A DNA stretch of 64,000 nucleotides, taken from Bacteroidales bacterium (GTDB lineage Bacteria > Bacteroidota > Bacteroidia > Bacteroidales > UBA932). Positions within the stretch are counted from its first letter, which is position 1. The number at the start of each line of letters is the position of its first letter. Under the pieces are notes generated by a model. It had not been told where the DNA came from and ran no database searches. It was given only the letters and a program-made list of their open reading frames with translations. The position numbers and the translations under genes were made by a program. Location of the stretch: the NCBI GenBank assembly GCA_017428245.1, contig JAFRRF010000002.1:62001-126000 (forward strand), read 5' to 3'. Positions 1-64,000 of the stretch are shown piece after piece.

Positions 1-73
1 GACCACGGCCCCGAATGTCCATCTGTTCCGTTCATCGCAAAATCTATCGCCTCTTTTGGGGCCAATGTGACGA

Positions 74-81
74 CAAAGATA
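74..81 (-). promoter_or_regulatory. -7 box (TATCTTTG) pointing off the left edge
   Basis: On the minus strand this reads TATCTTTG, a perfect match to the Bacteroidota -7 consensus TAnnTTTG. It points toward the left edge of the window. An ATG on the same strand lies at 35-33, 38 nt downstream, and would open a reading frame that leaves the window after eleven codons, too short to identify. The gene itself is therefore only inferred. Confidence 0.45.
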
Positions 82-125
82 GGATGACATCGCCGGAAAT
101 GTCCGGCAAAAAAGCAAAATAAAAG

Positions 126-1352
126 TTAAAAAACGGATAATCGGGGCTGATAAAGCTGGTCGCGGAGCCAGGGTGTGAAGCCCGTGGATGCGATAGCCTC
201 GCGCATCATCCGAACGGCCGCAGGACACGCGAGTCCGCCGCCCTGCCTGTACCGTCCGGGCTGTTCTTCTCGTCCGTCTCGTCCGTCTCGTTCGTCCTGC
301 TCGTTTCGCCCGTCCTGCCCGACCCGCCCAGGCATCTCATCGAGCGTATGATGCGCCCCTGCCGCTGATACCACGTTTTCTTCGATCATTATGGAACCCA
401 TATCATCGGCTCCGGCATGTAAAGCCCGTAGTCCGGTGGGAAGACCGACAGTCAGCCAGGAGGCTTGGATGTGATCGACATTGTCGAGTACCAGCCGGGC
501 GATGGCTACAGTACGGAGGAATTCTTCGTCGGGCGTCCAGCGGCGGGGTTCGCCCGGAAGGGCGATTCCGCCGGGGAGCCGGCCGGCGTCGGCCAGCCGC
601 TGAAGTTCGGTGCCGCTGAGTTGCATCGGCCAGCAGATGAAGGCACGGAACCCGGGGGTACCTGTCGGACGCGCATCCTGCAGTGTGCGCAGCGCCAGAA
701 GGTGGTCGATGCGCTCTCCCAGCGTCTCGATATGGCCATATACCATCGTAGCCGTCGTACTCATCCCAAGCGCGTGAGCCTCCCGCATCACGTCGAGCCA
801 CTGCCGGGCCGTAGGCTTGGCCGGCGACAAGAATCGGCGGACACGGTCGGAGAGGATTTCGGCGCCGGCACCGGGCAGCGTGTCGAGCCCGGCTACCTGC
901 AGGCGCTGCAGCACTTCGCGGTACGACAGGCGGCTGATACGGGCGATGTGGGCAATTTCCGGCGGACCGAGCGCGTTGAGTCGAAGTGTAGGTTCAGCTT
1001 CTTTCAACTGCCGGAAGAGAGTCTCATACCACTCGATGCCGTAGCGGGGATGCAGCCCGCCCTGCAGCAGGAGCTGGTCGCCGCCGAGTGTTTTCAGTTC
1101 AGCGATTTTCGGCAGATAGTCTTCGAAAGACAGGGTATAAGCCTTTTCCGGCTCGTCGGGCCGGCAGTGGAAATTGCAGAATTTGCAGCCGGAAAGACAG
1201 ACGTTGGTGTAGTTGACGTTGCGGTCGATCTGATAGCTGACGCGTTGCTCGGGGACGTGCGCATAGCGGGCGGCCTGCGCCTGTCCGCAGAGTTCGTCGA
1301 GCGGTGCGTCGCGATAGAGCGACAGGGCTTCGTCTTTGTCCAAACGTTTCAT
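126..1352 (-). CDS. mqnC: Cyclic dehypoxanthinyl futalosine synthase MqnC (radical SAM)
   Basis: Radical SAM enzyme of the futalosine menaquinone pathway, cyclising dehypoxanthine futalosine in the cytoplasm. The 4Fe-4S/SAM cysteines form CxxxCxxC at C52, C56 and C59. Family blocks GGDQLLLQGGLHP, LDTLPGAGAEIL and ATMVYGHIET separate it from the sister enzyme MqnE. The ATG at 1352 is preferred over the GTG immediately before it. The 408-residue protein is somewhat longer than usual because of a charged Gly/Arg/Asp/Glu-rich stretch at about residues 335-366. That stretch is encoded by a degenerate 9-bp tandem repeat (268-330) placed just before the conserved C-terminal helix, and the frame is kept. 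No other mqn gene is visible in the window. The family call is secure; whether the insert affects activity is unknown. Confidence 0.93.
   Translation of the reverse strand: MKRLDKDEALSLYRDAPLDELCGQAQAARYAHVPEQRVSYQIDRNVNYTNVCLSGCKFCNFHCRPDEPEKAYTLSFEDYLPKIAELKTLGGDQLLLQGGLHPRYGIEWYETLFRQLKEAEPTLRLNALGPPEIAHIARISRLSYREVLQRLQVAGLDTLPGAGAEILSDRVRRFLSPAKPTARQWLDVMREAHALGMSTTATMVYGHIETLGERIDHLLALRTLQDARPTGTPGFRAFICWPMQLSGTELQRLADAGRLPGGIALPGEPRRWTPDEEFLRTVAIARLVLDNVDHIQASWLTVGLPTGLRALHAGADDMGSIMIEENVVSAAGAHHTLDEMPGRVGQDGRNEQDERDGRDGREEQPGRYRQGGGLACPAAVRMMREAIASTGFTPWLRDQLYQPRLSVF
268..330. repeat. In-frame 9-bp minisatellite inside mqnC
   Basis: Seven consecutive 9-mers can be read on the plus strand: TCTCGTCCG twice, TCTCGTTCG, TCCTGCTCG, TTTCGCCCG, TCCTGCCCG and ACCCGCCCA. 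The period of three codons keeps mqnC open and encodes a charged linker of RDG/RDE/EQD-like tripeptides on the minus strand. The three most similar units are at 268-294, and divergence increases toward 330. Confidence 0.85.
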
Positions 1353-1432
1353 CACAGCTATTAAACGGAATTGCTAATATCGTCAAAAAAAACAGGATTC
1401 ACAAGTCTGCGGCCTCGGATTGCCGAAATCGG

Positions 1433-1866
1433 GTGAGCGAAAGACGCTGTCTCGCTCACCACTAGCTGAAAAAGCAGGGTTCCGTGAGTAGGGAATCCTT
1501 TTTCGCTCACGAGTGACAGAAAAAGACGGGTATGGTGAGCAGAAGGCCGCGAGTTGCTCACCGCTGACAGCGAGAATGGGTTTTCGTGAGCAGAAAGCTC
1601 TGATTTGCTCACCATCGGCTGAAAAACGAATGTCCCGTGAGCGAAAAGCCCCATTTCGCTCACCATCGACCGAATAACGGGGACTTCGTGAGCGGAAAGC
1701 CCCGTTCTGCTCACCACTGGCCGAATAACTGAGGCCTCGTGAGCAGGCGACCCCATTTCACTCACGAGTGGCTAAAAAAGGCGGGTGCGGTGAGCAAGAA
1801 GCCACCATTTGCTTACCACCAGCTGAATAACAAGGGCTTTGTGAACGGTAGCGTCCGTCGGCTCAC
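1433..1866. repeat. Nine-unit array of 27-nt palindromes at exact 51-bp period
   Basis: Units start at 1433, 1484, 1535, 1586, 1637, 1688, 1739, 1790 and 1841, a spacing of exactly 51 bp. Each opens with GTGAGC or a close variant and closes about 20 nt later with the inverted arm GCTCAC, giving a 26-27 nt imperfect palindrome. A similar 24-nt linker (CACTGGCTGAATAAC-like) follows. The outer stem positions co-vary: units 1 and 5 have GTGAGCGA with TCGCTCAC, units 3 and 4 have GTGAGCA with TGCTCAC. Because 51 is divisible by three, frames stay open for long stretches on both strands, but stops interrupt them (for example TAG on the minus strand at 1774-1772). The array fills most of the 646-nt region between divergent mqnC and the VOC gene. 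I see no gene here. Confidence 0.93.
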
Positions 1867-1966
1867 GGAAGAACGGCCGCGGCCAGGCACCAGGGCCCAG
1901 TGGGGGGAGGAATGCCGGAGCCGCGGAATGCCGGTGCGTAGGTTGCCGTGTTGCCGGAAAAAACAC

Positions 1967-1974
1967 TATATTTG
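1967..1974 (+). promoter_or_regulatory. -7 box (TATATTTG) of the VOC gene
   Basis: TATATTTG matches TAnnTTTG exactly and lies 24 nt before the ATG at 1999. A TTG at 1951-1953 is a possible weak -33 element. It lies just downstream of the 51-bp palindrome array. Confidence 0.7.
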
Positions 1975-1998
1975 TGTGAATAATCAGTCTGAGAAGTC

Positions 1999-3069
1999 AT
2001 GAAAGAGAAAGTCATTTGCGGCCTGCAGCAGGTGGGCGTGGGTGTCAAAGACGCCAAGATATCGTGGAAATGGTATCGGAAGTATTTCGGGATCGACATT
2101 CCCGTGGTGGATGCCGTGGGCGTGGCCGAACGGATGCTGCCCTATACCGGCGGTAAGCCCCAGCCCCGCTACGCCATCCTCGCCATCAACCTCCAGGGCG
2201 GCGGCGGCCTGGAAATCTGGGAGCCCCGCGGCCGCGAATTGAACTACCCGGCGCAGCAGCCCCGGCTGGGCGATCTGGGCATCTTCATCGCCAAGATCAA
2301 GAGCCGCGACGTCCAGGCCACCTACGATTTCTTTGCGAAGGAAGGCCTGCGCCTGCTCTCGAAACCTTGCCCTTCGTTTGCCGGCCTCCTGCATTTCTAT
2401 GTGCTCGATCCCTGGAACAATATCTACGAAATCGAGCAGGACGGCTTTGTCTTTGCCAAATCGAAGACCTGCACGACCGGCGGTACCAATGGCGCCGTGC
2501 TGGGCGTCAGCGATATGGACCGCTCCATCGAGTTCTACGGCAAGGTGCTCGGCTTCGACGTGGTCCGCGCCGATGAGACGGCCGTGTTCGACGATATGCA
2601 GGGCCTGCCCGGCGGCGAACGGAAGGTCCGCCGCGTGATGCTGGAGCGCTCCAAGCCCTTCGACGGACCGCTCTCCAGCCTGATGGGTCCTTCGCACCTG
2701 GAACTGGTCCAGGCCCTCGATGAGCCGGTGGTCAAACTCTATGAGAACCGCTATTGGGGCGATCCCGGTTATATCCAGATCTGTTTCGACGTCCGCAATA
2801 TGGCAGCCGTCGAGGCTGACTGCAAGGCTGTCGGCCATCCGTTTGTCTGCGACAGCGGCGTCGATTTCGAGATGGGCGATGCCGACGGCCACTTCACCTA
2901 TATCGAAGACCCCGACGGAACGCTTATCGAGTTCGTCGAAACGTTCCGGATTCCGGTGATGAAAAAATGGGGGATCTATCTCGATTTCCGCAAGCGCGAC
3001 GACCACAAGCCCCTGCCACGCTGGATGTTGAAAGCGCTACGCTTCCTGCGTGTAGCCGACGTCGACTAG
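1999..3069 (+). CDS. Two-domain VOC (glyoxalase/dioxygenase superfamily) protein
   Basis: The 356-residue protein has two vicinal-oxygen-chelate modules, about residues 5-150 and 158-320. Each ends in the typical metal-site segment: HFYVLDPWNNIYEIEQD in the first, FTYIEDPDGTLIEFVETF in the second. The histidine near residue 135 and the glutamates of these segments are plausible metal ligands. No signal peptide is present, so it should be cytoplasmic. The substrate cannot be named; it is not a recognisable HPPD or methylmalonyl-CoA epimerase. The start is the ATG 24 nt after a TATATTTG box. The last 33 nt overlap the 3' end of convergent rnhA. A strong hairpin 18 nt past the stop (3087-3115) could terminate the transcript. 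Confidence 0.85.
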   Translation: MKEKVICGLQQVGVGVKDAKISWKWYRKYFGIDIPVVDAVGVAERMLPYTGGKPQPRYAILAINLQGGGGLEIWEPRGRELNYPAQQPRLGDLGIFIAKIKSRDVQATYDFFAKEGLRLLSKPCPSFAGLLHFYVLDPWNNIYEIEQDGFVFAKSKTCTTGGTNGAVLGVSDMDRSIEFYGKVLGFDVVRADETAVFDDMQGLPGGERKVRRVMLERSKPFDGPLSSLMGPSHLELVQALDEPVVKLYENRYWGDPGYIQICFDVRNMAAVEADCKAVGHPFVCDSGVDFEMGDADGHFTYIEDPDGTLIEFVETFRIPVMKKWGIYLDFRKRDDHKPLPRWMLKALRFLRVADVD

Positions 3070-3501
3070 AAGGTCAGGACCCTGTGACGCTGCGACCGCA
3101 AGACGGTCGCAGCGTTCGTTTTCGGGGTGTCCGTTGTGGCCCCGGATCCAGACGAAGCGCACATTATGACGCCGGTAGGCGGCCAGGAACCGTGTCCACA
3201 GGTCGGGGTTGGCCTTCTTGGCGAAGCCCTTCTGCTCCCAGCTGAACACCCAGCCCTTTTCGACAGCGTCCACCACGTAGGAGGAATCGCTCCAGACCGT
3301 CACGTCGGCACGTTCCCAGCGGATGGCCTCCAGGCCGGTGATGACGGCCAACAGTTCCATCCGGTTGTTGGTCGTCGTGGCGTAGCCGGCCGAAATGACC
3401 TTTTCGTAGCTGCCGCAACGCAGGATCGTGGCGAAGCCGCCCGGTCCGGGATTGCCGCTGCAGGCTCCGTCTGTATAGATCTGGATCGGAGGGCGGTTCA
3501 C
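3037..3501 (-). CDS. rnhA: Ribonuclease HI
   Basis: 154-residue RNase HI that cleaves the RNA strand of RNA-DNA hybrids. Catalytic carboxylates are visible as D11 (YTDGACSGNPGPGG), E49 (NNRMEL), D72 (WSDSSYV) and the late Asp in NERCDRLA. The length fits the family. The start is taken as GTG at 3501-3499, which overlaps the TAG stop of upstream pdxA by one base (TAGTG), so the two are probably translationally coupled. No upstream ATG fits the homologous N-terminus. The 3' end overlaps the convergent VOC gene by 33 nt, and codons around the last catalytic Asp form a long hairpin on the opposite strand. Confidence 0.93.
   Translation of the reverse strand: MNRPPIQIYTDGACSGNPGPGGFATILRCGSYEKVISAGYATTTNNRMELLAVITGLEAIRWERADVTVWSDSSYVVDAVEKGWVFSWEQKGFAKKANPDLWTRFLAAYRRHNVRFVWIRGHNGHPENERCDRLAVAASQGPDLLVDVGYTQEA
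3087..3122 (+). terminator. Terminator-like hairpin for the VOC gene, inside rnhA
   Basis: ACGCTGCGACCG (3087-3098) pairs perfectly with CGGTCGCAGCGT (3104-3115) around a CAAGA loop. TCGTTTTC follows, a weak U-tract. It lies 18 nt after the VOC stop codon on the plus strand, yet it is coding sequence of rnhA on the minus strand (residues around RCDRLAVAA). The structure is certain; its function as a terminator is inferred. Confidence 0.55.
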
Positions 3502-4580
3502 TATTCGGGCAGGATGGTCTTTTCGTAGCGGGGTCCTTCGAAACGCTTGATCTCGAGCGGGTTGGCGTTCATTGCATCGTAGCGGCGCCGGTTGTTGCTC
3601 AAGTCGATGGCAGCGTAGATGGCCCGTGTCATCGGCCCGGAATAAGCCTTGTTCTTGCCGGCTATGTCGTAGCCCGTACCGTGGTCGGGCGAGGTCCGGA
3701 CGATCGGCAGTCCGGCGGTGAAGTTCACGCCGCTGTCGAAAGCCAGTGCCTTGAACGGGATGAGTCCCTGGTCGTGGTACATTGCCAGCACGGCGTCGAA
3801 CTGGCTCTGCATATGGGTGCTGAAGAATCCGTCGGGGGAATAGGGGCCGAAGGCCAGGATCTTTTCCTTGGCGGCCTGTTTGATGGCCGGGATGATGGTG
3901 TCGATTTCTTCGGTGCCGAGCGAACCGCCGTCGCCGGCGTGGGGGTTGAGGCCCATCACGGCGATCTTGGGCTTCATCATTCCGAAATCGCGTTTGAGCG
4001 ATTCGTTCATCAGGCGGAGCTTGCTCATAATGGTCTCCACGGTGATGGCGGCGCTGACTTTCGCCAGCGGGAGGTGGTTGGTGACCACACCCACGCGCAG
4101 ATTCTCGGAGCAAAGGAACATCAAGCCGTCTTCCTTTCCGAATTCGTGGATCAGGTACTCCGTATGGCCGGGGAAGCCGAAGCCCAGTTCCGCTACGGTG
4201 TGCTTGTTGAACGGTGCGGTGACGATGGCGTCGATGGCCCCGCGTTTGGCATCGGCCACGGCGGCCTTCAGGGCCAGGATGGCGGCCTTCGCCCCGTCGG
4301 GCGTGGGCTGGCCGATCTCCATCGACATACTTTCGGGCACGGCGTTGATGATATTGACTCGCTTGGCCCGCGCATCTTCCGCCGAGTTGATTACGTTGGT
4401 CGCGATCTGGTCGATTTCCGGCAGGAATTTACGGTATATCCCGAAGAAGCGGGAGGAGCCGTAGAGCACGATGACGCAGTTCTCAAGAATGCGCGCATCG
4501 GCCAGCGACTTGATAATGACTTCATATCCAATTCCGTTGGTATCACCTTGTGTAATGCCTACTACGATCTTGTCTCTCAT
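3501..4580 (-). CDS. pdxA: 4-hydroxythreonine-4-phosphate dehydrogenase PdxA
   Basis: NAD-dependent oxidation of 4-phosphohydroxy-L-threonine in the DXP-dependent branch of pyridoxal 5'-phosphate synthesis. The 359-residue length is close to the usual size. Family signatures include GITQGDTNGIGYE at the N-terminus, FPGHTEYL mid-protein, NPHAGDGG, AMYHDQGLIPFK (metal-binding His) and RTSPDHGTGYDIAG. The first gene of a two-gene unit with rnhA, which overlaps its stop by one base. A near-consensus -7 box, TATCTTGC (4605-4598), lies 17 nt upstream. It is divergent from recG across 47 nt. Confidence 0.95.
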   Translation of the reverse strand: MRDKIVVGITQGDTNGIGYEVIIKSLADARILENCVIVLYGSSRFFGIYRKFLPEIDQIATNVINSAEDARAKRVNIINAVPESMSMEIGQPTPDGAKAAILALKAAVADAKRGAIDAIVTAPFNKHTVAELGFGFPGHTEYLIHEFGKEDGLMFLCSENLRVGVVTNHLPLAKVSAAITVETIMSKLRLMNESLKRDFGMMKPKIAVMGLNPHAGDGGSLGTEEIDTIIPAIKQAAKEKILAFGPYSPDGFFSTHMQSQFDAVLAMYHDQGLIPFKALAFDSGVNFTAGLPIVRTSPDHGTGYDIAGKNKAYSGPMTRAIYAAIDLSNNRRRYDAMNANPLEIKRFEGPRYEKTILPE

Positions 4581-4616
4581 ATCCGTTCAATTTTTCCGCA
4601 AGATACGAATTTTTTA

Positions 4617-4624
4617 TATATTTG
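4617..4624 (+). promoter_or_regulatory. -7 box (TATATTTG) abutting the recG start
   Basis: TATATTTG ends only 3 nt before the ATG at 4628. In Bacteroidota the last G lies near -7, so transcription would begin at or just inside the start codon. This is one of six such cases in the window. Confidence 0.65.
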
Positions 4625-4627
4625 TGT

Positions 4628-6736
4628 ATGCCACAATTGCTGGACAGCGATATCAAATATCTGCCGGGTGTAGGGCCGAAACGGGCGGAGTTGTTGGGCA
4701 AGGAGCTGGGAATCCATACGTTCCGCGACCTGCTTTACACCTTTCCGTTCCGCTACATCGACCGTTCCCGTTTCTACAGCGTGCGGGAGATCGATTCCTC
4801 GACGGCCTGGATCCAGTTGCGCGGCCATATCACGCGTGTCGAGAAGGTGGGAGAGGGGCGCGCACAGCGCCTGGTCGCGCGCTTTAGCGACGGGACGGGA
4901 TCCATCGACCTGGTGTTCTTCAAGGGTCTCAAGTGGATGGAGGAAAAGCTCAAAGCGGGACCCGAGTATATTGTTTTCGGCAAGCCTTCCGTCTTCGGCC
5001 AGAGTTGGAATCTCGTACATCCCGAAGTGGACCCGGCCACGGAAGAGAAGCTCTCGCAGACCGGCGTGATGATGGGCGTGTACTCCAGCACGGAGAAGCT
5101 GCGCAATGCCGGCATTACGAACAAGTTTTTCGAAAAGATGGTCGCCACGCTGCTCGAGCGGGTGATTGAAACGCTGGAGGAGACGCTGCCCGCGTACATC
5201 CGCGAGCAGAAGCACCTGGCGCCGCTGGACTACGCCCTGCAGAACATCCACTTTCCTACTTCCGTGCAGGCACTCACGCGGGCGCAGCGCCGCCTCAAAT
5301 TCGAGGAGCTGTTTTATCTGGAGCTGTCGCTGCTGCGGCAGAAGAGCATCCGGATGCGGGCCGACAGCGGCGTGGTGTTCCGCCGTATCGGCGATTATTT
5401 CAACAAGACCTACGAAGCGCTGCCCTTCCCGCTTACCGGCGCGCAGAAGCGCGTGCTCAAGGAAATCCGGGCGGATGTGGCGAGCGGCAAGCAGATGAAC
5501 CGCCTGCTGCAGGGCGACGTGGGCAGCGGCAAGACGCTGGTGGCGGTGCTCGCGGCAATGATAGCCCTCGACAATGGCTACCAGGCCTGCGTGATGGCGC
5601 CCACCGAGGTGCTGGCCAACCAGCATTACCATAGCATCCAGAAGTTTCTGGCGCCCTCCGGCGCCACCATCGCCCTGCTGACGGGCAACACGAAACAGAA
5701 GGAACGCGACGTGATCCATCGCGGCCTGCTCGACGGGTCGCTCCAGATCATCGTCGGTACGCACGCCCTGATCGAAGACACGGTGCAGTTCAGGAACCTG
5801 GCCCTGGCGGTCATCGACGAGCAGCACCGCTTCGGTGTGGAGCAGCGTTCGCGCCTCTGGTCGAAATCGGCTGTGGCGCCGCACGTACTGGTGATGACGG
5901 CCACGCCGATTCCCCGTACGCTGGCAATGACGCTCTACGGCGACCTCGACGTGTCGGTGCTCGACGAACTGCCGCCCGGCCGCAAGCCCATCGAGACGGT
6001 CCACTGGACGGAAAACCGTCGCGGCGACCTCTACAATTTCATGCGGCAGCAAATTGCGCTGGGCCGTCAGATCTTCGTGGTGTATCCGCTCATCAAGGAG
6101 TCGGAGAAGATGGACTACAAAAACCTGGAGGAGGGCTATCTGCACATTACCGAGGCTTTTCCTGCCCCGAAATACGTGACGGCCGTAGTCCACGGCAAGC
6201 AGAAGGCCGAGAACAAGGCGTTCGACATGGATCTGTTCGTCCGCGGAAAGGCGAATATCCTGGTGGCCACTTCGGTCATCGAGGTGGGTGTCGATGTGCC
6301 CAATGCCTCGGTGATGGTGATTGAGAGTGCCGAACGCTTCGGTCTCTCGCAGCTGCACCAGCTGCGCGGCCGCGTGGGGCGCGGCGCCGAGAAGTCGTAC
6401 TGTATCCTGATGACGGGCTATAAGCTCAGCACCGAGTCGCGGCAGCGCATCGAGCTGATGTGCGCCACGAGCGACGGGTTCGAACTGGCGGAAGCCGACC
6501 TGCGGATGCGCGGTCCCGGCGATTTCGAGGGGACGCGCCAGAGCGGCCTGGCCTTCGACCTGCACATCGCCGACCTGGCGAAAGACTCGCCGGCGCTGGT
6601 CGAGGCCCGCGAACTGGGCGAGCGCATCCTTGCCGAAGACCCGCTATTGAAAGAGCCGAAGAACCGGCTGCTCGATGCGCAGCTCCGCGTCCTCCGGCTC
6701 GATACGACCTATAAAGACTATTCGAATATTTCCTAG
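4628..6736 (+). CDS. recG: ATP-dependent DNA helicase RecG
   Basis: 702-residue branched-DNA helicase that reverses stalled forks and processes recombination intermediates. The N-terminus IKYLPGVGPKRAELLGKELG and the OB-fold wedge (about residues 50-150) are typical. Walker A is GDVGSGKT near residue 296; the Walker B/DExH box is VIDEQHRFG near residue 395. Motif III (MTATPIPRTLAM) and motif VI (QLHQLRGRVGRG) are intact. The ATG at 4628 gives the conserved N-terminus; an upstream TTG at 4622 lies within the -7 box. The stop is 5 nt from that of the convergent BACON gene. Confidence 0.97.
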   Translation: MPQLLDSDIKYLPGVGPKRAELLGKELGIHTFRDLLYTFPFRYIDRSRFYSVREIDSSTAWIQLRGHITRVEKVGEGRAQRLVARFSDGTGSIDLVFFKGLKWMEEKLKAGPEYIVFGKPSVFGQSWNLVHPEVDPATEEKLSQTGVMMGVYSSTEKLRNAGITNKFFEKMVATLLERVIETLEETLPAYIREQKHLAPLDYALQNIHFPTSVQALTRAQRRLKFEELFYLELSLLRQKSIRMRADSGVVFRRIGDYFNKTYEALPFPLTGAQKRVLKEIRADVASGKQMNRLLQGDVGSGKTLVAVLAAMIALDNGYQACVMAPTEVLANQHYHSIQKFLAPSGATIALLTGNTKQKERDVIHRGLLDGSLQIIVGTHALIEDTVQFRNLALAVIDEQHRFGVEQRSRLWSKSAVAPHVLVMTATPIPRTLAMTLYGDLDVSVLDELPPGRKPIETVHWTENRRGDLYNFMRQQIALGRQIFVVYPLIKESEKMDYKNLEEGYLHITEAFPAPKYVTAVVHGKQKAENKAFDMDLFVRGKANILVATSVIEVGVDVPNASVMVIESAERFGLSQLHQLRGRVGRGAEKSYCILMTGYKLSTESRQRIELMCATSDGFELAEADLRMRGPGDFEGTRQSGLAFDLHIADLAKDSPALVEARELGERILAEDPLLKEPKNRLLDAQLRVLRLDTTYKDYSNIS

Positions 6737-6741
6737 GCGGA

Positions 6742-7389
6742 TTAATTGGTGCCCGACTGTTTGGCGGAGCAGGAAAAGGCCGCCTCTCCGCTTTCCGTCG
6801 CAGTCGTGAGACAGAACGTCACGGTCCTTCCTTCAGCGTTAGGGCAGGCGGGTACTGTCGCTTGAAAAACAAAGACACCTTTATAGGCGGAGTGGGGGAA
6901 CGATGTCCGGTCAAAAGAAACACCTTCGGTATCGCAGCGGATGACGAGATCCCCGGTGTGTGCACCGCCGATACGGACAACTCCCCCGCTTGCAGGAATG
7001 CGCCCCATTGCATCCGGTTCCGCGATGATACACTCGCTTTCAACATACGGGTCAACCCCCTTTTGGATAAGTGTCACGGTTTTCGATTCATCTTCACCGA
7101 CGACAGTTAATTCCTGCGAGCGATGCGTCTTGCCATAATTATGCTCAACACGTATCAGGACTTCAGCGTCGCCCCGGCCGCTGTCGGGTGTAATTTCGTA
7201 GAATGGATGTGTATCGGGAGGCGTGGCCGGCCTGATCGACCAGGGCCCCGTCGTTTTTATTCGGAGCGCCATGGTATTCTCATCCGCCTGGAACTCGATC
7301 GAATCCTTATTCACTTCCAACGTCCGGTATGTTTCGCAAGAGACAATGAGAAAAGGAATCAATAACAATAAGGGAAGATGTTTTTTCAT
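6742..7389 (-). CDS. BACON-domain lipoprotein
   Basis: 215 residues with a lipoprotein signal peptide (hydrophobic core followed by LIVSCE, lipidated Cys18). The first part after the signal has the BACON pattern: beta-rich sequence with a GPWSI motif and a closing segment ending in KTVTLIQKG. A second beta-rich repeat of similar layout runs from about residue 125 to the end. BACON modules are known as Bacteroidota adhesion or carbohydrate/mucin-associated domains; the ligand here is unknown. It lies 22 nt downstream of the serpin gene on the same strand, so the two are probably co-transcribed and may function together at the cell surface or in the periplasm. Confidence 0.75.
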   Translation of the reverse strand: MKKHLPLLLLIPFLIVSCETYRTLEVNKDSIEFQADENTMALRIKTTGPWSIRPATPPDTHPFYEITPDSGRGDAEVLIRVEHNYGKTHRSQELTVVGEDESKTVTLIQKGVDPYVESECIIAEPDAMGRIPASGGVVRIGGAHTGDLVIRCDTEGVSFDRTSFPHSAYKGVFVFQATVPACPNAEGRTVTFCLTTATESGEAAFSCSAKQSGTN

Positions 7390-7411
7390 AAAGTTTTATT
7401 TCGCGTAAGGT

Positions 7412-8647
7412 CTATTTCACTTTCGATCCCATAAACAGGATTGCCCCTGTGCTGCTTTCCCGGATCATATATACGAAGGGATGATCGAAATGCATCTGTG
7501 TGATGACAGGCTCTTCAAAAGAGGCTAAACGCAGAGCTGTCAATCCCGTTGCGGCTGCAGTGGTTCCAGTCTCATCGACCAGGATTTTTGCTTTTTGTCG
7601 CATCATATCAACATAAAGCGGACTGGTAGATATTCCCGAAAAATCAGCAGCATTGGAAAAGGGAAGAATCATCCCCAGATTCATCAAAACTTCTGTCAAT
7701 AAACGTTCACCGGTATCATATCCAATATCCAATTTGGGGAATTGCAAATCGATGGCTTCTGTGTTGTCGTTTCCCCACTTTACAAGTCTCTCTTTGTTGA
7801 GACTATTGACAAAACCGGCAAAATCATTTGTCGCAGGAAGGATGGCTTCCATATAAAACGCCCCGTTTCCATAGGGCATTCGGATGACGCAAACCTCTTC
7901 GTCTACATAGCCTTTCAATTCTCTTGTCGTCTGGCACATATACGTTGTACTCTGCTTTGAGCCATCCAGGCAATTGAAGGTTCCGGATACGTTTGATTCC
8001 TTTTTGAACGGTATCATCCAATCGCCTTTAAAGTAAATGGCATTGGCTAGCATCAAAACTGTTCCGCTGTTCAGGTGGTCGAGGATTTTGGGAACCATCC
8101 CGAAAGTCTTGGTGTTGCTCCAGTGGTTGATTTGATCTAAAGTCGCTGTCTTGGAAAAATCAACGGAGTATGTTTCTGCGGAATAGATGCTTTTTAGAAC
8201 GTTCTTATAACTGCTTTTTATGTCGAGAGCCTGCTTCATCCAAATGGAATTCGCAAGAGAGTAAGACACTTTCTTGTCGGCACGTGATAAGGCCTTGTAC
8301 ATCATCTTGTAATAGGCATTTATTTCATCTTTGGAAAGCTGGTCCATGCCCATTGTCCTGGCGATCTGATTATAGGTTTCACCTTCTGCTCCGTTGGCCA
8401 GCATGAGATTGAGCATTACAACGCCCATTGGCGACACGAAAACATTATCTGTCTCGGAGGCGGTCAACTGTCCAACCAATTTTAAGGAAAAATCGTTCGA
8501 TTGGTCTCGAACGGCCTCTTCACTCTTCGTTAAGGCTATCCCATCATAAGAGTCTTTATCGTTGGATAAGCCTTCACACGAAGACAGGCCTGGTAACAAG
8601 ATTGCCAGCAAAGGTAGAAATAACAAAAAATGAAGGTGTTTTTTCAT
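7412..8647 (-). CDS. Serpin-family protease inhibitor, lipoprotein
   Basis: 411-residue serpin. The chosen ATG (8647) begins a lipoprotein signal peptide with lipobox GLSSC (Cys24); a longer frame to 8698 lacks a plausible N-terminus. The fold is recognisable from NVFVSPMGVVMLNLMLANGA, LANAIYFKGDW and the C-terminal HPFVYMIRESSTGAILFMG. The hinge of the reactive loop, ETGTTAAAT (about residues 359-367), has the small residues expected of an inhibitory serpin. Canonical counting puts P1 at Ala375 and P1' at Ser376, within LRLASF, which would suit an elastase-like target. The base composition is visibly more AT-rich than surrounding housekeeping genes. It forms a probable operon with the BACON lipoprotein. 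Confidence 0.92.
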   Translation of the reverse strand: MKKHLHFLLFLPLLAILLPGLSSCEGLSNDKDSYDGIALTKSEEAVRDQSNDFSLKLVGQLTASETDNVFVSPMGVVMLNLMLANGAEGETYNQIARTMGMDQLSKDEINAYYKMMYKALSRADKKVSYSLANSIWMKQALDIKSSYKNVLKSIYSAETYSVDFSKTATLDQINHWSNTKTFGMVPKILDHLNSGTVLMLANAIYFKGDWMIPFKKESNVSGTFNCLDGSKQSTTYMCQTTRELKGYVDEEVCVIRMPYGNGAFYMEAILPATNDFAGFVNSLNKERLVKWGNDNTEAIDLQFPKLDIGYDTGERLLTEVLMNLGMILPFSNAADFSGISTSPLYVDMMRQKAKILVDETGTTAAATGLTALRLASFEEPVITQMHFDHPFVYMIRESSTGAILFMGSKVK

Positions 8648-8946
8648 AGCCGGAAATTGAAATGACAAATACATGGGATAGATGCAGAACACAGCCAAAA
8701 TGTTGAGTCCCGCTACGAAGTTAATACGATTTGTACCATAGTGTATAACACTTCATAAGCACAGATTGTATTTTCGTGTTTTTTTAGCGCAAAGTGTTGA
8801 TTATAAGCGTTCTTTTGCGGTTGGTTTTCTGCCCGGGAACTAGGTTGAACCTTTCTTCGAGGCAGGTGACGGTCTGCAGATCCTGCTGAAAACCATAAAA
8901 GCTAATTTATTGTAGAATAGGTGATTAAGTGTGTATATACTTGAAA
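8648..8946. other. Divergent regulatory region between serpin and TPR/HTH regulator
   Basis: 299-nt AT-rich intergenic stretch with no credible gene. A small inverted repeat, AGTGT-ATA-ACACT, lies at 8740-8752. On the serpin strand TGTATTTG, one mismatch from the -7 consensus, lies about 20 nt before the serpin ATG. No perfect TAnnTTTG was found for the rightward gene. The inverted repeat is a possible operator, which is speculative. Confidence 0.4.
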
Positions 8947-10575
8947 ATGGAGAAAAATGATAGAGAAAAACCATATTTATCTCAATTTTGTAATATGTTA
9001 CCTCATCGTTATATGCAAATCGTTTGGGCCTTTTTATGTTCCATTCTTCTCTTTTCCGGTTGCGGAACTCGTCAGTCTACCAGTACGCGCCTTCAGGAAA
9101 TTGATAATTTAATCATGGAGAACCCAAGTACTGGACTTGACTCTCTTTTGTCATTGCAAGCTATGCGGCCTTCGATGGATGGTTTTGAGAAGGCATATTT
9201 TGAACTACTTCAAACAATTGCGCAACACAAAAACCGGATAGCCTTTTCCTCGGATTCGCTTATTGATGATTCTCGTCGCTGGTTTGAAAGCAATGGGAAG
9301 AATCCGCATCTTACTGCTCGTTCTTTGTTTTACAACGGTCTTGTGCTTTACCTGCTTGCTTCGGATGATACAACTGCTTGCAGGATGATGAAAAAGTCAC
9401 TGCAGATTCTGGATCAAGCAAGAATTGAGGATGATCGTTTGGAGGCGCTGACATGTGCCTATTTGGGACGAATAAACGATTACCATACAGCCAATTATAC
9501 GGAGGCCGCCCAGTATTATGAAAAAGCAGTCAATCTTGAAAGGAAGAATGGTAATGCCAAGAACTTGGTTTACGATTACTGTGATTTACTTTCTTGTCTG
9601 AATAAGAAAAGAGATTTTGCCAATGCTCGAATTGTGCTTGATAGTTTGGATAGCACGCTTTCGGCCAATCCTGACATTCAACTTGAGGTAGTTAATAATG
9701 CAAAAGCCCTATATTATCTGCACAGTGAGATGGATTTGGATAGTGCATATATATACTGTCAAAGGTGGCGGCCAGATAAGAATAATGTTGGGGCAAAGCA
9801 AAATATGTTAGCCGATATTTATCGGAAGAAAGGGCCAATAGATAGTGCTATTATCTATGAAAAGCTTTCGTTTTCCAATCGCCGTCAAAGCGATTCGTTG
9901 TCGATACATTTGTATTATAAGCATCTCTCTGATGATTACGAGCAACTTGGAAAACCTGATTCCGCATTACATTACGCTAAGTTGGCTTATGCAACTCTTA
10001 GGGATTATTTGGATCGAAAAACAGAAAAGCGCATTCTGGAATTGGAAAAGCAATACGATATGATGGCCCGGCAGGCTTCATTGGACCGGATCAGAAATAA
10101 CAGAAACCTTCTGATGGCCCTTCTTGCCAGTTGTGTTATTCTCGCGGCCTCTCTCGCCGGATTCCTTCATATTAAGAAAAAACAATTGGCAACGGAGAAG
10201 GTGTCCCGGAGTTTGATCCAGGCAGCGGCTAAAACGCACCAAAACACACTTTCGCTATTGAACTCACTTAAGGATAAGCCCAGGTCAAGGACGGTTGAGT
10301 CGCTTCAAAACAATATCATGGATATCACCAAGAATCTCCGGACCGGCTTCAGCAACAATCTGTCAGAGGCTATAGAGAGCAATCTGAATTCATTGCCGCG
10401 CAATTTGCGCGAGGGCGTTTCAAGCCTGACAGGCGCCCGCTCCAAGACCGTGTTCCTGTTATCCCAGTTCGGCTACACCGACGAGGAAATCGCCGCCTAT
10501 ACTTGTATGTCGGTCGACTCCGTCCGGGTTACGAAAAACAATAACGAAAAGACGCTCTCACAGAAGCCGCTTTAA
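8947..10575 (+). CDS. Membrane TPR sensor with C-terminal HTH domain
   Basis: 542 residues. An N-terminal signal/anchor segment ends in LLFSGCG, possibly a lipobox. About 330 residues of helical TPR-like repeats follow (for example YTEAAQYYEKAVNLERK). A transmembrane helix lies near residues 390-412 (LLMALLASCVILAASLAGFL). The cytoplasmic tail ends in an HTH-like stretch, FGYTDEEIAAYTCMSVDSVR. This layout is common among Bacteroidota one-component envelope regulators. It is divergent from the serpin-BACON pair, its most likely target (inference). The start is ATG 8947; a GTG 18 nt upstream and an ATG at 8998 are alternatives. The TPR part is AT-rich, while the last 400 bases or so have the GC-rich character of the host chromosome. 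Confidence 0.75.
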   Translation: MEKNDREKPYLSQFCNMLPHRYMQIVWAFLCSILLFSGCGTRQSTSTRLQEIDNLIMENPSTGLDSLLSLQAMRPSMDGFEKAYFELLQTIAQHKNRIAFSSDSLIDDSRRWFESNGKNPHLTARSLFYNGLVLYLLASDDTTACRMMKKSLQILDQARIEDDRLEALTCAYLGRINDYHTANYTEAAQYYEKAVNLERKNGNAKNLVYDYCDLLSCLNKKRDFANARIVLDSLDSTLSANPDIQLEVVNNAKALYYLHSEMDLDSAYIYCQRWRPDKNNVGAKQNMLADIYRKKGPIDSAIIYEKLSFSNRRQSDSLSIHLYYKHLSDDYEQLGKPDSALHYAKLAYATLRDYLDRKTEKRILELEKQYDMMARQASLDRIRNNRNLLMALLASCVILAASLAGFLHIKKKQLATEKVSRSLIQAAAKTHQNTLSLLNSLKDKPRSRTVESLQNNIMDITKNLRTGFSNNLSEAIESNLNSLPRNLREGVSSLTGARSKTVFLLSQFGYTDEEIAAYTCMSVDSVRVTKNNNEKTLSQKPL

Positions 10576-10616
10576 TCCTGTCCTATGGTCACGGAAGCGG
10601 GGCGGGCGAGAGGTTC

Positions 10617-13496
10617 CTACACCCGCACGACTTCGCCGGCGGAGACGTACCAGAGCCAGCCTTCGACGGTGGGGTAGCCCATCTGGCGCATCAGGTCCAC
10701 ATAGTGGCGGACCTGGGATTTGTGTGAACCGCGCATCTGGCCGAATTTGTAGTCGATGACGATGACGCGGGTGGCGTCGGGGGCGATGAGTACGCGGTCC
10801 GGGCGGTAGATTTCGCCATCTCCCGTAACGATCGAAGCTTCATTCATTACCCGGTAGGTGCCGTCGAACCAATGGCGTCCGCCGCTGCGTCGCTCCAGTT
10901 CCGGATCGACGGTCACGCCGGAGAGCGCGAGATGCTGCTTGATGCCCTGCTGCCGGGCGCTCGCCCCGGCGGCGAAATACTCTTCGCCGTGCAGCGACAG
11001 TTTCAGCCGGTCGTCGGTCATCGCCACGCGGGCGAAAGCCGGCTGCGGATCGTCGACCAGCGTGGATGAAGTTTCCTCCCGGACGAACCGGTCCCGGCTG
11101 CCCGTTTCATAACTGAGACCTTCGTCGAGCGAAGCGCTGAAGATGCGGTACAACGCATCAGCGATGTTTCCCAATTTGTAGTCGTGCGGCTTTTTGGGCT
11201 GCGGTGCATAGAGCAGCAAGCGGCTGCGGGCCCGCGTGAAGGCGACATACCAGTTGTTGACCACATCGATCGCTTCGTAGATGCGCTCCTGAAGCAGATC
11301 AGCGGCAAAACAGGTCTCTGCCAGGTTGTTGGCGGCCTTGAGCGGAATCAGGCCCAGCTCGGCGAAAGGCCCGGAGGTCTCGCACCAGATTGTCGGTATG
11401 ATCTTCGGAACGAAGGTTTCGTCGACGAAGGGGATGATCACGGCGTCGAGACTCAGTCCTTTGGCCTTGTGGATGGTCATGATGCGGACGGCGTCCTGGC
11501 CGTCGGGGGCGCAGATGGCTTTCTTGTAGCCTGCCTCGTCCCACCATTTGACGAAACCACGCAGCGACGAACCGTATTTCTCCTGCCAGGCCAGGACGGC
11601 GTCGAGGAAGGCGTGGACGAAGGGCAGGTCAGCTTCCGTGGGGGAAAGGGCGGGGTTCTCGAGCAGCCGTTCGCAGGTTTCGTACAATGACCCGCTTTCC
11701 ATCGCCGAGACTTCGACTCCGATCTGTCCGGCCATCAGCCGGTTCACCGGATCGTCGGGATCGACCTGGCAGGAGAGCAGGGCCATCAGGCGGCCGATGC
11801 AGGGGGAGGAACCGATCTGCAGCGAGTCTTCCGTCAGGACATTGATGTCCTGGCCCATCAGATGCTCCGCCACCCGGGCGCCCTGGGTGTTCTTGCGCAC
11901 CAGCACCGTGATGTCCTTGTAGGCATAACCTTCCGAGCGGAGTGCGGCGATGTCTCCGACCATCCGCTCGAGTGCCGCCTCCTCCCAGCCGGTGTCTTCC
12001 TCGCTGCCGCTGCCGTCCGTGGGAAGGAAGGTCAGCCGAACGAAACCTGCCGGATTGCCGGCGTGTGCTTCGGGAATGCGCTGTCGGCAATCCGCATAGA
12101 TTTGGTCGATTTCCCGGCCGATTCCGGGCTGTTCCGCTTCCAGGAGAGGTCCTACGCCGGAGAAAACGGTGTTGTTGAATTCCACCACGGCCGCGCCGCT
12201 GCGCCAGTTTTCAGCAAGCGTCTCGTCGTGGATGGCGGCGCGGCCCAGGTCGCGGTACAGATATTCGCTCATCAGCCGCCAGTCGGAGCCGCGCCAGCGG
12301 TAGATCGACTGTTTGATGTCGCCCACCACCAGGTTGCGGCTTCCCTGGGCCACGCTGTTGGCGAACAGCGGCCGGAAGTTGTTCCATTGCAGGACGGAAG
12401 TGTCCTGCGCCTCGTCGAGCAGCAGGTGGTCGTAGCGGTTGCCGATCTTTTCATAGACGAACGGCGTGTCGTCGTCGGCGATGATGCGGCTCAGCAGGTC
12501 GGTGGACTGCTTGAGCAGCACTACGTTGTTTTCCTGCAGGTATGCCTGCAGGTGACGGTGGACGTCGGCATAGATGCCCAGCCGATGCAGGTTGTTCCGG
12601 ATGATTTTGGCACTGTTCCAGAGGCTATGCTGCTGTTCGTAATGGGCGATGGCGGCCTCCACCAGGGCGGAAAGGGCGTCCCGTTCGGGGAAATTGTCGA
12701 ACGCCCCCCGGAGCGGTTCGGCCTTCGGGGCCTCGAAATATCCGGCGGCCCATTTGCCGAAAACGCGCATCGGCCCCCTGCTTTTGTTCTTGAAATCGTC
12801 CGGCGTCATCCCGTGCCGCCCCATCAGCGCGATGGCATCGGACGCAATGCGGCGGGCTTCCTGCTCGAAGCCGTCGATCATGCCGCCCAGTTTCTTGCGG
12901 AAAGCGCCGATGCGCTCCTTGTCAGCGAGGATGTGCGAGACGTGCCGCATCTTGAGCAGGAACGATTCGTCGAGAAAGTTCTCCGCCATATCCTTGAGGG
13001 GCGTGGCTATATTCCAACTCTTGCCCTGTTCCACCAGGTCGATGGAGTATTCCTTGAGCCAGCGGAGGAGCAGCGCTCCTTCCGGCTCGGCAATCGATTC
13101 GAGCATCCGGTCCACGACCTGCGAGAGCACGGCATCGTCGTCGATTTCCACGCGGTAGGAGGCATACTGCCCGATCTCGCGCGCGAAGGCCCGCATCACC
13201 GTCTGGAAGAACTTGTCGATGGTGCTTACGGAGAAGCAGCCGTAGTCGTGCAGCATCCGCCGCAGCGCGTCGGCCGCCTGCGGTGCCCGCGGATCGCCGC
13301 TGCGCGAAAGCTTGTGCAGCGCATCGATGACGCGCGACTTCATCTCCTCGGTCGCCTTGTTGGTAAAGGTGACGGCCAGGATATGCTTGTAGCGCTGCGG
13401 ATCCCCCTCGAGCAGGAGATCGAGATAATCCTGGGTCAGCCGGTAGGTCTTACCGCTGCCTGCAGAGGCTTTTACAATGGTTACCGGCGGTTGCAT
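10617..13496 (-). CDS. addA: AddA-like UvrD-family helicase/nuclease
   Basis: 959-residue superfamily 1A helicase. Walker A is ASAGSGKT at residues 10-17. Other helicase motifs include AVTFTNKATEEM, LLLDEAQDTSVLQW, GDIKQSIYRWRGSDW, MTIHKAKGLSLDAVIIP and YVAFTRARSRLLLY. A C-terminal PD-(D/E)XK-like nuclease segment is seen in RPDRVLIAPDATRVIVIDYKFG. With the AddB-like partner it should resect double-strand breaks for RecA-dependent repair and degrade foreign linear DNA. It is shorter than Firmicutes AddA (about 1200 residues), as usual for this phylum. It starts inside the end of the upstream addB-like gene (16-nt overlap). Confidence 0.85.
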   Translation of the reverse strand: MQPPVTIVKASAGSGKTYRLTQDYLDLLLEGDPQRYKHILAVTFTNKATEEMKSRVIDALHKLSRSGDPRAPQAADALRRMLHDYGCFSVSTIDKFFQTVMRAFAREIGQYASYRVEIDDDAVLSQVVDRMLESIAEPEGALLLRWLKEYSIDLVEQGKSWNIATPLKDMAENFLDESFLLKMRHVSHILADKERIGAFRKKLGGMIDGFEQEARRIASDAIALMGRHGMTPDDFKNKSRGPMRVFGKWAAGYFEAPKAEPLRGAFDNFPERDALSALVEAAIAHYEQQHSLWNSAKIIRNNLHRLGIYADVHRHLQAYLQENNVVLLKQSTDLLSRIIADDDTPFVYEKIGNRYDHLLLDEAQDTSVLQWNNFRPLFANSVAQGSRNLVVGDIKQSIYRWRGSDWRLMSEYLYRDLGRAAIHDETLAENWRSGAAVVEFNNTVFSGVGPLLEAEQPGIGREIDQIYADCRQRIPEAHAGNPAGFVRLTFLPTDGSGSEEDTGWEEAALERMVGDIAALRSEGYAYKDITVLVRKNTQGARVAEHLMGQDINVLTEDSLQIGSSPCIGRLMALLSCQVDPDDPVNRLMAGQIGVEVSAMESGSLYETCERLLENPALSPTEADLPFVHAFLDAVLAWQEKYGSSLRGFVKWWDEAGYKKAICAPDGQDAVRIMTIHKAKGLSLDAVIIPFVDETFVPKIIPTIWCETSGPFAELGLIPLKAANNLAETCFAADLLQERIYEAIDVVNNWYVAFTRARSRLLLYAPQPKKPHDYKLGNIADALYRIFSASLDEGLSYETGSRDRFVREETSSTLVDDPQPAFARVAMTDDRLKLSLHGEEYFAAGASARQQGIKQHLALSGVTVDPELERRSGGRHWFDGTYRVMNEASIVTGDGEIYRPDRVLIAPDATRVIVIDYKFGQMRGSHKSQVRHYVDLMRQMGYPTVEGWLWYVSAGEVVRV

Positions 13497-16339
13497 AAGC
13501 GCTTGAATTGACAGAATTTACATACATTCGCGCTTTCCGCTGCCATAAAGGGCTTGTCGGAAAGCAGGATTTCTTCGGCCAGGCCGGTAAGCCGGCGCCC
13601 GTATTCCGCGAGGGCCTCTTCTTTCAATTGCTTGGCCTCCGGGAGCGTGGCGAAAAACTCCCGCAGCGAATAGACGCAGGGATCGTAACGTACCGGTGCA
13701 CCGCTGTGGCCCTGCGTCATCATCAGGGCGTAGAAGTAGAGTTGGAAGGCGACGGAAGGCCGCTTCTCGGCCAGCGAGCCGTCGAAGAGCTTCGACACGT
13801 CCCTGCAGTCGTCTTTCTTGTCCACCACGCCGCTCTTGTAGTCCACCACGCGAACGACGCCCGGTTCCGGGGAATCCATACGGTCGATAAAACCGATCAG
13901 GCTGACCTTCTGTCCGTCGGACAGCGTCAACTGGTTGTAAACCTTCGTTTCCGTTCCTTTGAGAATCAGCGGCGCAGCGGCGCTGAGCTGCGCATCGACT
14001 TCCAGGGTCCGCAGCACGAAATGGCGGATGAGGTCGCGCAGGATCAGGTTCTGTCCGGCGATGTCGGTGATATGCTGCTGGGCGAATGCTGCGTCGAGCA
14101 GGCCGTCGATGCGGCGCTTGTCCCGCTTCAGGGCCCGCAGCGTGTCAGGAAGCAGCTCCCCGCCGATAAGCGGCTTGTAGAGTTCCTCCATCACTTTGTG
14201 GTAGATGCTGCCGAACATGTCCGCATCGAGGCTTTCCGTCACTTCGTCCGGTTCTTTGATGCCCTTGACATATTCGTAGTAGAAACGCAGCGGACAGTCG
14301 AGATATTTGTTGAGGGCCGAGGCCGAGAATGCGTGACGCTCGACGAAATACCTCTGCGCAAGTTCCTCGCGCACGGCAGGCGTCTTTTCGATGCGGGGCA
14401 GCTGCGCTTCGATGCCGGAAGCCGAAAGGGCGTAAGTGGCCACTTTCTCGACCAGCGGCACTTCGTACAAATACTTGAGCTGCTTGATGTAACGGCTCTC
14501 TTCGCCGCTCTGCAGCCCCTCGGTGCGGGAATCGTAGATCAGATATATGCGTTCGGCCCGGCAGATGCTGCGGTAGAAGTAATAGGCCCAGATGGAATCC
14601 TGCAGTTCGTAGGTCGGCAGGCCGAAGCCCACCCGCAGGTTGTACGGTATGAAAGATGCGCTGACAGTCCGTGAAGGGAAGGTGCCTTCTCCGACCGACA
14701 GCATAATGATGTTGCGGAAATCGAGGGCGCGGGTTTCCAGCGGGCCCATCACCTGCAGGCCGCTGAGCGGTTCGCCTTCGAAGGGGATCTTGATCAGCGC
14801 GACGGCCTGCGACAGCAGCCTGAACCACGTTTTCGGTTCCAGGCTTTCTGGGTCCAGGCCCACCGATTCGAGCTCGGAGACGGCCTTGTGGAAATAGTAC
14901 AGGAATTCCCGTTCCAGGGGCGTCTGGGACTCCTGCATCATTTCGAGGATTCCTTTCAGATAGGCCGGCAGGTCGGCGGTGTGCTCCACGGGCCGGAACA
15001 CGAGTGCGAAGAGACCGCCGAAGGCCGCCAGTTCTGCTGCAGGGATGAAGATCCGGTTTTCGGCCCGGATGCCGGCCTTGATGCCGGCGATCTGTTCCGC
15101 ATCGGCCGCCGCGGCAAAGTAGGGGTGTTCCATCAGGTCCACCACGTCGCGGTGGTAGAAACTCCATTCGTCCTTGCGCTGCCGGGCGTCGGCCTGCAGG
15201 CGTTCCAGCAACTGGAATAGCATCGCACCGCTGCTGGCCGACAGCGAGTAACCCATGGTTACGTTGACTTTTCCGATGGCTTCCGGCACGGCGCCGAGCA
15301 TCGGGAAGAGCAGGTTCTCGTCGGGCAGGATCACGGCGGTTTCCTCAGGATGCACCAGCGCGCCCTGTTGCTGCAGGTCCTCCAGGATCTGCATTGCCTT
15401 ACGGGTCTGGCCCACGGACGACGGAACGCGGATCACCTCGAAGTGCTGCGTCTGCGGGTCCTTTGCGGGGCACTGGAATGGCTCTTTCGTCGGGTATCGT
15501 TTCTCGTTTTCGCGGAGGAATCGTCCGGCCGGGTTTTCGGGATCGGTGACCATCTCTCCCGCGAAGTCCCAGTAGAAATCGGCCCGGCCTTCTTTGCGAA
15601 GGTGGTCGAGCAGGGCCTTCTCGCAGGCATTGAGGGCGTTGAGACCCACGAAGACGAAGGTGTCGAACTGTGGCAGTATCTCGCCTGCCGTGGGCAGAGA
15701 ATCGGCCACGCCGCGATAGATCATTCCGGCGTACGCCAGCCCTTCCGCCGTCAGCGCGGCCCGGAAGCGTTCGTAGAGCGGATACAGGATATCCCAGATT
15801 TCCGCGAACTTATGCCGGCTCCCGCCGGGGACCTGATCGCCGTCATGCCCGGCTTGACCGGGCATCTCGCCGGCGAAAAAGCTGTTGCAGAAGGCAGCGA
15901 TCGCCGCCTTCTGGTCATCGGTCAGGAAGTCATAGTCGACGCTCAGCGCCTTGAGGTCGCGCAGGTTGACCAGCAGGCGGCGCACGTCGATCCGGTATTT
16001 GTCGAGGTCGTCGAAATCGCGAAGCAGGATGTCGCCCCAATAGAGGAATTCATCGAAGGATTCAGGTTCCTTGCCTTCCGGCGGCGGCATCAGGGGCAGG
16101 TATTCCCGGTAGAGGATGTCGAGCAGCCGGACCTTTTCCGTCGTTTCGTCGATACCGGCGATACGGGCGAAGAGTTCGTCGATGGTCAGGACGTTCGGCA
16201 CGAAGACCGGCCGTCCGGCCCGGATACCGAGCCAGCGTTTGAAAAACGTTCCCGATCTCCGGTTGGGAAACACGAAACACACCCGGTCCAACGCCCCGTG
16301 GTGTACAAAACGATCGGCGACTGCTTCGAGAAAAACCAT
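13481..16339 (-). CDS. addB: AddB-like PD-(D/E)XK nuclease
   Basis: 952-residue partner of the AddA-like helicase. The N-terminal inactivated helicase-like part begins DRVCFVFPNRRSGTFFKRW. The C-terminal nuclease contains DCPLRFYYEYVKG, GFIDRMD and VRVVDYKSG. Four cysteines, one in DCPLRFYY and three in CKFCQFKRLC near the end, match the AddB iron-sulfur clasp. The ATG at 16339 is chosen because the longer frame to 16624 runs through an intergenic repeat element and carries no family similarity. The stop overlaps addA by 16 nt, so the two are co-translated. No clear -7 box was found just upstream. Confidence 0.85.
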   Translation of the reverse strand: MVFLEAVADRFVHHGALDRVCFVFPNRRSGTFFKRWLGIRAGRPVFVPNVLTIDELFARIAGIDETTEKVRLLDILYREYLPLMPPPEGKEPESFDEFLYWGDILLRDFDDLDKYRIDVRRLLVNLRDLKALSVDYDFLTDDQKAAIAAFCNSFFAGEMPGQAGHDGDQVPGGSRHKFAEIWDILYPLYERFRAALTAEGLAYAGMIYRGVADSLPTAGEILPQFDTFVFVGLNALNACEKALLDHLRKEGRADFYWDFAGEMVTDPENPAGRFLRENEKRYPTKEPFQCPAKDPQTQHFEVIRVPSSVGQTRKAMQILEDLQQQGALVHPEETAVILPDENLLFPMLGAVPEAIGKVNVTMGYSLSASSGAMLFQLLERLQADARQRKDEWSFYHRDVVDLMEHPYFAAAADAEQIAGIKAGIRAENRIFIPAAELAAFGGLFALVFRPVEHTADLPAYLKGILEMMQESQTPLEREFLYYFHKAVSELESVGLDPESLEPKTWFRLLSQAVALIKIPFEGEPLSGLQVMGPLETRALDFRNIIMLSVGEGTFPSRTVSASFIPYNLRVGFGLPTYELQDSIWAYYFYRSICRAERIYLIYDSRTEGLQSGEESRYIKQLKYLYEVPLVEKVATYALSASGIEAQLPRIEKTPAVREELAQRYFVERHAFSASALNKYLDCPLRFYYEYVKGIKEPDEVTESLDADMFGSIYHKVMEELYKPLIGGELLPDTLRALKRDKRRIDGLLDAAFAQQHITDIAGQNLILRDLIRHFVLRTLEVDAQLSAAAPLILKGTETKVYNQLTLSDGQKVSLIGFIDRMDSPEPGVVRVVDYKSGVVDKKDDCRDVSKLFDGSLAEKRPSVAFQLYFYALMMTQGHSGAPVRYDPCVYSLREFFATLPEAKQLKEEALAEYGRRLTGLAEEILLSDKPFMAAESANVCKFCQFKRLCNRR

Positions 16340-16416
16340 AAAACTGCGGTTGTTTTCTATTATATACTCCCGTCCTTCGGTTTTCTTACAGTGTATTTGA
16401 TTATTCTTTGGGGATT

Positions 16417-16610
16417 GATTCTTTTCGGGGTTATTGTCTCTTGAAACGTCGCGCCTGAGGCGCGACCCCTCCGCGGCATCAGTCGCTCGCGAAGGGCGTA
16501 GGGTGAACTTGTGTGTTAGCAGCCCGTAGCGGCAGGTCTGGGCGGAGCCCGGAAGAAACAGAGGCCGAGGGTGGCACAGTTTCCCGAGACAATAACCCCG
16601 AAAGAGAATC
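16417..16610. repeat. Inverted-arm element A (related to the element at 19585)
   Basis: A 24-nt arm (16417-16440) and a 25-nt arm (16586-16610) are inverted copies with one mismatch/indel region; their heart is GGGGTTATTGTCTC. Looser pairing continues outward toward 16400 and 16627. The 145-nt interior, read on the minus strand, begins GTGCCACCCTCGGC and ends in GGAGGGGTCGCGC followed by a hairpin (GTCGCGCC at 16448-16455 with GGCGCGAC at 16459-16466). The same core ends occur at 19606-19679, but with different arms. It fills most of the pgi-addB gap (16340-16635). No open reading frame here is convincing. Confidence 0.8.
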
Positions 16611-16635
16611 AGTCGACCAATCAATCAAGCCCGCA

Positions 16636-17934
16636 TCAATACCCGGGCTTCTCAAGAAGCTTGAACATGTTCTTCTTGTAGGCTTCGACGCCGGGCTGAT
16701 TGAAGGGGTTGACGCCGAGGACGTAGGCACTGATGCCGCAGACCTTCTCGAAGAAATAGAAGAGCTGGCCGAGATGATACTCATCGAGCTTGTCGATGCG
16801 GATGTCGAGATTCGGCACGCCGCCGTCGATGTGGGCCATCTTCGTGCCCAACTGCGCCATCCGGTTGCAATGCTCCACGTGCTTGCCGGCCAGGTAGTTC
16901 AGGCCGTCGAGATTCTGCGGATCGCTGGGAATCGTCACCGAACGCTGCGCGTTCTCCACCGTGACGACCGTCTCGAAGAGGATGCGCAGGCCATCCTGAA
17001 TGTACTGGCCCATTGAGTGCAGGTCGGTGGTGAAGATCACCGAGGCGGGGAAAATACCCTTGCCGTCCTTGCCCTCGCTCTCGCCGAACAACTGCTTGAA
17101 CCATTCGCCCAGATACTGCAGCTTGGGATTGAAGCTGGCGAAAAGCTCGATCTTCCGGCCGCCGTCGTAAAGCAGATTCCGCATCGCGGCATACTGTACG
17201 GCAGGGTTGGCGGCGCTGCGTTCGGAGAGCACCAGCTCAGCCTCCTGCGCACCGTGGACCATCGCCTCGATGTCGAAGCCGGCCAGGGCGATGGGTACGA
17301 GACCCACCGGCGTCAGCACGGAGAATCGGCCGCCGATGTTGTCCTCGATGACGAAGGTCTTGTAGCCTTCCTGGTTCGAGAGCGACTTGAGGGCGCCGCG
17401 CGCCTTGTCGGTGATGGCGACGATGCGTTCGCGGGCCTCTTCCTTGCCATAAGTCTCTTCCAGGAGATTCTTGACCAGGCGGAAGGCGACCGCCGGTTCG
17501 GTGGTCGTGCCGCTCTTGGAAATCACCACGCACGCCGCATTGCGCAACTGGACCAGGTCGATCAGTTCGGCCGTGTAATCTTCCGAAAGATTCTCTCCGG
17601 CGAACACGACCTTCGGGCCGTGGCTCGACAGATGGTTGGCGAAACTGTGGCTGAGGGCCTCGATAGCCGCCTTCGCGCCCAGATACGAACCGCCGATGCC
17701 GATGACGACCACAAGGTCGATCTGCTTTCCGACCCAGCAATTCACGACGCTGAGGCAATCGTCGAGTTGCTCCTTTCCGATGACGGAGGGCAGATGCTGC
17801 CAGCCTAGGAAATCGTTGCCGGCACCCGTCTCTTCCTCGAGTACCTTCTGTGCCTCCAGGGCCTTTTTTACGTATTCTTCAAATTGCTCTTTCTTGACAA
17901 AAGAATCACATCCGGTCAGATCTACTTTTACCAT
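16636..17934 (-). CDS. pgi: Glucose-6-phosphate isomerase
   Basis: 432-residue cytoplasmic isomerase interconverting glucose 6-phosphate and fructose 6-phosphate. Sugar-phosphate binding motifs include VVIGIGGSYLGAKAA, VISKSGTTTEPA and GGRFSVLTPVGLVP. The catalytic region near NPFNQPGVEAYKKN is intact. The ATG at 17934 starts MVKVDLTG; the eight codons upstream are not family-like. A TATATTTG -7 box lies 29 nt upstream. With the PPi-type phosphofructokinase near 45 kb it supplies the upper glycolytic steps. The 3' side is followed by repeat element A rather than a simple terminator. Confidence 0.96.
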   Translation of the reverse strand: MVKVDLTGCDSFVKKEQFEEYVKKALEAQKVLEEETGAGNDFLGWQHLPSVIGKEQLDDCLSVVNCWVGKQIDLVVVIGIGGSYLGAKAAIEALSHSFANHLSSHGPKVVFAGENLSEDYTAELIDLVQLRNAACVVISKSGTTTEPAVAFRLVKNLLEETYGKEEARERIVAITDKARGALKSLSNQEGYKTFVIEDNIGGRFSVLTPVGLVPIALAGFDIEAMVHGAQEAELVLSERSAANPAVQYAAMRNLLYDGGRKIELFASFNPKLQYLGEWFKQLFGESEGKDGKGIFPASVIFTTDLHSMGQYIQDGLRILFETVVTVENAQRSVTIPSDPQNLDGLNYLAGKHVEHCNRMAQLGTKMAHIDGGVPNLDIRIDKLDEYHLGQLFYFFEKVCGISAYVLGVNPFNQPGVEAYKKNMFKLLEKPGY

Positions 17935-17963
17935 ATTTTTTTGTTTTAGATTTCTCAATTCAA

Positions 17964-17971
17964 CAAATATA
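17964..17971 (-). promoter_or_regulatory. -7 box (TATATTTG) of pgi
   Basis: Minus-strand TATATTTG, a perfect TAnnTTTG match, 29 nt upstream of the pgi ATG. Confidence 0.65.
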
Positions 17972-18143
17972 CATATTAATACGTTATTATCGTTCTTTCT
18001 TTCACAGATTGTTTTCCGAAATAAACGTTTATAAACGGGTAAAATCGTTTGTCCTATGGGTAACAGGTGCCCCTCTTCATAACTTGCAGTATAAAAAGGT
18101 TTCCAGATGTGCTATTCTGAAGAAAACTATCACAAAAATGTGT

Positions 18144-18151
18144 TATATTTG
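18144..18151 (+). promoter_or_regulatory. -7 box (TATATTTG) of hicAB
   Basis: TATATTTG lies 15 nt before the hicA ATG at 18167. The HicB partner carries an HTH and HicB proteins usually autoregulate, so an operator is expected near here; I did not identify one. Confidence 0.65.
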
Positions 18152-18166
18152 TAATTGGATTCAATA

Positions 18167-18355
18167 ATGACGTGGAATGAGTTCAGGAAGATGATTCTCG
18201 GGAACGGATGGATATTGGTACGGCACGGCAGGAAGCATGATATCTATCGGAAGAATGGGCGTAGTGATCCGTTGTTGATAGAGCGGCATTGGAACGAGGA
18301 AATCAAACCGATTCTTCAGAAAAGACTGCTCAAACAAGTCGAACATAACAAATAA
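18167..18355 (+). CDS. hicA: HicA-family mRNA interferase toxin
   Basis: 62 residues, the usual HicA size. The double-stranded RNA-binding-like fold is indicated by GNGWILVRHGRKHDIYRKNG, with the expected catalytic His at about residue 24 (RKHDIY). LIERHWNEEIKP is the usual C-terminal block. It should cleave mRNA and inhibit translation when HicB is lost. The ATG at 18167 is chosen over a TTG 12 nt upstream because it lies 15 nt after the -7 box and gives the family N-terminus. Three bases separate it from hicB. Confidence 0.88.
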   Translation: MTWNEFRKMILGNGWILVRHGRKHDIYRKNGRSDPLLIERHWNEEIKPILQKRLLKQVEHNK

Positions 18356-18358
18356 TAA

Positions 18359-18757
18359 ATGAAAGCGCTTGTAATTATAGAAAAAGACGAGACCGGCTTT
18401 GCCGCCTGCACGGAAAACCTGACGACCGTCCTTCACGGAAGCGGCTCTTCCGTTCAGGAGGCTAAAGAGGAATTGATAGCAGGTTACCAGGATTTGCTCG
18501 ACTATTATGTCGCCATCGGGGAACCGGTTCCCGATGAACTCAAGGACTTGTCATTCGAATACAAATACGATATTTCCGCGATGTTTAATGTATTCGATTT
18601 CCTGAACGCTTCCAAATTTGCAGCTTGGGTGGGCATTTCACCCAGCCTGATGCGACACTACAAAAGCGGAGACACATATATCTCGCAGAAGCAGGCAAAA
18701 AAGATCGAATCCGGCCTGCACAAGATCGGCCGGGAATTCCTCTCTTTTACCCTTTGA
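18359..18757 (+). CDS. hicB: HicB-family antitoxin
   Basis: 132 residues: an N-terminal degraded RNase H-like HicB domain (MKALVIIEKDETGFAACTE) and a C-terminal XRE-like HTH (WVGISPSLMRHYKSG). It should neutralise the adjacent HicA toxin and repress the operon. The toxin-first order and the 3-nt gap are typical of hicAB. The stop is 12 nt from that of the convergent MBL gene. Confidence 0.88.
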   Translation: MKALVIIEKDETGFAACTENLTTVLHGSGSSVQEAKEELIAGYQDLLDYYVAIGEPVPDELKDLSFEYKYDISAMFNVFDFLNASKFAAWVGISPSLMRHYKSGDTYISQKQAKKIESGLHKIGREFLSFTL

Positions 18758-18769
18758 CGGGAACTTTTC

Positions 18770-19543
18770 TCAGAAATTCACCGTCAAGCCGTCGTAGGCG
18801 GGCTGGAGGTAGAAGGGAAGGGCGCTGAGCTCTTTCGAGAGTTCTGCGTGGCGTGGGAGCAAGTGTGACAGATGGGTCAGATAGCTCTTTTCCGCGCCGA
18901 CGCGGCGGCAGATTTCGATGGCTTCTTCCAAGGCGTAGTGGGAGATGTGACGGCCTCGCTTGACGGTGTTCAGAACGAAGATTTTCAGACCCTTCAACTT
19001 CTCGAATTCACTTTCCGGAATATAATTGGCATCGGTCACATAGGCACAGTCGCCGAAACGGAAACCCAGGATCGGAAGTTTGTAGTGCATCGCCCGGACA
19101 GGCGTGACCGCGATGCCGTCGATCTCGAACGGAAGACTGGTGATCAGATGGATGTCCATCTCCGGAGCACCGGGGTAGGGCTTTTCCGCGAATACATAAT
19201 AGTACTCCTTTTTCAGGGACTCCAGCACCTGGGCTTCACAGAAAATCGGGAAAGAACGCTTCTCCAGATAGTTGAACGACCGCACATCGTCGAGTCCGCC
19301 GGTGTGGTCCTTGTGGTGATGCGTCAGGAGAATGGCGTCGAGATGCGCGATCTTCTCGCGGAGCATCTGCTGCCGGAAATCCGGCCCTGCGTCGATCAGG
19401 AAGGTTTTTCCCTGAAAGCGTACGAGCGCCGAGCATCGCAGCCGCTTGTCGTGCGGATCCTCCGACGTGCACACCTCGCAGTTGCATCCGATCATCGGAA
19501 TCCCCTGCGACGTCCCCGTCCCCAAAAATGTTATACTATTCAT
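18770..19543 (-). CDS. MBL-fold metallo-hydrolase (PhnP-like)
   Basis: 257-residue metallo-beta-lactamase-fold phosphodiesterase-like protein. The metal motif HxHxDH is seen at H75, H77, D79 and H80 (THHHKDHTGG). Further ligands are expected around DAGPDFR, MHYKLPILGFRF and THLSH. Three N-terminal cysteines (GCNCEVC, residues 20-25) resemble the structural zinc site of PhnP-type enzymes. The substrate is uncertain; a cyclic phosphodiester is plausible. The ATG at 19543 starts the conserved ITFLGTGTSQG block. It is preceded by repeat element B, and no clear -7 box was found. Confidence 0.85.
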   Translation of the reverse strand: MNSITFLGTGTSQGIPMIGCNCEVCTSEDPHDKRLRCSALVRFQGKTFLIDAGPDFRQQMLREKIAHLDAILLTHHHKDHTGGLDDVRSFNYLEKRSFPIFCEAQVLESLKKEYYYVFAEKPYPGAPEMDIHLITSLPFEIDGIAVTPVRAMHYKLPILGFRFGDCAYVTDANYIPESEFEKLKGLKIFVLNTVKRGRHISHYALEEAIEICRRVGAEKSYLTHLSHLLPRHAELSKELSALPFYLQPAYDGLTVNF

Positions 19544-19584
19544 TTGTATTCTTATTGATTCATTAAAAATTGCCGTATGTGGGA

Positions 19585-19698
19585 AGGTATATGTCTTGAA
19601 GACCTGTAGCCACCCTCGGCTCATAAGAGGGAGGGGCCCGCCGCCTTGGCGGTGGGAGGGGTCGCGCTTTGGCGCGACGGTATGAAAGACATATACCT
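19585..19698. repeat. Inverted-arm element B (related to the element at 16417)
   Basis: Arms AGGTATATGTCTT (19585-19597) and AAGACATATACCT (19686-19698) are perfect 13-nt inverted copies. The interior on the plus strand begins GTAGCCACCCTCGGCTC (from 19606) and ends GGAGGGGTCGCGC plus a hairpin (GTCGCGC 19661-19667 with GCGCGAC 19672-19678). A second small hairpin (CCGCC-TT-GGCGG) lies between. Core ends match element A, arms do not. It occupies the 172-nt gap between mtaB and the MBL gene. Confidence 0.8.
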
Positions 19699-19715
19699 GG
19701 ACACAGAAGGCAATC

Positions 19716-20978
19716 TTAAATAATTATATCAACGATTTTTCCAATCAAATCTTTGTCGTACGGCCGTTCGACGCGGAGATAGTTCTCCGTGTAGCCGAAT
19801 ATTTTGCCGCCTTTCATCGTACTCTCGAAAAGGACCTTCGCGGAGCGGCCGGAGTTGGCGGCCGTGAATTCCGCATGGAGACGGTCGGAGAGCGCCTCCA
19901 ACCGCTGTACCCGCGCCGTCTTTACCGACTCCTGCACCTGGTCCGGGCGCTCCGCCGCCGGCGTGCCGGCGCGACGGGAATAGGGGAAAATGTGCAGGAA
20001 AGCCGGCCGTACGCGTTCCAGCAGCCGGTAAGTGTCTTCGAAATCCTCGTCCGTCTCGCCCGGGAATCCCACGATTACGTCGATCCCGAAGAAAACGCGC
20101 GTAAAACGCTCCTCCGGCCGCTCAAGAATGTCGCGGACCAGGGCGATCTTATCCTCGAACATCTGCGCCGTGTAGCGGCGGTGCATCGCCTTGAGCGTGC
20201 GGTCGCAGCCCGACTGGATCGGAATGTGGAAGTGGGGCAGGAACTTGGTGCCCGAAGCAATCCATCGCAGGATCTCTTCGGTCAGCAGATTCGGCTCGAT
20301 CGACGAGATGCGGTAGCGTTCGATGCCCGGCACTTCGTTGAGCGCCTGCAGCAGCGAAAGGAAACTCTCGCCTGTGGTCTTGCCGAAATCGCCCGTGTTC
20401 ACGCCCGTCAGTACGACCTCCACGATGCCTTGCGCCGCGATTTCACGGGCCTGCGCCACGAGATCGGCGACGGGCAGGTTGCGGCTGCGGCCCCGGGCCA
20501 GCGGCACGGTACAATAGGCACAGTGGTAATCGCAGCCATCCTGGACTTTCAGGAAGGAACGGGTCCGCTCGCCCGACGAATAGGCCGGGAAGATCGTTTC
20601 GACCGCATCGATCTCACAGGAATAGCCGCGCTTGTCGCCGCCCTCCAGGGCGAGCCGGACCAGTTCGCCCTTGCGGTCGGCACCTACCACGAGGTCCACT
20701 CCATCGATGTCGAGAATCTCCTGCGGCTTGAGCTGCGCATAACAGCCTGTGACGACGATACGTGCGTCCGGTGCGAGCTTGTGGAACCGGCGGATGAGAT
20801 TGCGGCACTTCTTGTCGGCGTGTTCGGTCACCGAACAGGTATTCACCACCAGAATGTCCACGTCCGGCCCGGGCCGGACTTCCTCGAACCCTTCGGCGGC
20901 AAACTGCCGGGCCAGGGTCGAGGTCTCGGAGAAATTGAGCTTGCAGCCCAGGGTGCAGAATGCGACCTTCCTACTCAT
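19716..20978 (-). CDS. mtaB: tRNA t6A37 methylthiotransferase MtaB
   Basis: 420-residue radical SAM methylthiotransferase that converts t6A37 to ms2t6A37 in ANN-decoding tRNAs. The N-terminal UPF0004 domain has its cluster cysteines at C12, C48 and C79 (CTLGCKLNF, NTCSVTEHAD, TGCYAQLKP). The radical SAM motif is at C149, C153 and C156 (GCDYHCAYC). A C-terminal TRAM-like segment follows. The absence of MiaB-specific motifs and the CKLN start favour MtaB. It is last in the tamB-rsmI-folB-mtaB string, overlapping folB by 8 nt. The partner enzyme making its substrate, TsaD, is encoded 5 kb away. Confidence 0.93.
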   Translation of the reverse strand: MSRKVAFCTLGCKLNFSETSTLARQFAAEGFEEVRPGPDVDILVVNTCSVTEHADKKCRNLIRRFHKLAPDARIVVTGCYAQLKPQEILDIDGVDLVVGADRKGELVRLALEGGDKRGYSCEIDAVETIFPAYSSGERTRSFLKVQDGCDYHCAYCTVPLARGRSRNLPVADLVAQAREIAAQGIVEVVLTGVNTGDFGKTTGESFLSLLQALNEVPGIERYRISSIEPNLLTEEILRWIASGTKFLPHFHIPIQSGCDRTLKAMHRRYTAQMFEDKIALVRDILERPEERFTRVFFGIDVIVGFPGETDEDFEDTYRLLERVRPAFLHIFPYSRRAGTPAAERPDQVQESVKTARVQRLEALSDRLHAEFTAANSGRSAKVLFESTMKGGKIFGYTENYLRVERPYDKDLIGKIVDIII

Positions 20979-21318
20979 AGGTTACGGTGACGGAAGTACT
21001 TTCGACATTGCCGTCGAGCGGCGGATTGAACTTGGTCACGGTCAGCTCCGCCCACTCGATCTTCGGGAAGCGGTCGATGATCAGGCCGAGCATCCTTCCG
21101 GCCAGGTGCTCCAGCAGCTTGGCCGGCTCTTCCATATCGCCTTTGATCAGTTCGTATATCTCGCTGTAATCGATGGCGAATTCCAGGTCGTCCGTCCTGA
21201 CGGCCTTGCGCATATCGTAATCGTAGGCGAAATCGACGCGGAACCAGTTGCCGTCGCGCCGCTCGCTCTCCAGGCATCCGTGATGCCCGCGGAATTGCAT
21301 ATTATTGAGTCGTACCAT
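20971..21318 (-). CDS. folB: Dihydroneopterin aldolase
   Basis: 115 residues, the normal FolB size. The opening NMQFRGHHGCLESERRDGNWF has the family glycine/histidine block, and LLEHLAGRMLGLIIDRFP is the conserved helix. It catalyses 7,8-dihydroneopterin to 6-hydroxymethyl-dihydropterin in folate synthesis. It overlaps the RsmI-like gene by 17 nt and mtaB by 8 nt, so it is expressed only as part of this operon. Confidence 0.92.
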   Translation of the reverse strand: MVRLNNMQFRGHHGCLESERRDGNWFRVDFAYDYDMRKAVRTDDLEFAIDYSEIYELIKGDMEEPAKLLEHLAGRMLGLIIDRFPKIEWAELTVTKFNPPLDGNVESTSVTVTYE

Positions 21319-22024
21319 AAGCTAAGATAAAGACGCAGGGACGTTTGCCGATGGTGAAGCCGCGCCGGACCTCCTGCCGCCAGGCGGAAATGGTCTGCGT
21401 GCGGATCAGTTCCGTCGGGCAGGTGATGTCGGCGGCGATGCACAGGCGGGTGGCCGGCCGGCAAACTTCGAGAAGGTCGGCCAGCAGCGCGTCGTTGCGA
21501 TAGGGGGTTTCGATCATCAGTTGCGACTGCTGCAGCCGGGCGGAGGTTCGTTCCAGTGCGAGGATCGCCTCCCGGCGCGCCGGAGCCTTCACCGGGAGAT
21601 AGCCCGCGAAAGCGAAACACTGCCCGTTGAGCCCCGAGGCCATCAGCGCCATCATCAGGGACGACGGCCCGATGTGGGGAACGACCCGGACGCCGCGTGC
21701 GTGCGCAAGCTCCACCAGCAACGCGCCCGGATCGGCTACGGCCGGAAGACCTGCTTCCGAAATCAGCGCGGCATCCTGCTCCCCGAGCCGGGCGGCATAC
21801 GCCTCGATCTGCTCGCGCGGCGTATGTTCGTTGAGTTCCAGGAGTTCCAGTTCGTCCACACGTCCCTTCCATCCGGCCGCGGACAGGAAGCGGCGGGCGG
21901 TGCGCAACTCTTCTACGAAGAAGAGCCGGATATCCGTCAGGAGGGCGAGTACCGGTGCGGGAAGTGCGTTATTCGGGTCGGGGTCGCCGAGCGGGGTAGG
22001 TATCAGGTGAAGCTGGCCGTTCAT
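21302..22024 (-). CDS. Short RsmI-like tetrapyrrole-methylase-family methyltransferase
   Basis: 240-residue SAM-dependent methyltransferase. LHLIPTPLGDP at the N-terminus, ALISEAGLPAVADPG and VVPHIGPSSLMMALMASGL are the SAM-binding blocks of the RsmI (16S rRNA C1402 2'-O-methylase) family. It is shorter than E. coli RsmI (286) and lacks the C-terminal extension, so its exact target is unproven. The ATG at 22024 lies inside the end of tamB (56-nt overlap), the longest overlap in the window. Confidence 0.8.
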   Translation of the reverse strand: MNGQLHLIPTPLGDPDPNNALPAPVLALLTDIRLFFVEELRTARRFLSAAGWKGRVDELELLELNEHTPREQIEAYAARLGEQDAALISEAGLPAVADPGALLVELAHARGVRVVPHIGPSSLMMALMASGLNGQCFAFAGYLPVKAPARREAILALERTSARLQQSQLMIETPYRNDALLADLLEVCRPATRLCIAADITCPTELIRTQTISAWRQEVRRGFTIGKRPCVFILAYGTTQ

Positions 22025-25000
22025 CGTTGGATTTGAGGTGGAATATTTTGCGCCAGAGCTCTCCGATCGTGTTGAAGTCTTCCTGATACACGATACCGGC
22101 GCCGTTCCGCTGGCTCAGGTCGAGATAGTTGCTGTATTGGTCGGCGGAGTGCGAGAAGAGCGTCAGGCGCACCTGCCCCTGCCGGTTGAGTTTGATTTCG
22201 ATGTCGATGTCGCCCACGATGTCGCTGGTGCTCGACGAGATGTACTGCCGGTTTCCGATATTGCCGTTGATGATCACGCGGTTGTTGAACAACTGCGTGG
22301 AAACGGCCACGTCGAAGATGTCGCGTCCGGTCTCGGTCGGCTGGTAGTTGAAGCCCAGGTCTATCGGAATGTCGAGTTGCCGGAAGATGTTGTTGAGCTG
22401 GCTGGCCATCATTTCCGATGCGTTGGAATACAGCAGGGTGGTGCTGTTGACGATGCCCGACTGTTCATCCGGAACGAAACCGCCCGACACCAGCAGGGCC
22501 AGCGCCTGCTTCATCCGTTTGTCCTCCGTGTTGAGGGCGCTCTCGACCCGGCTCTTTGTCGTGGGGTCGAGGTCGGGGATGTCGATGTTGAATTTGATTT
22601 CGGGATTGGCCAGCTTGCCGCTTACGCGGATGCCGCAGTCTACTGTCCGGCGCGTGCTTACGGCCGTGGAGTCGGCGATCAGCGGACTGATGGAGGCCTT
22701 GGTCCGGTAGGTGGCGGTCAGGTCGAGGTCCGACTGCATCACGTCGCCGGTAAAGCCGATCGTGCCGCCGGGATTGATCGAGAAGTCGCGGGCCGTAAAG
22801 CCCAGCATCCCGAAATGGTAGCTTCCGCTGTCCACCCGGTAGTCGCCCTTGATGTCGAAACTGCTGTTGTTGCCGGCCGTGATGTTGATCCGGCCGTTGC
22901 CCCGGGCTTTGAGGATGTCGCCCGTGTTCTTGTCCACCTCGATCTGGATTTCCGCCTCCGGCGTGGCGTTGAGGCGGAGATTGACGCTCAGGTCGGTCTC
23001 CTTCCCCTTTTTCTTCTGCTTTACCATCTGTTTTGCCAGAAGCAACGAGTCATAGAGCCCGATCTGTTTCTGCTCGTTGTTGATGAACGTAAGCAGAGAC
23101 TGGGACTCCTTGCCCGACTTGCTCAGCGGGATATGGATGGTGGTGTTCTGGCGCGGAGTCAGGTTGAGGCTCAGGCGGACCTTGTCGAGCGGTCCGGACA
23201 GGCGCACGGAACCGTCGGCGAAGGCCTGGCCGTAGAAGGTGTTGTTGTGGCGGCTGGTAGTGTTGAGCACCTGGATGTTTTCGAGATTGATGCGCGCATC
23301 GAGCCGCAGGTCCTTGAAGTGGTCGTAGGGCACGCCGCCGTTGAGCCGGGCTTCGTGCCCGAAATTGTCGTGCAGGGCGATGTCGTTGAAGATGACGCCG
23401 TTGCTTCCCACGGTGAACGGGCCGTCGGCCTCATAATCGACCTGAGTGTAGAGCAGTTTGAACTTCAGCTTGTTGAAACGGGTGTTCTCGCTTTCGAGCG
23501 CCAGTTTTTTGAGCGGACCTTCGGCACGGATGTGGCCCGATACCGAGCCGTCCACATCAGAGACGAGACTGGAGAGAAGCGGCTGCACGAGACGCATCGA
23601 CAGGGAATCCAGCAGCAGGTCCAGTCCGAGATTCTTGTCGGACGGATGGAACGACGCTTTCGCGAGGACCGGATGCCGGCCGTCCAGCGTATTGCTGAGC
23701 TGGAAATTGAAACGCTTGTTGCGGTCGTCCCAATTGCTCCCGAGCTGCATGTCGCCGAGCTCGGCGCCGGCCGCCGCAAGTTCCTTGCCCTGCACGTCGA
23801 GCAGGATGCCTTTCTGTTCACCCAGCAGGGCGAACGCCTCGCCCTGGCCGGTCAGCCGTCCTTTCAGGTCGAGATCTCTCGACAGGAAGGAATTGGCGAA
23901 GCCCAGGTCGAAGTCGTTGAGCGTCACGCGTACCGTATCGGACAGAGCGGCGCCCACCACGCCGTTCGCCTGCAGGGACTGCGAACCGTTGTAGAGCGAG
24001 AAATCGTCGATCCGGATATGCTTGTCTTTGTAAAAGACCGTCGAAGGGGAGAGTTGCCAGGGATGTCCGGCCACCGTCAGATTGGAAGGCAGGATATCCG
24101 CCCTCAGTTTGTATCCTTCCCGGGAAGGATCGAGGAATGCGAGCTGGGTGTGGAACTGACCGCTGTTTCCCGATCCGTCGTCGTTGCGGAAACCAGCTTT
24201 CAGGTCGAGGAGCGTACTGTCGGCCGTAGCGTCGAGCGTGACATTGTCGGCGATCAGCGAACCCGACTGGACGCGGTCGATGTCCATATCGGCCAGCATC
24301 CGTTCGCCTTCGGTGTGGACCCGCAGTTGCGTGTTGTGCAGGAATATGTTCCCGTAGGACAGGAGCTCCGACGAGAGACCGCCCTGGACTTCATTGTCGA
24401 TCAGGTCGATGCCGATGCTGCTGCGCTGTGATACGTAGATGCCCGGCATGAAGAAATCGAGGAGCGGCGCCATACTGAGGGTCTGGAGCCTGAGCGAACC
24501 GAAATGTTCCGGATGCGAGAGGTCGGCCGTCCGTCCGTGACCCTTGCCGATGAGATGCTCCAGGTTGTCTTCCATCACCAGGTGGGAGACCTGGGCGATG
24601 AAGTCCGACACGAAGATGTTGCCTTCGTATTCGGCCCGGGCAACGGTCGATTCGAGGGTGGTGAAAAAGCGATCGTCTTCCTGCGACGACTCCAGGGCGA
24701 GGTCGCCGATGTCGAAGACCTGGTCCTGCAGGGTGGCCGTCAGGCCACGGATGTCGGCTTTGCCGAGGATCGCGCCATCCGGGGTGCGGACCAGGTCGGC
24801 GTTCAAGGCCAGGCTGAGCGCAGAACTGTCGCGCTTGTCAAAGTGAAGGGCGTCGAGGTCGGCGTGGTCCACGTCCATATCGATGAGGAAACGGCTTTCC
24901 TTACCCTTGCCGCCCAAGTCGATGTCGCCGTGGAGGTCCATCCGGAGATTGGGGTCGTTGCTCAAAAGGTCAATCTGTCCCTGTTTGCCGTTAAGGAAGC

Positions 25001-26408
25001 CGGTCGCGATGATGTCGTGGTAATTATAACCGTTGAAGGTGAAGTTGTCGAGGCGTATGGTTTCCACATCTACCGCGAATCCTTTCCTGGACGTGGAGAA
25101 GGTCAGGTCCGTCTGCCCGGTGAGCTGGCCGAGCTGCGATTTTCCGAGGATGCGGCCCAGTTGCAGGGTCTCGGTGGCCACGTGTCCGTCGATCTGCATC
25201 CCGGCGGCCGTCTTGCGCAGCGTGCCGTCGAGTGCGGCGGCACCCAGCGAAGATGTGCCGAGCTTTCCGTCGATCTTGAGATTGGACAGCGTGCCGGCTA
25301 CCTTTGCTTTGAGTGACAGGGTCTCGCCGGCCGCGTAGCGGGAAACCGTATTTTTCTTGGCACCTGGTTTCAGGCCGGCGCTCAGTTCGTCGAGGTCGGC
25401 GGCGGTGGTGCTGCCCTGCAGGATCTCCGCGTCGATGCGGGCGTACTCCGTGTCGGGGAGACCCTGGATATGGAATCGCAGGTCGGCATCGGTCTTTCCC
25501 GAATCCGTACGGATGTGCAGGCGCTCACTCTTCAGGTCGCTGACGGTGCCGCTGACCTTTCCGTCGAGCCATACACCCAGCGCCGGGACGTCCTTGCCCA
25601 GGATACCCCGTGCCGTTTCCGCGTCGAGCCGGGTGTTTTTCACTTCGGCGTCGATGGCTACTTTATTTGTAAAGTCCTTGAAATCGGAGAAATCGTTGAA
25701 CCCGAGTGCGACGTCGGCGTTCAGGCTGGTATGGCCGTCGTCGAAGCGGAAGTCGTTCACGTACAGGCCGGTGCTGTCGAGAGCGACGTCACCGCCAAGC
25801 CGGTCGAGCTGCACGCCTCTGGTCTCTTCCCGCAGAGAAAGGTTCTCGACCCTCGCGCGCAGGGACTTGTCGTACAGGATATCTCGGACCGACAGGTTGA
25901 TGTCGCGTACGTCGAGACTGTCGGTTGCCACGTCGATATGCTTCAGGGTCACGCGGTCGGCCCGGATACTCTCCCAGGGCAAGGCGGTTTTTTCCTTGTC
26001 CGCGCGGTCCTTGCGCAGCGGGGCGATCAGGGCCGACAGGTTGGTGGTGCTGTCGTCGAGCCGCCGGATGGCGACCTGGCCGTCTTCGATACTGACACGG
26101 CGGATGCGGGCCTGGTCGGACAGGAGCAGGGAGGAGGTCTTCAGGTTGATCAGGACCTTTCCCAGATGGGCCAGGGTGTCGCTTTCGCCCTGGATGACAT
26201 CGACATCCTTGAGGATGACATTGTTGGGAAAGGAAAAATAGACCTTGCCGACGTGGACTGAGCCGTCAAGCTGCTTCGAAAGGATCTTCGTCGCCTTGCC
26301 TGCGAGCGCCGTCTGAACCGAAGGGATCTGTACGGCGACAAGGGCCGCGGTCGGTACGATCACGGCGACCAGCAGGAGGATGCGGACGATTTTCTTCCAG
26401 GTCTTCAT
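21969..26408 (-). CDS. tamB: TamB-like translocation/assembly module protein
   Basis: 1479 residues. An N-terminal membrane anchor (about residues 9-28) is followed by a very long repetitive beta-rich region of AsmA/TamB type. The C-terminal DUF490 block includes GDYRVDSGSYHFGMLGF, GGTIGFTGDV and FNYQPTETGRDIFDVAVST. TamB-like proteins bridge the periplasm to the outer membrane and take part in outer-membrane protein assembly or phospholipid transport. The length is normal for Bacteroidota members. A perfect TATATTTG box lies 15 nt before the ATG. First gene of the tamB-rsmI-folB-mtaB overlap chain. Confidence 0.9.
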   Translation of the reverse strand: MKTWKKIVRILLLVAVIVPTAALVAVQIPSVQTALAGKATKILSKQLDGSVHVGKVYFSFPNNVILKDVDVIQGESDTLAHLGKVLINLKTSSLLLSDQARIRRVSIEDGQVAIRRLDDSTTNLSALIAPLRKDRADKEKTALPWESIRADRVTLKHIDVATDSLDVRDINLSVRDILYDKSLRARVENLSLREETRGVQLDRLGGDVALDSTGLYVNDFRFDDGHTSLNADVALGFNDFSDFKDFTNKVAIDAEVKNTRLDAETARGILGKDVPALGVWLDGKVSGTVSDLKSERLHIRTDSGKTDADLRFHIQGLPDTEYARIDAEILQGSTTAADLDELSAGLKPGAKKNTVSRYAAGETLSLKAKVAGTLSNLKIDGKLGTSSLGAAALDGTLRKTAAGMQIDGHVATETLQLGRILGKSQLGQLTGQTDLTFSTSRKGFAVDVETIRLDNFTFNGYNYHDIIATGFLNGKQGQIDLLSNDPNLRMDLHGDIDLGGKGKESRFLIDMDVDHADLDALHFDKRDSSALSLALNADLVRTPDGAILGKADIRGLTATLQDQVFDIGDLALESSQEDDRFFTTLESTVARAEYEGNIFVSDFIAQVSHLVMEDNLEHLIGKGHGRTADLSHPEHFGSLRLQTLSMAPLLDFFMPGIYVSQRSSIGIDLIDNEVQGGLSSELLSYGNIFLHNTQLRVHTEGERMLADMDIDRVQSGSLIADNVTLDATADSTLLDLKAGFRNDDGSGNSGQFHTQLAFLDPSREGYKLRADILPSNLTVAGHPWQLSPSTVFYKDKHIRIDDFSLYNGSQSLQANGVVGAALSDTVRVTLNDFDLGFANSFLSRDLDLKGRLTGQGEAFALLGEQKGILLDVQGKELAAAGAELGDMQLGSNWDDRNKRFNFQLSNTLDGRHPVLAKASFHPSDKNLGLDLLLDSLSMRLVQPLLSSLVSDVDGSVSGHIRAEGPLKKLALESENTRFNKLKFKLLYTQVDYEADGPFTVGSNGVIFNDIALHDNFGHEARLNGGVPYDHFKDLRLDARINLENIQVLNTTSRHNNTFYGQAFADGSVRLSGPLDKVRLSLNLTPRQNTTIHIPLSKSGKESQSLLTFINNEQKQIGLYDSLLLAKQMVKQKKKGKETDLSVNLRLNATPEAEIQIEVDKNTGDILKARGNGRINITAGNNSSFDIKGDYRVDSGSYHFGMLGFTARDFSINPGGTIGFTGDVMQSDLDLTATYRTKASISPLIADSTAVSTRRTVDCGIRVSGKLANPEIKFNIDIPDLDPTTKSRVESALNTEDKRMKQALALLVSGGFVPDEQSGIVNSTTLLYSNASEMMASQLNNIFRQLDIPIDLGFNYQPTETGRDIFDVAVSTQLFNNRVIINGNIGNRQYISSSTSDIVGDIDIEIKLNRQGQVRLTLFSHSADQYSNYLDLSQRNGAGIVYQEDFNTIGELWRKIFHLKSNDERPASPDTYPARRPRPE

Positions 26409-26423
26409 ACGGCGATAATCCTA

Positions 26424-26431
26424 CAAATATA
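26424..26431 (-). promoter_or_regulatory. -7 box (TATATTTG) of the tamB operon
   Basis: Minus-strand TATATTTG 15 nt upstream of the tamB ATG. It is arranged back to back with the tsaD box 12 nt away. Confidence 0.65.
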
Positions 26432-26443
26432 GGAAATAATTGC

Positions 26444-26451
26444 TACTTTTG
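26444..26451 (+). promoter_or_regulatory. -7 box (TACTTTTG) of tsaD
   Basis: TACTTTTG matches TAnnTTTG and lies 17 nt before the tsaD ATG at 26469. Confidence 0.65.
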
Positions 26452-26468
26452 CGCAAATTATACAAGGT

Positions 26469-27500
26469 ATGTCAACCGTAATCCTGGGCATTGAATCTTC
26501 CTGCGACGACACGTCGGCGGCCGTCCTGCGCGATGAATATCTCCTGTCGAACGTGATGGCCTCCCAGGAAGTCCACCGCCGCTATGGCGGCGTAATTCCG
26601 GAACTGGCGTCGCGGGCCCATCAGCAGAACATCCTGCCGGTGGTTTCGGAGGCGCTCCGGCAAGCCGGTGTCGGGATGGATGAGGTCGATGCGGTCGCTT
26701 TTACCCGCGGCCCGGGCCTGCTGGGATCACTGCTGGTGGGAACCTCGTTCACCAAGGGCCTGGCCGTAGCGACGGGCAAGCCGATTATCGAGGTCAATCA
26801 CCTGCAGGGCCATATCCTCTCGCATTTCGTGAAGGTGGAGGGACGTGAGAACCGTTGTCCCGAATTCCCCTTCCTGTGCCTGCTGGTCTCCGGCGGCCAT
26901 ACCCAGATCGTACGGGTCGACGATCCGCTGCATTTCGAAATCCTGGGACACACCATCGACGACGCCGTAGGCGAGGCCTTCGACAAATGCGCCAAACTGA
27001 TGGGGCTGGGCTACCCCGGGGGACCGGTTGTGGACCGGCTTGCGAAAGAAGGCGACGAGAAGCGTTTTCGCTTCGCAAAGCCCAACATCCCCGACCTGAA
27101 CTACAGCTTCAGCGGCATCAAGACCTCGCTGCTCTATTTCCTGCGCGACCGCATCGCGGAAGATCCCGGATTCCTGGAGAAGAACAAGGCCGACCTGTGT
27201 GCCTCGTTTCAGAAAGACCTGATCGACATCCTGCTCAAGAAACTGATCCTCGCTGCCAGGCAGACCGGTATCCGCCAGGTAGCCATCGCCGGCGGCGTTT
27301 CGGCCAATAGCGGCCTTCGCAGCCGTATCGAAGAGGAAGGACGCAAACGCGGCTGGACCACTTTCCTGCCGGAATTCCGTTTCACGACCGATAATGCGGC
27401 GATGATCGCCATCACGGGTTATTATAAATACCAGGCCGGGCAGTTCGCGTCGCTCGACATTGCGCCGCTCTCCCGCGCCGCGGAATACGGCGACCAATGA
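26469..27500 (+). CDS. tsaD: tRNA N6-adenosine threonylcarbamoyltransferase TsaD
   Basis: 343-residue ASKHA-fold enzyme that transfers the threonylcarbamoyl group to A37 of ANN-decoding tRNAs, with TsaB and TsaE. The start GIESSCDDTSAAV, metal ligands H111 and H115 (NHLQGHILSH), LLVSGGHTQ, DDAVGEAFDK and the late TTDNAAMIA are all intact. The product modification is the substrate of MtaB, encoded nearby. The final ATGA overlaps the start of the following FAD gene by 4 nt. Confidence 0.96.
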   Translation: MSTVILGIESSCDDTSAAVLRDEYLLSNVMASQEVHRRYGGVIPELASRAHQQNILPVVSEALRQAGVGMDEVDAVAFTRGPGLLGSLLVGTSFTKGLAVATGKPIIEVNHLQGHILSHFVKVEGRENRCPEFPFLCLLVSGGHTQIVRVDDPLHFEILGHTIDDAVGEAFDKCAKLMGLGYPGGPVVDRLAKEGDEKRFRFAKPNIPDLNYSFSGIKTSLLYFLRDRIAEDPGFLEKNKADLCASFQKDLIDILLKKLILAARQTGIRQVAIAGGVSANSGLRSRIEEEGRKRGWTTFLPEFRFTTDNAAMIAITGYYKYQAGQFASLDIAPLSRAAEYGDQ

Positions 27501-29041
27501 GAGAGTTCGAAATCGCTTTCCCCATCGGTCATGAACCGGCCGGAGACGAACTCCGGGCGGCGGCGGGCCGCGCGCTCGGCGTGAAGCCGGAGCGGGTCGC
27601 AGCCGCCCGCATCGTGCGCCGTTCGCTTGATGCCCGCGGCCAGATCGTGTACCGCTACCGGGTCCAGGCCGCCGCGCAGGGCGAGACTCTCGACGATTAC
27701 CGTCTGCCGGCCTATAGGGACGTGACACACGCCGAACCCGTGCTGGTGGTGGGCAGCGGCCCGGCCGGAATGTTCGCTGCGCTCCGGCTGCTGATGGAGG
27801 GACGGCGCCCCGTGGTGCTGGAGCAGGGAAAGGACGTTCACGCCCGCAAGGCGGACGTGGCGGCGCTCAGTCAGCAGCGGCGGGTCAACACGGATTCGAA
27901 CTATTGTTTCGGTGAAGGAGGCGCCGGAACATTCTCCGACGGCAAACTCTTCACCCGTTCGAACAAGCGCGGCGACCTGCGCGAGGTTCTGTACCAGCTG
28001 GTCGCCTTCGGGGCGGACGAAAGCATCCTGGTGGACGCCCATCCCCATATCGGGAGCGACCGGCTGCCCCGCATCGTGGAACAGATCCGCCAGTGTATCG
28101 TCTCGCACGGCGGATCGTATCATTTCGGCGAAAAGGTCATCGATCTGGTTCCGCTCAGCGATGGGATGCACAAAGGCTGGAAAGCCGTGTGCGAAGGCGG
28201 CGCGACCTTCACGGCCCCGCAGCTGATCCTGGCCTCGGGCCACTCTTCGCGCGACATCTACCGGCTTTTCGCCGCCAAGGGCTGGGCGTTGGAAGCCAAG
28301 GGCTTTGCGTTGGGCGTGCGTGCCGAACATCCCCAGTCGCTCATCAACCGGATCCAGTATCACGGAAAATTCCAGCCCGGATTCCCGGCGGCTGAATACG
28401 CTCTCGTGGAGCAGGTGGACGGCCGTGGGGTTTTCTCTTTCTGTATGTGCCCCGGCGGTATCCTTGTGCCGGCCGTCACCGCCCCCGGCGAAGTGGTGCT
28501 CAACGGTATGTCGAACTCGATGCGCAACTCCCCGTGGGCCAATGCCGGCATTGTCTGCTCCGTCGAGCCGGAAGATGTTCCGGACTATGGGAAATACGGC
28601 CCCCTTGCCTTGCTGGAATTCCAGCGGCAGGTGGAACAGGCTATGTTCTCTTTCTCCGATTCCCTGCAGGCGCCCGCGCAGCGGCTTGTGGATTTCTGCC
28701 GTCACAAGCCTTCGCAGGGTCTTCCCAAGAGTTCCTACCGGCCCGGCGTGGTCAACGCTCCGCTGTTTGAATTGCTGCCGCCGTTCGTGTCCGAGCGCCT
28801 GCGTGTCGCTTTTGCGGCGTTCGACCGGAAGATGCACGGATACTATACCAACGACGCCCTGGTGCTGGGAACAGAATCAAGGACATCGTCCCCGGTGCGC
28901 ATTCCGCGCGATCCGGAGACGATGTGTGCATTGGGCCTTCCCGGCCTGTATCCTTGCGGAGAAGGGGCCGGCTATGCCGGCGGAATCACTTCGAGTGCGC
29001 TCGACGGTATCCTAGTTGCCGCAGCCGCCGCCGCACGATGA
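27497..29041 (+). CDS. FAD-dependent oxidoreductase (uncharacterised NAD(FAD) dehydrogenase family)
   Basis: 514 residues. An N-terminal ferredoxin-like extension of about 75 residues precedes a dinucleotide-binding motif VVGSGPAGM (86-92). The family segment NYCFGEGGAGTFSDGKL and the terminal GLYPCGEGAGYAGGI are typical of the broadly conserved family often annotated as FAD-dependent dehydrogenase. The cellular substrate is unknown. It is coupled to tsaD by an ATGA overlap. Its last 30 nt overlap the convergent SlyD-like gene; no clear terminator separates them. Confidence 0.85.
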   Translation: MREFEIAFPIGHEPAGDELRAAAGRALGVKPERVAAARIVRRSLDARGQIVYRYRVQAAAQGETLDDYRLPAYRDVTHAEPVLVVGSGPAGMFAALRLLMEGRRPVVLEQGKDVHARKADVAALSQQRRVNTDSNYCFGEGGAGTFSDGKLFTRSNKRGDLREVLYQLVAFGADESILVDAHPHIGSDRLPRIVEQIRQCIVSHGGSYHFGEKVIDLVPLSDGMHKGWKAVCEGGATFTAPQLILASGHSSRDIYRLFAAKGWALEAKGFALGVRAEHPQSLINRIQYHGKFQPGFPAAEYALVEQVDGRGVFSFCMCPGGILVPAVTAPGEVVLNGMSNSMRNSPWANAGIVCSVEPEDVPDYGKYGPLALLEFQRQVEQAMFSFSDSLQAPAQRLVDFCRHKPSQGLPKSSYRPGVVNAPLFELLPPFVSERLRVAFAAFDRKMHGYYTNDALVLGTESRTSSPVRIPRDPETMCALGLPGLYPCGEGAGYAGGITSSALDGILVAAAAAAR

Positions 29042-29539
29042 GCAGTCGTGGGTGCAGGCGCGCTCTCCGTGGAGGCCTTCTTCCAATTCCTTTTCTGTCG
29101 CATCGCGGATGGCCGTTACCTTGCCGGTGAAATGGAGTTCCTTTCCGGCAAGTTCGTGGTTGAAGTCCATCGTCACGCTGTCGCCGGCGACGGCGACCAC
29201 TTTGCCGGGGATCACGCCGCCGGCCTGGTTCATCATCGGGATTACTTGGCCTACGACCAGCAACTGCTCCTGGATCTTCCCGTCGATTTCGAAAATGGAC
29301 TTCGGAAGTTCGACGACGGCCTGCTTGTCGTACACGCCGTAGCCTTCGGCGGGGCTGAGCACGAATTCGAAGGTATCGCCGACGGTCTTTCCCAGCAGGT
29401 ACTCTTCGAATTTCGGCAGCAGATAGCCGAGTCCGTAGATAAATTCGAGCGGATTGTCTTCCGTGGCCTGGTCTTTCACCTCGTCGTCCACCCGGAGTGT
29501 ATAGGTCAGGGCGACGACTTTTTCATCTTGGATAGTCAT
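29012..29539 (-). CDS. SlyD-like FKBP-type peptidyl-prolyl isomerase
   Basis: 175 residues. The FKBP core with an inserted chaperone flap fits SlyD: VVALTYTLRVDDEV, LEFIYGLGYLLPKFEEYLLG, SPAEGYGVYD and DFNHELAGKELHFTGKV. It ends in a 14-residue cysteine/histidine tail with four cysteines (CTHDCSSCGGGCGN, 162-175), suited to binding nickel, zinc or copper as in SlyD. No signal peptide, so cytoplasmic. It is the last gene of the five-gene string from 32556, overlapping the P-loop gene by 4 nt. Confidence 0.9.
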   Translation of the reverse strand: MTIQDEKVVALTYTLRVDDEVKDQATEDNPLEFIYGLGYLLPKFEEYLLGKTVGDTFEFVLSPAEGYGVYDKQAVVELPKSIFEIDGKIQEQLLVVGQVIPMMNQAGGVIPGKVVAVAGDSVTMDFNHELAGKELHFTGKVTAIRDATEKELEEGLHGERACTHDCSSCGGGCGN

Positions 29540-30123
29540 TTTTGTTGCGGTTTGTTATCTGGATTCAGGATTAAATTGAATGTGCGTCTGTTGTGGATGA
29601 ACGTGGGAATTCCGGCCCCTCCTTCGGCTACCTGTTTCCCTTTCTTCGTACTGTTGTCGATCAGCCACCAGTTGTCGCAGATCGGGAGATAGATGTTTCG
29701 CAGGTTGTCCATCCCCTGCCAGTAGCGCCGGACGATGGTGGCTTCCGGCACGCTGTGTCCGCCCGATGCGGCGCGGATGGCCACGCGCTTGACGGCCAGT
29801 TCCGGGCTCTTGAGCCAGAAATAGAACAGGCCGACCCGGTAGCCCTGGTTCTGTGCGCCGGTGATGACGCCGGCCAGGCTCTTGGTGGCCAGCGTGGTTT
29901 CAACGGCCAGGTCGGCGCCGTGGAGGATGAGCTGGTCCACGCGTTCCATCATCAGGCGGGAGGCCCGGATAGCTTCGCGTTCCGGATCCTGGGGCGAGAG
30001 TTCGTCGGCGATTTCGTCGGCGTTGACGAAGGTCTTCAGGTTCAGCAGGGCGGGCAGCATCGTGTATGACGCGGTAGTCTTTCCCGCGCCGTTGCAGCCC
30101 GATATGATGAACAGCCTCGGCAT
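29536..30123 (-). CDS. Zeta-toxin-like P-loop kinase
   Basis: 195 residues. Walker A GCNGAGKTT is at residues 9-17, and FVNADEIADELSP and AVETTLATKS match the zeta/UDP-GlcNAc-kinase-like P-loop family. The sequence ends in a short tail, NRRTFNLILNPDN. No epsilon-like antitoxin is adjacent. The gene sits in a tight string between namZ (6-nt gap) and slyD (4-nt overlap). A house-keeping sugar or nucleotide-sugar kinase role is therefore at least as likely as a toxin. The substrate is unknown. Confidence 0.75.
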   Translation of the reverse strand: MPRLFIISGCNGAGKTTASYTMLPALLNLKTFVNADEIADELSPQDPEREAIRASRLMMERVDQLILHGADLAVETTLATKSLAGVITGAQNQGYRVGLFYFWLKSPELAVKRVAIRAASGGHSVPEATIVRRYWQGMDNLRNIYLPICDNWWLIDNSTKKGKQVAEGGAGIPTFIHNRRTFNLILNPDNKPQQK

Positions 30124-30129
30124 CCGTCT

Positions 30130-31230
30130 TTACTTGATCCGGTACGGATCGTCGCCGTAGAGGGTGTATTTCTTGGATTTGCGGAGCCATTTCTGCTCCT
30201 CACCCTTGATGTATTCGCGGGTGTCGTCCCAGTCGAGGCGGCCTTCCACATAGCTCAGCAGGGTGGCGTCTTCCAGATAGCGGGGGAGTCCCTCGTCCGT
30301 GAATTCGGGACAGGTGTCGTGGACGAAACGCAGCAGCTGCAGGGCGTGGTTGAGGGCGTGATAGGTGGCTCCGGGGATGAACATCAGCTGGAAACCAAAG
30401 CAGGTCCGGTCCCTGTAGATGCCATAGGAGGGCTCGAAGCGCGTCCAGCGGACGTGCAGGCCCGGATGGGCGAGGGGACTTTCCGGATCGTTCCAGTTGC
30501 GGAGTCCGTGGCGGGCGGGATAATCGAACAGCGGTTCCATCCACGGCGCGCCGAACTGCTCGAAAGGGCGGTTCGTGCCGTGGCCGTAACTCACGTTGGT
30601 GCCCATCCACAGGCACTGTCCGCTGTAGAAGTGCGAAGTGAACAGGCCCGAGAAGTCGGAGAAGGGCGGGATGGTCCAGGCCATCAGTTCGCGGTTCACG
30701 GCTTCGGCGCTTGTTGCGATGATGTGCAGCGGAAAACGGGCGCCCAGGTCGTTGTAGAACAAGTTGGCCGTCTCGCCCAGCGTCAGGCCGTGGCGGTGCG
30801 GCAGCCCGATGATGCCCAGTGTCCCTTCGATCTGCCGGCCGCACGGATTGATGCGATCGACCAGGAAGACGGACAACTCGTCGCCGTCGGTCTTGATCCG
30901 TTTGAAAAGATTGTAGAGCAGGGTCGTGTAGTTGCTGTAGCGGGATCCCACATCCTGGAGTTCGATGACCAGGGCATCCAGCCCGGCAAGGTCTTCCGCT
31001 TCGACGGCCGTGGTCACTTCCACGGTTTCGACGCCCGGGACCATCGGCCCGTAGAGGGCGTGTTCCGGCGTGAAGATACGGACCAGATTACCCCGGCGTG
31101 CGAGGCTCTCGAAGAGATACTCACCCGTGTCGGGATGCCACGCCACCTGGTTGCAGAGCACGCCTACGCGTCCCTTGCGAAGCACCAGGTCCTCCTGTTC
31201 CAGCAGCGGTGTGGTTCGGAATGAAAACAT
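30130..31230 (-). CDS. namZ: NamZ-like exo-beta-N-acetylmuramidase (DUF1343)
   Basis: 366 residues of the DUF1343 family, whose characterised members release terminal MurNAc from peptidoglycan fragments. Recognisable blocks are GVLCNQVAW, FTPEHALYG, VIELQDVGSRYSNYTTLLY, VFLVDRINPCG and YGHGTNRPFEQFGAPW. The ATG at 31230 is chosen; the 24-codon longer form has no family similarity. No signal peptide is evident from this start, unlike the secreted NamZ enzymes, so it may act on imported or recycled muropeptides. Neighbours are a lipoprotein (10-nt gap) and a zeta-like kinase. Confidence 0.85.
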   Translation of the reverse strand: MFSFRTTPLLEQEDLVLRKGRVGVLCNQVAWHPDTGEYLFESLARRGNLVRIFTPEHALYGPMVPGVETVEVTTAVEAEDLAGLDALVIELQDVGSRYSNYTTLLYNLFKRIKTDGDELSVFLVDRINPCGRQIEGTLGIIGLPHRHGLTLGETANLFYNDLGARFPLHIIATSAEAVNRELMAWTIPPFSDFSGLFTSHFYSGQCLWMGTNVSYGHGTNRPFEQFGAPWMEPLFDYPARHGLRNWNDPESPLAHPGLHVRWTRFEPSYGIYRDRTCFGFQLMFIPGATYHALNHALQLLRFVHDTCPEFTDEGLPRYLEDATLLSYVEGRLDWDDTREYIKGEEQKWLRKSKKYTLYGDDPYRIK

Positions 31231-31240
31231 AGGCGGTGTC

Positions 31241-31933
31241 TTATAATCCCCGGATGAAGGTCGCTTGCGAGGGAGATCCTTCAAAGACCAGGCAGCAGGC
31301 ATCGATGGCCTGATTCTCCTTGTAAACCGTCATATAAAGGTTGCCCGCCATCTGGTTCCAGCCCTGTGCGTCCGCACCGCGGGTATTGATGTAGGCCAGC
31401 CGGCGGGGGGCTTGCGTGCCGAAGGTGCAGCGGTATCCGCCGCGCTCCTCCCGTTTTCCCTCGATAGAGACGAACCATCCTTCCGCTCCGGACGGATAAT
31501 CCGTCGCGGTCGTGCTGTCGATGGGCTGCGCCGTGAGGGTGAACTCCGTGGGATAGTAATTGTAGGGCTCGAAGACATACTCTCCCTTGAAAGTCATCGT
31601 CCAGCTGTTCGATGCGTCACAGCGGAGGGTCATTCCGCAGAGTATGTCGTCCTGGGCCTTCACCCGCCAGGCGGAGCCGGCGGTGGTCAGGGAGCCGTTG
31701 ATCTCGAAATGGGCGCTGGACGGGGTGCCGTGCCTGTCGATCTCCAGGGCGAGTTCGAGTTCGTCCAGCACATCCGTCACCAGATTGTCGGCGATGTTCA
31801 TCATATACTTCCGGCCGTTGGCGTTGTAGTAGGAGGATCTTCCTCCCACGATGTCGTCGTAGAAATCTCCGAAAGAACAGGAGGCGGCCAGCAGCGCCGC
31901 GATTGCCAGTGTGAATAAACCGATCCTTTTCAT
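31241..31933 (-). CDS. Uncharacterised lipoprotein
   Basis: 230 residues with a clear lipoprotein signal peptide (MKRIGLFTLAIAALLAASC, lipidated Cys19). The mature part is rich in aromatic residues and predicted beta strands (MTLRCDASNSWTMTFKGEY). I recognise no family. The ATG at 31933 is set by the signal peptide. It lies 5 nt after the beta-barrel gene and 10 nt before namZ, so the three are probably one envelope operon. Confidence 0.75.
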   Translation of the reverse strand: MKRIGLFTLAIAALLAASCSFGDFYDDIVGGRSSYYNANGRKYMMNIADNLVTDVLDELELALEIDRHGTPSSAHFEINGSLTTAGSAWRVKAQDDILCGMTLRCDASNSWTMTFKGEYVFEPYNYYPTEFTLTAQPIDSTTATDYPSGAEGWFVSIEGKREERGGYRCTFGTQAPRRLAYINTRGADAQGWNQMAGNLYMTVYKENQAIDACCLVFEGSPSQATFIRGL

Positions 31934-31938
31934 GGCGC

Positions 31939-32556
31939 CTAAAAACTGAATCCGATACCGATCCGGCCGCCCCGGATTACGCTGCCCCAGCAGAATTCGG
32001 CGTTGCCGTACACGCGGAGGCCGCCCCATTCCGCGCCAAGGGGAACCACTTCCCAGGCCAGGCCGACGGGCTTTTCGGCCAGGTTGCCCATCCGGTACTG
32101 CAGGCCGGCGGCAGCCTTTCCGTAGAGCCGGAAGTGGCGGGGTGAGGGAATGCAGAGTTTCGCTTCCGGCAGCACGCTGACAGCGCTCAGGCTGATGGCT
32201 TCAGCCGGCTTGTTTCCCAACTTGTACCACCGTTTGCCGGACGTCGATCCGTAGCTGACCTGTCCGCCCAGCCTCAGGAAATCATTCAGGAAGAAATGGT
32301 AGGTCACCGTCAGCGCCGGGCCGCTCTTGAGGGAATAGTGGGGCTTGTACAGGTCCTGGAGGTCTTCGACCTCATCAAAGACCCAAGTCTTTTCGAAGAC
32401 GAGGCCCTCGTCGGCATGGAGGCGGGCAAAATCCGCAAAATACCCGCCGGCAAAGACGTTCACTTCGTGCCGGAAGCCGTCCGCTCCTTGTCGGCCTTGT
32501 GCGTGAACCCCCGCCGCCAGCAGAACCAGACTTAACAGTAATAATCCTCTTTTCAT
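31939..32556 (-). CDS. Outer-membrane beta-barrel protein
   Basis: 205 residues with a Sec signal peptide (MKRGLLLLSLVLLAAGVHA, cleavage before QG). Alternating polar/aromatic strands follow and the chain ends in aromatic GIGFSF, the usual C-terminal signal for outer-membrane insertion. No specific family is recognised. The ATG at 32556 is only 6 nt after a TAAATTTG -7 box. It is the first gene of the barrel-lipoprotein-namZ-kinase-slyD string. Confidence 0.75.
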   Translation of the reverse strand: MKRGLLLLSLVLLAAGVHAQGRQGADGFRHEVNVFAGGYFADFARLHADEGLVFEKTWVFDEVEDLQDLYKPHYSLKSGPALTVTYHFFLNDFLRLGGQVSYGSTSGKRWYKLGNKPAEAISLSAVSVLPEAKLCIPSPRHFRLYGKAAAGLQYRMGNLAEKPVGLAWEVVPLGAEWGGLRVYGNAEFCWGSVIRGGRIGIGFSF

Positions 32557-32562
32557 ATCGTA

Positions 32563-32570
32563 CAAATTTA
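32563..32570 (-). promoter_or_regulatory. -7 box (TAAATTTG) of the beta-barrel/namZ operon
   Basis: Minus-strand TAAATTTG ends 6 nt before the ATG at 32556, which would put the transcript start on or next to the start codon. Confidence 0.65.
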
Positions 32571-32671
32571 GTCATTATTCCCATTAGGACGAAAAAAAGG
32601 TGGCTGAACCTGCCGCTTATAACAGGTAACATCAATAAGATGCATACGGGGCGGGAATGTTGCGTCCGATC

Positions 32672-32750
32672 TGTCCGGTTTGTCCAGTCTGTCCAGTCGT
32701 TGCGAGCCCGCAAAGGCATCGCCTGCGGGGCCTTGGCCCCGACTGCCCGG
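32672..32750 (+). repeat. REP-like palindromic repeat, copy 1, with 9-bp tandem leader
   Basis: Three 9-mers (TGTCCGGTT, TGTCCAGTC, TGTCCAGTC; 32672-32698) precede a 47-nt GC-rich palindromic segment (32704-32750). That segment starts GAGCCCGCAAAGGCATCGCC and contains CCCGCA/TGCGGG and GGGGCC-TT-GGCCCC stems. A second copy lies inverted at 35636-35683. The rest of the 386-nt gap (32557-32942) shows no gene, only a further GC-rich tract and the glmM terminator. Confidence 0.75.
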
Positions 32751-32845
32751 TCTCACAGGGGCTTTTACCGGGGGTGAGCCCGGCGAGGTGGCGCCTGAGC
32801 GCTTCTGGAAGCGGGTTCTCTGGACTCGCGACGATGCATCGGGAA

Positions 32846-32887
32846 TAAGAAAAAGTCTTTCTGTCCTTAGCGGGACAGAAAGACTTT
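32846..32887 (-). terminator. Rho-independent terminator of glmM
   Basis: AAAGTCTTTCTGTCC (32852-32866) pairs perfectly with GGACAGAAAGACTTT (32873-32887) around a 6-nt loop. On the minus strand the stem is followed by a T-rich run (TTTTTCTTATT counting the stem end). It lies 55 nt after the glmM stop. Confidence 0.85.
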
Positions 32888-32942
32888 AGGATAACGCTGA
32901 TAATCAGCCGATTGAAAAACAAGAGAACCCGAGCCGGCGGAA

Positions 32943-34325
32943 TCAGCCGCCGATCACGGCGATGACTTCCTGTGCAAGGGCGTCGGCCGCAGCGGCGGTG
33001 GGCGCCTCGGCATAGATACGGATGATGGGCTCCGTGTTGGATTTGCGGAGGATGAACCACTTGCGCTCGGCTTCGAAGTCGATGCGCAGGCCGTCGAGTT
33101 TATTGACGGCGGCGCCGGCGAAGTGGCGCTCGACGGCGTCGAGGGCGGCTTCTATCTTGGCGGGGTCGCTCATTTCGATCTTGTTTTTCGACACGAAATA
33201 GTCGGGGTACGTGGCGCGCAGGGCCGAGGCCGACACTTTCTTGTGGGCCAGGATGCTCAGGAAGAGTGCGGTGCCGATGAGGGCGTCGCGGCCGTAGTGC
33301 AGGTCGGGGACGATGACGCCGCCGTTGCCTTCGCCGCCGATGACGGCGCCGATTTCCTGCATCAGCGTCGAGACGTTCACTTCGCCGACCTTGCTGCTCT
33401 GGTAGCGGCAGCCGTGGGCTTCGGTCACGTCGCGCAGCGCGCGGGACGACGATATGTTCGAGACGGTGGGGCCAGGGCGGACCGAAAGCACGGAGTCGGC
33501 CACGGCGACCAGCGTATATTCCTCTCCGAAAGGCACGCCGTCCTCGCAGATGAAGGCCAGACGGTCGACGTCGGGATCGACGGAGACGCCCAGGTCGGCC
33601 TTCTCGCGTACCACGGCTTCGCTCAAGCCGACGAGATTGGCCGGCAGCGGCTCAGGATTGTGGGCGAAATGGCCGTTCGGCTCACCGTTGAGCGTGACGC
33701 AGGTCACGCCGAGGGCCTTGAAGAGGGCGGGCATACAGATGCCGCCTACGGAGTTGATGGCATCGAGCACCACCTTGAAGCCGGCAGCCCTGATGGCCGG
33801 TACGTCGACGAGGGGATAATTGAGCACGGCATCGATGTGCGCCTGCGTGAAATCCTTCTGCGTCAGCGTCCCGATCCGGTCGACGTCCACGAAATCGAAG
33901 TCTTCCGCTTCGGCCACCTGCTGCAGGGCCTTTCCTTCGGCATCGGTCAGGAACTCGCCCTTTTCATTGAGGAGTTTCAGGGCGTTCCACTGCTTGGGGT
34001 TATGCGAGGCGGTGAGGATGATACCGCCGTCGGCGTTTTCGAAGCGGACGGCCATTTCCGTCGTGGGCGTGGAAGCCAGTCCGGCGTTGACCACGTCGAT
34101 GCCGCAGGCAAGGAGCGTGCCGGTGACCACGTTGTCCACCATCTGTCCGGAGATACGGGCGTCGCGGCCGACAACCACTTTATACCGGTCTTTTCCCGGG
34201 AATTTCAGCAGGAGCTGACGGGCATAGGCTGCCGTGAATTTGACAATGTCGAGAGGGGTGAGAGCGTCGCCGATCGAGCCGCCGATGGTACCCCGGATAC
34301 CGGAAATGGACTTGATGAGTGTCAT
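32943..34325 (-). CDS. glmM: Phosphoglucosamine mutase-type phosphohexomutase
   Basis: 460-residue alpha-D-phosphohexomutase. The phosphoserine loop is TASHNP (Ser107). The metal loop is SVDPDVDRLAF, and the C-terminal phosphate-binding loop is RKSNTEPIIRIYAEA. SISGIRGTIGG at the N-terminus fits the GlmM/ManB group of Bacteroidota. It should convert glucosamine 6-phosphate to glucosamine 1-phosphate for peptidoglycan and LPS precursors; a phosphomannomutase activity cannot be excluded. A TAACTTTG box lies 46 nt upstream and a strong terminator follows, so it is monocistronic. Confidence 0.9.
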   Translation of the reverse strand: MTLIKSISGIRGTIGGSIGDALTPLDIVKFTAAYARQLLLKFPGKDRYKVVVGRDARISGQMVDNVVTGTLLACGIDVVNAGLASTPTTEMAVRFENADGGIILTASHNPKQWNALKLLNEKGEFLTDAEGKALQQVAEAEDFDFVDVDRIGTLTQKDFTQAHIDAVLNYPLVDVPAIRAAGFKVVLDAINSVGGICMPALFKALGVTCVTLNGEPNGHFAHNPEPLPANLVGLSEAVVREKADLGVSVDPDVDRLAFICEDGVPFGEEYTLVAVADSVLSVRPGPTVSNISSSRALRDVTEAHGCRYQSSKVGEVNVSTLMQEIGAVIGGEGNGGVIVPDLHYGRDALIGTALFLSILAHKKVSASALRATYPDYFVSKNKIEMSDPAKIEAALDAVERHFAGAAVNKLDGLRIDFEAERKWFILRKSNTEPIIRIYAEAPTAAAADALAQEVIAVIGG

Positions 34326-34371
34326 ATTTTTCAGATTTTTACTGTTTCTTTCCGTATTATTTACTAACTTG

Positions 34372-34379
34372 CAAAGTTA
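34372..34379 (-). promoter_or_regulatory. -7 box (TAACTTTG) of glmM
   Basis: Minus-strand TAACTTTG, 46 nt before the glmM ATG. It lies within the near-palindrome TAACTT-GCA-AAGTTA (34365-34379), so a weaker plus-strand copy (TAACTTGC) overlaps it and might serve the divergent gene at 34419. Confidence 0.55.
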
Positions 34380-34418
34380 AAAAAAACGAGAATCATTAAT
34401 TCGTAAAAATAGACTCCT

Positions 34419-35066
34419 ATGAAAAAATTCTCCTTGATTGCCGTCGCAATCCTGATGATGACTTTTTCCGCCTCGGCCCAGAGCGGCCTGAGCAGCATTC
34501 TCAGCAAGATCGGCAGAATTACAGGCGAGACGCCCAGCGACTCGTCGGTCGGCTCGATTGTCACAAGCATCACCGATCTCCTTTCCGGCAAGAGTTCGCT
34601 TTCTCCCCAGACGATCGCCGGCACCTGGAACTACACCGGCAGCGCCATCAGTTTCAAATCCGACAACAATGTCCTGGCCGACCTGGCCGGCAGTGCCGCC
34701 AAGAAGACCCTCGAAAACAAACTCGACGGCTATCTGCAGAAAGTCGGTATCACGAAGGGATTGTTCGGCTTCACGTTCAATGAAGACGGCACGATGGCCA
34801 TGCAATACGGTTCCAAGAATTTCACGGGTACCTGGGAACTCGATGCGGACAACGCCATCATCCATATGAATCTGGGGCGGCTCTTCAAATTCAAGGGCTA
34901 CATCGCCGTGAAGGGCAACAACATGGAGCTTCTGTTCGACGTCACGACGATGATGAAGATCGTCAAATCCGTCACCTCGGTCTACAAGAACTCCACGCTG
35001 CAGACCATCAACGACCTGCTCAACCAGTACGACAAGATGTACGCCGGCTTCAATCTGGAAAAATAA
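34419..35066 (+). CDS. DUF4923-like secreted protein
   Basis: 215 residues with a Sec signal peptide (MKKFSLIAVAILMMTFSASA, cleavage before QS). The mature part has the lipocalin-like layout of Bacteroidota DUF4923 proteins: an amphipathic helix (SILSKIGRITG), the strand IAGTWNYTGSAISFKSDNN, helices, then FTFNEDGTMAMQYGSKNFTGTW. It should be exported to the periplasm or envelope; the function is unknown. It is followed by L31 after 69 nt with its own promoter. Confidence 0.8.
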   Translation: MKKFSLIAVAILMMTFSASAQSGLSSILSKIGRITGETPSDSSVGSIVTSITDLLSGKSSLSPQTIAGTWNYTGSAISFKSDNNVLADLAGSAAKKTLENKLDGYLQKVGITKGLFGFTFNEDGTMAMQYGSKNFTGTWELDADNAIIHMNLGRLFKFKGYIAVKGNNMELLFDVTTMMKIVKSVTSVYKNSTLQTINDLLNQYDKMYAGFNLEK

Positions 35067-35067
35067 T

Positions 35068-35098
35068 TTTGTGGATCGATAAATTATTCCTACTTTTG
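35068..35098 (+). promoter_or_regulatory. Promoter of rpmE2 (TTTG / TACTTTTG)
   Basis: A TTTG at 35068-35071 is followed after 19 nt by TACTTTTG (35091-35098). This matches the Bacteroidota -33/-7 pair. The start codon is 37 nt further on. It is the best-formed promoter in the window. Confidence 0.75.
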
Positions 35099-35135
35099 CC
35101 GTCCGTTTGGAAAACCATAGTTAAACGATACGCAA

Positions 35136-35387
35136 ATGAAAAAAGGAATCCATCCCGAATCCTACCGTCTTGTAGCATTCAAGGATATGTCCAATGAGCA
35201 CGTCTTCATCACCCGCTCCTGCGTCAACACCAAGGAGACGATCGATATCGACGGCCATACCTTCCCGCTGGTGAAGGTCGAGATCTCCAACACTTCGCAC
35301 CCGTTCTACACGGGCAAGATGAAGCTCGTCGACACCGCCGGCCGCGTGGACAAATTCTACTCAAGATACGGTCAGAAGAAGAAGTAA
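35136..35387 (+). CDS. rpmE2: 50S ribosomal protein L31 type B
   Basis: 83 residues. MKKGIHPESYRLVAFKDMS and SHPFYTGKMKLVDTAGRVDKF are the family blocks. It lacks the paired CxxC zinc cysteines of type A L31, so it is the zinc-independent type B, the usual form in this phylum. It has its own promoter and a textbook terminator 24 nt past the stop. Confidence 0.97.
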   Translation: MKKGIHPESYRLVAFKDMSNEHVFITRSCVNTKETIDIDGHTFPLVKVEISNTSHPFYTGKMKLVDTAGRVDKFYSRYGQKKK

Positions 35388-35410
35388 TCCCTTCTTCGCA
35401 GGAAACGAAA

Positions 35411-35439
35411 ACGGCAGCGGAATCCGCTGCCGTTTTTTT
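35411..35439 (+). terminator. Rho-independent terminator of rpmE2
   Basis: ACGGCAGCGG (35411-35420) and CCGCTGCCGT (35424-35433) form a perfect 10-bp stem with loop AAT. The run of T residues extends to 35439. Confidence 0.95.
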
Positions 35440-35487
35440 GATGCCCTGGCATTGGAGAGCCGGACAAAGGCCGATCGGGGCCGTCGG

Positions 35488-35598
35488 CGGGCAAGGTCTC
35501 ATTTTAGGGGGCAGACCTTGCCCGCAGAAATGGGCAGAGGGATATCTGAGGCCACGATTGTTTGGGCAAGGTCCCGGTATTGAAATGAGACCTTGCCC
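35488..35598. repeat. Two tandem hairpins sharing GGGCAAGGTC stems
   Basis: Hairpin 1: CGGGCAAGGTCT (35488-35499) with AGACCTTGCCCG (35513-35524), a perfect 12-bp stem. Hairpin 2: GGGCAAGGTC (35564-35573) with GACCTTGCCC (35589-35598), a perfect 10-bp stem. The outermost arms also pair with each other, including flanking CATTT/AAATG, so alternative folds exist. It lies in the 444-nt convergent gap between rpmE2 and ispG, which holds no credible gene. Confidence 0.85.
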
Positions 35599-35635
35599 GA
35601 TATTAAGGGAAGAGATCCACCGCGTCCGCGCGAGC

Positions 35636-35683
35636 CCGGGCGGTCAGGGCCAGAAGCCCCGCAGGCGATGCCATTGCGGGCTC
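35636..35683 (-). repeat. REP-like palindromic repeat, copy 2
   Basis: On the minus strand this reads GAGCCCGCAATGGCATCGCC and continues through GGGGCTTCTGGCCCTGACC to GCCCGG. It matches copy 1 (32704-32750) with a few substitutions and one single-base length difference. The stem CCCGCA/TGCGGG is kept. It lies 38 nt from the double hairpin. Confidence 0.75.
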
Positions 35684-35831
35684 ACAGTTTCGCAAGTATT
35701 TGCAAGGAACTGCCGTCCTCATCTGGGGCCTTCAGTGGGGATGGCGGCTGTTTTTTTGCGCCTGCCGTCCTCAAATCGGGGTTGATTTGCGGATGGAGGG
35801 TTGAAAAAGAGGGGATTGCGGTGTGGCGGGC

Positions 35832-37139
35832 CTATTTCCGGTCTCCTTCGATGAGTTCCAGCAGTTTGTCGATGGCTTCTTCCTGGGGGATATAACGCAG
35901 GACGGGGGTTCTTCCCCGGTAGAGGGTGACGTGGCCGCGGCCTTCGCCCACATAGCCGTAGTCGGCGTCGGCCATCTCGCCGGGACCGTTGACCACGCAG
36001 CCCATCACGGCAATCTTCACGCCGGCCAGATGCGCCGTGCGCCGCTTGACCTCGTTGAACGTGGATTCCAGATCGTAGAGCGTACGCCCGCAGCCCGGAC
36101 AGGCGATGTATTCCGGCCGGGTAAAACGCCGGCGGCAGGCCTGCAGCAGCAGGTCACGGAAACGCTCGCCGTCGGCAGCGGCGACCGGCGCACCGCCGAT
36201 CGTGGAGCCCTCGAGCGAAAAGTCGTCGATTGTCTTATCGAGCAGGGAAGGCCCCCAGAGACAGGCGCCCTTGATGATGAAATCGTTCCAGTCGGACGCT
36301 TCCACGCAGCGCCGCCCGCCGGCGGGCGAGTAACCTGCGGCCACAGCCGCCACGATCTGACGTCCGGCAGGAATCTCGTTGACGGGGTCTTCCGTGAGCG
36401 AGACGCGGATCGTGTCGCCGATTCCTTCGCCCAGCAAGGTGCCGATGCCCACGGCCGATTTGATACGGCCTTCGTCGCCGTTGCCGGCCTCGGTCACGCC
36501 CAGGTGCAGCGGAAACAGAAGTCCCAGTTCATCGCGCATGGCGGCATACAGGAGCCGGTAGGCTTCCGTCATTACCACGGTGTTGCTGGCCTTGAGCGAG
36601 ATGACCACCCGCTCGAAATCTTCCGCTACGCACATCCGCAGCCATTCCATCACGGCTTCCTTCATGGCCAGCGGCGTGTTGCCGTACTTCTGCGTGATGC
36701 GCTCGCCCAGCGAGCCGTGGTTCAGGCCGATGCGGATGGTGGTGCCGTGCTCCTTGCACAGCGCGATCAGTTCCCGGAACTTGGCGCAGGCCACTTCGTG
36801 CTCGCGGGCGAAATTGCCCGGATTGATGCGCACCTTGTCGGCCACGGAAGCGGCCGCCAGCGCAGCGTCGGCCAGGAAATGGATGTCGGCTACCAGGGGC
36901 GTATCGATGCCTTCGGCCCGCAGCCGGTCGCGGATGACGCGCAGCGATTCCACCTGCTTGAGTCCCTGCGTCGTAAGCCGGATCAGGCCGGCTCCGGCCG
37001 CGGCCATCCGCCGGCATTGCGCGACCGACGCTTCGATGTCGTCGGTCGATGTGTTGCACATCGTCTGGACGACGACGGGCGCACCGCCGCCGATGGGCAC
37101 GCGGCCGCCGATGGAAAAGGAAACGGGACGGCTTACCAT
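35832..37139 (-). CDS. ispG: 4-hydroxy-3-methylbut-2-enyl diphosphate synthase IspG
   Basis: 435-residue 4Fe-4S enzyme of the MEP isoprenoid pathway, converting MEcPP to HMBPP. The TIM-barrel part (1 to about 265) has VQTMCNTSTDD, PLVADIHF, RINPGNFA and GLNHGSLGERI. The reductive domain has the cluster motifs CPGCGRTLYDLESTFNEVK and GCVVNGPGE. The RVSLTEDPVNEI junction resembles the plant/Bacteroidota long form, but the intervening A* domain is reduced to roughly 90 residues; long forms exceed 600 residues in total. Last gene of the ligA operon, overlapping the beta-barrel gene by 7 nt. Confidence 0.94.
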   Translation of the reverse strand: MVSRPVSFSIGGRVPIGGGAPVVVQTMCNTSTDDIEASVAQCRRMAAAGAGLIRLTTQGLKQVESLRVIRDRLRAEGIDTPLVADIHFLADAALAAASVADKVRINPGNFAREHEVACAKFRELIALCKEHGTTIRIGLNHGSLGERITQKYGNTPLAMKEAVMEWLRMCVAEDFERVVISLKASNTVVMTEAYRLLYAAMRDELGLLFPLHLGVTEAGNGDEGRIKSAVGIGTLLGEGIGDTIRVSLTEDPVNEIPAGRQIVAAVAAGYSPAGGRRCVEASDWNDFIIKGACLWGPSLLDKTIDDFSLEGSTIGGAPVAAADGERFRDLLLQACRRRFTRPEYIACPGCGRTLYDLESTFNEVKRRTAHLAGVKIAVMGCVVNGPGEMADADYGYVGEGRGHVTLYRGRTPVLRYIPQEEAIDKLLELIEGDRK

Positions 37140-37819
37140 AAGTGGAAATGCAGGGATGCCGAGAGCATCACGTTCTGGGGGTAGGTGTAGAGCCAGTAGA
37201 TGTCGCTCAGCTTGTTGGTGTGGTACATACTTGCGAAGGCGTATTTGTAGTTCGCCTCCAGATGGAGTTCGAACGGCTTGAACACGATAGCCACGCCGCC
37301 GCCGCCGATCACTCCGTAGTCATATCGCTGGTCGAATTTGTCGAAGCCGCCCTCCTTGTCGGTGGAAAGCCGATAGCCGCCGTAAGTGCCGAGGTTGACC
37401 AGCAGGCGGAAAACCGAGAAATCGATCTTGAACTGCGAGATCAGCGGGACTTCGATGACCTCGCAGGTCTCGCCGAGCGTGCCCCAGCTGGAAGTGTAGC
37501 CTTCGTAGCCGTGCTTGGCGCCGAACTGGATTCCGAAATTGAAAAGTTGGTCCCAAAGGGCATGGTAGTAAGTGTAATAGACGCCGAAACTGTTGTACGT
37601 CCAGATTTTTTCGTGTCCGATCTTCGGGGAGGAGGTAACCCCGCTGTAATTCACGCCGTACGAAACACCGATCATATGGATGCTCTTGAATCGGGCGGGA
37701 TGCTGGAGCGTATCGAGATCGGCGAAGTCGTCGGGCATTTCGAAGATGAAATTGTCCTGGGCGGACGCCGTCAGGGCGGCCGTAAGGGCCACGATCAGGA
37801 GGAGGAAACGCTTCTTCAT
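37133..37819 (-). CDS. Outer-membrane beta-barrel protein
   Basis: 228 residues with a signal peptide (MKKRFLLLIVALTAALTASA, cleavage before QD). It has alternating aromatic strands (GVYYTYYHALWDQLFNFGI) and a C-terminal SASLHFHLW ending in Trp, as expected for an outer-membrane barrel. It is loosely similar in size to PorT-type barrels, but the match is too weak to name it. It overlaps the Ig lipoprotein gene by 4 nt and ispG by 7 nt. Confidence 0.75.
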   Translation of the reverse strand: MKKRFLLLIVALTAALTASAQDNFIFEMPDDFADLDTLQHPARFKSIHMIGVSYGVNYSGVTSSPKIGHEKIWTYNSFGVYYTYYHALWDQLFNFGIQFGAKHGYEGYTSSWGTLGETCEVIEVPLISQFKIDFSVFRLLVNLGTYGGYRLSTDKEGGFDKFDQRYDYGVIGGGGVAIVFKPFELHLEANYKYAFASMYHTNKLSDIYWLYTYPQNVMLSASLHFHLW

Positions 37820-39609
37820 CGGAACAGGGATTTCAAATCAAGGATCTGGTCGATTTCGGAGGATGCGGGAATGTCCAGGACCTTTTCGCCCGGCGACGAT
37901 TCATAGAAGCGGACGACTTCCGGCTGCTTGCGGGCGAGCAGGTTGCCTGTATCGGTGTAACCGTTTCCGTTCTTGTCGCAAGTGATTCGCAGCATATACT
38001 TTCCGGCGGCCAGATAGGGGAAGGTCAGTTTCTGCGGCCGGTTGATCTTGAAGGTCCGGATCACCTTGCTGCCCTTTTCGTCGGTAAGTTCCACGATGTA
38101 GTTGTCTTCCACGCCGACCATATTGAAGTTCAGCGTACTCAGTTCCTCGGACTGGGGCACCTTGAACTTGGCCGAAGCCTTTTGGTTGGGCAGGCGGTCG
38201 AGATTGATAAAGGTGCCCTGCGGGATGGTGAGTTCATAGTCGTAGCCTTTGGTCAGTCCGCCGCGCGGCGTGATGATGTAGCAGCGGATGTCGGCCGTGT
38301 CCTGCTGGAAACTGAAGGGCTTCGCGGAAGACTGCCCCTTCGGGTTGGTTTCCGTCAGGCTGATCGAATCGCGGATGATCTGGATGATCGGCAGGCGCGA
38401 TTCGATGCGGACGCCCAACTGCTCCACGGTTTCGTCTTTCGACTGGACGTTGAGCCGGAAAGTCGTGTCAGGTTGGTTATTCTCTTTTTTGGGCAGGTCC
38501 CGTCCCGGATCTTCCTCCACCTCCTTGACGGCCAGGGAGAGATTCTCCTCGAACGGCGAAAGCACGCCCGTGGAATCGGTCTTCAGGTAGTTGAGCCGGA
38601 TGAGCAGGCTGTCGTCGAGCCGGTAGTCCGTGTTGATCCAGAAATCGATGCTGTCGCGCGTAGGGTTATACTGGAGTATGACGGCTTCTTCGGGAATGCC
38701 GACGAATTCCAGGGAGTTGATCTTCACGTCGGCGGCGCTGAACTTGAGGAAGCCCTGCCGTTCACTGACGCGACCGCTGTTCTGGAGATACTGGACACTC
38801 TGCAATTCTTTGAACATCATCATGGTGACCATCGGCACGCGGGCGGCGCAAAGGACCGTGTCTTTCATGTCGAAAGCCTGAAGTTCGTAGATCGAGTCGC
38901 CGACGACGGCCTTCGGTTCGTAGAGTTCGTCGTAGAAGCCGACCTGGTCGGCGTCGGGATTATATTTGAAGTCGGTGTCGGAGTCTGTATAGACATAGAT
39001 TCGGTACAGGGTGTCGGGCAGATTGCGCAGGACGAAGAAACCCCAGTCGTCGGTCTTGACCGCGGCGTCGGGCAGCACGTTGAAGCAGGCCGAATCGGAG
39101 AGGTCGGCATAGGCGGCCACCAGCGCGCCCTTGACCGGGGCGAGGGTCTTGCTGTCGAAGACCGACCCGGTGAAATACATCGAGTCGATGTGGTCTCCGG
39201 TGGAGAAGGTGTACACCATCCGCGCCGCCAGGTTCCCCTCGTTGTTGTCGGCCAGCGCCTGTCCGAAGTCCAGGGTATAGGTCCGGTCGGGCCGCAGCGT
39301 ATCCTGCAGCGAGACGACGATGTTCTTGCCCTTGATCTTGGTCATGGGCTTCCGCTTGGTCGGCGGCGAAAGCATGATGTCGGAAGCGTTCTTGACGATG
39401 GTGTATTCGTTGAACTGCAGGGTGATCTTGCCGTCGGTGAGCGGGAATTCCGTGCTGCCGGGGTCCGGGCTGATTTTCACCAGCACGGGCGGGAGCGTGT
39501 CTTTCGGCCCGCCGCTCGGCGGCGTGGTGGTATTGGCGCAGGAATGGCTGAAAAGGCAGCAGGCGACAAAGAGCGCCAGCAGGATGGCCGTGACAGTGAT
39601 TCTTCTCAT
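37816..39609 (-). CDS. Ig-like (SbsA-type) domain lipoprotein
   Basis: 597 residues. The lipoprotein signal ends FSHSCAN (lipidated Cys24). It is followed by the well-known Bacteroidota start TTTPPSGGPKDTLPP and an SbsA-type Ig-like domain (GKITLQFNEYTIVKNASD). Later parts are beta-rich and end in the LRITCDKNGNGYTDTGN segment typical of this family. It should be surface- or periplasm-exposed; the function is unknown. The ATG at 39609 is set by the signal peptide and lies 2 nt after the relA/spoT stop. Confidence 0.85.
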   Translation of the reverse strand: MRRITVTAILLALFVACCLFSHSCANTTTPPSGGPKDTLPPVLVKISPDPGSTEFPLTDGKITLQFNEYTIVKNASDIMLSPPTKRKPMTKIKGKNIVVSLQDTLRPDRTYTLDFGQALADNNEGNLAARMVYTFSTGDHIDSMYFTGSVFDSKTLAPVKGALVAAYADLSDSACFNVLPDAAVKTDDWGFFVLRNLPDTLYRIYVYTDSDTDFKYNPDADQVGFYDELYEPKAVVGDSIYELQAFDMKDTVLCAARVPMVTMMMFKELQSVQYLQNSGRVSERQGFLKFSAADVKINSLEFVGIPEEAVILQYNPTRDSIDFWINTDYRLDDSLLIRLNYLKTDSTGVLSPFEENLSLAVKEVEEDPGRDLPKKENNQPDTTFRLNVQSKDETVEQLGVRIESRLPIIQIIRDSISLTETNPKGQSSAKPFSFQQDTADIRCYIITPRGGLTKGYDYELTIPQGTFINLDRLPNQKASAKFKVPQSEELSTLNFNMVGVEDNYIVELTDEKGSKVIRTFKINRPQKLTFPYLAAGKYMLRITCDKNGNGYTDTGNLLARKQPEVVRFYESSPGEKVLDIPASSEIDQILDLKSLFR

Positions 39610-39611
39610 AC

Positions 39612-41849
39612 TCAATTGATATCAACGCGTTTGACACGTTCGATCCCCTTGACTTTCGACAGGGCGCGGATCAACTTGTCGAGGTCGTCGGTGTTGTGGA
39701 CGTACAGGTCGATGAATCCTTCGAATATCTCGTCGTGCGTCTCGATATGCAGTTTGCGCATATTGACGCCCAGCACCAGCGAGATGACGCGCGTCAGGTC
39801 GCTCAGGACCCCGACCCGGTCGATACCCTCCAGCGAAATCCGGGCCAGATACGACATCATGAAATGTTTGCTCCACTTGGCCGAGACGATGCGGTGCCCC
39901 TCTTTCGAGGCCAGGTCGTTGGCCACGGGACAACTCTTCTTGTGGATGGTCACCGTACCGTCGTCCTGGATGAAGGCCACCACGCTGTCGCCCGGGATGG
40001 GGGAGCAGCACTCCGCAATGTTGAAGGAGATGGTCCCCTGGTCGATGTCTTCCTGAAGCAGGAATTCCTGTTTCTTGTCGAAGATCCCGTTGGTCAACGG
40101 GTTGAGGAGCTTGACACCCCACATCTGCACGCTGCGGCGCTCGGCGTTGGTCCGAAGGGCCTTGTCGAGGTCGCTCAGGTCGATCACGCCCACGCCGATC
40201 TTGTTGTAGAGTTCATCTTTTCCGCCGGAGACCTTGTAGTAGTCGATCAGCTTTTTGATGACGCGGCTCCGCTCGGAGATGCCCCGTTCGTCGAGTTTGC
40301 GGTCGAGAATCTGCATTCCCTCCTTGATGCTGTTCTTCTTGTCGGCCTTGAGGAAGTCCATCACCTGGGTCTTGGCGCGGCTGCTGGTGAGGAACTCCAG
40401 CCACTCGCGCTTGGGTTTGGCGTTCTCAGAGGTGATGACTTCCACCTGGTCGCCGTTGGTCAGCGGCTGGGACAGCGGGACGAGCCGCTGGTTGACTTTT
40501 GCCGCGATGGCGTGGTTGCCCACCTCGGAGTGGATGTTGTAGGCGAAATCCAGTGCTGTGGATCCCTTTGGCAGGCTCTTGGTCTCGCCCAGCGGCGTGA
40601 ATACGTAAATCGACGAGGTGATCAGTTCCTGGTGGAATTCGTCGAGGAAGCGCATCGCGTCGATATCGGGGTTTTCGAGGATCTCGCGCACCTGTTTGAG
40701 CCAGTTGTCGATCTCGTTTTCCGACTCGGACGACTGGCCGGCCTCCTTGTAGAGCCAGTGGGCGGCGATGCCTCGCTCGGCGATGGCGTTCATACGCTCG
40801 GAGCGGATCTGCACCTCCACCCAGTTGCCGGTCTTGCTCATCACGGTCAGGTGGAGGGCTTCGTAGCCGTTGGGCTTGGCCTTGTCCACCCAGTCGCGGG
40901 TGCGGTCGGGCTTGTATTGGTACAGGCCCGTGATGATGGTGAAGATGTACCAGCACTGTTCGCGCTCGCTCAGACCGGGCCGCGGCTCGAAAATGATGCG
41001 CACGGCGTAGATGTCGTAGATCTGCTCGAAGGGGATGTTTTTGGTCGTCATCTTCTTCCAGATGGAGTAGGGCGTCTTGAGGCGCTTGAGAAGGGTGTAT
41101 TTGTACCCGGCCTTGTCGAGTTCGCGGCGGATGGGGGCGATGAAATCGTCGATCAGGGCGCCGCGTTCCGACATGATGTCGCCCAGTTGGCGCTCGATGG
41201 TGGCATAGGCGACCGGCTCACGGTATTTGAGCCAGATGTTCTCCATCTCCGACTTGATGCTGTAGAGGCCCAGCCTGTGCGCGAGCGGGATGAAGAGGTA
41301 CATCGTTTCGCTGAGGATCTTGTCGCGCTTGTATTCGGGCATGAACTGGATGGTGCGCACGTTGTGGAGACGGTCGGCCAGCTTGATGAGCACGATGCGC
41401 ACGTCGTCGTTGAGGGTGACCAGGATGCGCCTGAAGTTCTCGGCCTGGAGGCTGACCCGGGTGTCCTGGTTTTTGTTCTTGTTGTCGTTGTCCAGGGCCG
41501 TCTTGATCTTGGTCAGGCCGTCCACCAGCGAGGCGATCTTGTCGCCGAAGAGCCGCTGGATATCCTCCACGGTGAACTCGGTGTCTTCCACCACGTCGTG
41601 CAGCAGGGCGGCGCAGATGGACTTGCAGCCGAGCCCGATTTCGTCGACCACGATCTTGGCCACGGCGATCGGATGCAGGATGTAGGGCTCGCCGCTGCGT
41701 CGCCGGACGCCCTTGTGGGCCTCGTTGGCGAACTCGAATGCCTTGAGTACGAGCTGGTACTGCTCATCGTCGGCGCAGCGCTTCCGGCTCGAGACGCGCA
41801 ATCCCTCGAATTCCCGTTCAATCAGTTTATAATCCTCTTCCGTAAACAT
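39612..41849 (-). CDS. relA: RelA/SpoT (p)ppGpp synthetase-hydrolase
   Basis: 745-residue long Rel enzyme. The hydrolase domain is intact: H45 (EAHKG) and H84/D85 (HDVVEDT), plus LADRLHNVRT. The synthetase domain has RLKTPYSIWKKM, YDIYAVRIIF and KPNGYEALHLTV. A TGS domain (YVFTPLGETKSLPKG) and a C-terminal ACT domain follow. It is therefore likely bifunctional and controls the stringent response. Its position between yihY and the lipoprotein gene with 2-nt gaps ties its expression to ligA and ispG. Confidence 0.96.
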   Translation of the reverse strand: MFTEEDYKLIEREFEGLRVSSRKRCADDEQYQLVLKAFEFANEAHKGVRRRSGEPYILHPIAVAKIVVDEIGLGCKSICAALLHDVVEDTEFTVEDIQRLFGDKIASLVDGLTKIKTALDNDNKNKNQDTRVSLQAENFRRILVTLNDDVRIVLIKLADRLHNVRTIQFMPEYKRDKILSETMYLFIPLAHRLGLYSIKSEMENIWLKYREPVAYATIERQLGDIMSERGALIDDFIAPIRRELDKAGYKYTLLKRLKTPYSIWKKMTTKNIPFEQIYDIYAVRIIFEPRPGLSEREQCWYIFTIITGLYQYKPDRTRDWVDKAKPNGYEALHLTVMSKTGNWVEVQIRSERMNAIAERGIAAHWLYKEAGQSSESENEIDNWLKQVREILENPDIDAMRFLDEFHQELITSSIYVFTPLGETKSLPKGSTALDFAYNIHSEVGNHAIAAKVNQRLVPLSQPLTNGDQVEVITSENAKPKREWLEFLTSSRAKTQVMDFLKADKKNSIKEGMQILDRKLDERGISERSRVIKKLIDYYKVSGGKDELYNKIGVGVIDLSDLDKALRTNAERRSVQMWGVKLLNPLTNGIFDKKQEFLLQEDIDQGTISFNIAECCSPIPGDSVVAFIQDDGTVTIHKKSCPVANDLASKEGHRIVSAKWSKHFMMSYLARISLEGIDRVGVLSDLTRVISLVLGVNMRKLHIETHDEIFEGFIDLYVHNTDDLDKLIRALSKVKGIERVKRVDIN

Positions 41850-41851
41850 AG

Positions 41852-42841
41852 TCAGTCAAGTTGAATCTGAAGCAATTCCTCTACCGAGCGGTCGGTCAGG
41901 CCACGCTCCTTCGCTTCGCGGTAGTCTACCAGGGTGTATCCCCGCGAGAGTTCCGCCCCGAACAGAATGATCTGCCAGCACAGGTTGAGCCAGATCATGA
42001 ACAAGGGTATGAAGGCCAGGGCTCCGTACACGGCGCCCAGCCGGGTCACCATCACCTGGGTTCCCATATAGAGATACTGGATGGCCACGAAGGCCACGCC
42101 GACGATCAGCGCCGCTTTCAGGGCGGCACCGAAGCGGACTTTCACCAGCGGAATGAATTTGTACATCATCGAAAGGGCCAGCACGACGATGCCGTAGAAT
42201 GCCAGCCAGAACATATTGGTCGTGATGAAGTTGAACCGGCCCAGATGGCCTTCGAGCAGGCCGATGAAGCGTGCGTAATAGGCCCAGCCCGAGAGGAAGA
42301 GCAGCAGCACGAAGGGCGTCACCAACAGGATGGCCAGGTAGATGAGCAGCCGTTTCCAGGTCTTGCGGGGACGTTTTACCTGCCAGATGCGGTTGAAGGC
42401 GATTCCGATGTTGAGCATCAGCCAGATGATGGTCCACACGAAGCTCAGGAAGGAGATCCAGCCGAAGGTGCCGCTCTCGGTGGCCTTGACGATGTTCATC
42501 GCGTAGTCGGTGATGACCTGGATCAGCTGCGTGCTGGTGGGGAACGATTCGAGCAGCATATCCTGGAGGACGCGGTCGAGTCCGAAGCCGTTCGACACGA
42601 AAAGGACCACGGCGATCATCGGGATGAAGGCCAGGGTCGTGAAACGGCTCAGGGCGATCGCCTCGCGGCCGATCCGTTCCTTGGCGAATGCCTTGCCCGT
42701 AAGGATGAGGGCCTGGGCGTTTTTGATCCAACGTTTGCGTGCGTCGCTCAGCTGGCTGAAGTCGAGCGCCCAGATATCCTTCGTCAGAAACTTGACGATG
42801 GCTTTGATGAAATCCTTTATGCGGGCCAGGAACAGTCTCAT
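41852..42841 (-). CDS. YihY/BrkB-family membrane protein
   Basis: 329 residues with six hydrophobic segments, among them TTLAFIPMIAVVLFVSNGFG, WISFLSFVWTIIWLMLNIGI and AFIPLFMIWLNLCWQIILFG. The terminal GAELSRGYTLVDYREA is typical of the family. These inner-membrane proteins were once called RNase BN, but that activity belongs elsewhere; their transport role is unproven. It is the second gene of the ligA operon: 3 nt after ligA, 2 nt before relA/spoT. Confidence 0.9.
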   Translation of the reverse strand: MRLFLARIKDFIKAIVKFLTKDIWALDFSQLSDARKRWIKNAQALILTGKAFAKERIGREAIALSRFTTLAFIPMIAVVLFVSNGFGLDRVLQDMLLESFPTSTQLIQVITDYAMNIVKATESGTFGWISFLSFVWTIIWLMLNIGIAFNRIWQVKRPRKTWKRLLIYLAILLVTPFVLLLFLSGWAYYARFIGLLEGHLGRFNFITTNMFWLAFYGIVVLALSMMYKFIPLVKVRFGAALKAALIVGVAFVAIQYLYMGTQVMVTRLGAVYGALAFIPLFMIWLNLCWQIILFGAELSRGYTLVDYREAKERGLTDRSVEELLQIQLD

Positions 42842-42844
42842 CGC

Positions 42845-44875
42845 CTATGCTTCTCCTCCGGTAATTCGATGGAATTCTTCTTCGGAAATGACGGGAATGC
42901 CCAGCTTCTCCGCCTTTTTCAGTTTCTCGGGACCGGCCTTCTCGCCTGCAAGCAGCCATGAGGTCTTCCCGCTCACCGAGCCGGCGTTCTTGCCGCCGTG
43001 CGCTTCGATCAGGGCTTTCATCGCCTCGCGGGAGATGGAGAAATTGCCCGAGATGACGATGGTCTTTCCGGCGAGCGTATCGGAAAGCTGTTGCCGCGCG
43101 TCAGCGTCGACAGCCATCTGCAGTCCGGCTTCCCGCAGCCGCCGGACCGTGTCGCGGCCGGCTTCGGAGTCGAAATATGCACGGATCGAGTCGGCCACGG
43201 TGCCGCCGATGTCCTCGATCTGTACCAGGTCTTCCCGTGATGCTTCCGCCAGGGCGTCTATCGAACCGAAATGGCGGGCGAGCATCTTGGCGGTCTGCTC
43301 GCCGATGTGGCGGATGCCCAGGGCGTAGAGCACGCGCTCGAAGGGCACGCGCTTGCTGGCTTCCAGGCTGTCGAGGAAATTGTCGGCCGATTTTTCCTGC
43401 CATCCGTCGAGCGATATGAGCTGCTCGCGGGTGAGGGTATAGAGGTCGGGGAGGGTGCGGATCCATCCCTTGGCGTAAAGGGCGTCGACCGTCGCTTCGC
43501 CGGCCAGGATATCCATCGCCTTGCGTCCGGCGAAATGGATGAAGCGCCCCTTGATCTGTACCGGACAGGCTTCCCGGTTGGGGCAGTAGTGCCGGGCTTC
43601 GTCCTCGTCGCGTACCAGCGGCGTGCCGCAGTCGGGGCAGCAGGCCGGGAATACGGGACGGGCGGCTCCGGCGGGACGTTTCGACAGTTCCACGCCGGTG
43701 ATCTTCGGGATGATCTCCCCGCCTTTCTCCACATAGACGTAGTCGCCGATGTGGATGTCGAGCAGGTCCATCTGGTCTTTGTTGTGGAGCGAGGCACGCT
43801 TGACGACGGTGCCCGACAGAAGTACCGGCTCGAGGTTGGCCACAGGCGTGACGGCGCCGGTCCGTCCGACCTGGTAGTCGACCGAAAGGAGCGGGGTGAG
43901 CGCCTGTTCGGGTTTGAATTTCCAGGCCGTCGCCCATCGGGGCGACTTGGCCGTGAATCCCAGCTGGCGCTGCAGCTCGAGCTCGTTGACCTTGATCACG
44001 ATGCCGTCGGTGGCGAAGGGAAGGGTCTTGCGCCGCGTGTCCCACTCTTCAATATAGGCGACCGCCCCGTCGATGTCGTAGGCGTGGCTGCTGTATTCAG
44101 AAACGGGAAGCCCCCAGCTGCGTGCGGCTTCGAGGGCTTCGATATGGGTCTTGAAAGGAAGGTTCTCACCAAGGACGTGGTACAGGACGCAGTCCAGGCC
44201 GCGCGTGCGCATCTCCTCCGGATTCTGGAGCTTCAGGCTGCCGGAAGCGGCGTTGCGCGGATTGGCGAAGGGCTCCTGCTCCGAAGCGGTCCGTTCGGCG
44301 TTGAGGCGTTCGAAAGCCGCCCAGGGCATATAGATTTCGCCGCGGATTTCAAACTCCTCCGGAATGCCCTCTCCGTGGAGCGTGCGGGGGATGGCCGGGA
44401 TGTTCACCACGTTGCGGGTCACGTCGTCTCCCTTGGTGCCGTCGCCGCGTGTCAGGGCGCGGAGCAGCCGGCCGTTCCGGTAGGTGAGGCAGATGGCCGT
44501 TCCGTCGAACTTGAGTTCGCAGGAGAAACTGTAGGGGACGCTCACGGCTTTGCGGATCCGGTTGTCGAATTCGTAGAGTTCCTCTTTCGCATAGGTGTTG
44601 CCCAGCGAGAGCATCGGATACCGGTGGGGAACCTGGACGAAGTCGCTGCCCGACGCCGCAGACAGGTCGCTGCCCACGTGGCGCGTAGGGCTGTCTTCCG
44701 TGGCGAATTCAGGATACATCTTCTCCAGCCCCTGCAACTCGCCCATCAGCAGGTCGAACTCGAAATCGGAGATGGCGGGCGCGTTCAGCACGTAGTAATT
44801 GTAATTGTGCCGTTCGAGCTCCCGTTTCAGGAAACCGATCCGCTCCTTAGCCGCTGTTTTGTCGATTTTCGCCAT
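42845..44875 (-). CDS. ligA: NAD-dependent DNA ligase LigA
   Basis: 676-residue replicative ligase. The adenylated lysine is K122 in CELKFDGTA. Also seen are the NAD-binding Ia domain (YNYYVLNAPAISDFEFD), the OB fold, the zinc finger (CPDCGTPL, HYCPNREACP), HhH repeats and a C-terminal BRCT domain (LAGKTIVISGNFSISREAMK). The length is standard. The ATG at 44875 gives MAKIDK; upstream codons are not conserved. A TAAATTTG box lies 17 nt upstream. First gene of the six-gene string that ends in ispG. Confidence 0.97.
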   Translation of the reverse strand: MAKIDKTAAKERIGFLKRELERHNYNYYVLNAPAISDFEFDLLMGELQGLEKMYPEFATEDSPTRHVGSDLSAASGSDFVQVPHRYPMLSLGNTYAKEELYEFDNRIRKAVSVPYSFSCELKFDGTAICLTYRNGRLLRALTRGDGTKGDDVTRNVVNIPAIPRTLHGEGIPEEFEIRGEIYMPWAAFERLNAERTASEQEPFANPRNAASGSLKLQNPEEMRTRGLDCVLYHVLGENLPFKTHIEALEAARSWGLPVSEYSSHAYDIDGAVAYIEEWDTRRKTLPFATDGIVIKVNELELQRQLGFTAKSPRWATAWKFKPEQALTPLLSVDYQVGRTGAVTPVANLEPVLLSGTVVKRASLHNKDQMDLLDIHIGDYVYVEKGGEIIPKITGVELSKRPAGAARPVFPACCPDCGTPLVRDEDEARHYCPNREACPVQIKGRFIHFAGRKAMDILAGEATVDALYAKGWIRTLPDLYTLTREQLISLDGWQEKSADNFLDSLEASKRVPFERVLYALGIRHIGEQTAKMLARHFGSIDALAEASREDLVQIEDIGGTVADSIRAYFDSEAGRDTVRRLREAGLQMAVDADARQQLSDTLAGKTIVISGNFSISREAMKALIEAHGGKNAGSVSGKTSWLLAGEKAGPEKLKKAEKLGIPVISEEEFHRITGGEA

Positions 44876-44892
44876 TGTTTTGCAATAAACTA

Positions 44893-44900
44893 CAAATTTA
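44893..44900 (-). promoter_or_regulatory. -7 box (TAAATTTG) of the ligA-ispG operon
   Basis: Minus-strand TAAATTTG, 17 nt before the ligA ATG. No other -7 box was found between the six tightly spaced genes down to ispG. Confidence 0.65.
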
Positions 44901-44922
44901 CGCAATATTTGGCAAAAAGTGA

Positions 44923-44930
44923 TATCTTTG
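44923..44930 (+). promoter_or_regulatory. -7 box (TATCTTTG) of pfp
   Basis: TATCTTTG lies 34 nt before the ATG at 44965. It probably drives both the phosphofructokinase and the GH13 gene. Confidence 0.65.
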
Positions 44931-44964
44931 CGCATTCAAAACTCGCGTTAATTACTACAATCAT

Positions 44965-46206
44965 ATGAAAGAATCCATTGTCATTCTCGCGGGCGGCGGC
45001 CCGGCTCCCGGCATCAATACCGTGGAGGGAACGATCGCGAAAGCTTTCATGGCAGAAGGTTACCGGGTTCTCGGCCTGCACGGCGGTTATTCCGGGATTT
45101 TCTCCGCTTCCCCGAACTTCATCGAATTCAATTTCGCCCTGGCAGACGCTATCTTCAACCGTGGCGGTTCGTACCTGCAGATGAGCCGGTATAAGCCGAC
45201 CCAGGAGGATTTCGACCGTTATTTCAACCTGAAATTCTTCCAGGACAACAATATCCGCCTGCTGGTGACCATCGGTGGCGACGACACGGCCTCGACGGCC
45301 AACCGCATCGGCAAGTTCCTGCGCGAGAAGCACTATCCCGTGCAGAACATCCACGTCCCCAAGACCATCGACAACGATCTGCCGCTGCCGATGAACGCCC
45401 CGACTTTCGGCTACAATTCCGCCAAGGCCGAAGGCACCCGTATCGCCACGACCGTTTATGAGGATGCCCGCACTTCCGGCAACTGGTTCATCGTTTCGGC
45501 GATGGGCCGTTCCGCAGGTCACCTGGCAATGGGTATCGGCGCTTCGTGCCACTACCCGATGATCATCATCCCCGAAATGTTCAACAAGACCGAAATCACG
45601 GTCGACAAGATCCTCCGCCTCTCGATCAGCGCCATCATCAAACGCAGACTGCGCGGCATCGCCTACGGCGGTATCATCGTCTCCGAAGGCGTGTTCCATA
45701 TGCTCAGCGACGAACAGCTCAAGGAAACGGGTATCAAGTTTACCTACGACGACCACGGTCATCCGGAACTTGGCAAGATCTCCAAGGCTCAGTTGTTCAA
45801 CGATATGCTCGAGATCAAGCTCAAGGAGCTGGGTCTGAAGATCAAGACGCGTCCGGTGGAGATCGGTTACGATATCCGCTGCCAGCAGCCGATTGCATAC
45901 GACCTCTTCTATTGCTCGCAGCTCGGTGCCGGTGTCTATGAACTCTTCAAGAAGGGCGAGACCGGCTGTATGGTTTTCGTCGACCAGATCGGCACCATCC
46001 GTCCGCTGTATCTGGAAGACCTGCAGGATCCCGAGACGGGCAAGATCCCGCCGCGGCTCGTGGATATCGACGGCGACCAGGCGCAGGTGGTTTACAAGCA
46101 CTTGCTCAACTACATCACCCCGCGTGACTACGAAGGTGCCCGCCAGTATGTTCCCAATCCGGAAGACTACGACTTCTACAAGATCCTGAACTGGGAGAGA
46201 GACTAG
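44965..46206 (+). CDS. pfp: PPi-type 6-phosphofructokinase
   Basis: 413 residues. The phosphoryl-donor loop reads GGDDT (104-108) where ATP enzymes have GGDGS. The catalytic loop reads PKTIDNDLP (132-140) with Lys in place of the ATP-enzyme Gly. Together with MGRSAG (180-185) these are hallmarks of pyrophosphate-dependent enzymes, which interconvert fructose 6-phosphate and fructose 1,6-bisphosphate reversibly. The annotation as PPi-dependent is from these signatures; activity is not shown. The following GH13 gene starts one base after the stop. Confidence 0.92.
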   Translation: MKESIVILAGGGPAPGINTVEGTIAKAFMAEGYRVLGLHGGYSGIFSASPNFIEFNFALADAIFNRGGSYLQMSRYKPTQEDFDRYFNLKFFQDNNIRLLVTIGGDDTASTANRIGKFLREKHYPVQNIHVPKTIDNDLPLPMNAPTFGYNSAKAEGTRIATTVYEDARTSGNWFIVSAMGRSAGHLAMGIGASCHYPMIIIPEMFNKTEITVDKILRLSISAIIKRRLRGIAYGGIIVSEGVFHMLSDEQLKETGIKFTYDDHGHPELGKISKAQLFNDMLEIKLKELGLKIKTRPVEIGYDIRCQQPIAYDLFYCSQLGAGVYELFKKGETGCMVFVDQIGTIRPLYLEDLQDPETGKIPPRLVDIDGDQAQVVYKHLLNYITPRDYEGARQYVPNPEDYDFYKILNWERD

Positions 46207-46207
46207 C

Positions 46208-47683
46208 GTGATTGTCTATCAGTTGCTCTTGAGAGCCTTCGGAAACCGCGCCTGCGTTCCCGGAGGCTCTTATGCTGAAAACGGGTCGGGCAAGTTCAAC
46301 GACATTTCCGACGAAGTCCTGCTCAAGCTCAAGAAGCTTTCGGTGGGTGCCGTCTGGTATACCGGCGTGATCTCCCACGCCACGCGGACGCACTGGCGCA
46401 CGATTCCGGACAGCGACCCCTCGCTTGTCAAGGGAGAGGCCGGTTCGCCTTATGCCGTGCGCAACTGGTTCGACGTGGACCCCGCCCTGGCCGTGAACCT
46501 CGACAACCGGATGGCCGAGTTCGAGGCACTGGTGGAACGCACCCACAAGGCCGGGATGAAGGTCGTCATCGATTTCGTGCCGAATCACGTGTCCCGCCAG
46601 TACCACAGTTATTTCACTGCGGAGAACTTCTATCCGCTCGACGGGCCGCTCCACCTGCCGGAGTCGCTCCACAGCAGCTACGTGGAGAACCCGGCCCTGG
46701 CTACCGGCAACGACATCTTCCATACCCGGCCGTCGGAGAATGACTGGTACGACACCGTCAAACTCAACTACGGGAACCGCAGTACCTGGAGCAAGATGCT
46801 CGCCGTCCTGAAATTCTGGGCCGACAAGGGCGTCGACGGCTTCCGCTGCGATATGGTGGAACTTGTTCCGGCCGAGTTCTTCTCCTGGGCCTTCGGGACG
46901 CTGCGTGCCACGCGGCCCGGACTGTTTTTCATCGCGGAGGTCTATGGCAAGGACAACTACCGGAAATATGCCGATGCGGGCTTCGACCTGCTTTACGACA
47001 AATCCGGCTTCTACGATGCTCTGCGCGGCATCGTCCGCGGGGAACGGCCGGCTTCCTGCCTCACGCGGGAGTGGCAGTTCCTCGACGATCTCCAGCCGCG
47101 TATGCTCAACTTCCTGGAGAATCACGACGAACAGCGTCTTGCTTCCGACTGGTTCGCCGGCAGCGGCCGGGCCGGTTTCCCGGCGCTGGCCGTTTCCCTG
47201 CTGTTCAATACTGCTTCGTTCATGCTCTATTTCGGACAGGAGTTCGGCGAGAGGGGGATGGAGGCGGAAGGCTTCAGCCGTGTGGACGGTCGTACCTCAA
47301 TCTACGATTACTGCTGCGTGCCCTCAGTGCGCCGCTGGCTGGCCGACAAGCTCACCGTGGAAGAGACGGTCGTCTATAAGGAATACTGCCGCCTGTTGCG
47401 TATCGCCACGGCCGACGCCATCTTCTCGAAGGGAAAGACCTTCGACCTGATGTACGTCAACCCTGCTTCCGGACACTTCGACCCGGACCGCCAGTTCGCG
47501 TGGATGCGCGGCTATGCCGGCAGCGCGATGGCCATCGTGGCCAATTTTGCCGACACGCCGGTCGACGTGGAAGTTTTCCTGCCGCAGGCCGCATTCGACT
47601 ATTTCGGGATGCCGGTGCGGGAGCATACGGTTCACGTCCATGTAAACGCCCGCGACTATACGCGGATAGACGTTTCCCGATAA
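46208..47683 (+). CDS. GH13 alpha-amylase-family enzyme, cytoplasmic
   Basis: 491 residues. The catalytic triad is visible: nucleophile D215 (GFRCDMVE), acid/base E244 (FFIAEVYG) and D307 (FLENHDEQR). VIDFVPNHVS is conserved region I. No signal peptide, so it acts on internal alpha-glucans or imported maltodextrins. The start is GTG at 46208, one base after the pfp stop, indicating coupling. The exact specificity (amylase, glucosidase or transferase) cannot be read from these motifs. Confidence 0.88.
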   Translation: MIVYQLLLRAFGNRACVPGGSYAENGSGKFNDISDEVLLKLKKLSVGAVWYTGVISHATRTHWRTIPDSDPSLVKGEAGSPYAVRNWFDVDPALAVNLDNRMAEFEALVERTHKAGMKVVIDFVPNHVSRQYHSYFTAENFYPLDGPLHLPESLHSSYVENPALATGNDIFHTRPSENDWYDTVKLNYGNRSTWSKMLAVLKFWADKGVDGFRCDMVELVPAEFFSWAFGTLRATRPGLFFIAEVYGKDNYRKYADAGFDLLYDKSGFYDALRGIVRGERPASCLTREWQFLDDLQPRMLNFLENHDEQRLASDWFAGSGRAGFPALAVSLLFNTASFMLYFGQEFGERGMEAEGFSRVDGRTSIYDYCCVPSVRRWLADKLTVEETVVYKEYCRLLRIATADAIFSKGKTFDLMYVNPASGHFDPDRQFAWMRGYAGSAMAIVANFADTPVDVEVFLPQAAFDYFGMPVREHTVHVHVNARDYTRIDVSR

Positions 47684-47690
47684 AAATACC

Positions 47691-47698
47691 TATCTTTG
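47691..47698 (+). promoter_or_regulatory. -7 box (TATCTTTG) abutting the next start codon
   Basis: TATCTTTG ends 4 nt before the ATG at 47703 (spacer CCGC), another leaderless-type arrangement. Confidence 0.65.
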
Positions 47699-47702
47699 CC
47701 GC

Positions 47703-48386
47703 ATGGCCATACCGAAAAAAGTCAGGGAACTGCTTGAGAAGCTGCTGGTCGGAGAAGAATCTTCCCCCGGACGCTCCTATGCCGTCGCACCCCTGATGGA
47801 GATGCTGCGCGATGATGAATTGACGCGGGAAGACAAGGAGCACCTGATACGCTATTACAATTTCCGCAAGCGTTTCCTCGACACGGGACGCGGCGACGCA
47901 TATCCCGACGACCACCACGACACCCGGCTCGTCGTCGATGTGCCCGGCGACACTTTCCGCGACATCGTACCGATCCTGTCGGAATGCCTGAACTATGCCT
48001 GCGAGGACATCGAAGATTTCCTGTGGGTGCTCGACGAAGACCAGAAGGCGGGGCGTGCACCCGACGATGTGGAGGAACGGCGCGCTGTCTACAAGAGGCT
48101 GCAGCCCGATTTCCAGGATGAGGCGAAGCACCTGTCCGAGCGGCTTGAGAAACTCGACAATCCTTTCATTTCGACCTATCCGGTCTCGAAGGCCACGCTG
48201 ATCGGCTATCTTGAGACCACGCTCAGCCTACTGGAAGTCTATCAGGCGATGTTCGACTATCTGATGTCCGGCGACGGCTCCGATCTTCCCGAAACGGAGA
48301 AGGAAAAAGAAAGAAGTCCGCGCGAGACGGACTTCAGTGCGATGTACGAGCTGTTCAAGAGCAAGAAAAACAACCTGCCCAGTTGA
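47703..48386 (+). CDS. Hypothetical acidic helical protein
   Basis: 227 residues, cytoplasmic, rich in Glu/Asp and Arg, and predicted largely helical. I recognise no domain. Distinct stretches are YNFRKRFLDTGRGDAYPDDH, CEDIEDFLWVLDEDQKAG and PFISTYPVSKATLIGYLETT, with a charged, variable tail (ETEKEKERSPRETD). It has its own -7 box 4 nt before the ATG and ends 6 nt from the stop of convergent purC. Codon use is like that of neighbours, so it is probably a long-standing resident gene. Confidence 0.7.
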   Translation: MAIPKKVRELLEKLLVGEESSPGRSYAVAPLMEMLRDDELTREDKEHLIRYYNFRKRFLDTGRGDAYPDDHHDTRLVVDVPGDTFRDIVPILSECLNYACEDIEDFLWVLDEDQKAGRAPDDVEERRAVYKRLQPDFQDEAKHLSERLEKLDNPFISTYPVSKATLIGYLETTLSLLEVYQAMFDYLMSGDGSDLPETEKEKERSPRETDFSAMYELFKSKKNNLPS

Positions 48387-48392
48387 CGGGTC

Positions 48393-49340
48393 CTACATTT
48401 CTTCTTCCAGGAACGCGTTGACGTTTTTCCCGATGCGGCCGACGATGTCCTCGTCTTCGTGCCGCTGGAACGTCGCTCCCGTAATGTGCTCGTAGAGTTC
48501 GATGTAGCGGTCGGTGATGCCGGCGACGACTTCCCCGGTCATCGGAGGGACCGTCTGCCCTTCCTTGCCCTGGAAGCCGGAGGCCATCAGCCATTCGCGC
48601 ACGAATTCCTTGGAGAGTTGCTTCTGCCGCTCGCCGCGGGCGAGACGCTCCTCATAACCTTCTTTGTAGATATAACGGGAAGAGTCGGGCGTATGGATTT
48701 CGTCCATCAGGTAGATCTTGCCGTCTTTCTTGCCGAATTCGTATTTGGTGTCCATCAGGATCAGGCCGCGCTCAGCCGCCATTTCACAGCCGCGCCGGTA
48801 GAGGGCCTGCGTGTACTGTTCCAGAAGGGCGTAGTCTTCCGCAGAAACCAGTCCGCTGGCAATGATCTCGTCGCGGCTGATATCTTCGTCGTGGCCTTCG
48901 CTTGCCTTGGTGGTCGGCGTGATGATGGGATGGGGAAGACGCTGGTTCTCCTGCATTCCCTCAGGCAGGGGCTCTCCGCAGAGCGTGCGCTTGCCGTCGC
49001 GGTATTCGCGCCAGGCGTGGCCGGCCAGATAGCCGCGGATGACCATCTCCACCTTGAAAGGTTCGCACAGCAGGCCGATGGTGGCCATCGGGTCGATTTC
49101 CGCGATCTTCCAGTTGGGCACGATGTCGGCGGTCGCGTCGAGGAAGCGCGAAGCGATCTGGTTAAGGACCTGTCCTTTGCAGGGGATGCCCTTGGGCAGG
49201 ACTACGTCGAAGGCGGAAATCCGGTCGGTGGCGACCAGCAGGATATATTTCCCGTCGATGAAATAGACGTCCCGGACTTTTCCCGTGTATTTGGCGGTCT
49301 GTCCCGGGAAATGGAAATCGGTTTGGGTGATGGCTTTCAT
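48393..49340 (-). CDS. purC: SAICAR synthetase PurC
   Basis: 315 residues, the longer form found in Bacteroidota. [26 protein letters not shown]-type start (two adjoining blocks), [20 protein letters not shown] and [11 protein letters not shown] identify phosphoribosylaminoimidazole-succinocarboxamide synthase, step 7 of purine synthesis. Its ATG overlaps the purF stop by 4 nt. Confidence 0.95.
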
Positions 49341-51124
49341 TTGTTTTTCAGATAATCGTTTTCGTAATAATCAATGTAGGCTTGGTTCAGCAGCTTGAAG
49401 CCGCCGTACGTGGGGTAGTCGCCGCTGAAATACCAGTCTCCGGGATGGTTCGGACAGGCGTTATGCAGGCCTTCGAGCGACTGGTACACGATCTCGACCT
49501 CGGCCTGGATGTCGTCGGGACGCAGGAGCTGCACGATCTTGCGGCTGATCTGGTCGTCGGTGAAGGCGTCGTAGATACGCTTGACATAGTTCTGGCAGCC
49601 GGCCGCCGGCAGGTTCTCCTGCTCCTTGCACTGCCGGTAAACCACGTCGATCAGGCTGCTCATTCCTTTCTCCTTGAGCAGGGCGATGGCCGCGTGGAAA
49701 GCGATGAATTCCTTCATATGCGACATATCGATGCCGTAGCAGTCGGGATAGCGGACTTGCGGGCTGGAACTCACGATGACGATCTTCTTCGGGTGGAGCC
49801 GGTCGAGGATGCGGATGATGCTTTCGCGGAGCGTGGTGCCCCTGACGATGCTGTCGTCGATCACCACGAGGTTGTCCACGTACGGGGTGAGCGTCCCGTA
49901 GGTGATGTCGTACACGTGTCCGGCCAGGTCGTTGCGCGCGTTTCCTTCGGTGATGAAGGTGCGGAGTTTGATGTCTTTCGAAACGACCTTGTCGGCCCGG
50001 ATGCCCGGGTAAAGGCTTCGGATACCCTCTACCATACCGTAGTAGGCCACTTCGGCGGTGTTGGGAATATAAGAGAACACGGTGTGCTCGATGTCGTGGT
50101 CGATGGCCTTGAGGATATTGTCGCGGAGCTGGAATCCGAGCTGTTTGCGCTCGTGATGGATGTCCCGGTCGTTGCCGCGGCTGAAATAGATGCGCTCGAA
50201 ACTGCAGGCGGCCAGGCGTTTGGCCGGGATGATCTGCTTGTGCGACATTTCGCCGCGTCCGTTGACGATCAGAGCTTCGCCCGGACGGATCTCGTGTACC
50301 TGGTTGTACTCCGCCGCAAAGGTGGTCTGGATCACGGGACGTTCGCTGGCGATGGCCACGAGTTCGTCGTCGGCATACCAGAAAGCGGGCCGGATGCCGT
50401 TCGGGTCGCGCATCGAAAAGAGTTCGCCGCTGCCCGTGATGCCGCAGATCACGTAGCCGCCGTCGAAGTACGGCATCGTGGTGCGGAGCACGTTGGAGAT
50501 ATCCATATGCGCATCGATGTACGAAGTGATCGCACGGCCCTCCAGGCCCTGTTTCTTCGCATCGACGTAATTGCGCTCCACTTCCCGGTCCAGGCGGTGC
50601 CCCATCAGCTCAAGCAGGATGTAGGAGTCGGAACTGTTGCGCGGATACTGGCCCTGGTCGGCGAGCATCTGGAACACCTCGTCGATATTGGTCATGTTGA
50701 AATTGCCGCAGATGCACAGGTTCTTGGCTTTCCAGTTGTTGCGGCGCAGGAACGGGTGGATGTATTTCTGGCCGCTGCGACCCGTGGTCGAATAGCGCAG
50801 GTGGCCCATATAGAGTTCCCCGACGAACGGCAGTTCCGAGCCGGGTTCCGCATCGGCGATCTGCCGGTGGGCGGCGGAAAAGACATTGGTGATGGCATCC
50901 TTGCCGGTGCCCTTTTCGCGGAACATGTATTCCTGGCCGGGGTCACTGACCATTTTGACGCTGGCGATGCCGGCGCCTTCCTGTCCGCGGTTGTGCTGCT
51001 TCTCCATCATCAGATAGAGTTTGTTCAGCGCATAGAGTTCCGTACCGTATTTTTCCTTGTAGTATTGAAGCGGCTTGAGCAGCCGGATCATTGCGATTCC
51101 GCATTCGTGCTTGAGAGGTTCCAT
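49337..51124 (-). CDS. purF: Amidophosphoribosyltransferase-type PurF, long form
   Basis: 595 residues, clearly longer than the usual 470-510. The Ntn-hydrolase nucleophile is probably Cys8 ([11 protein letters not shown]), which would require removal of a seven-residue propeptide. [12 protein letters not shown] and ICGNFNMTN belong to the glutaminase domain. The PRPP loop is [14 protein letters not shown]. It commits PRPP to purine synthesis. A TATCTTTG box lies 20 nt upstream; purC follows with a 4-nt overlap. Confidence 0.9.
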
Positions 51125-51144
51125 CGATTGATGTTGCTAAGGCA

Positions 51145-51152
51145 CAAAGATA
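51145..51152 (-). promoter_or_regulatory. -7 box (TATCTTTG) of purF-purC
   Basis: Minus-strand TATCTTTG, 20 nt upstream of the purF ATG. No PurR-like operator or purine riboswitch was recognised in the 67-nt divergent gap. Confidence 0.65.
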
Positions 51153-51164
51153 CACATTTTTCGT

Positions 51165-51172
51165 TACCTTTG
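51165..51172 (+). promoter_or_regulatory. -7 box (TACCTTTG) of the DMT gene
   Basis: TACCTTTG lies 19 nt before the ATG at 51192. Confidence 0.6.
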
Positions 51173-51191
51173 CGCCCCAAACCGCAGGGAT

Positions 51192-51560
51192 ATGCAAGCA
51201 ATCTGGACTGTTTTGATGCTGGTCTGCTCCAACATCTTCATGACCTTCGCCTGGTACGGGCACCTCAAACTGCAGGAGATGAAGATCTCCACAGGCTGGC
51301 CGCTGATCCTGGTCATCCTTTTTTCGTGGGGCATCGCCTTTTTCGAGTACTGCCTTACCGTTCCGGCCAACCGCATCGGCTTCGCCGGCAACGGCGGCCC
51401 GTTCAACCTGATGCAGCTCAAAGTCATTCAGGAAGTGATCTCCCTGACGGTTTTTACCATCATCATCCTCTTCGTGTTCAAGGGCCAGACCCTGCAGTGG
51501 AACCACCTGGCCGCCTTCGCCTGTCTGGTGCTGGCGGTCTTCTTCGTTTTCCTCAAGTAA
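51192..51560 (+). CDS. DMT-family (DUF486) small membrane protein
   Basis: 122 residues with four hydrophobic helices. NIFMTFAWYGHLK, ILFSWGIAFFEYCLTVPANR and QLKVIQEVISLTVF are the DUF486 signatures. It is a small inner-membrane protein related to drug/metabolite transporters; the substrate is unknown. It ends 10 nt from the stop of convergent metF. Confidence 0.88.
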   Translation: MQAIWTVLMLVCSNIFMTFAWYGHLKLQEMKISTGWPLILVILFSWGIAFFEYCLTVPANRIGFAGNGGPFNLMQLKVIQEVISLTVFTIIILFVFKGQTLQWNHLAAFACLVLAVFFVFLK

Positions 51561-51570
51561 GCGGAAACGG

Positions 51571-52497
51571 TCAGAAACAGGTCCGCAGGATCTCGACGAT
51601 GTTGCGGGAACGCCCCATCGTGTAGAAATGGACGGCGGGAACGCCGTGGGCGAGCAGGTCGCGGCACTGGCCGATGCACCAGTCGGTGCCGATGCGGTAC
51701 ACGGCTTCCTTGTCGTCGCCGGCCTTGCGGACGGCTTCGGTCAGTTCGACCGGGATGTCAATCGAGAAACTCTCAGGCAGAAGCGCGATCTGTTTCGCAG
51801 TTGACAGCGGCTTGAGGCCGGGCAGGATGGGAACGGTGATGCCTGCGGCGCGGCAGCGCTCCACGAAACGGTAGAACACCGCATTGTCGAAGAACATCTG
51901 CGTGATGATTATGTCAGCACCCGCATCGACCTTGCGTTTGAGGTTCTCGATATCCGTCTCGATGTTGGCCGCTTCAAAGTGTTTCTCCGGATAGCCGCCG
52001 ACACCGATGCAGAACCTGCCGCCGTTCTCGCGTTCGAAAGCGCGGATGGCCGCCACCAGTTCGTCTGAGTGGGCGTAACCCGCCGGGTCGGGCGTGAACC
52101 GTTTCTCGCCCGTGAGCGAATCGCCGCGGAGAGCCATCACATTCTCGATGCCCATGAACTTGAAATCCTGCAGCAGGGCCTCCGTCTCGTGGGCGGGTGT
52201 CCCGGCGCAGATCAGGTGGGGCACCACCTCCACGGCGTATCGGCTCTGGATGGCCGCGCAGACCGCCACAGCGCTGACGCGGTTGCGGACGACGTGGCGG
52301 CGGAAACTGCCGTCGGGTTGCGGGTCGAAGCGGATCTCGTCGCGGTGCGTGGTCACGTTGATGTAACGCGGCGAGAACTCCATCAGCGGCGCGATGCTTT
52401 CCAGCAGTTCGTTTTTTCCGATGCCGCTGAGCGGCGGAACGATTTCGAGAGAGGGGAAGGGAGCGGCTCCGCTCCGGAGCATATCGGTGATTTTCAT
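51571..52497 (-). CDS. metF: Methylenetetrahydrofolate reductase
   Basis: 308-residue FAD enzyme making 5-methyl-THF. Blocks include [10 protein letters not shown] (catalytic Glu region), [19 protein letters not shown] and [17 protein letters not shown]. Its start overlaps the stop of metH by 4 nt, so the enzyme that makes the methyl donor is coupled to the one that uses it. Confidence 0.95.
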
Positions 52498-55400
52498 AGC
52501 AGGTGGGACAGGAAAAGACGTGCCTCTTCAGGCGTGAAGCCGCGCAGGGCGGCGTAACGGTCGTATTGTGCCCGGCTGATGCGGCGGATGTCGGGATAGC
52601 CGGCCGACGGATGGGCGACGATCAGGCCGCAGATGGACGCAGCGGGCTGCATCGCGCAGGTCTCCGTGAGGGTGATGCCGAGCCAGTCCGTATCGGGCAG
52701 GAGACGGAGCAGTTCGCGTTTGACGCTGTGGTCGGGGAAACTGGCGTAGCCGGCGGCCGGTTTGGCCACTTTTACGCCGGGCCGGTCGATGCGGCTGCGC
52801 AGCTCACCGTCGAGCCACTGAGAGGCGGCCTCGGCCAGCGTTACTTTCACGGCACGGCGCATCAGGTGTTCGTATTCGTTGCGGCAGGCCTCGCAACTGC
52901 ATCCTTCCGGGTGCGGCTTCTCTTCGGAAACGCAGATACCGAAGATGCCCAGGGGGCCCGTTGAACCGGTTTCCGGAACGAAGTCCGCGAGCGACAGGCC
53001 CTGTCCTTCTTCCTGCCGGAGCATCGGAAGCCGGGTGCCGTCGTCGAGCAGGATGGTGTCTCCTTCGCGGCAGGCCTGGAAGAAACGGACCGACAGCCGG
53101 ATGGAGAACGACTCTTCGGCAAGCAGCGCCTTCGCCTCTTCGAGCAGTTCCGGCGCGTCGGCGCCCTTCAGGCCCCAGGCCATCCGGAATACCCGTTCGT
53201 CGAAGCAGGGAAGTACCTCTCCGACCGGGACCACACACGGCCCCAGGTCGTCGAAATGATATTCTCCCGGCCTGAGGTAGCTTTCATCCGGGAATGCGGT
53301 GTGGACGACGGTCCTGGCGTCCGGCCGGTTCCGTTCGGCGTACATCTTGCGCAGATTCGCCTGTGCGGCCCATTGCTCTTTTTCGAAGGCGTCGCGGTCC
53401 ATCACCAGACGTTTGGCCATTACGGCGCCGGCGGAGGCGTCGCTCGAGTAGAAGACGTGGCGGTAGAGCGGCGCGAGTTTGACGGCCGTATGCAGGGCCG
53501 AGGTGGTGGCGCCGCCGATAAACAGCGGGATGTCGAGGCCGCGGGCCGTCATCTCGCGGCAAAGTTCTTCCATCTGGAAAAGCGATGGCGTGATCAGCCC
53601 GCTGACGCCGATCATCACCGCGTGGTGGGCTGTGGCCGCTTCCAGGATCTGCTCCTTCTCCACCATCACGCCCAGGTCGATCACGTCGAAACCGTTGCAG
53701 CGCAGTACGATGCCGGCGATGTTCTTCCCGATGTCGTGCACGTCGCCCTTGACCGTGGCGTGGATTACCACCGGCCGGGCGGAACCCTGCGTACCGTTTT
53801 CTTCCATATACGGCTCCAGCACCGTGACGGCGTCTTTCATCACCCGGGCCGATTTGACCACCTGCGGCAGGAACATCTTGCCGGCGCCGAACTGGACGCC
53901 TACCTGCTCCATGCCGGCCATCAGGGGCCCTTCGATGACCTTGACGGCCGAACCGAGCGCTTCGAGGGCGCCGAGTACGTCGCCCGTCAGGTCGGCCGCC
54001 TTGCCGGCGACCAGGTCGTCGGTGAGCCGCTGCTCCGGACTGCGTCCGTCTATGGCCGCAGTCTCTGCGACAGGCTGGTCTTTCTGCTGCAGATATTCTG
54101 CCGCCACGGCGGTAAGCCGCTCGGTCGCTTCCGGGTCACGGGCCAGGATCACGTCTTCTGCGGCCTTGCGCAGGCCAGGGTCGATCGTATCGTAGGGTTT
54201 GAGCTGGGCCGGATTGACGATGGCCATGTCGAGTCCCGCCCGGATGGCGTGGTAAAGGAAAACGGTGTGCATCGCCGCACGGACGGGCTCGTTGCCGCGA
54301 AAGGCGAACGAAAGATTCGAGATGCCGCCCGAGGTGTAGGCGCCGGGCAGGTTCTGTTTGATCCAGCGCACGGCTTCGATGAAATCGATGCCGTAGCGGT
54401 CGTGTTCGGCGATGCCGGTGCCGACCGAGAGCACGTTCACGTCGAAGATGATCTCTTCGGGCCGGATGCCGGCTTCCGTCAGCAGCCTGTAGGCCCGCTC
54501 GCAGACGGCAGTCTTGCGCGCGAGCGTCGTGGCCTGGCCTTCCTCGTCGAAGGCCATCACCACCATCGCAGCGCCCAGGTCGCGGATCTGCCGCGCCTTC
54601 TCGAGGAATCGCTCCGGCCCTTCTTTCAGGCTGATGGAATTGACGATGCACTTGCCCTGGGCGTTCTTCAGCCCGGCGAGGATGCAGTTCCAGTCGGAGG
54701 AATCAATCATCAGGGCGGCCCGGGCCACAGCCGGATCGTTCTGTATGTGGCGGACGAAACGTTCCATCTCGGCGGGGCCGTCGAGCATGGCGTCGTCCAT
54801 GTTGATATCGATGACGGAAGCGCCGCCTTCGATCTGGCCGGCGGCCACTTGAAGCGCAGTATTGTAGTCGCCCGAGGCGATCAGCCTTGCGAATTTGCGG
54901 GAACCGGCCACATTGGTGCGCTCGCCGATCAGGGTGAAATTGTTGCTGCGCACGTCGAGCGTCACGTTTTCCAGACCGCTGACGCGGAGCAGTCCGTCGG
55001 ATTCGGGCAGGGAACGGGGTGCAATCCCTTCCAGGGCTGCCTTGAGGGCTGCGATATGTTCGGGCGTGGTGCCGCAGCAGCCGCCTGCGATATTGATCTG
55101 GCCGTCAGCGGCCATACGACGCAGGGATGCGGCCATCTGCTCAGGTGTCTCGTCGTATTGCCCCATCGCGTTGGGCAGGCCGGCGTTGGGGTAGCAGATT
55201 ACCGGCACTTCGCAGAAGCGTGCCACGGCCTCTACGATTGGCGCCAGTTCCCCGGCACCGAGTGAGCAGTTCAGTCCGAAGGCCGTCAAAGGATAGTGGC
55301 GGACGGCAGTATAGAAAGCTTCGACCGTCTGCCCCGTAAGCGTGCGGCCGCCCCGGTCGCCGGGCGAGACCGATACGATGGCCGGGAACCCGTAGTGCAG

Positions 55401-55925
55401 CCGGGCAAGGGCGTAGAGGGCGGCTTTTGCGTTGAGGGCGTCGAAGCAGGTCTCGATGAGGATCAGGTCGACGCCGCCTTCGATGAGGGCTTCGATTTGT
55501 TCGCCGTAGATGGCGGAGAGTTCGTCGAAGCCCAGCGGGCGGGCGCCCGGGTCAGACGGGTCGGCGCTCATTGTCAGCGACTTGGAGGTCGGTCCTACGC
55601 TGCCCGCAACCCAGATTTTCCTGCCTGCGCGGTCGGCTTCGCGCCGGGCGATGCGGGCACCTGCGCGCGCGATCCCGGCGGCCTGTTCGGAGAGGCCGTA
55701 TTCCTTCTGGGAAATGCGGTTGCTGCTGAAAGTATTGGTTTCGATGATGTCGGCGCCGGCCTCGATATAGGCCCGGTGTACACCTGCGACCACATCCGGC
55801 TCACTGAGGTTGAGCGCGTCGAAATTGCCGCTGCGGCCCTGGCGCTGGAGCATCGTGCCCGTCGCTCCGTCGAGCAGCAGGATCCGCTCCCGCATGGCCT
55901 CCCGTATGTCCTTGTCTGAATTCAC
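52494..55925 (-). CDS. metH: Cobalamin-dependent methionine synthase MetH
   Basis: 1143 residues with all four modules. The homocysteine domain (1 to about 310) has zinc cysteines in LNCSLG and [11 protein letters not shown] pterin domain follows ([19 protein letters not shown]). The B12 domain has the cobalt His in [10 protein letters not shown]. The C-terminal AdoMet reactivation domain carries [12 protein letters not shown]. The start is taken as GTG at 55925, because the -7 box TACCTTTG ends 4 nt before it and lies inside the longer frame to 55955. No cobalamin riboswitch can fit between the box and the start. Confidence 0.93.
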
Positions 55926-55929
55926 GCGG

Positions 55930-55937
55930 CAAAGGTA
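55930..55937 (-). promoter_or_regulatory. -7 box (TACCTTTG) abutting the metH start
   Basis: Minus-strand TACCTTTG is separated from GTG 55925 by CCGC only, the same spacer as at 47699-47702. It argues against the longer ATG start at 55955. Confidence 0.65.
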
Positions 55938-56012
55938 AGAAAATGTTTTCGTCACACGTTCAATTGTTTATTCGCCTTGTTCAAAAGCTTGCAAGCCTTT
56001 TTTTTTCTTAGT

Positions 56013-56020
56013 AAGTTTGT
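56013..56020 (+). promoter_or_regulatory. -7 box (TAAGTTTG) of the GH3 gene
   Basis: TAAGTTTG lies 30 nt before the ATG at 56051. It is preceded by a long T-tract and a short palindrome GCTTGCAAGC (55988-55997). Confidence 0.6.
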
Positions 56021-56050
56021 AAGTGGAATAATCTGTAATCACAATACTTT

Positions 56051-58405
56051 ATGAAAAGAATCCTCCTGATCGTCACTGCTGTGCTTTGCACATTTTCCCT
56101 GTTCGCGCAGCCAAAGCTGCGGACCGACAACATCGATGAAATCATCAAAGCCCTGACACTTGAAGAAAAAGCCACGCTGCTGGTCGGCGGCGGCTGGGGC
56201 TCCATGACAGCCGGTTCGATGACTGCATCGAGCGAGACGCTGGTTTCCGGAGCCGCCGGAACGACGCGCCCGGTGGAACGCCTGGGCATCCCGATGACTG
56301 TCGTGGCCGATGGCCCTGCCGGACTGCGTATCAACCCGACCCGTCAGGGTACCGACAAGACTTTCTTTTGCACCGGCTTCCCGGTGGGAACCGTACTGGC
56401 TTCGACCTGGAATATGCCGCTCGTGGAAGAGCTGACCACGGCGATGGGCAACGAGGTCAAGGAATACGGCGTGGACGTGCTCCTGGCCCCGGGCCAGAAC
56501 CTGCACCGCAACCCGCTCTGCGGCCGTAACTTCGAATACTTCTCCGAAGACCCGCTGCTTTCCGGCAAGACATCCGCCGCCTATGTGCGCGGTGTCCAGA
56601 GCAACGGCGTGGGCGTGAGCATCAAACACTTCGCCGCCAACAGCCAGGAGGTGAACCGCCAGCAGAACGACTCGCGCATCAACGTGCGCGCCCTCCGCGA
56701 ACTTTATCTGAAAGGTTTCGAAATCGCCGTCCGGGAAGCTGATCCCTGGACCGTGATGTCATCCTACAACAAGCTCAATGGACCCTTCACCCAGCAGAAC
56801 CGCGAACTGCTGACCACCGTCCTCCGCGACGAGTGGGGCTTCGGCGGCATCGTGATGACCGACTGGGGCAACAAGGAAGGCACCGTGGCTGCCGTCAATG
56901 CCGGCAACGACCTGATGGAACCCGGTATGGACAACGAAATCGCGCGCATCGTCGCCGGTGTCAAAGACGGCAGCATCTCGCAGGAGCAGCTCGATACCAA
57001 CGTGCGCCGTATGCTCGAATACATTGTCCGCACGCCCCGTTTCCATGGCTACAAGTTCTCCAACAAGCCTGACCTCAAGGCCCACGCCAAACTGGTCCAC
57101 GAAGCTACGGCCGAAGGTCTCGTCCTGCTCGAGAACAACGGCGTCCTTCCGCTCAAGGACGTGAAGAAAGTGGCCCTTTACGGCACCGGCTCCTATGACT
57201 TCATCGCCGGCGGCACGGGTTCCGGCAATGTCAACAAGGCGTATGTCCGCAACGTCGCCGAGGGCTTCAAGGCCAACGGCGTCGAGGTGGACGCCGACAT
57301 CCAGACCTGGTACGAGCAGTATATCACTTTCACCAAGACGCAGCTGCGCAACAATGCGGGCGGCAACGGCCTGGGCATCCTGCTCGGCGACCCCGTGGTT
57401 CCCGAGATGGAAATCTCCCGCTCTTTCATCGAGCGAAAGCAGCCGGTCTCGGACATCGCTGTGCTGACCATCTCCCGCAATGCGGGTGAGGGCGACGACC
57501 GCAAGGCGGCCGACGGCGACTGGACCCTGACGGGCCAGGAGCGCCAGCTGATGCAGACCCTGGCCGATGTGTACCACGCAGCCGGCAAGAAACTGGTGGT
57601 GGTGCTCAACATCGGCGGCGTGATCGAGACGGCTTCCTGGAAGCACATCCCCGACGCCGTACTGCTGGCCTGGACGCCCGGCCAGGAAGGCGGTCTGGCC
57701 GTGGCCGACGTCCTCTGCGGCGCCGCCAATCCTTCGGGCAAACTTCCGATGACCTTCCCGAACAGCTATTTCGACATCCCTTCGTCGTACAACTTCCCGC
57801 ACAATTACAACGGCGGCAACAGCATCGATCTGATGGCCCTTCTGGGCGGCGGCAACCAGCGTCGCCGGATGGTGAAGGACATCGACTATACCGACTATGC
57901 CGAGGGCATCTGGGTGGGCTACCGCTATTTCGCCACCGCCGGCAAGCCGGTTTCTTATCCTTTCGGCTACGGCCTGAGCTACACGACTTTCGACTACGGC
58001 AAACCGGTCGTCAAGGTAGATAAGAACGGCAACGTGACTGCGACGGTCACTGTCACCAATACCGGCTCCGTGGCCGGCAAGGAAATCGTGGAGCTGTACG
58101 TTTCCGCTCCCGACGGCGGCCTGGTGAAACCGGTCTATGAACTCAAGGGCTTTGTCAAGACGAAGGAACTCAAACCGGGTTCTTCCGAGACGGTCACCGT
58201 GACCATCGAGCCTTACACCCTGGCATCGTTCAACGAGGCGACTTCCGCCTGGGAGACGGCTGCGGGTAATTACACCGTCCATTTCGGCGCATCTTCCGCC
58301 GATATCCGTTGCACCGCCCCCTTCAAACTGGCCAAGCCGCAGAGCTGGCCCGTCCACAAGGTGCTTCTTCCCGCCGAGCCGGTAAAAGAGATCAGCTTGA
58401 AGTAA
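56051..58405 (+). CDS. GH3 family beta-glycosidase, exported
   Basis: 784 residues with a Sec signal peptide (MKRILLIVTAVLCTFSLFA, cleavage before QP). The GH3 N-domain includes VVADGPAGLRI, NFEYFSEDPLLSG and SIKHFAANSQE; the nucleophile is D271 in GIVMTDWGN. The C-domain follows (GLVLLENNGVLPLKD). A fibronectin-III-like domain is at the end (ELYVSAPDGGLVKPVYELKG). It should be periplasmic or envelope-bound and release terminal beta-glucose or similar sugars. A strong terminator follows, so it is monocistronic. The downstream two-component sensor could regulate it (inference). Confidence 0.94.
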   Translation: MKRILLIVTAVLCTFSLFAQPKLRTDNIDEIIKALTLEEKATLLVGGGWGSMTAGSMTASSETLVSGAAGTTRPVERLGIPMTVVADGPAGLRINPTRQGTDKTFFCTGFPVGTVLASTWNMPLVEELTTAMGNEVKEYGVDVLLAPGQNLHRNPLCGRNFEYFSEDPLLSGKTSAAYVRGVQSNGVGVSIKHFAANSQEVNRQQNDSRINVRALRELYLKGFEIAVREADPWTVMSSYNKLNGPFTQQNRELLTTVLRDEWGFGGIVMTDWGNKEGTVAAVNAGNDLMEPGMDNEIARIVAGVKDGSISQEQLDTNVRRMLEYIVRTPRFHGYKFSNKPDLKAHAKLVHEATAEGLVLLENNGVLPLKDVKKVALYGTGSYDFIAGGTGSGNVNKAYVRNVAEGFKANGVEVDADIQTWYEQYITFTKTQLRNNAGGNGLGILLGDPVVPEMEISRSFIERKQPVSDIAVLTISRNAGEGDDRKAADGDWTLTGQERQLMQTLADVYHAAGKKLVVVLNIGGVIETASWKHIPDAVLLAWTPGQEGGLAVADVLCGAANPSGKLPMTFPNSYFDIPSSYNFPHNYNGGNSIDLMALLGGGNQRRRMVKDIDYTDYAEGIWVGYRYFATAGKPVSYPFGYGLSYTTFDYGKPVVKVDKNGNVTATVTVTNTGSVAGKEIVELYVSAPDGGLVKPVYELKGFVKTKELKPGSSETVTVTIEPYTLASFNEATSAWETAAGNYTVHFGASSADIRCTAPFKLAKPQSWPVHKVLLPAEPVKEISLK

Positions 58406-58434
58406 ACAATAGATGCCCGGCCAGTCCGTGGCTC

Positions 58435-58482
58435 ATTCCGGCCAAGATTTCCCCGTTATTTCTTGGCCGGAATTGTTTTTTT
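58435..58482 (+). terminator. Rho-independent terminator of the GH3 gene
   Basis: ATTCCGGCCAAGA (58435-58447) pairs perfectly with TCTTGGCCGGAAT (58461-58473), and a T-tract follows to 58482. It starts 29 nt past the stop. Confidence 0.93.
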
Positions 58483-58545
58483 CTCCTTCCGGCAAAGAAA
58501 AACCTGCTTTTCCTTTGCCGCCTGTGGAAAGATGCGAAAAAAACG

Positions 58546-58553
58546 TATCTTTG
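58546..58553 (+). promoter_or_regulatory. -7 box (TATCTTTG) abutting the PNPOx-like start
   Basis: TATCTTTG ends 5 nt before the ATG at 58559, a leaderless-type arrangement. Confidence 0.65.
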
Positions 58554-58558
58554 TCATT

Positions 58559-59035
58559 ATGACTGATTTCAGACCCCTTCGAAGATTCAGGCAGGCGGCC
58601 TCGCAGGAAGAATGCGTGGCCCTGCTTCAATCGGCTCCCCGCGGCATCCTGTCAGTGACGGGGGAGAACGGCTATCCTTACGGACTGCCCATCAATTTCG
58701 TTTTCCACGAAGGAAAGCTGTATTTTCACTGTGCCCGGGAAGGCCATAAGCTGGACGCCATCCGGGCCGACGACAAGGTGTGCTTCACGGTCCTTTCGGA
58801 GCCGGTCCGCAACGAAGGTGAGTGGTGGTACTGCATCTGCAGCGTCATCGTCTTCGGACGTATCCGGGAGATATCGGAGCCGGCGAAAGCCGAAGCGATG
58901 CTTCGCCTTCTCGCTGCCAAGTACTTTCCCGAGGGTTACGATGTCGAAACCGACATGCGGCGCAACGGTCCCCAGGCACTGGTCCTGGAACTCACCGTCG
59001 ACCATATCAGCGGCAAACACGTGCGTGAGAAATGA
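58559..59035 (+). CDS. PNPOx-fold flavoprotein (NimA-like)
   Basis: 158 residues. RGILSVTGENGYPYGLPINFVFHEGKLYFHCAREGHKLDAI (seen as adjoining blocks, each short) is the split-barrel FMN-binding pattern of the pyridoxamine-phosphate-oxidase-like/NimA group. The AREGHKLDAI helix start binds FMN in relatives. The role is probably a small reductase; nitroimidazole resistance cannot be inferred. The ATG at 58559 is set by the adjacent -7 box; a longer frame from 58463 includes the terminator. Confidence 0.85.
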   Translation: MTDFRPLRRFRQAASQEECVALLQSAPRGILSVTGENGYPYGLPINFVFHEGKLYFHCAREGHKLDAIRADDKVCFTVLSEPVRNEGEWWYCICSVIVFGRIREISEPAKAEAMLRLLAAKYFPEGYDVETDMRRNGPQALVLELTVDHISGKHVREK

Positions 59036-59076
59036 CGATGGCTTGTCCGATGCAAACCGTACGGGCGAAAAAAAGC

Positions 59077-62000
59077 CTAGCCGACGTACTCTGACGGCGG
59101 GATACCGAATTGTTTCTTGAAAGAGGTGGAGAAGTGGGAGAGGGTGTTGAAGCCGGTCATCCACGCGATTTCTGACATATTGTGCTTGCCTTCCTTGAGC
59201 AGGTCGGCGGCACGGTTGAGTTTGTATCGCTTAAAGAAGACCGACGGATTCTCGCCCGTCAGACCTTTTACCTTGTAATAAAACTTCGTGCGGGAAATCT
59301 TCATCATCTCGGTTATGCGCGTGATGTCGAGGTCGGTGTTGTCGAGTTCTTTTTCCATCAGGGCGTAGAGTTCTTTCATAAAGGCGGCGTCGCGCGGGGA
59401 GAGGGCTTCGGGTTCGATGGCTTCGGCGGTGGTGACTTCGCCGAGTTGGCGGCGCACCTTTTCGCGGTTCTCGAGCAGCGACTTGACCAACGCCTTCAGA
59501 TAGGCGGGCTGGAACGGCTTTGTCACGTATGCGTCGGCCCCCTTGCCCAGGCCTTCCACCTGGTTCTCAACGGCTACCTTGGCCGTGACCAGGATGACCG
59601 GAATGTGGCTTAGCTGCAGGTCGGCCTTCACGGCTTCACAAAGTTCGTAGCCGCTCTTGCCGGGCATCACCACGTCGCTGATCACCAAGTCGGGCGTTTC
59701 TTCTTCCATGCCGGTCATGGCCGAAGCCGCGTCGAAGTAGACGTTCACGCGGTAAGCCGGTTGCAGCAGGACTTTCACGTAATTGGCCACGTCGATGTCG
59801 TCGTCTACGACGGCAATCAGCCTTTGACCTGTTTCGGACTCCGGCGCAGCCTGTTCTGCAAGCGGAGTGGGCAGCGATACGATTTCGGGCTGTCGTTCCG
59901 TGCGTTCGTCTTCGGTGTAGGAGGCGGCGCTTACGGGGAGGATGAAGCGGAATACGGAGCCGCCCTCCGGTCGGTTCCAGGCCTTGATGTATCCGTGGTG
60001 CAGCGACGTCAGCGCGCGTGCATAATACAGACCGATCCCCGTACCCTGGGCCTTGTCGGTCCCGGTGGCGCGATAGAAACGTTCGAAAATCTTCTCGAGT
60101 TCTCCCTCTGCAATGCCTTTGCCCGAATCGGCGACCGTAATGCAGGCATACTGGCTGTCTGTGTCCTTCTCCGTGAGCGCGAACCACTGCGCGACCTCTT
60201 CGCGCGGCAGTACATCGAACGACAGAGAGACTTTGCCGCCCGAAGGCGTGTATTTCAACGCGTTGGACAACAGGTTCATCGTGATCTTCTGGACTTTGTC
60301 CACGTCGGCCCACATCACCAGTGTTTCCTCGAGTCCGTGGGCCGTCAGATCGATTTTTTTGGAATCGGCGTTGAACCGGAACAGGTCTACGGTGTTTTGC
60401 AACGGCGCAACGATGTCGGTCTTGGCGACCTTCAGCTGCAACTTGCTGTTGCCGATGCGATTGAAGTCGAGCAGCTGGCCCACCAGCGAGAGCATCCAGG
60501 TGGCGTTGCGCTGGATGATGCCTACCAGCTTGCGGTCGCGGCCTTTCACGGTTTCCGAGGCGGCCAGTTCGGCGGCGGGTCCGGCGATCATCGTCAGCGG
60601 CGTGCGGAATTCGTGGGCCACATTGGAGAAGTAATTCATCTGGATCTTGTTGAGCTGTTGCTCCTGCTCCTTCTGCTGCTCGGCCTTTTCCCGTTCGCGC
60701 TGCTCCTGCAGGATGTTCCGGGCGTGTGCGGCACGCTCCCGGCGGATGCGGCGGTACAGGAAGGCCAGCAGCGCCAGGATTCCGGTGCCGAGCATCGTCA
60801 TCAGCGAAATGGCCCACCAGGTACGGTTCCAGCGCGGCAGGACGCGGATGTTCAGGAAGTCTTCCGTCTCGACGATGCTCCGGTTGTTGTTGGTGATGCG
60901 TACCTTGAACTTATAACGGCCGGCGGGCAGGTTGGCGTAGTAGGCCTCGTGGTTGTTGCCGGCATCGATCCAGTATTTGTCGAAACCTTCCATCTGGTAG
61001 TAATAGTGCGACCGTTCGTGCTCGCTGTAGTCGAGTGCGGCGAACGAGATGCTGAAGCCGTTCTGGTCGTGCCGGATGGTAATGTCGGGGCGGGAGCTCA
61101 ATTCGCGGGCGATGGGGGCGCCGGGCCCGGGCTCCACGATCTGGTTGTGGATTTTGAGGTCTTCGAACACCAGCGGAACGGTGCGGCGCCGGGAGATGTC
61201 GATCGGGTTGAAGGCGGTCAGGCCGTGGGTTCCGCCGAAGACCAGCGTACCGTCGGGCAGCAGGCAGGCGGCCCGGTCGGAGAACTGGTTGCCCCCGATG
61301 CCGTCGGCCTCATAGTAGTTGATGAACTCCCCGATGGTACGGTCATACTTTCCCAGTCCGTACAGGGTGGAGACCCAGATATTGCCCTGACGGTCTTCCA
61401 GAATGGCGCAGATGTCGTTGCAGGGCGTGCCGGGAACAGGTTCGGTAACATTGCGCTGGCGGCTGTGATGGAGCAGGCCGCTGGCGATGGAGCCGACCCA
61501 TAAATCACCACTGCTGTCGCGGAACAGGGCGTTGGGGTACAGGGCGGAGCGCTGGATGCAGGCTTCCATTTCCTCGGGTTTGAGAGGCAGGGGCTGCACT
61601 TCTCCCGAATTGGTATTGAGTTGCAGCAGCGGAAGTCCGAAGGCAGACACGAGCATCCGGCCCGCCTCGCCCGGCAGTAATTCCGAGACGAAAGGGAAGA
61701 CAGGCTCGGTGGTGTAGGGGAAGGTGACCACGCTGCGCATATGCTTGTCGTAGCGGGCCAGGTCCAGGGTGTTGCCACCGATCCAGATACGGCCCAGATC
61801 ATCCTGGGAGATGGCGGCGGGATGGGGGAAGAAGAAACTGTCGGTCATCCGGATCCGGCCGTGCTCATAACGTCCGCGCACGACGAGGTATTTGTCGGCG
61901 AACAGCAGCCACAGTTCACCTTCCGCATCGCAGAAAACCTTGGAGCAGCGGATGTAACCGATGTGGGTGTCAGGCACCAGATGCGATACGTCGACCTGAT

Positions 62001-63072
62001 GTAACTGATCGGAACCGGGCTCGCGTACCCAAAGACCGTCGCGCAGCGTGGCGATCCAGAGCCGATTGTCCCGGTCGCAGCAGAGGGAGACGACCGTCTT
62101 GTGCCCGAAGCTGGCGGTCAGGGGCTTGTTGTTGTTGAAGCCGTCGCGGTAGTGGTAGCTGGTGGCGTAGCCCTGGTCGTATGTGCCGAACCAGAGGTTC
62201 TGGTGGTTGTCGCGGAAGATGGTCCGGATTTCTTCCGACGGAACTTCATAGGGGAAGCCGGGATCGTCTTGGAACAGCACCCGGTCGAGATTGCGCTGCC
62301 AGCAAAACATACCCTTGCCTATGACATTGAGCAGCAGGGTGTTGTCATCGACCGGGAAGATGATATCCACGTCGCCGCCCACGATGCGCGATTCGTGGCG
62401 GATGGCTTCGGGCAGGGGTTTCCAGTCGCCGCTGCGCGTGTCATAGATGCGCAGGTTGCCCAGGCCGGCGAGCCATAGCTCCCCGTTACCGGCGTGGCAA
62501 AGATGATAGGCGGTGAAGGGGATTGCGATCGTGTCGCGGACGGAAAAACCGCCGCTTTCGTAGACCCGGAGCGTCGTGCCTCCTGTCAGGACGTACAACC
62601 GGTCGCCCACCCAGGCCTCGGAAGGATAGCCGAAAGCGAAGTAGTCGCGGACGACGGGGCGGAGCTGTTCCGTTCCGGAATCGAAGGCAAAGAGCGACAA
62701 TGTGTTGCTGAAAAGCATACGCCCGTCAGGCGCTTCGATAATCCGGCTGAAATTCCGATTGTCTCCCGGAATGGGGATGCGGCGGAAGTTGCCGGCTTCC
62801 GTGCGGTAGGCCAGGCCGTTGGCGGTGGCTACCCAGAGCCGGCCGTCGCGGCTGCAGTGAATGTCGTTGATCTGGTTGTCAGGCAGGCTCAGCGAGTCGG
62901 CGGAACAGAAATACTGGTGGTATTCGTGAACGTTGAACTTGTTGAGGCCGCGGGAGGTGGCGATCCAAATGTGGCCGTCGGCATCTTCCGTGAAGGCATT
63001 GACTCTCTGGTTCGAAAGATTGCCCGAGAGGATGCTGGTCAGCAGGGAAACAAGCAGAAAAAGCGTTTTCAT
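59077..63072 (-). CDS. Hybrid two-component sensor/regulator (HTCS)
   Basis: 1331 residues in the classical HTCS order. A signal peptide is followed by a two-part beta-propeller of reg_prop repeats (to about 660; GHIWIATSRGLNKF) and a Y_Y_Y domain. One membrane helix lies near 755-778. Then come HisKA with H820 (VAHEFRTPLTMI), HATPase (GTGIGLYYARAL), a receiver with D1133 (VISDVVMPGKSG) and an AraC-type HTH (ISRTKFYYKVKGLTGENP). HTCS proteins sense oligosaccharides in the periplasm and switch on nearby glycan-use genes. Likely targets are the adjacent esterase and GH3 genes. The ATG at 63072 lies 3 nt after a TAGTTTTG box. Confidence 0.95.
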   Translation of the reverse strand: MKTLFLLVSLLTSILSGNLSNQRVNAFTEDADGHIWIATSRGLNKFNVHEYHQYFCSADSLSLPDNQINDIHCSRDGRLWVATANGLAYRTEAGNFRRIPIPGDNRNFSRIIEAPDGRMLFSNTLSLFAFDSGTEQLRPVVRDYFAFGYPSEAWVGDRLYVLTGGTTLRVYESGGFSVRDTIAIPFTAYHLCHAGNGELWLAGLGNLRIYDTRSGDWKPLPEAIRHESRIVGGDVDIIFPVDDNTLLLNVIGKGMFCWQRNLDRVLFQDDPGFPYEVPSEEIRTIFRDNHQNLWFGTYDQGYATSYHYRDGFNNNKPLTASFGHKTVVSLCCDRDNRLWIATLRDGLWVREPGSDQLHQVDVSHLVPDTHIGYIRCSKVFCDAEGELWLLFADKYLVVRGRYEHGRIRMTDSFFFPHPAAISQDDLGRIWIGGNTLDLARYDKHMRSVVTFPYTTEPVFPFVSELLPGEAGRMLVSAFGLPLLQLNTNSGEVQPLPLKPEEMEACIQRSALYPNALFRDSSGDLWVGSIASGLLHHSRQRNVTEPVPGTPCNDICAILEDRQGNIWVSTLYGLGKYDRTIGEFINYYEADGIGGNQFSDRAACLLPDGTLVFGGTHGLTAFNPIDISRRRTVPLVFEDLKIHNQIVEPGPGAPIARELSSRPDITIRHDQNGFSISFAALDYSEHERSHYYYQMEGFDKYWIDAGNNHEAYYANLPAGRYKFKVRITNNNRSIVETEDFLNIRVLPRWNRTWWAISLMTMLGTGILALLAFLYRRIRRERAAHARNILQEQREREKAEQQKEQEQQLNKIQMNYFSNVAHEFRTPLTMIAGPAAELAASETVKGRDRKLVGIIQRNATWMLSLVGQLLDFNRIGNSKLQLKVAKTDIVAPLQNTVDLFRFNADSKKIDLTAHGLEETLVMWADVDKVQKITMNLLSNALKYTPSGGKVSLSFDVLPREEVAQWFALTEKDTDSQYACITVADSGKGIAEGELEKIFERFYRATGTDKAQGTGIGLYYARALTSLHHGYIKAWNRPEGGSVFRFILPVSAASYTEDERTERQPEIVSLPTPLAEQAAPESETGQRLIAVVDDDIDVANYVKVLLQPAYRVNVYFDAASAMTGMEEETPDLVISDVVMPGKSGYELCEAVKADLQLSHIPVILVTAKVAVENQVEGLGKGADAYVTKPFQPAYLKALVKSLLENREKVRRQLGEVTTAEAIEPEALSPRDAAFMKELYALMEKELDNTDLDITRITEMMKISRTKFYYKVKGLTGENPSVFFKRYKLNRAADLLKEGKHNMSEIAWMTGFNTLSHFSTSFKKQFGIPPSEYVG

Positions 63073-63075
63073 ATC

Positions 63076-63083
63076 CAAAACTA
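63076..63083 (-). promoter_or_regulatory. -7 box (TAGTTTTG) abutting the HTCS start
   Basis: Minus-strand TAGTTTTG followed by GAT and the ATG at 63072, so only 3 nt separate box and start codon. Confidence 0.6.
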
Positions 63084-63108
63084 ATAAAAATGAATGAGAT
63101 ATGTATTG

Positions 63109-63139
63109 TTTTTGAACAAACAGACATTTTTTTGAACAA
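63109..63139. promoter_or_regulatory. Direct repeat TTTTTGAACAA, candidate HTCS operator
   Basis: TTTTTGAACAA occurs at 63109-63119 and 63129-63139, exactly 20 bp apart, or about two helical turns. AraC-type regulators commonly bind such direct repeats. It lies between the divergent HTCS and esterase genes, 26 nt upstream of the HTCS -7 box and 107 nt before the esterase start. No perfect -7 box was found for the esterase. Confidence 0.5.
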
Positions 63140-63246
63140 TTGATAAGCGGAAGCTGTTACGCAAGCGAAAGAAGTTGTCAATGCGAAAAAAAGCATTTGG
63201 GCCGCACTTCCGAAATTTGCATTCGAACAACGAACATAGGGCGATT

Positions 63247-64000
63247 ATGAAACTTCAACTGGTTATTCTGCTGTCGGCTGCGGCCCTGTTGGCCGCAGCC
63301 TGCAGTTCGCCTGTCACCAGGCAATCATCCCCCGCCGCCGCTCCGCTGGAGACTTCGGCCAAGGCGGCTACGGTTTCGACACAGTCGGGCCCCGTGGCCG
63401 GCTACATCGACAACGGCGTCTTCATTTTCAAGGGCATTCCGTATGCCAAGGCGGCCCGCTTCATGCCGGCTGAGGATCCGGATCCCTGGACGGAAGTCCG
63501 CCACAGCCGTGCCTACGGCCCGACTTGTCCGCAGGACAAACGGACCGGCTGGTATTCTGACGATCAGGCATTTGCCATGCATTGGGACGACGGTTTCCCC
63601 GATGAAGACTGCCTCCGGGTGAACATCTGGACCGGCGGGCTGAAGAACGGCGTGAAACGTCCGGTGATGGTGTGGCTCCATGGCGGCGGTTTCCGGGCCG
63701 GCAGCGGCCAGGAACAGATCGGCTACGACGGAACCAACCTGGCCCGCGACCACGGCGTAGTCGTGGTCTCGCTCAACCATCGCCTGAATGTCCTGGGTTT
63801 CCTCGACCTGTCGGCCTATGGAGCCAAGTACGCCCATAGCGGCAACGTCGGCATGATGGATATCGTCAAGGCCCTTGAGTGGGTCCGCGACAACATCGCC
63901 CAGTTCGGCGGCGACCCCGACAATGTCACTATCTTCGGGCAGTCGGGCGGCGGCGGAAAGGTCTCCACGCTGATGGCGATGCCTTCGGCCAAGGGCCTCT
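63247..64000 (+). CDS. Type-B carboxylesterase, lipoprotein (truncated by window end)
   Basis: 251 codons are visible and the frame is still open at the window edge. A lipoprotein signal ends LLAAACSS (lipidated Cys19). The esterase fold is shown by FIFKGIPYAKAARF, the oxyanion loop VWLHGGGFRAGS, SLNHRLNVLGFL and the nucleophile elbow FGQSGGGGK. The elbow has Gln where many homologues have Glu (GESAG), a variant known in bacterial members. It may remove acetyl or feruloyl groups from plant glycans, given the divergent HTCS and the nearby GH3; that is inference. Confidence 0.9.
   Translation, partial: MKLQLVILLSAAALLAAACSSPVTRQSSPAAAPLETSAKAATVSTQSGPVAGYIDNGVFIFKGIPYAKAARFMPAEDPDPWTEVRHSRAYGPTCPQDKRTGWYSDDQAFAMHWDDGFPDEDCLRVNIWTGGLKNGVKRPVMVWLHGGGFRAGSGQEQIGYDGTNLARDHGVVVVSLNHRLNVLGFLDLSAYGAKYAHSGNVGMMDIVKALEWVRDNIAQFGGDPDNVTIFGQSGGGGKVSTLMAMPSAKGL

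Follow-up and report, generated by a model that had tools for sequence, protein, structure and literature searches.

Among described systems, the closest to the array reported here is that of REP sequences and REP-associated tyrosine transposases (REP/RAYT; TnpA-REP, REPtron, BIME, REPIN), in which short, mostly intergenic palindromes lie around a Y1/HUH gene. By the accounts in PMC3733652 and PMC6006769, repeat families are specific to individual transposases and copies inside genes are also known. An earlier note on this DNA, which knew of no named element of this form, was too categorical given so close a named kind.

The locus shares three features with a REPtron: dispersed intergenic palindromes (27 nt, in seven arrays), a repeat-flanked Y1/HUH gene (8 of 20 genomes) and a repeat family for each transposase (10 of 16 genomes, including two pairs in genome G329 and one GTGAGC clade). 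It differs in three others. The GT[AG]G/CGTC foot of REP sequences is lacking, with GTAG, GGAG, CGTC and their complements found before 5 and after 1 of 241 own-genus palindromes; the class-2 signature Y---NP is rare, NP occurring in 9 of 57 homologues; and where REP sequences mostly form inverted (head–head or tail–tail) dimers, the present units form head-to-tail satellites with a fixed period of ~51 bp. Because of the missing foot and signature, we do not assign the array to any described REP superfamily or TnpA-Y1 subclass, though it would work like one. Cleaving and joining of repeat single-stranded DNA, a property of REP/RAYT enzymes, is predicted here.

Other described elements are less similar. 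TnpA-Y1 subclass 2.6 occurs in Bacteroidetes, with atypical structures beside the gene and copies elsewhere in the genome, but as described in PMC6006769 its proteins have a median length of 179 aa and the signature YIH[QN]NP, which sets them apart from the 309–333 aa and YINRNG, YTHRN[GA] or YVHRNA found here. Rickettsia palindromic elements, in the account of PMC10969869, insert in frame into housekeeping genes, as do copies of the present family at nine mnmE and atpG loci of genus g62 (and none of the seven arrays of our own genome); their CGTC foot (RPE-4, RPE-6) does not occur in own-genus arrays, and the present family differs from them in its long tandem arrays and in the cognate transposase next to these. 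The BrickBuilt MITE of Porphyromonas gingivalis, from the same order, is by description a small intergenic element with tandem repeats (PMC4596501, PMC10969869). CRISPR arrays combine constant repeats with unique spacers, whereas here only the arms are near constant and linkers recur. Literature searches returned no description of such 51-bp arrays, which is no proof of absence. We consider the array to be probably a locally amplified REP-like repeat, cognate to a nearby HUH/Y1 transposase in a REPtron-like arrangement.

An exactly phased palindrome array

The array lies near one end of the window, by which we mean the whole 64-kb stretch analyzed, in a spacer with divergent genes on its two sides. 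Its nine units follow one another in exact 51-bp steps (Table 1). Eight are 27 nt long, their GTGAGC/GCTCAC arms departing from the pattern in no more than one of 12 letters; the ninth, a GTGAAC variant, has 26 nt. The linkers between palindromes measure 24 nt. The earlier note's description of nine 26- to 27-nt palindromes with these arms, strictly phased between divergent genes, was therefore accurate, and so was its remark, confirmed by counting stops in each frame, that near-open frames through the array are broken by stops.

Table 1 Features of the array and its surroundings, in window coordinates
Feature	Position	Strand	Remark
HUH/Y1 transposase-like gene, first codons	1..35	-	start codon chosen by eye
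MqnC-like radical-SAM gene, between transposase gene and array	126..1355	-	TIGR03699 below cut-off; TIGR00423 above
Tandem palindrome array, nine units, period 51	1433..1866	+	+ is the strand with A-rich mid-linker and AGCCCC-type core
Palindrome 1, 27 nt	1433..1459	.	0 mismatches to arm pattern
Palindrome 2, 27 nt	1484..1510	.	1 mismatch to arm pattern
Palindrome 3, 27 nt	1535..1561	.	0 mismatches to arm pattern
Palindrome 4, 27 nt	1586..1612	.	0 mismatches to arm pattern
Palindrome 5, 27 nt	1637..1663	.	0 mismatches to arm pattern
Palindrome 6, 27 nt	1688..1714	.	0 mismatches to arm pattern
Palindrome 7, 27 nt	1739..1765	.	1 mismatch to arm pattern
Palindrome 8, 27 nt	1790..1816	.	1 mismatch to arm pattern
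Palindrome 9, 26-nt variant, GTGAAC N14 GCTCAC	1841..1866	.	
Glyoxalase-superfamily gene, other side of array	1999..3069	+	

The pattern GTGAGC N15 GCTCAC, allowing two mismatches, matched nine times in the 64 kb: eight matches were array units (0–1 mismatch) and the ninth, with two mismatches, lay outside the array. Shuffled sequences gave a mean of 3.09 matches, and 1 of 100 reached nine. The palindrome count alone is thus only moderately unusual, and the exact phasing is the striking part. Tandem Repeats Finder reported period 51 at 1584–1772 (score 155), and Rfam at gathering scores had no match in the window. Elsewhere in the window, positions 58436–58520 hold two more palindromes, spaced ~51 bp, whose arms are different (TTCCGGCCAAG.. 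and GGCAAAG..); the TTCCGGCCAAG.. palindrome has a T run behind it and resembles a terminator. The MqnC-like frame has a 9-bp tandem repeat, TCTCGTCCG, inside its C-terminal end (268–296).

The array family in the genome and its relatives

The own genome measures 2.37 Mb in 62 contigs. In it, palindromes with 14–18 bases between exact arms occur 27 times, compared to none for a reversed control pattern. Seven arrays of 7, 10, 4, 3, 10, 8 and 3 units were found, 45 in total without the 26-nt variant. Unit-to-unit intervals were tabulated over 48 array rows from own-genus loci and contigs L029 and L030, using a finder that accepted 44–58 bp: 185 of 197 were 51 bp, ten were 50, one was 49 and one was 48, and leaving out L029, L030 and L131 gave 165 of 177 at 51 bp. 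Periods of 50 bp occur in the family and are usual in G388.

In the covariance-model search that the earlier note had proposed, a model built from 55 units matched 15 of 40 same-genus genomes (E ≤ 1e-3); across the family, at E ≤ 1e-5, it matched 46 of 398 genomes, in 4 of 25 genera. Named relatives of the flanking gene at >78% identity came from uncultured Bacteroidales or Bacteroidia MAGs, mostly ruminant. Counterparts of the window array, flanked by the same gene pair, occur in G039 (12 units), G018 (4) and G015 (4), and a sister array beside the transposase gene is likewise conserved. Shared by four species at one site, these arrays are old. Unit number differs between species at the same site, and higher-order repeats of 102 bp (C11 array) and 204 bp (C39a array) are present. 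Within one array, units share the orientation of core and linker, and linkers recur. A generic palindrome finder applied to array loci, which had been chosen beforehand for their arrays, gave 86 matches versus 1 in a control.

All seven own arrays are intergenic; six lie between convergent genes and the window array between divergent ones. Among array rows with both neighbors called (59 of 72), 23 were convergent, 12 divergent and 24 tandem, counts that are approximate because they come from a home-made gene caller that missed the transposase gene in L130.

Several palindromes with other arms were also seen. A period-52 array with GTCGTCCCA..TGGGACGA arms lies beside a GTGAGC array in G013 (L125:3500-3787), and a CCACAGAATG..CATTCTGTGG pair lies upstream of the glyoxalase-family gene at L022 and L023, in species without the GTGAGC array. 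Near recG in a related MAG (L023:5424-5552), palindromes with CGGGAGC arms form a short array of 51-bp period, and similar arms stand beside a HUH transposase in G352 (L306).

A HUH/Y1 transposase at array loci

A tblastx comparison between array loci, with the arrays masked, revealed one shared neighbor, a protein with an NHxH motif that measures 309–333 aa in eight aligned copies. This transposase gene was present at array loci in G000, G039, G018, G015, G013, G351, G388 and G217, that is, in eight of the 20 genomes whose loci were fetched. In G013 and G217 it has an array directly on each side. It also stands between two arrays in G000, G039, G018 and G015, where the MqnC-like gene intervenes. 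The gap between array and gene ranges from a few bases of overlap (G000) through 5 bases (G039, G018, G015) to ~130 bases. The own copy, at L020:5038-6036 and 333 aa long from the start codon chosen, has its end at the sister array (L020:4553-5038); beyond its opposite end, past the MqnC-like gene, comes the window array. Only ~35 bases of the gene fall inside the window, which is why the earlier reader missed it.

Several comparisons point to the HUH/Y1 family. A profile of the eight sequences matched an alignment of 12 Y1_Tnp proteins of the genus (270 columns; probability 99.2, E 2.5e-19), and the best PDB match was the ISDra2 transposase (E 0.017). Pfam Y1_Tnp was below threshold in two of six copies and absent in four, and NCBIfam REP_Tyr_transpos matched two of six weakly (E 4.8e-4 and 1.4e-3). 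A frame with the HxH motif was recovered at 57 of 62 transposase loci, and the distal tyrosine was kept in all 57 aligned homologues; as HxH was required when choosing frames, only the tyrosine column is an independent sign. The own signature is YINRNG, and in homologues lacking NP the N that comes next after the tyrosine is followed by G, N, A, S, C or Q.

Profile searches found a homologue in 31 of 40 genus genomes. The five best (512–547 bits; next 412, a gap inflated by the inclusion of those five sequences in the query profile) came from the five genomes with the most array-model matches (66, 50, 78, 14 and 70), and the genome with the next-best homologue, G035, had none. Presence of the Pfam family PF01797, taken as a first test for a transposase, did not track the arrays: it is present in 27 of 40 genomes but absent from G018, which has 50 array matches, and many PF01797 genes have hairpins with other arms. 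Such genes at L086, L156, L159–L161, L163 and L165 carry their own AATCG(T/G)(G/T)TGCG..CGCA(C/A)(A/C)CGATT hairpins, some on both sides.

Array arms follow the resident transposase

We compared the arms of dispersed arrays to palindromes beside resident transposases (59 loci, 1–3 per genome), counting matches with at most one mismatch. Matches were obtained in 10 of 16 genomes (G000, G039, G018, G015, G013, G329, G288, G050, G388 and G217), with the match center standing in for a frame that was not found at the G050 locus L307. The remaining six (G118, G390, G352, G355, G021 and G011) gave none at their one to three loci, the arms of G390 having been read off register. G329 has two transposases and two arm types, GTGCGT and GTATGC, one type matching each transposase and neither matching any of 56 loci elsewhere; the GTGCGC arms of G388 match none of 58 loci elsewhere; and GTGAGC arms match 6–7 loci elsewhere, in G000, G013, G015, G018, G039, G288 and G384. 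Transposases of the own genus, G388 and G217 were found via the adjacent array and are less independent as evidence than those of G329, G288 and G050. In G372, inspection by eye shows TCCTCA arms at both the transposase (L302) and an array (L201).

The six GTGAGC-labeled transposases, from two genera, form a single clade among 57 in a midpoint-rooted FastTree phylogeny, drawn without support values. The same 8-nt palindrome arm occurred on both sides of the gene at 11 of 52 transposase loci, the other 41 lacking it, versus a mean of 0.13 and a maximum of 2 with shuffled partners; none of the five own-genus GTGAGC loci was among the 11. Sequence comparison shows that the repeats adjoin transposase genes in several genera and that arm type follows transposase type.

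The pairing bears on the strongest of the alternatives, a multi-site array of duplex-DNA dyads, each the target of a dimeric architectural or regulatory protein, with 51 bp, about five helical turns, placing the sites on one face. The dominance of 51-bp intervals, the divergent genes around the window array and the conservation of own-genus arms beside diverging cores and linkers would all suit such a protein. We nevertheless regard it as unlikely, because the other six own arrays lie between convergent genes, 50-bp periods occur, some copies lie inside genes and arm type follows the HUH transposase rather than any regulator seen at arrays.

Paired arm changes across genera

In 241 own-genus units, the six left arm positions are 81–100% one letter and the six right positions 71–100%, compared to 48–86% for the 15 inner positions. 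Other genera have the same layout with other arms, for example GTGCGC, GTGCGT, GTATGC, GTGTGC, GGGTGC and GGGGGC, and related copies whose arms differ remain complementary and stay spaced at ~51 bp. The earlier note had read paired inner-arm changes as a sign of selected symmetry. Within the own genus this did not hold: over 54 distinct units from the own genome and two same-genus MAGs, 78.0% of cells were paired versus 78.8% in shuffles, and 493 of 500 shuffles were at least as high. It did hold in an alignment of 26 two-palindrome units from four genera, where both sides had changed in 13 of 18 pairs, both-side-changed cells numbered 40 versus 14.7 in shuffles, the covariation score was 0.338 versus 0.187 ± 0.015 and none of 500 shuffles reached any of five measures. 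These values are upper estimates, since the units were picked by a model or finder that rewards pairing and kinship can exceed what shuffles capture. Paired arm changes are accordingly strong across the four genera and not detectable within the own genus. Local hairpins and one long two-palindrome hairpin fitted alike (91.2% versus 91.5% of cells paired, not separable), although by eye the long form fits the atpG copies L243 and L244 better.

A chain of RNA hairpins in transcript 3' ends, acting on mRNA stability or termination, would account for the convergent bias (23 of 59 arrays; six of seven in the own genome) and for the excess of G.T over A.C (238 versus 118 over nine pairs on the oriented strand). 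We consider it improbable, more so than a protein-binding array: the G.T/A.C bias is reversed at pairs 6 and 7, covariation is absent within the own genus, Rfam is silent in the window, and an RNA stem alone does not require the same arms at unrelated loci of one genome. Protein binding and RNA hairpins, both raised in the earlier note, may be side roles, but neither explains the pairing of arms with HUH transposases.

Copies inside genes

Two-palindrome copies lie in frame inside mnmE (4 of 30 loci) and atpG (5 of 30) in genus g62 only, as judged by eye. Their best repeat lag was 51 in six and 52 in three; all nine loci were excluded from alignment A2 and read through peptides. The first two host proteins were confirmed as MnmE and ATP synthase gamma. 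In MnmE no exact insertion boundary was found, as loop length varies among homologues.

Further inserts and loops were noted in the same proteins. The G329 AtpG (L192/L235) has a second insert at about residues 220–262, and its residues 225–263 recur at two more sites of G329, C15:28167 and C12:19584. Several g62 MnmE proteins (loci L210–L234) carry an NKNV..NNxV-like loop at the same variable site, which in L211 resembles an AACA..TGTT palindrome at the DNA level.

The last alternative, a real or decayed repeat-peptide gene with a 17-residue period, also offered in the earlier note, we hold to be very improbable: over the seven own arrays (~726 codons) 8 stops interrupt frame +1, and the C9 array sits within an open frame of 124 codons, but other frames have 5, 11 and 16 stops, no single frame is open in all arrays, 48- to 50-bp intervals occur and arm conservation is symmetric.

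Discussion

Adjacency, homology, arm–transposase pairing and compensatory arms together lead us to the REP-like reading of the window array. Under this reading, the enzyme would recognize the palindromes as single-strand hairpins, with the arms conferring specificity, and the basic unit would be two palindromes ~51 bp apart. It would cut and join such units and spread them to intergenic sites, occasionally in frame into genes. Mobilization is suggested by the dispersal, arm specificity and in-frame copies; against it, neither a transposition event nor a clean empty site was seen, and the arrays shared by four species at one site are old. Two-palindrome units would then grow into satellites via unequal recombination, as the 102- and 204-bp higher-order repeats and the differing unit numbers at the same site suggest. 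No host function would be needed, and any effect at transcript ends or on nucleoid binding would be secondary.

More tentatively, and with somewhat less than even confidence, the enzymes of this Bacteroidales family may form an undescribed HUH subclass of ~310–330 aa with a C-terminal extension and Y---N[G/A/N] in place of Y---NP, acting on hairpin pairs ~51 bp apart. Several paralogues per genome would operate in parallel, each with its own compensatorily changing arms, and give rise to phased satellites and in-frame housekeeping inserts.

The family offers a natural series of transposase–hairpin pairs that differ in specificity, G329 alone holding two of them, from which the recognition rules of REP-type transposases could be read and put to the test. 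In an uncultured gut lineage, it also ties satellites and HUH enzymes to palindromic inserts of housekeeping proteins.
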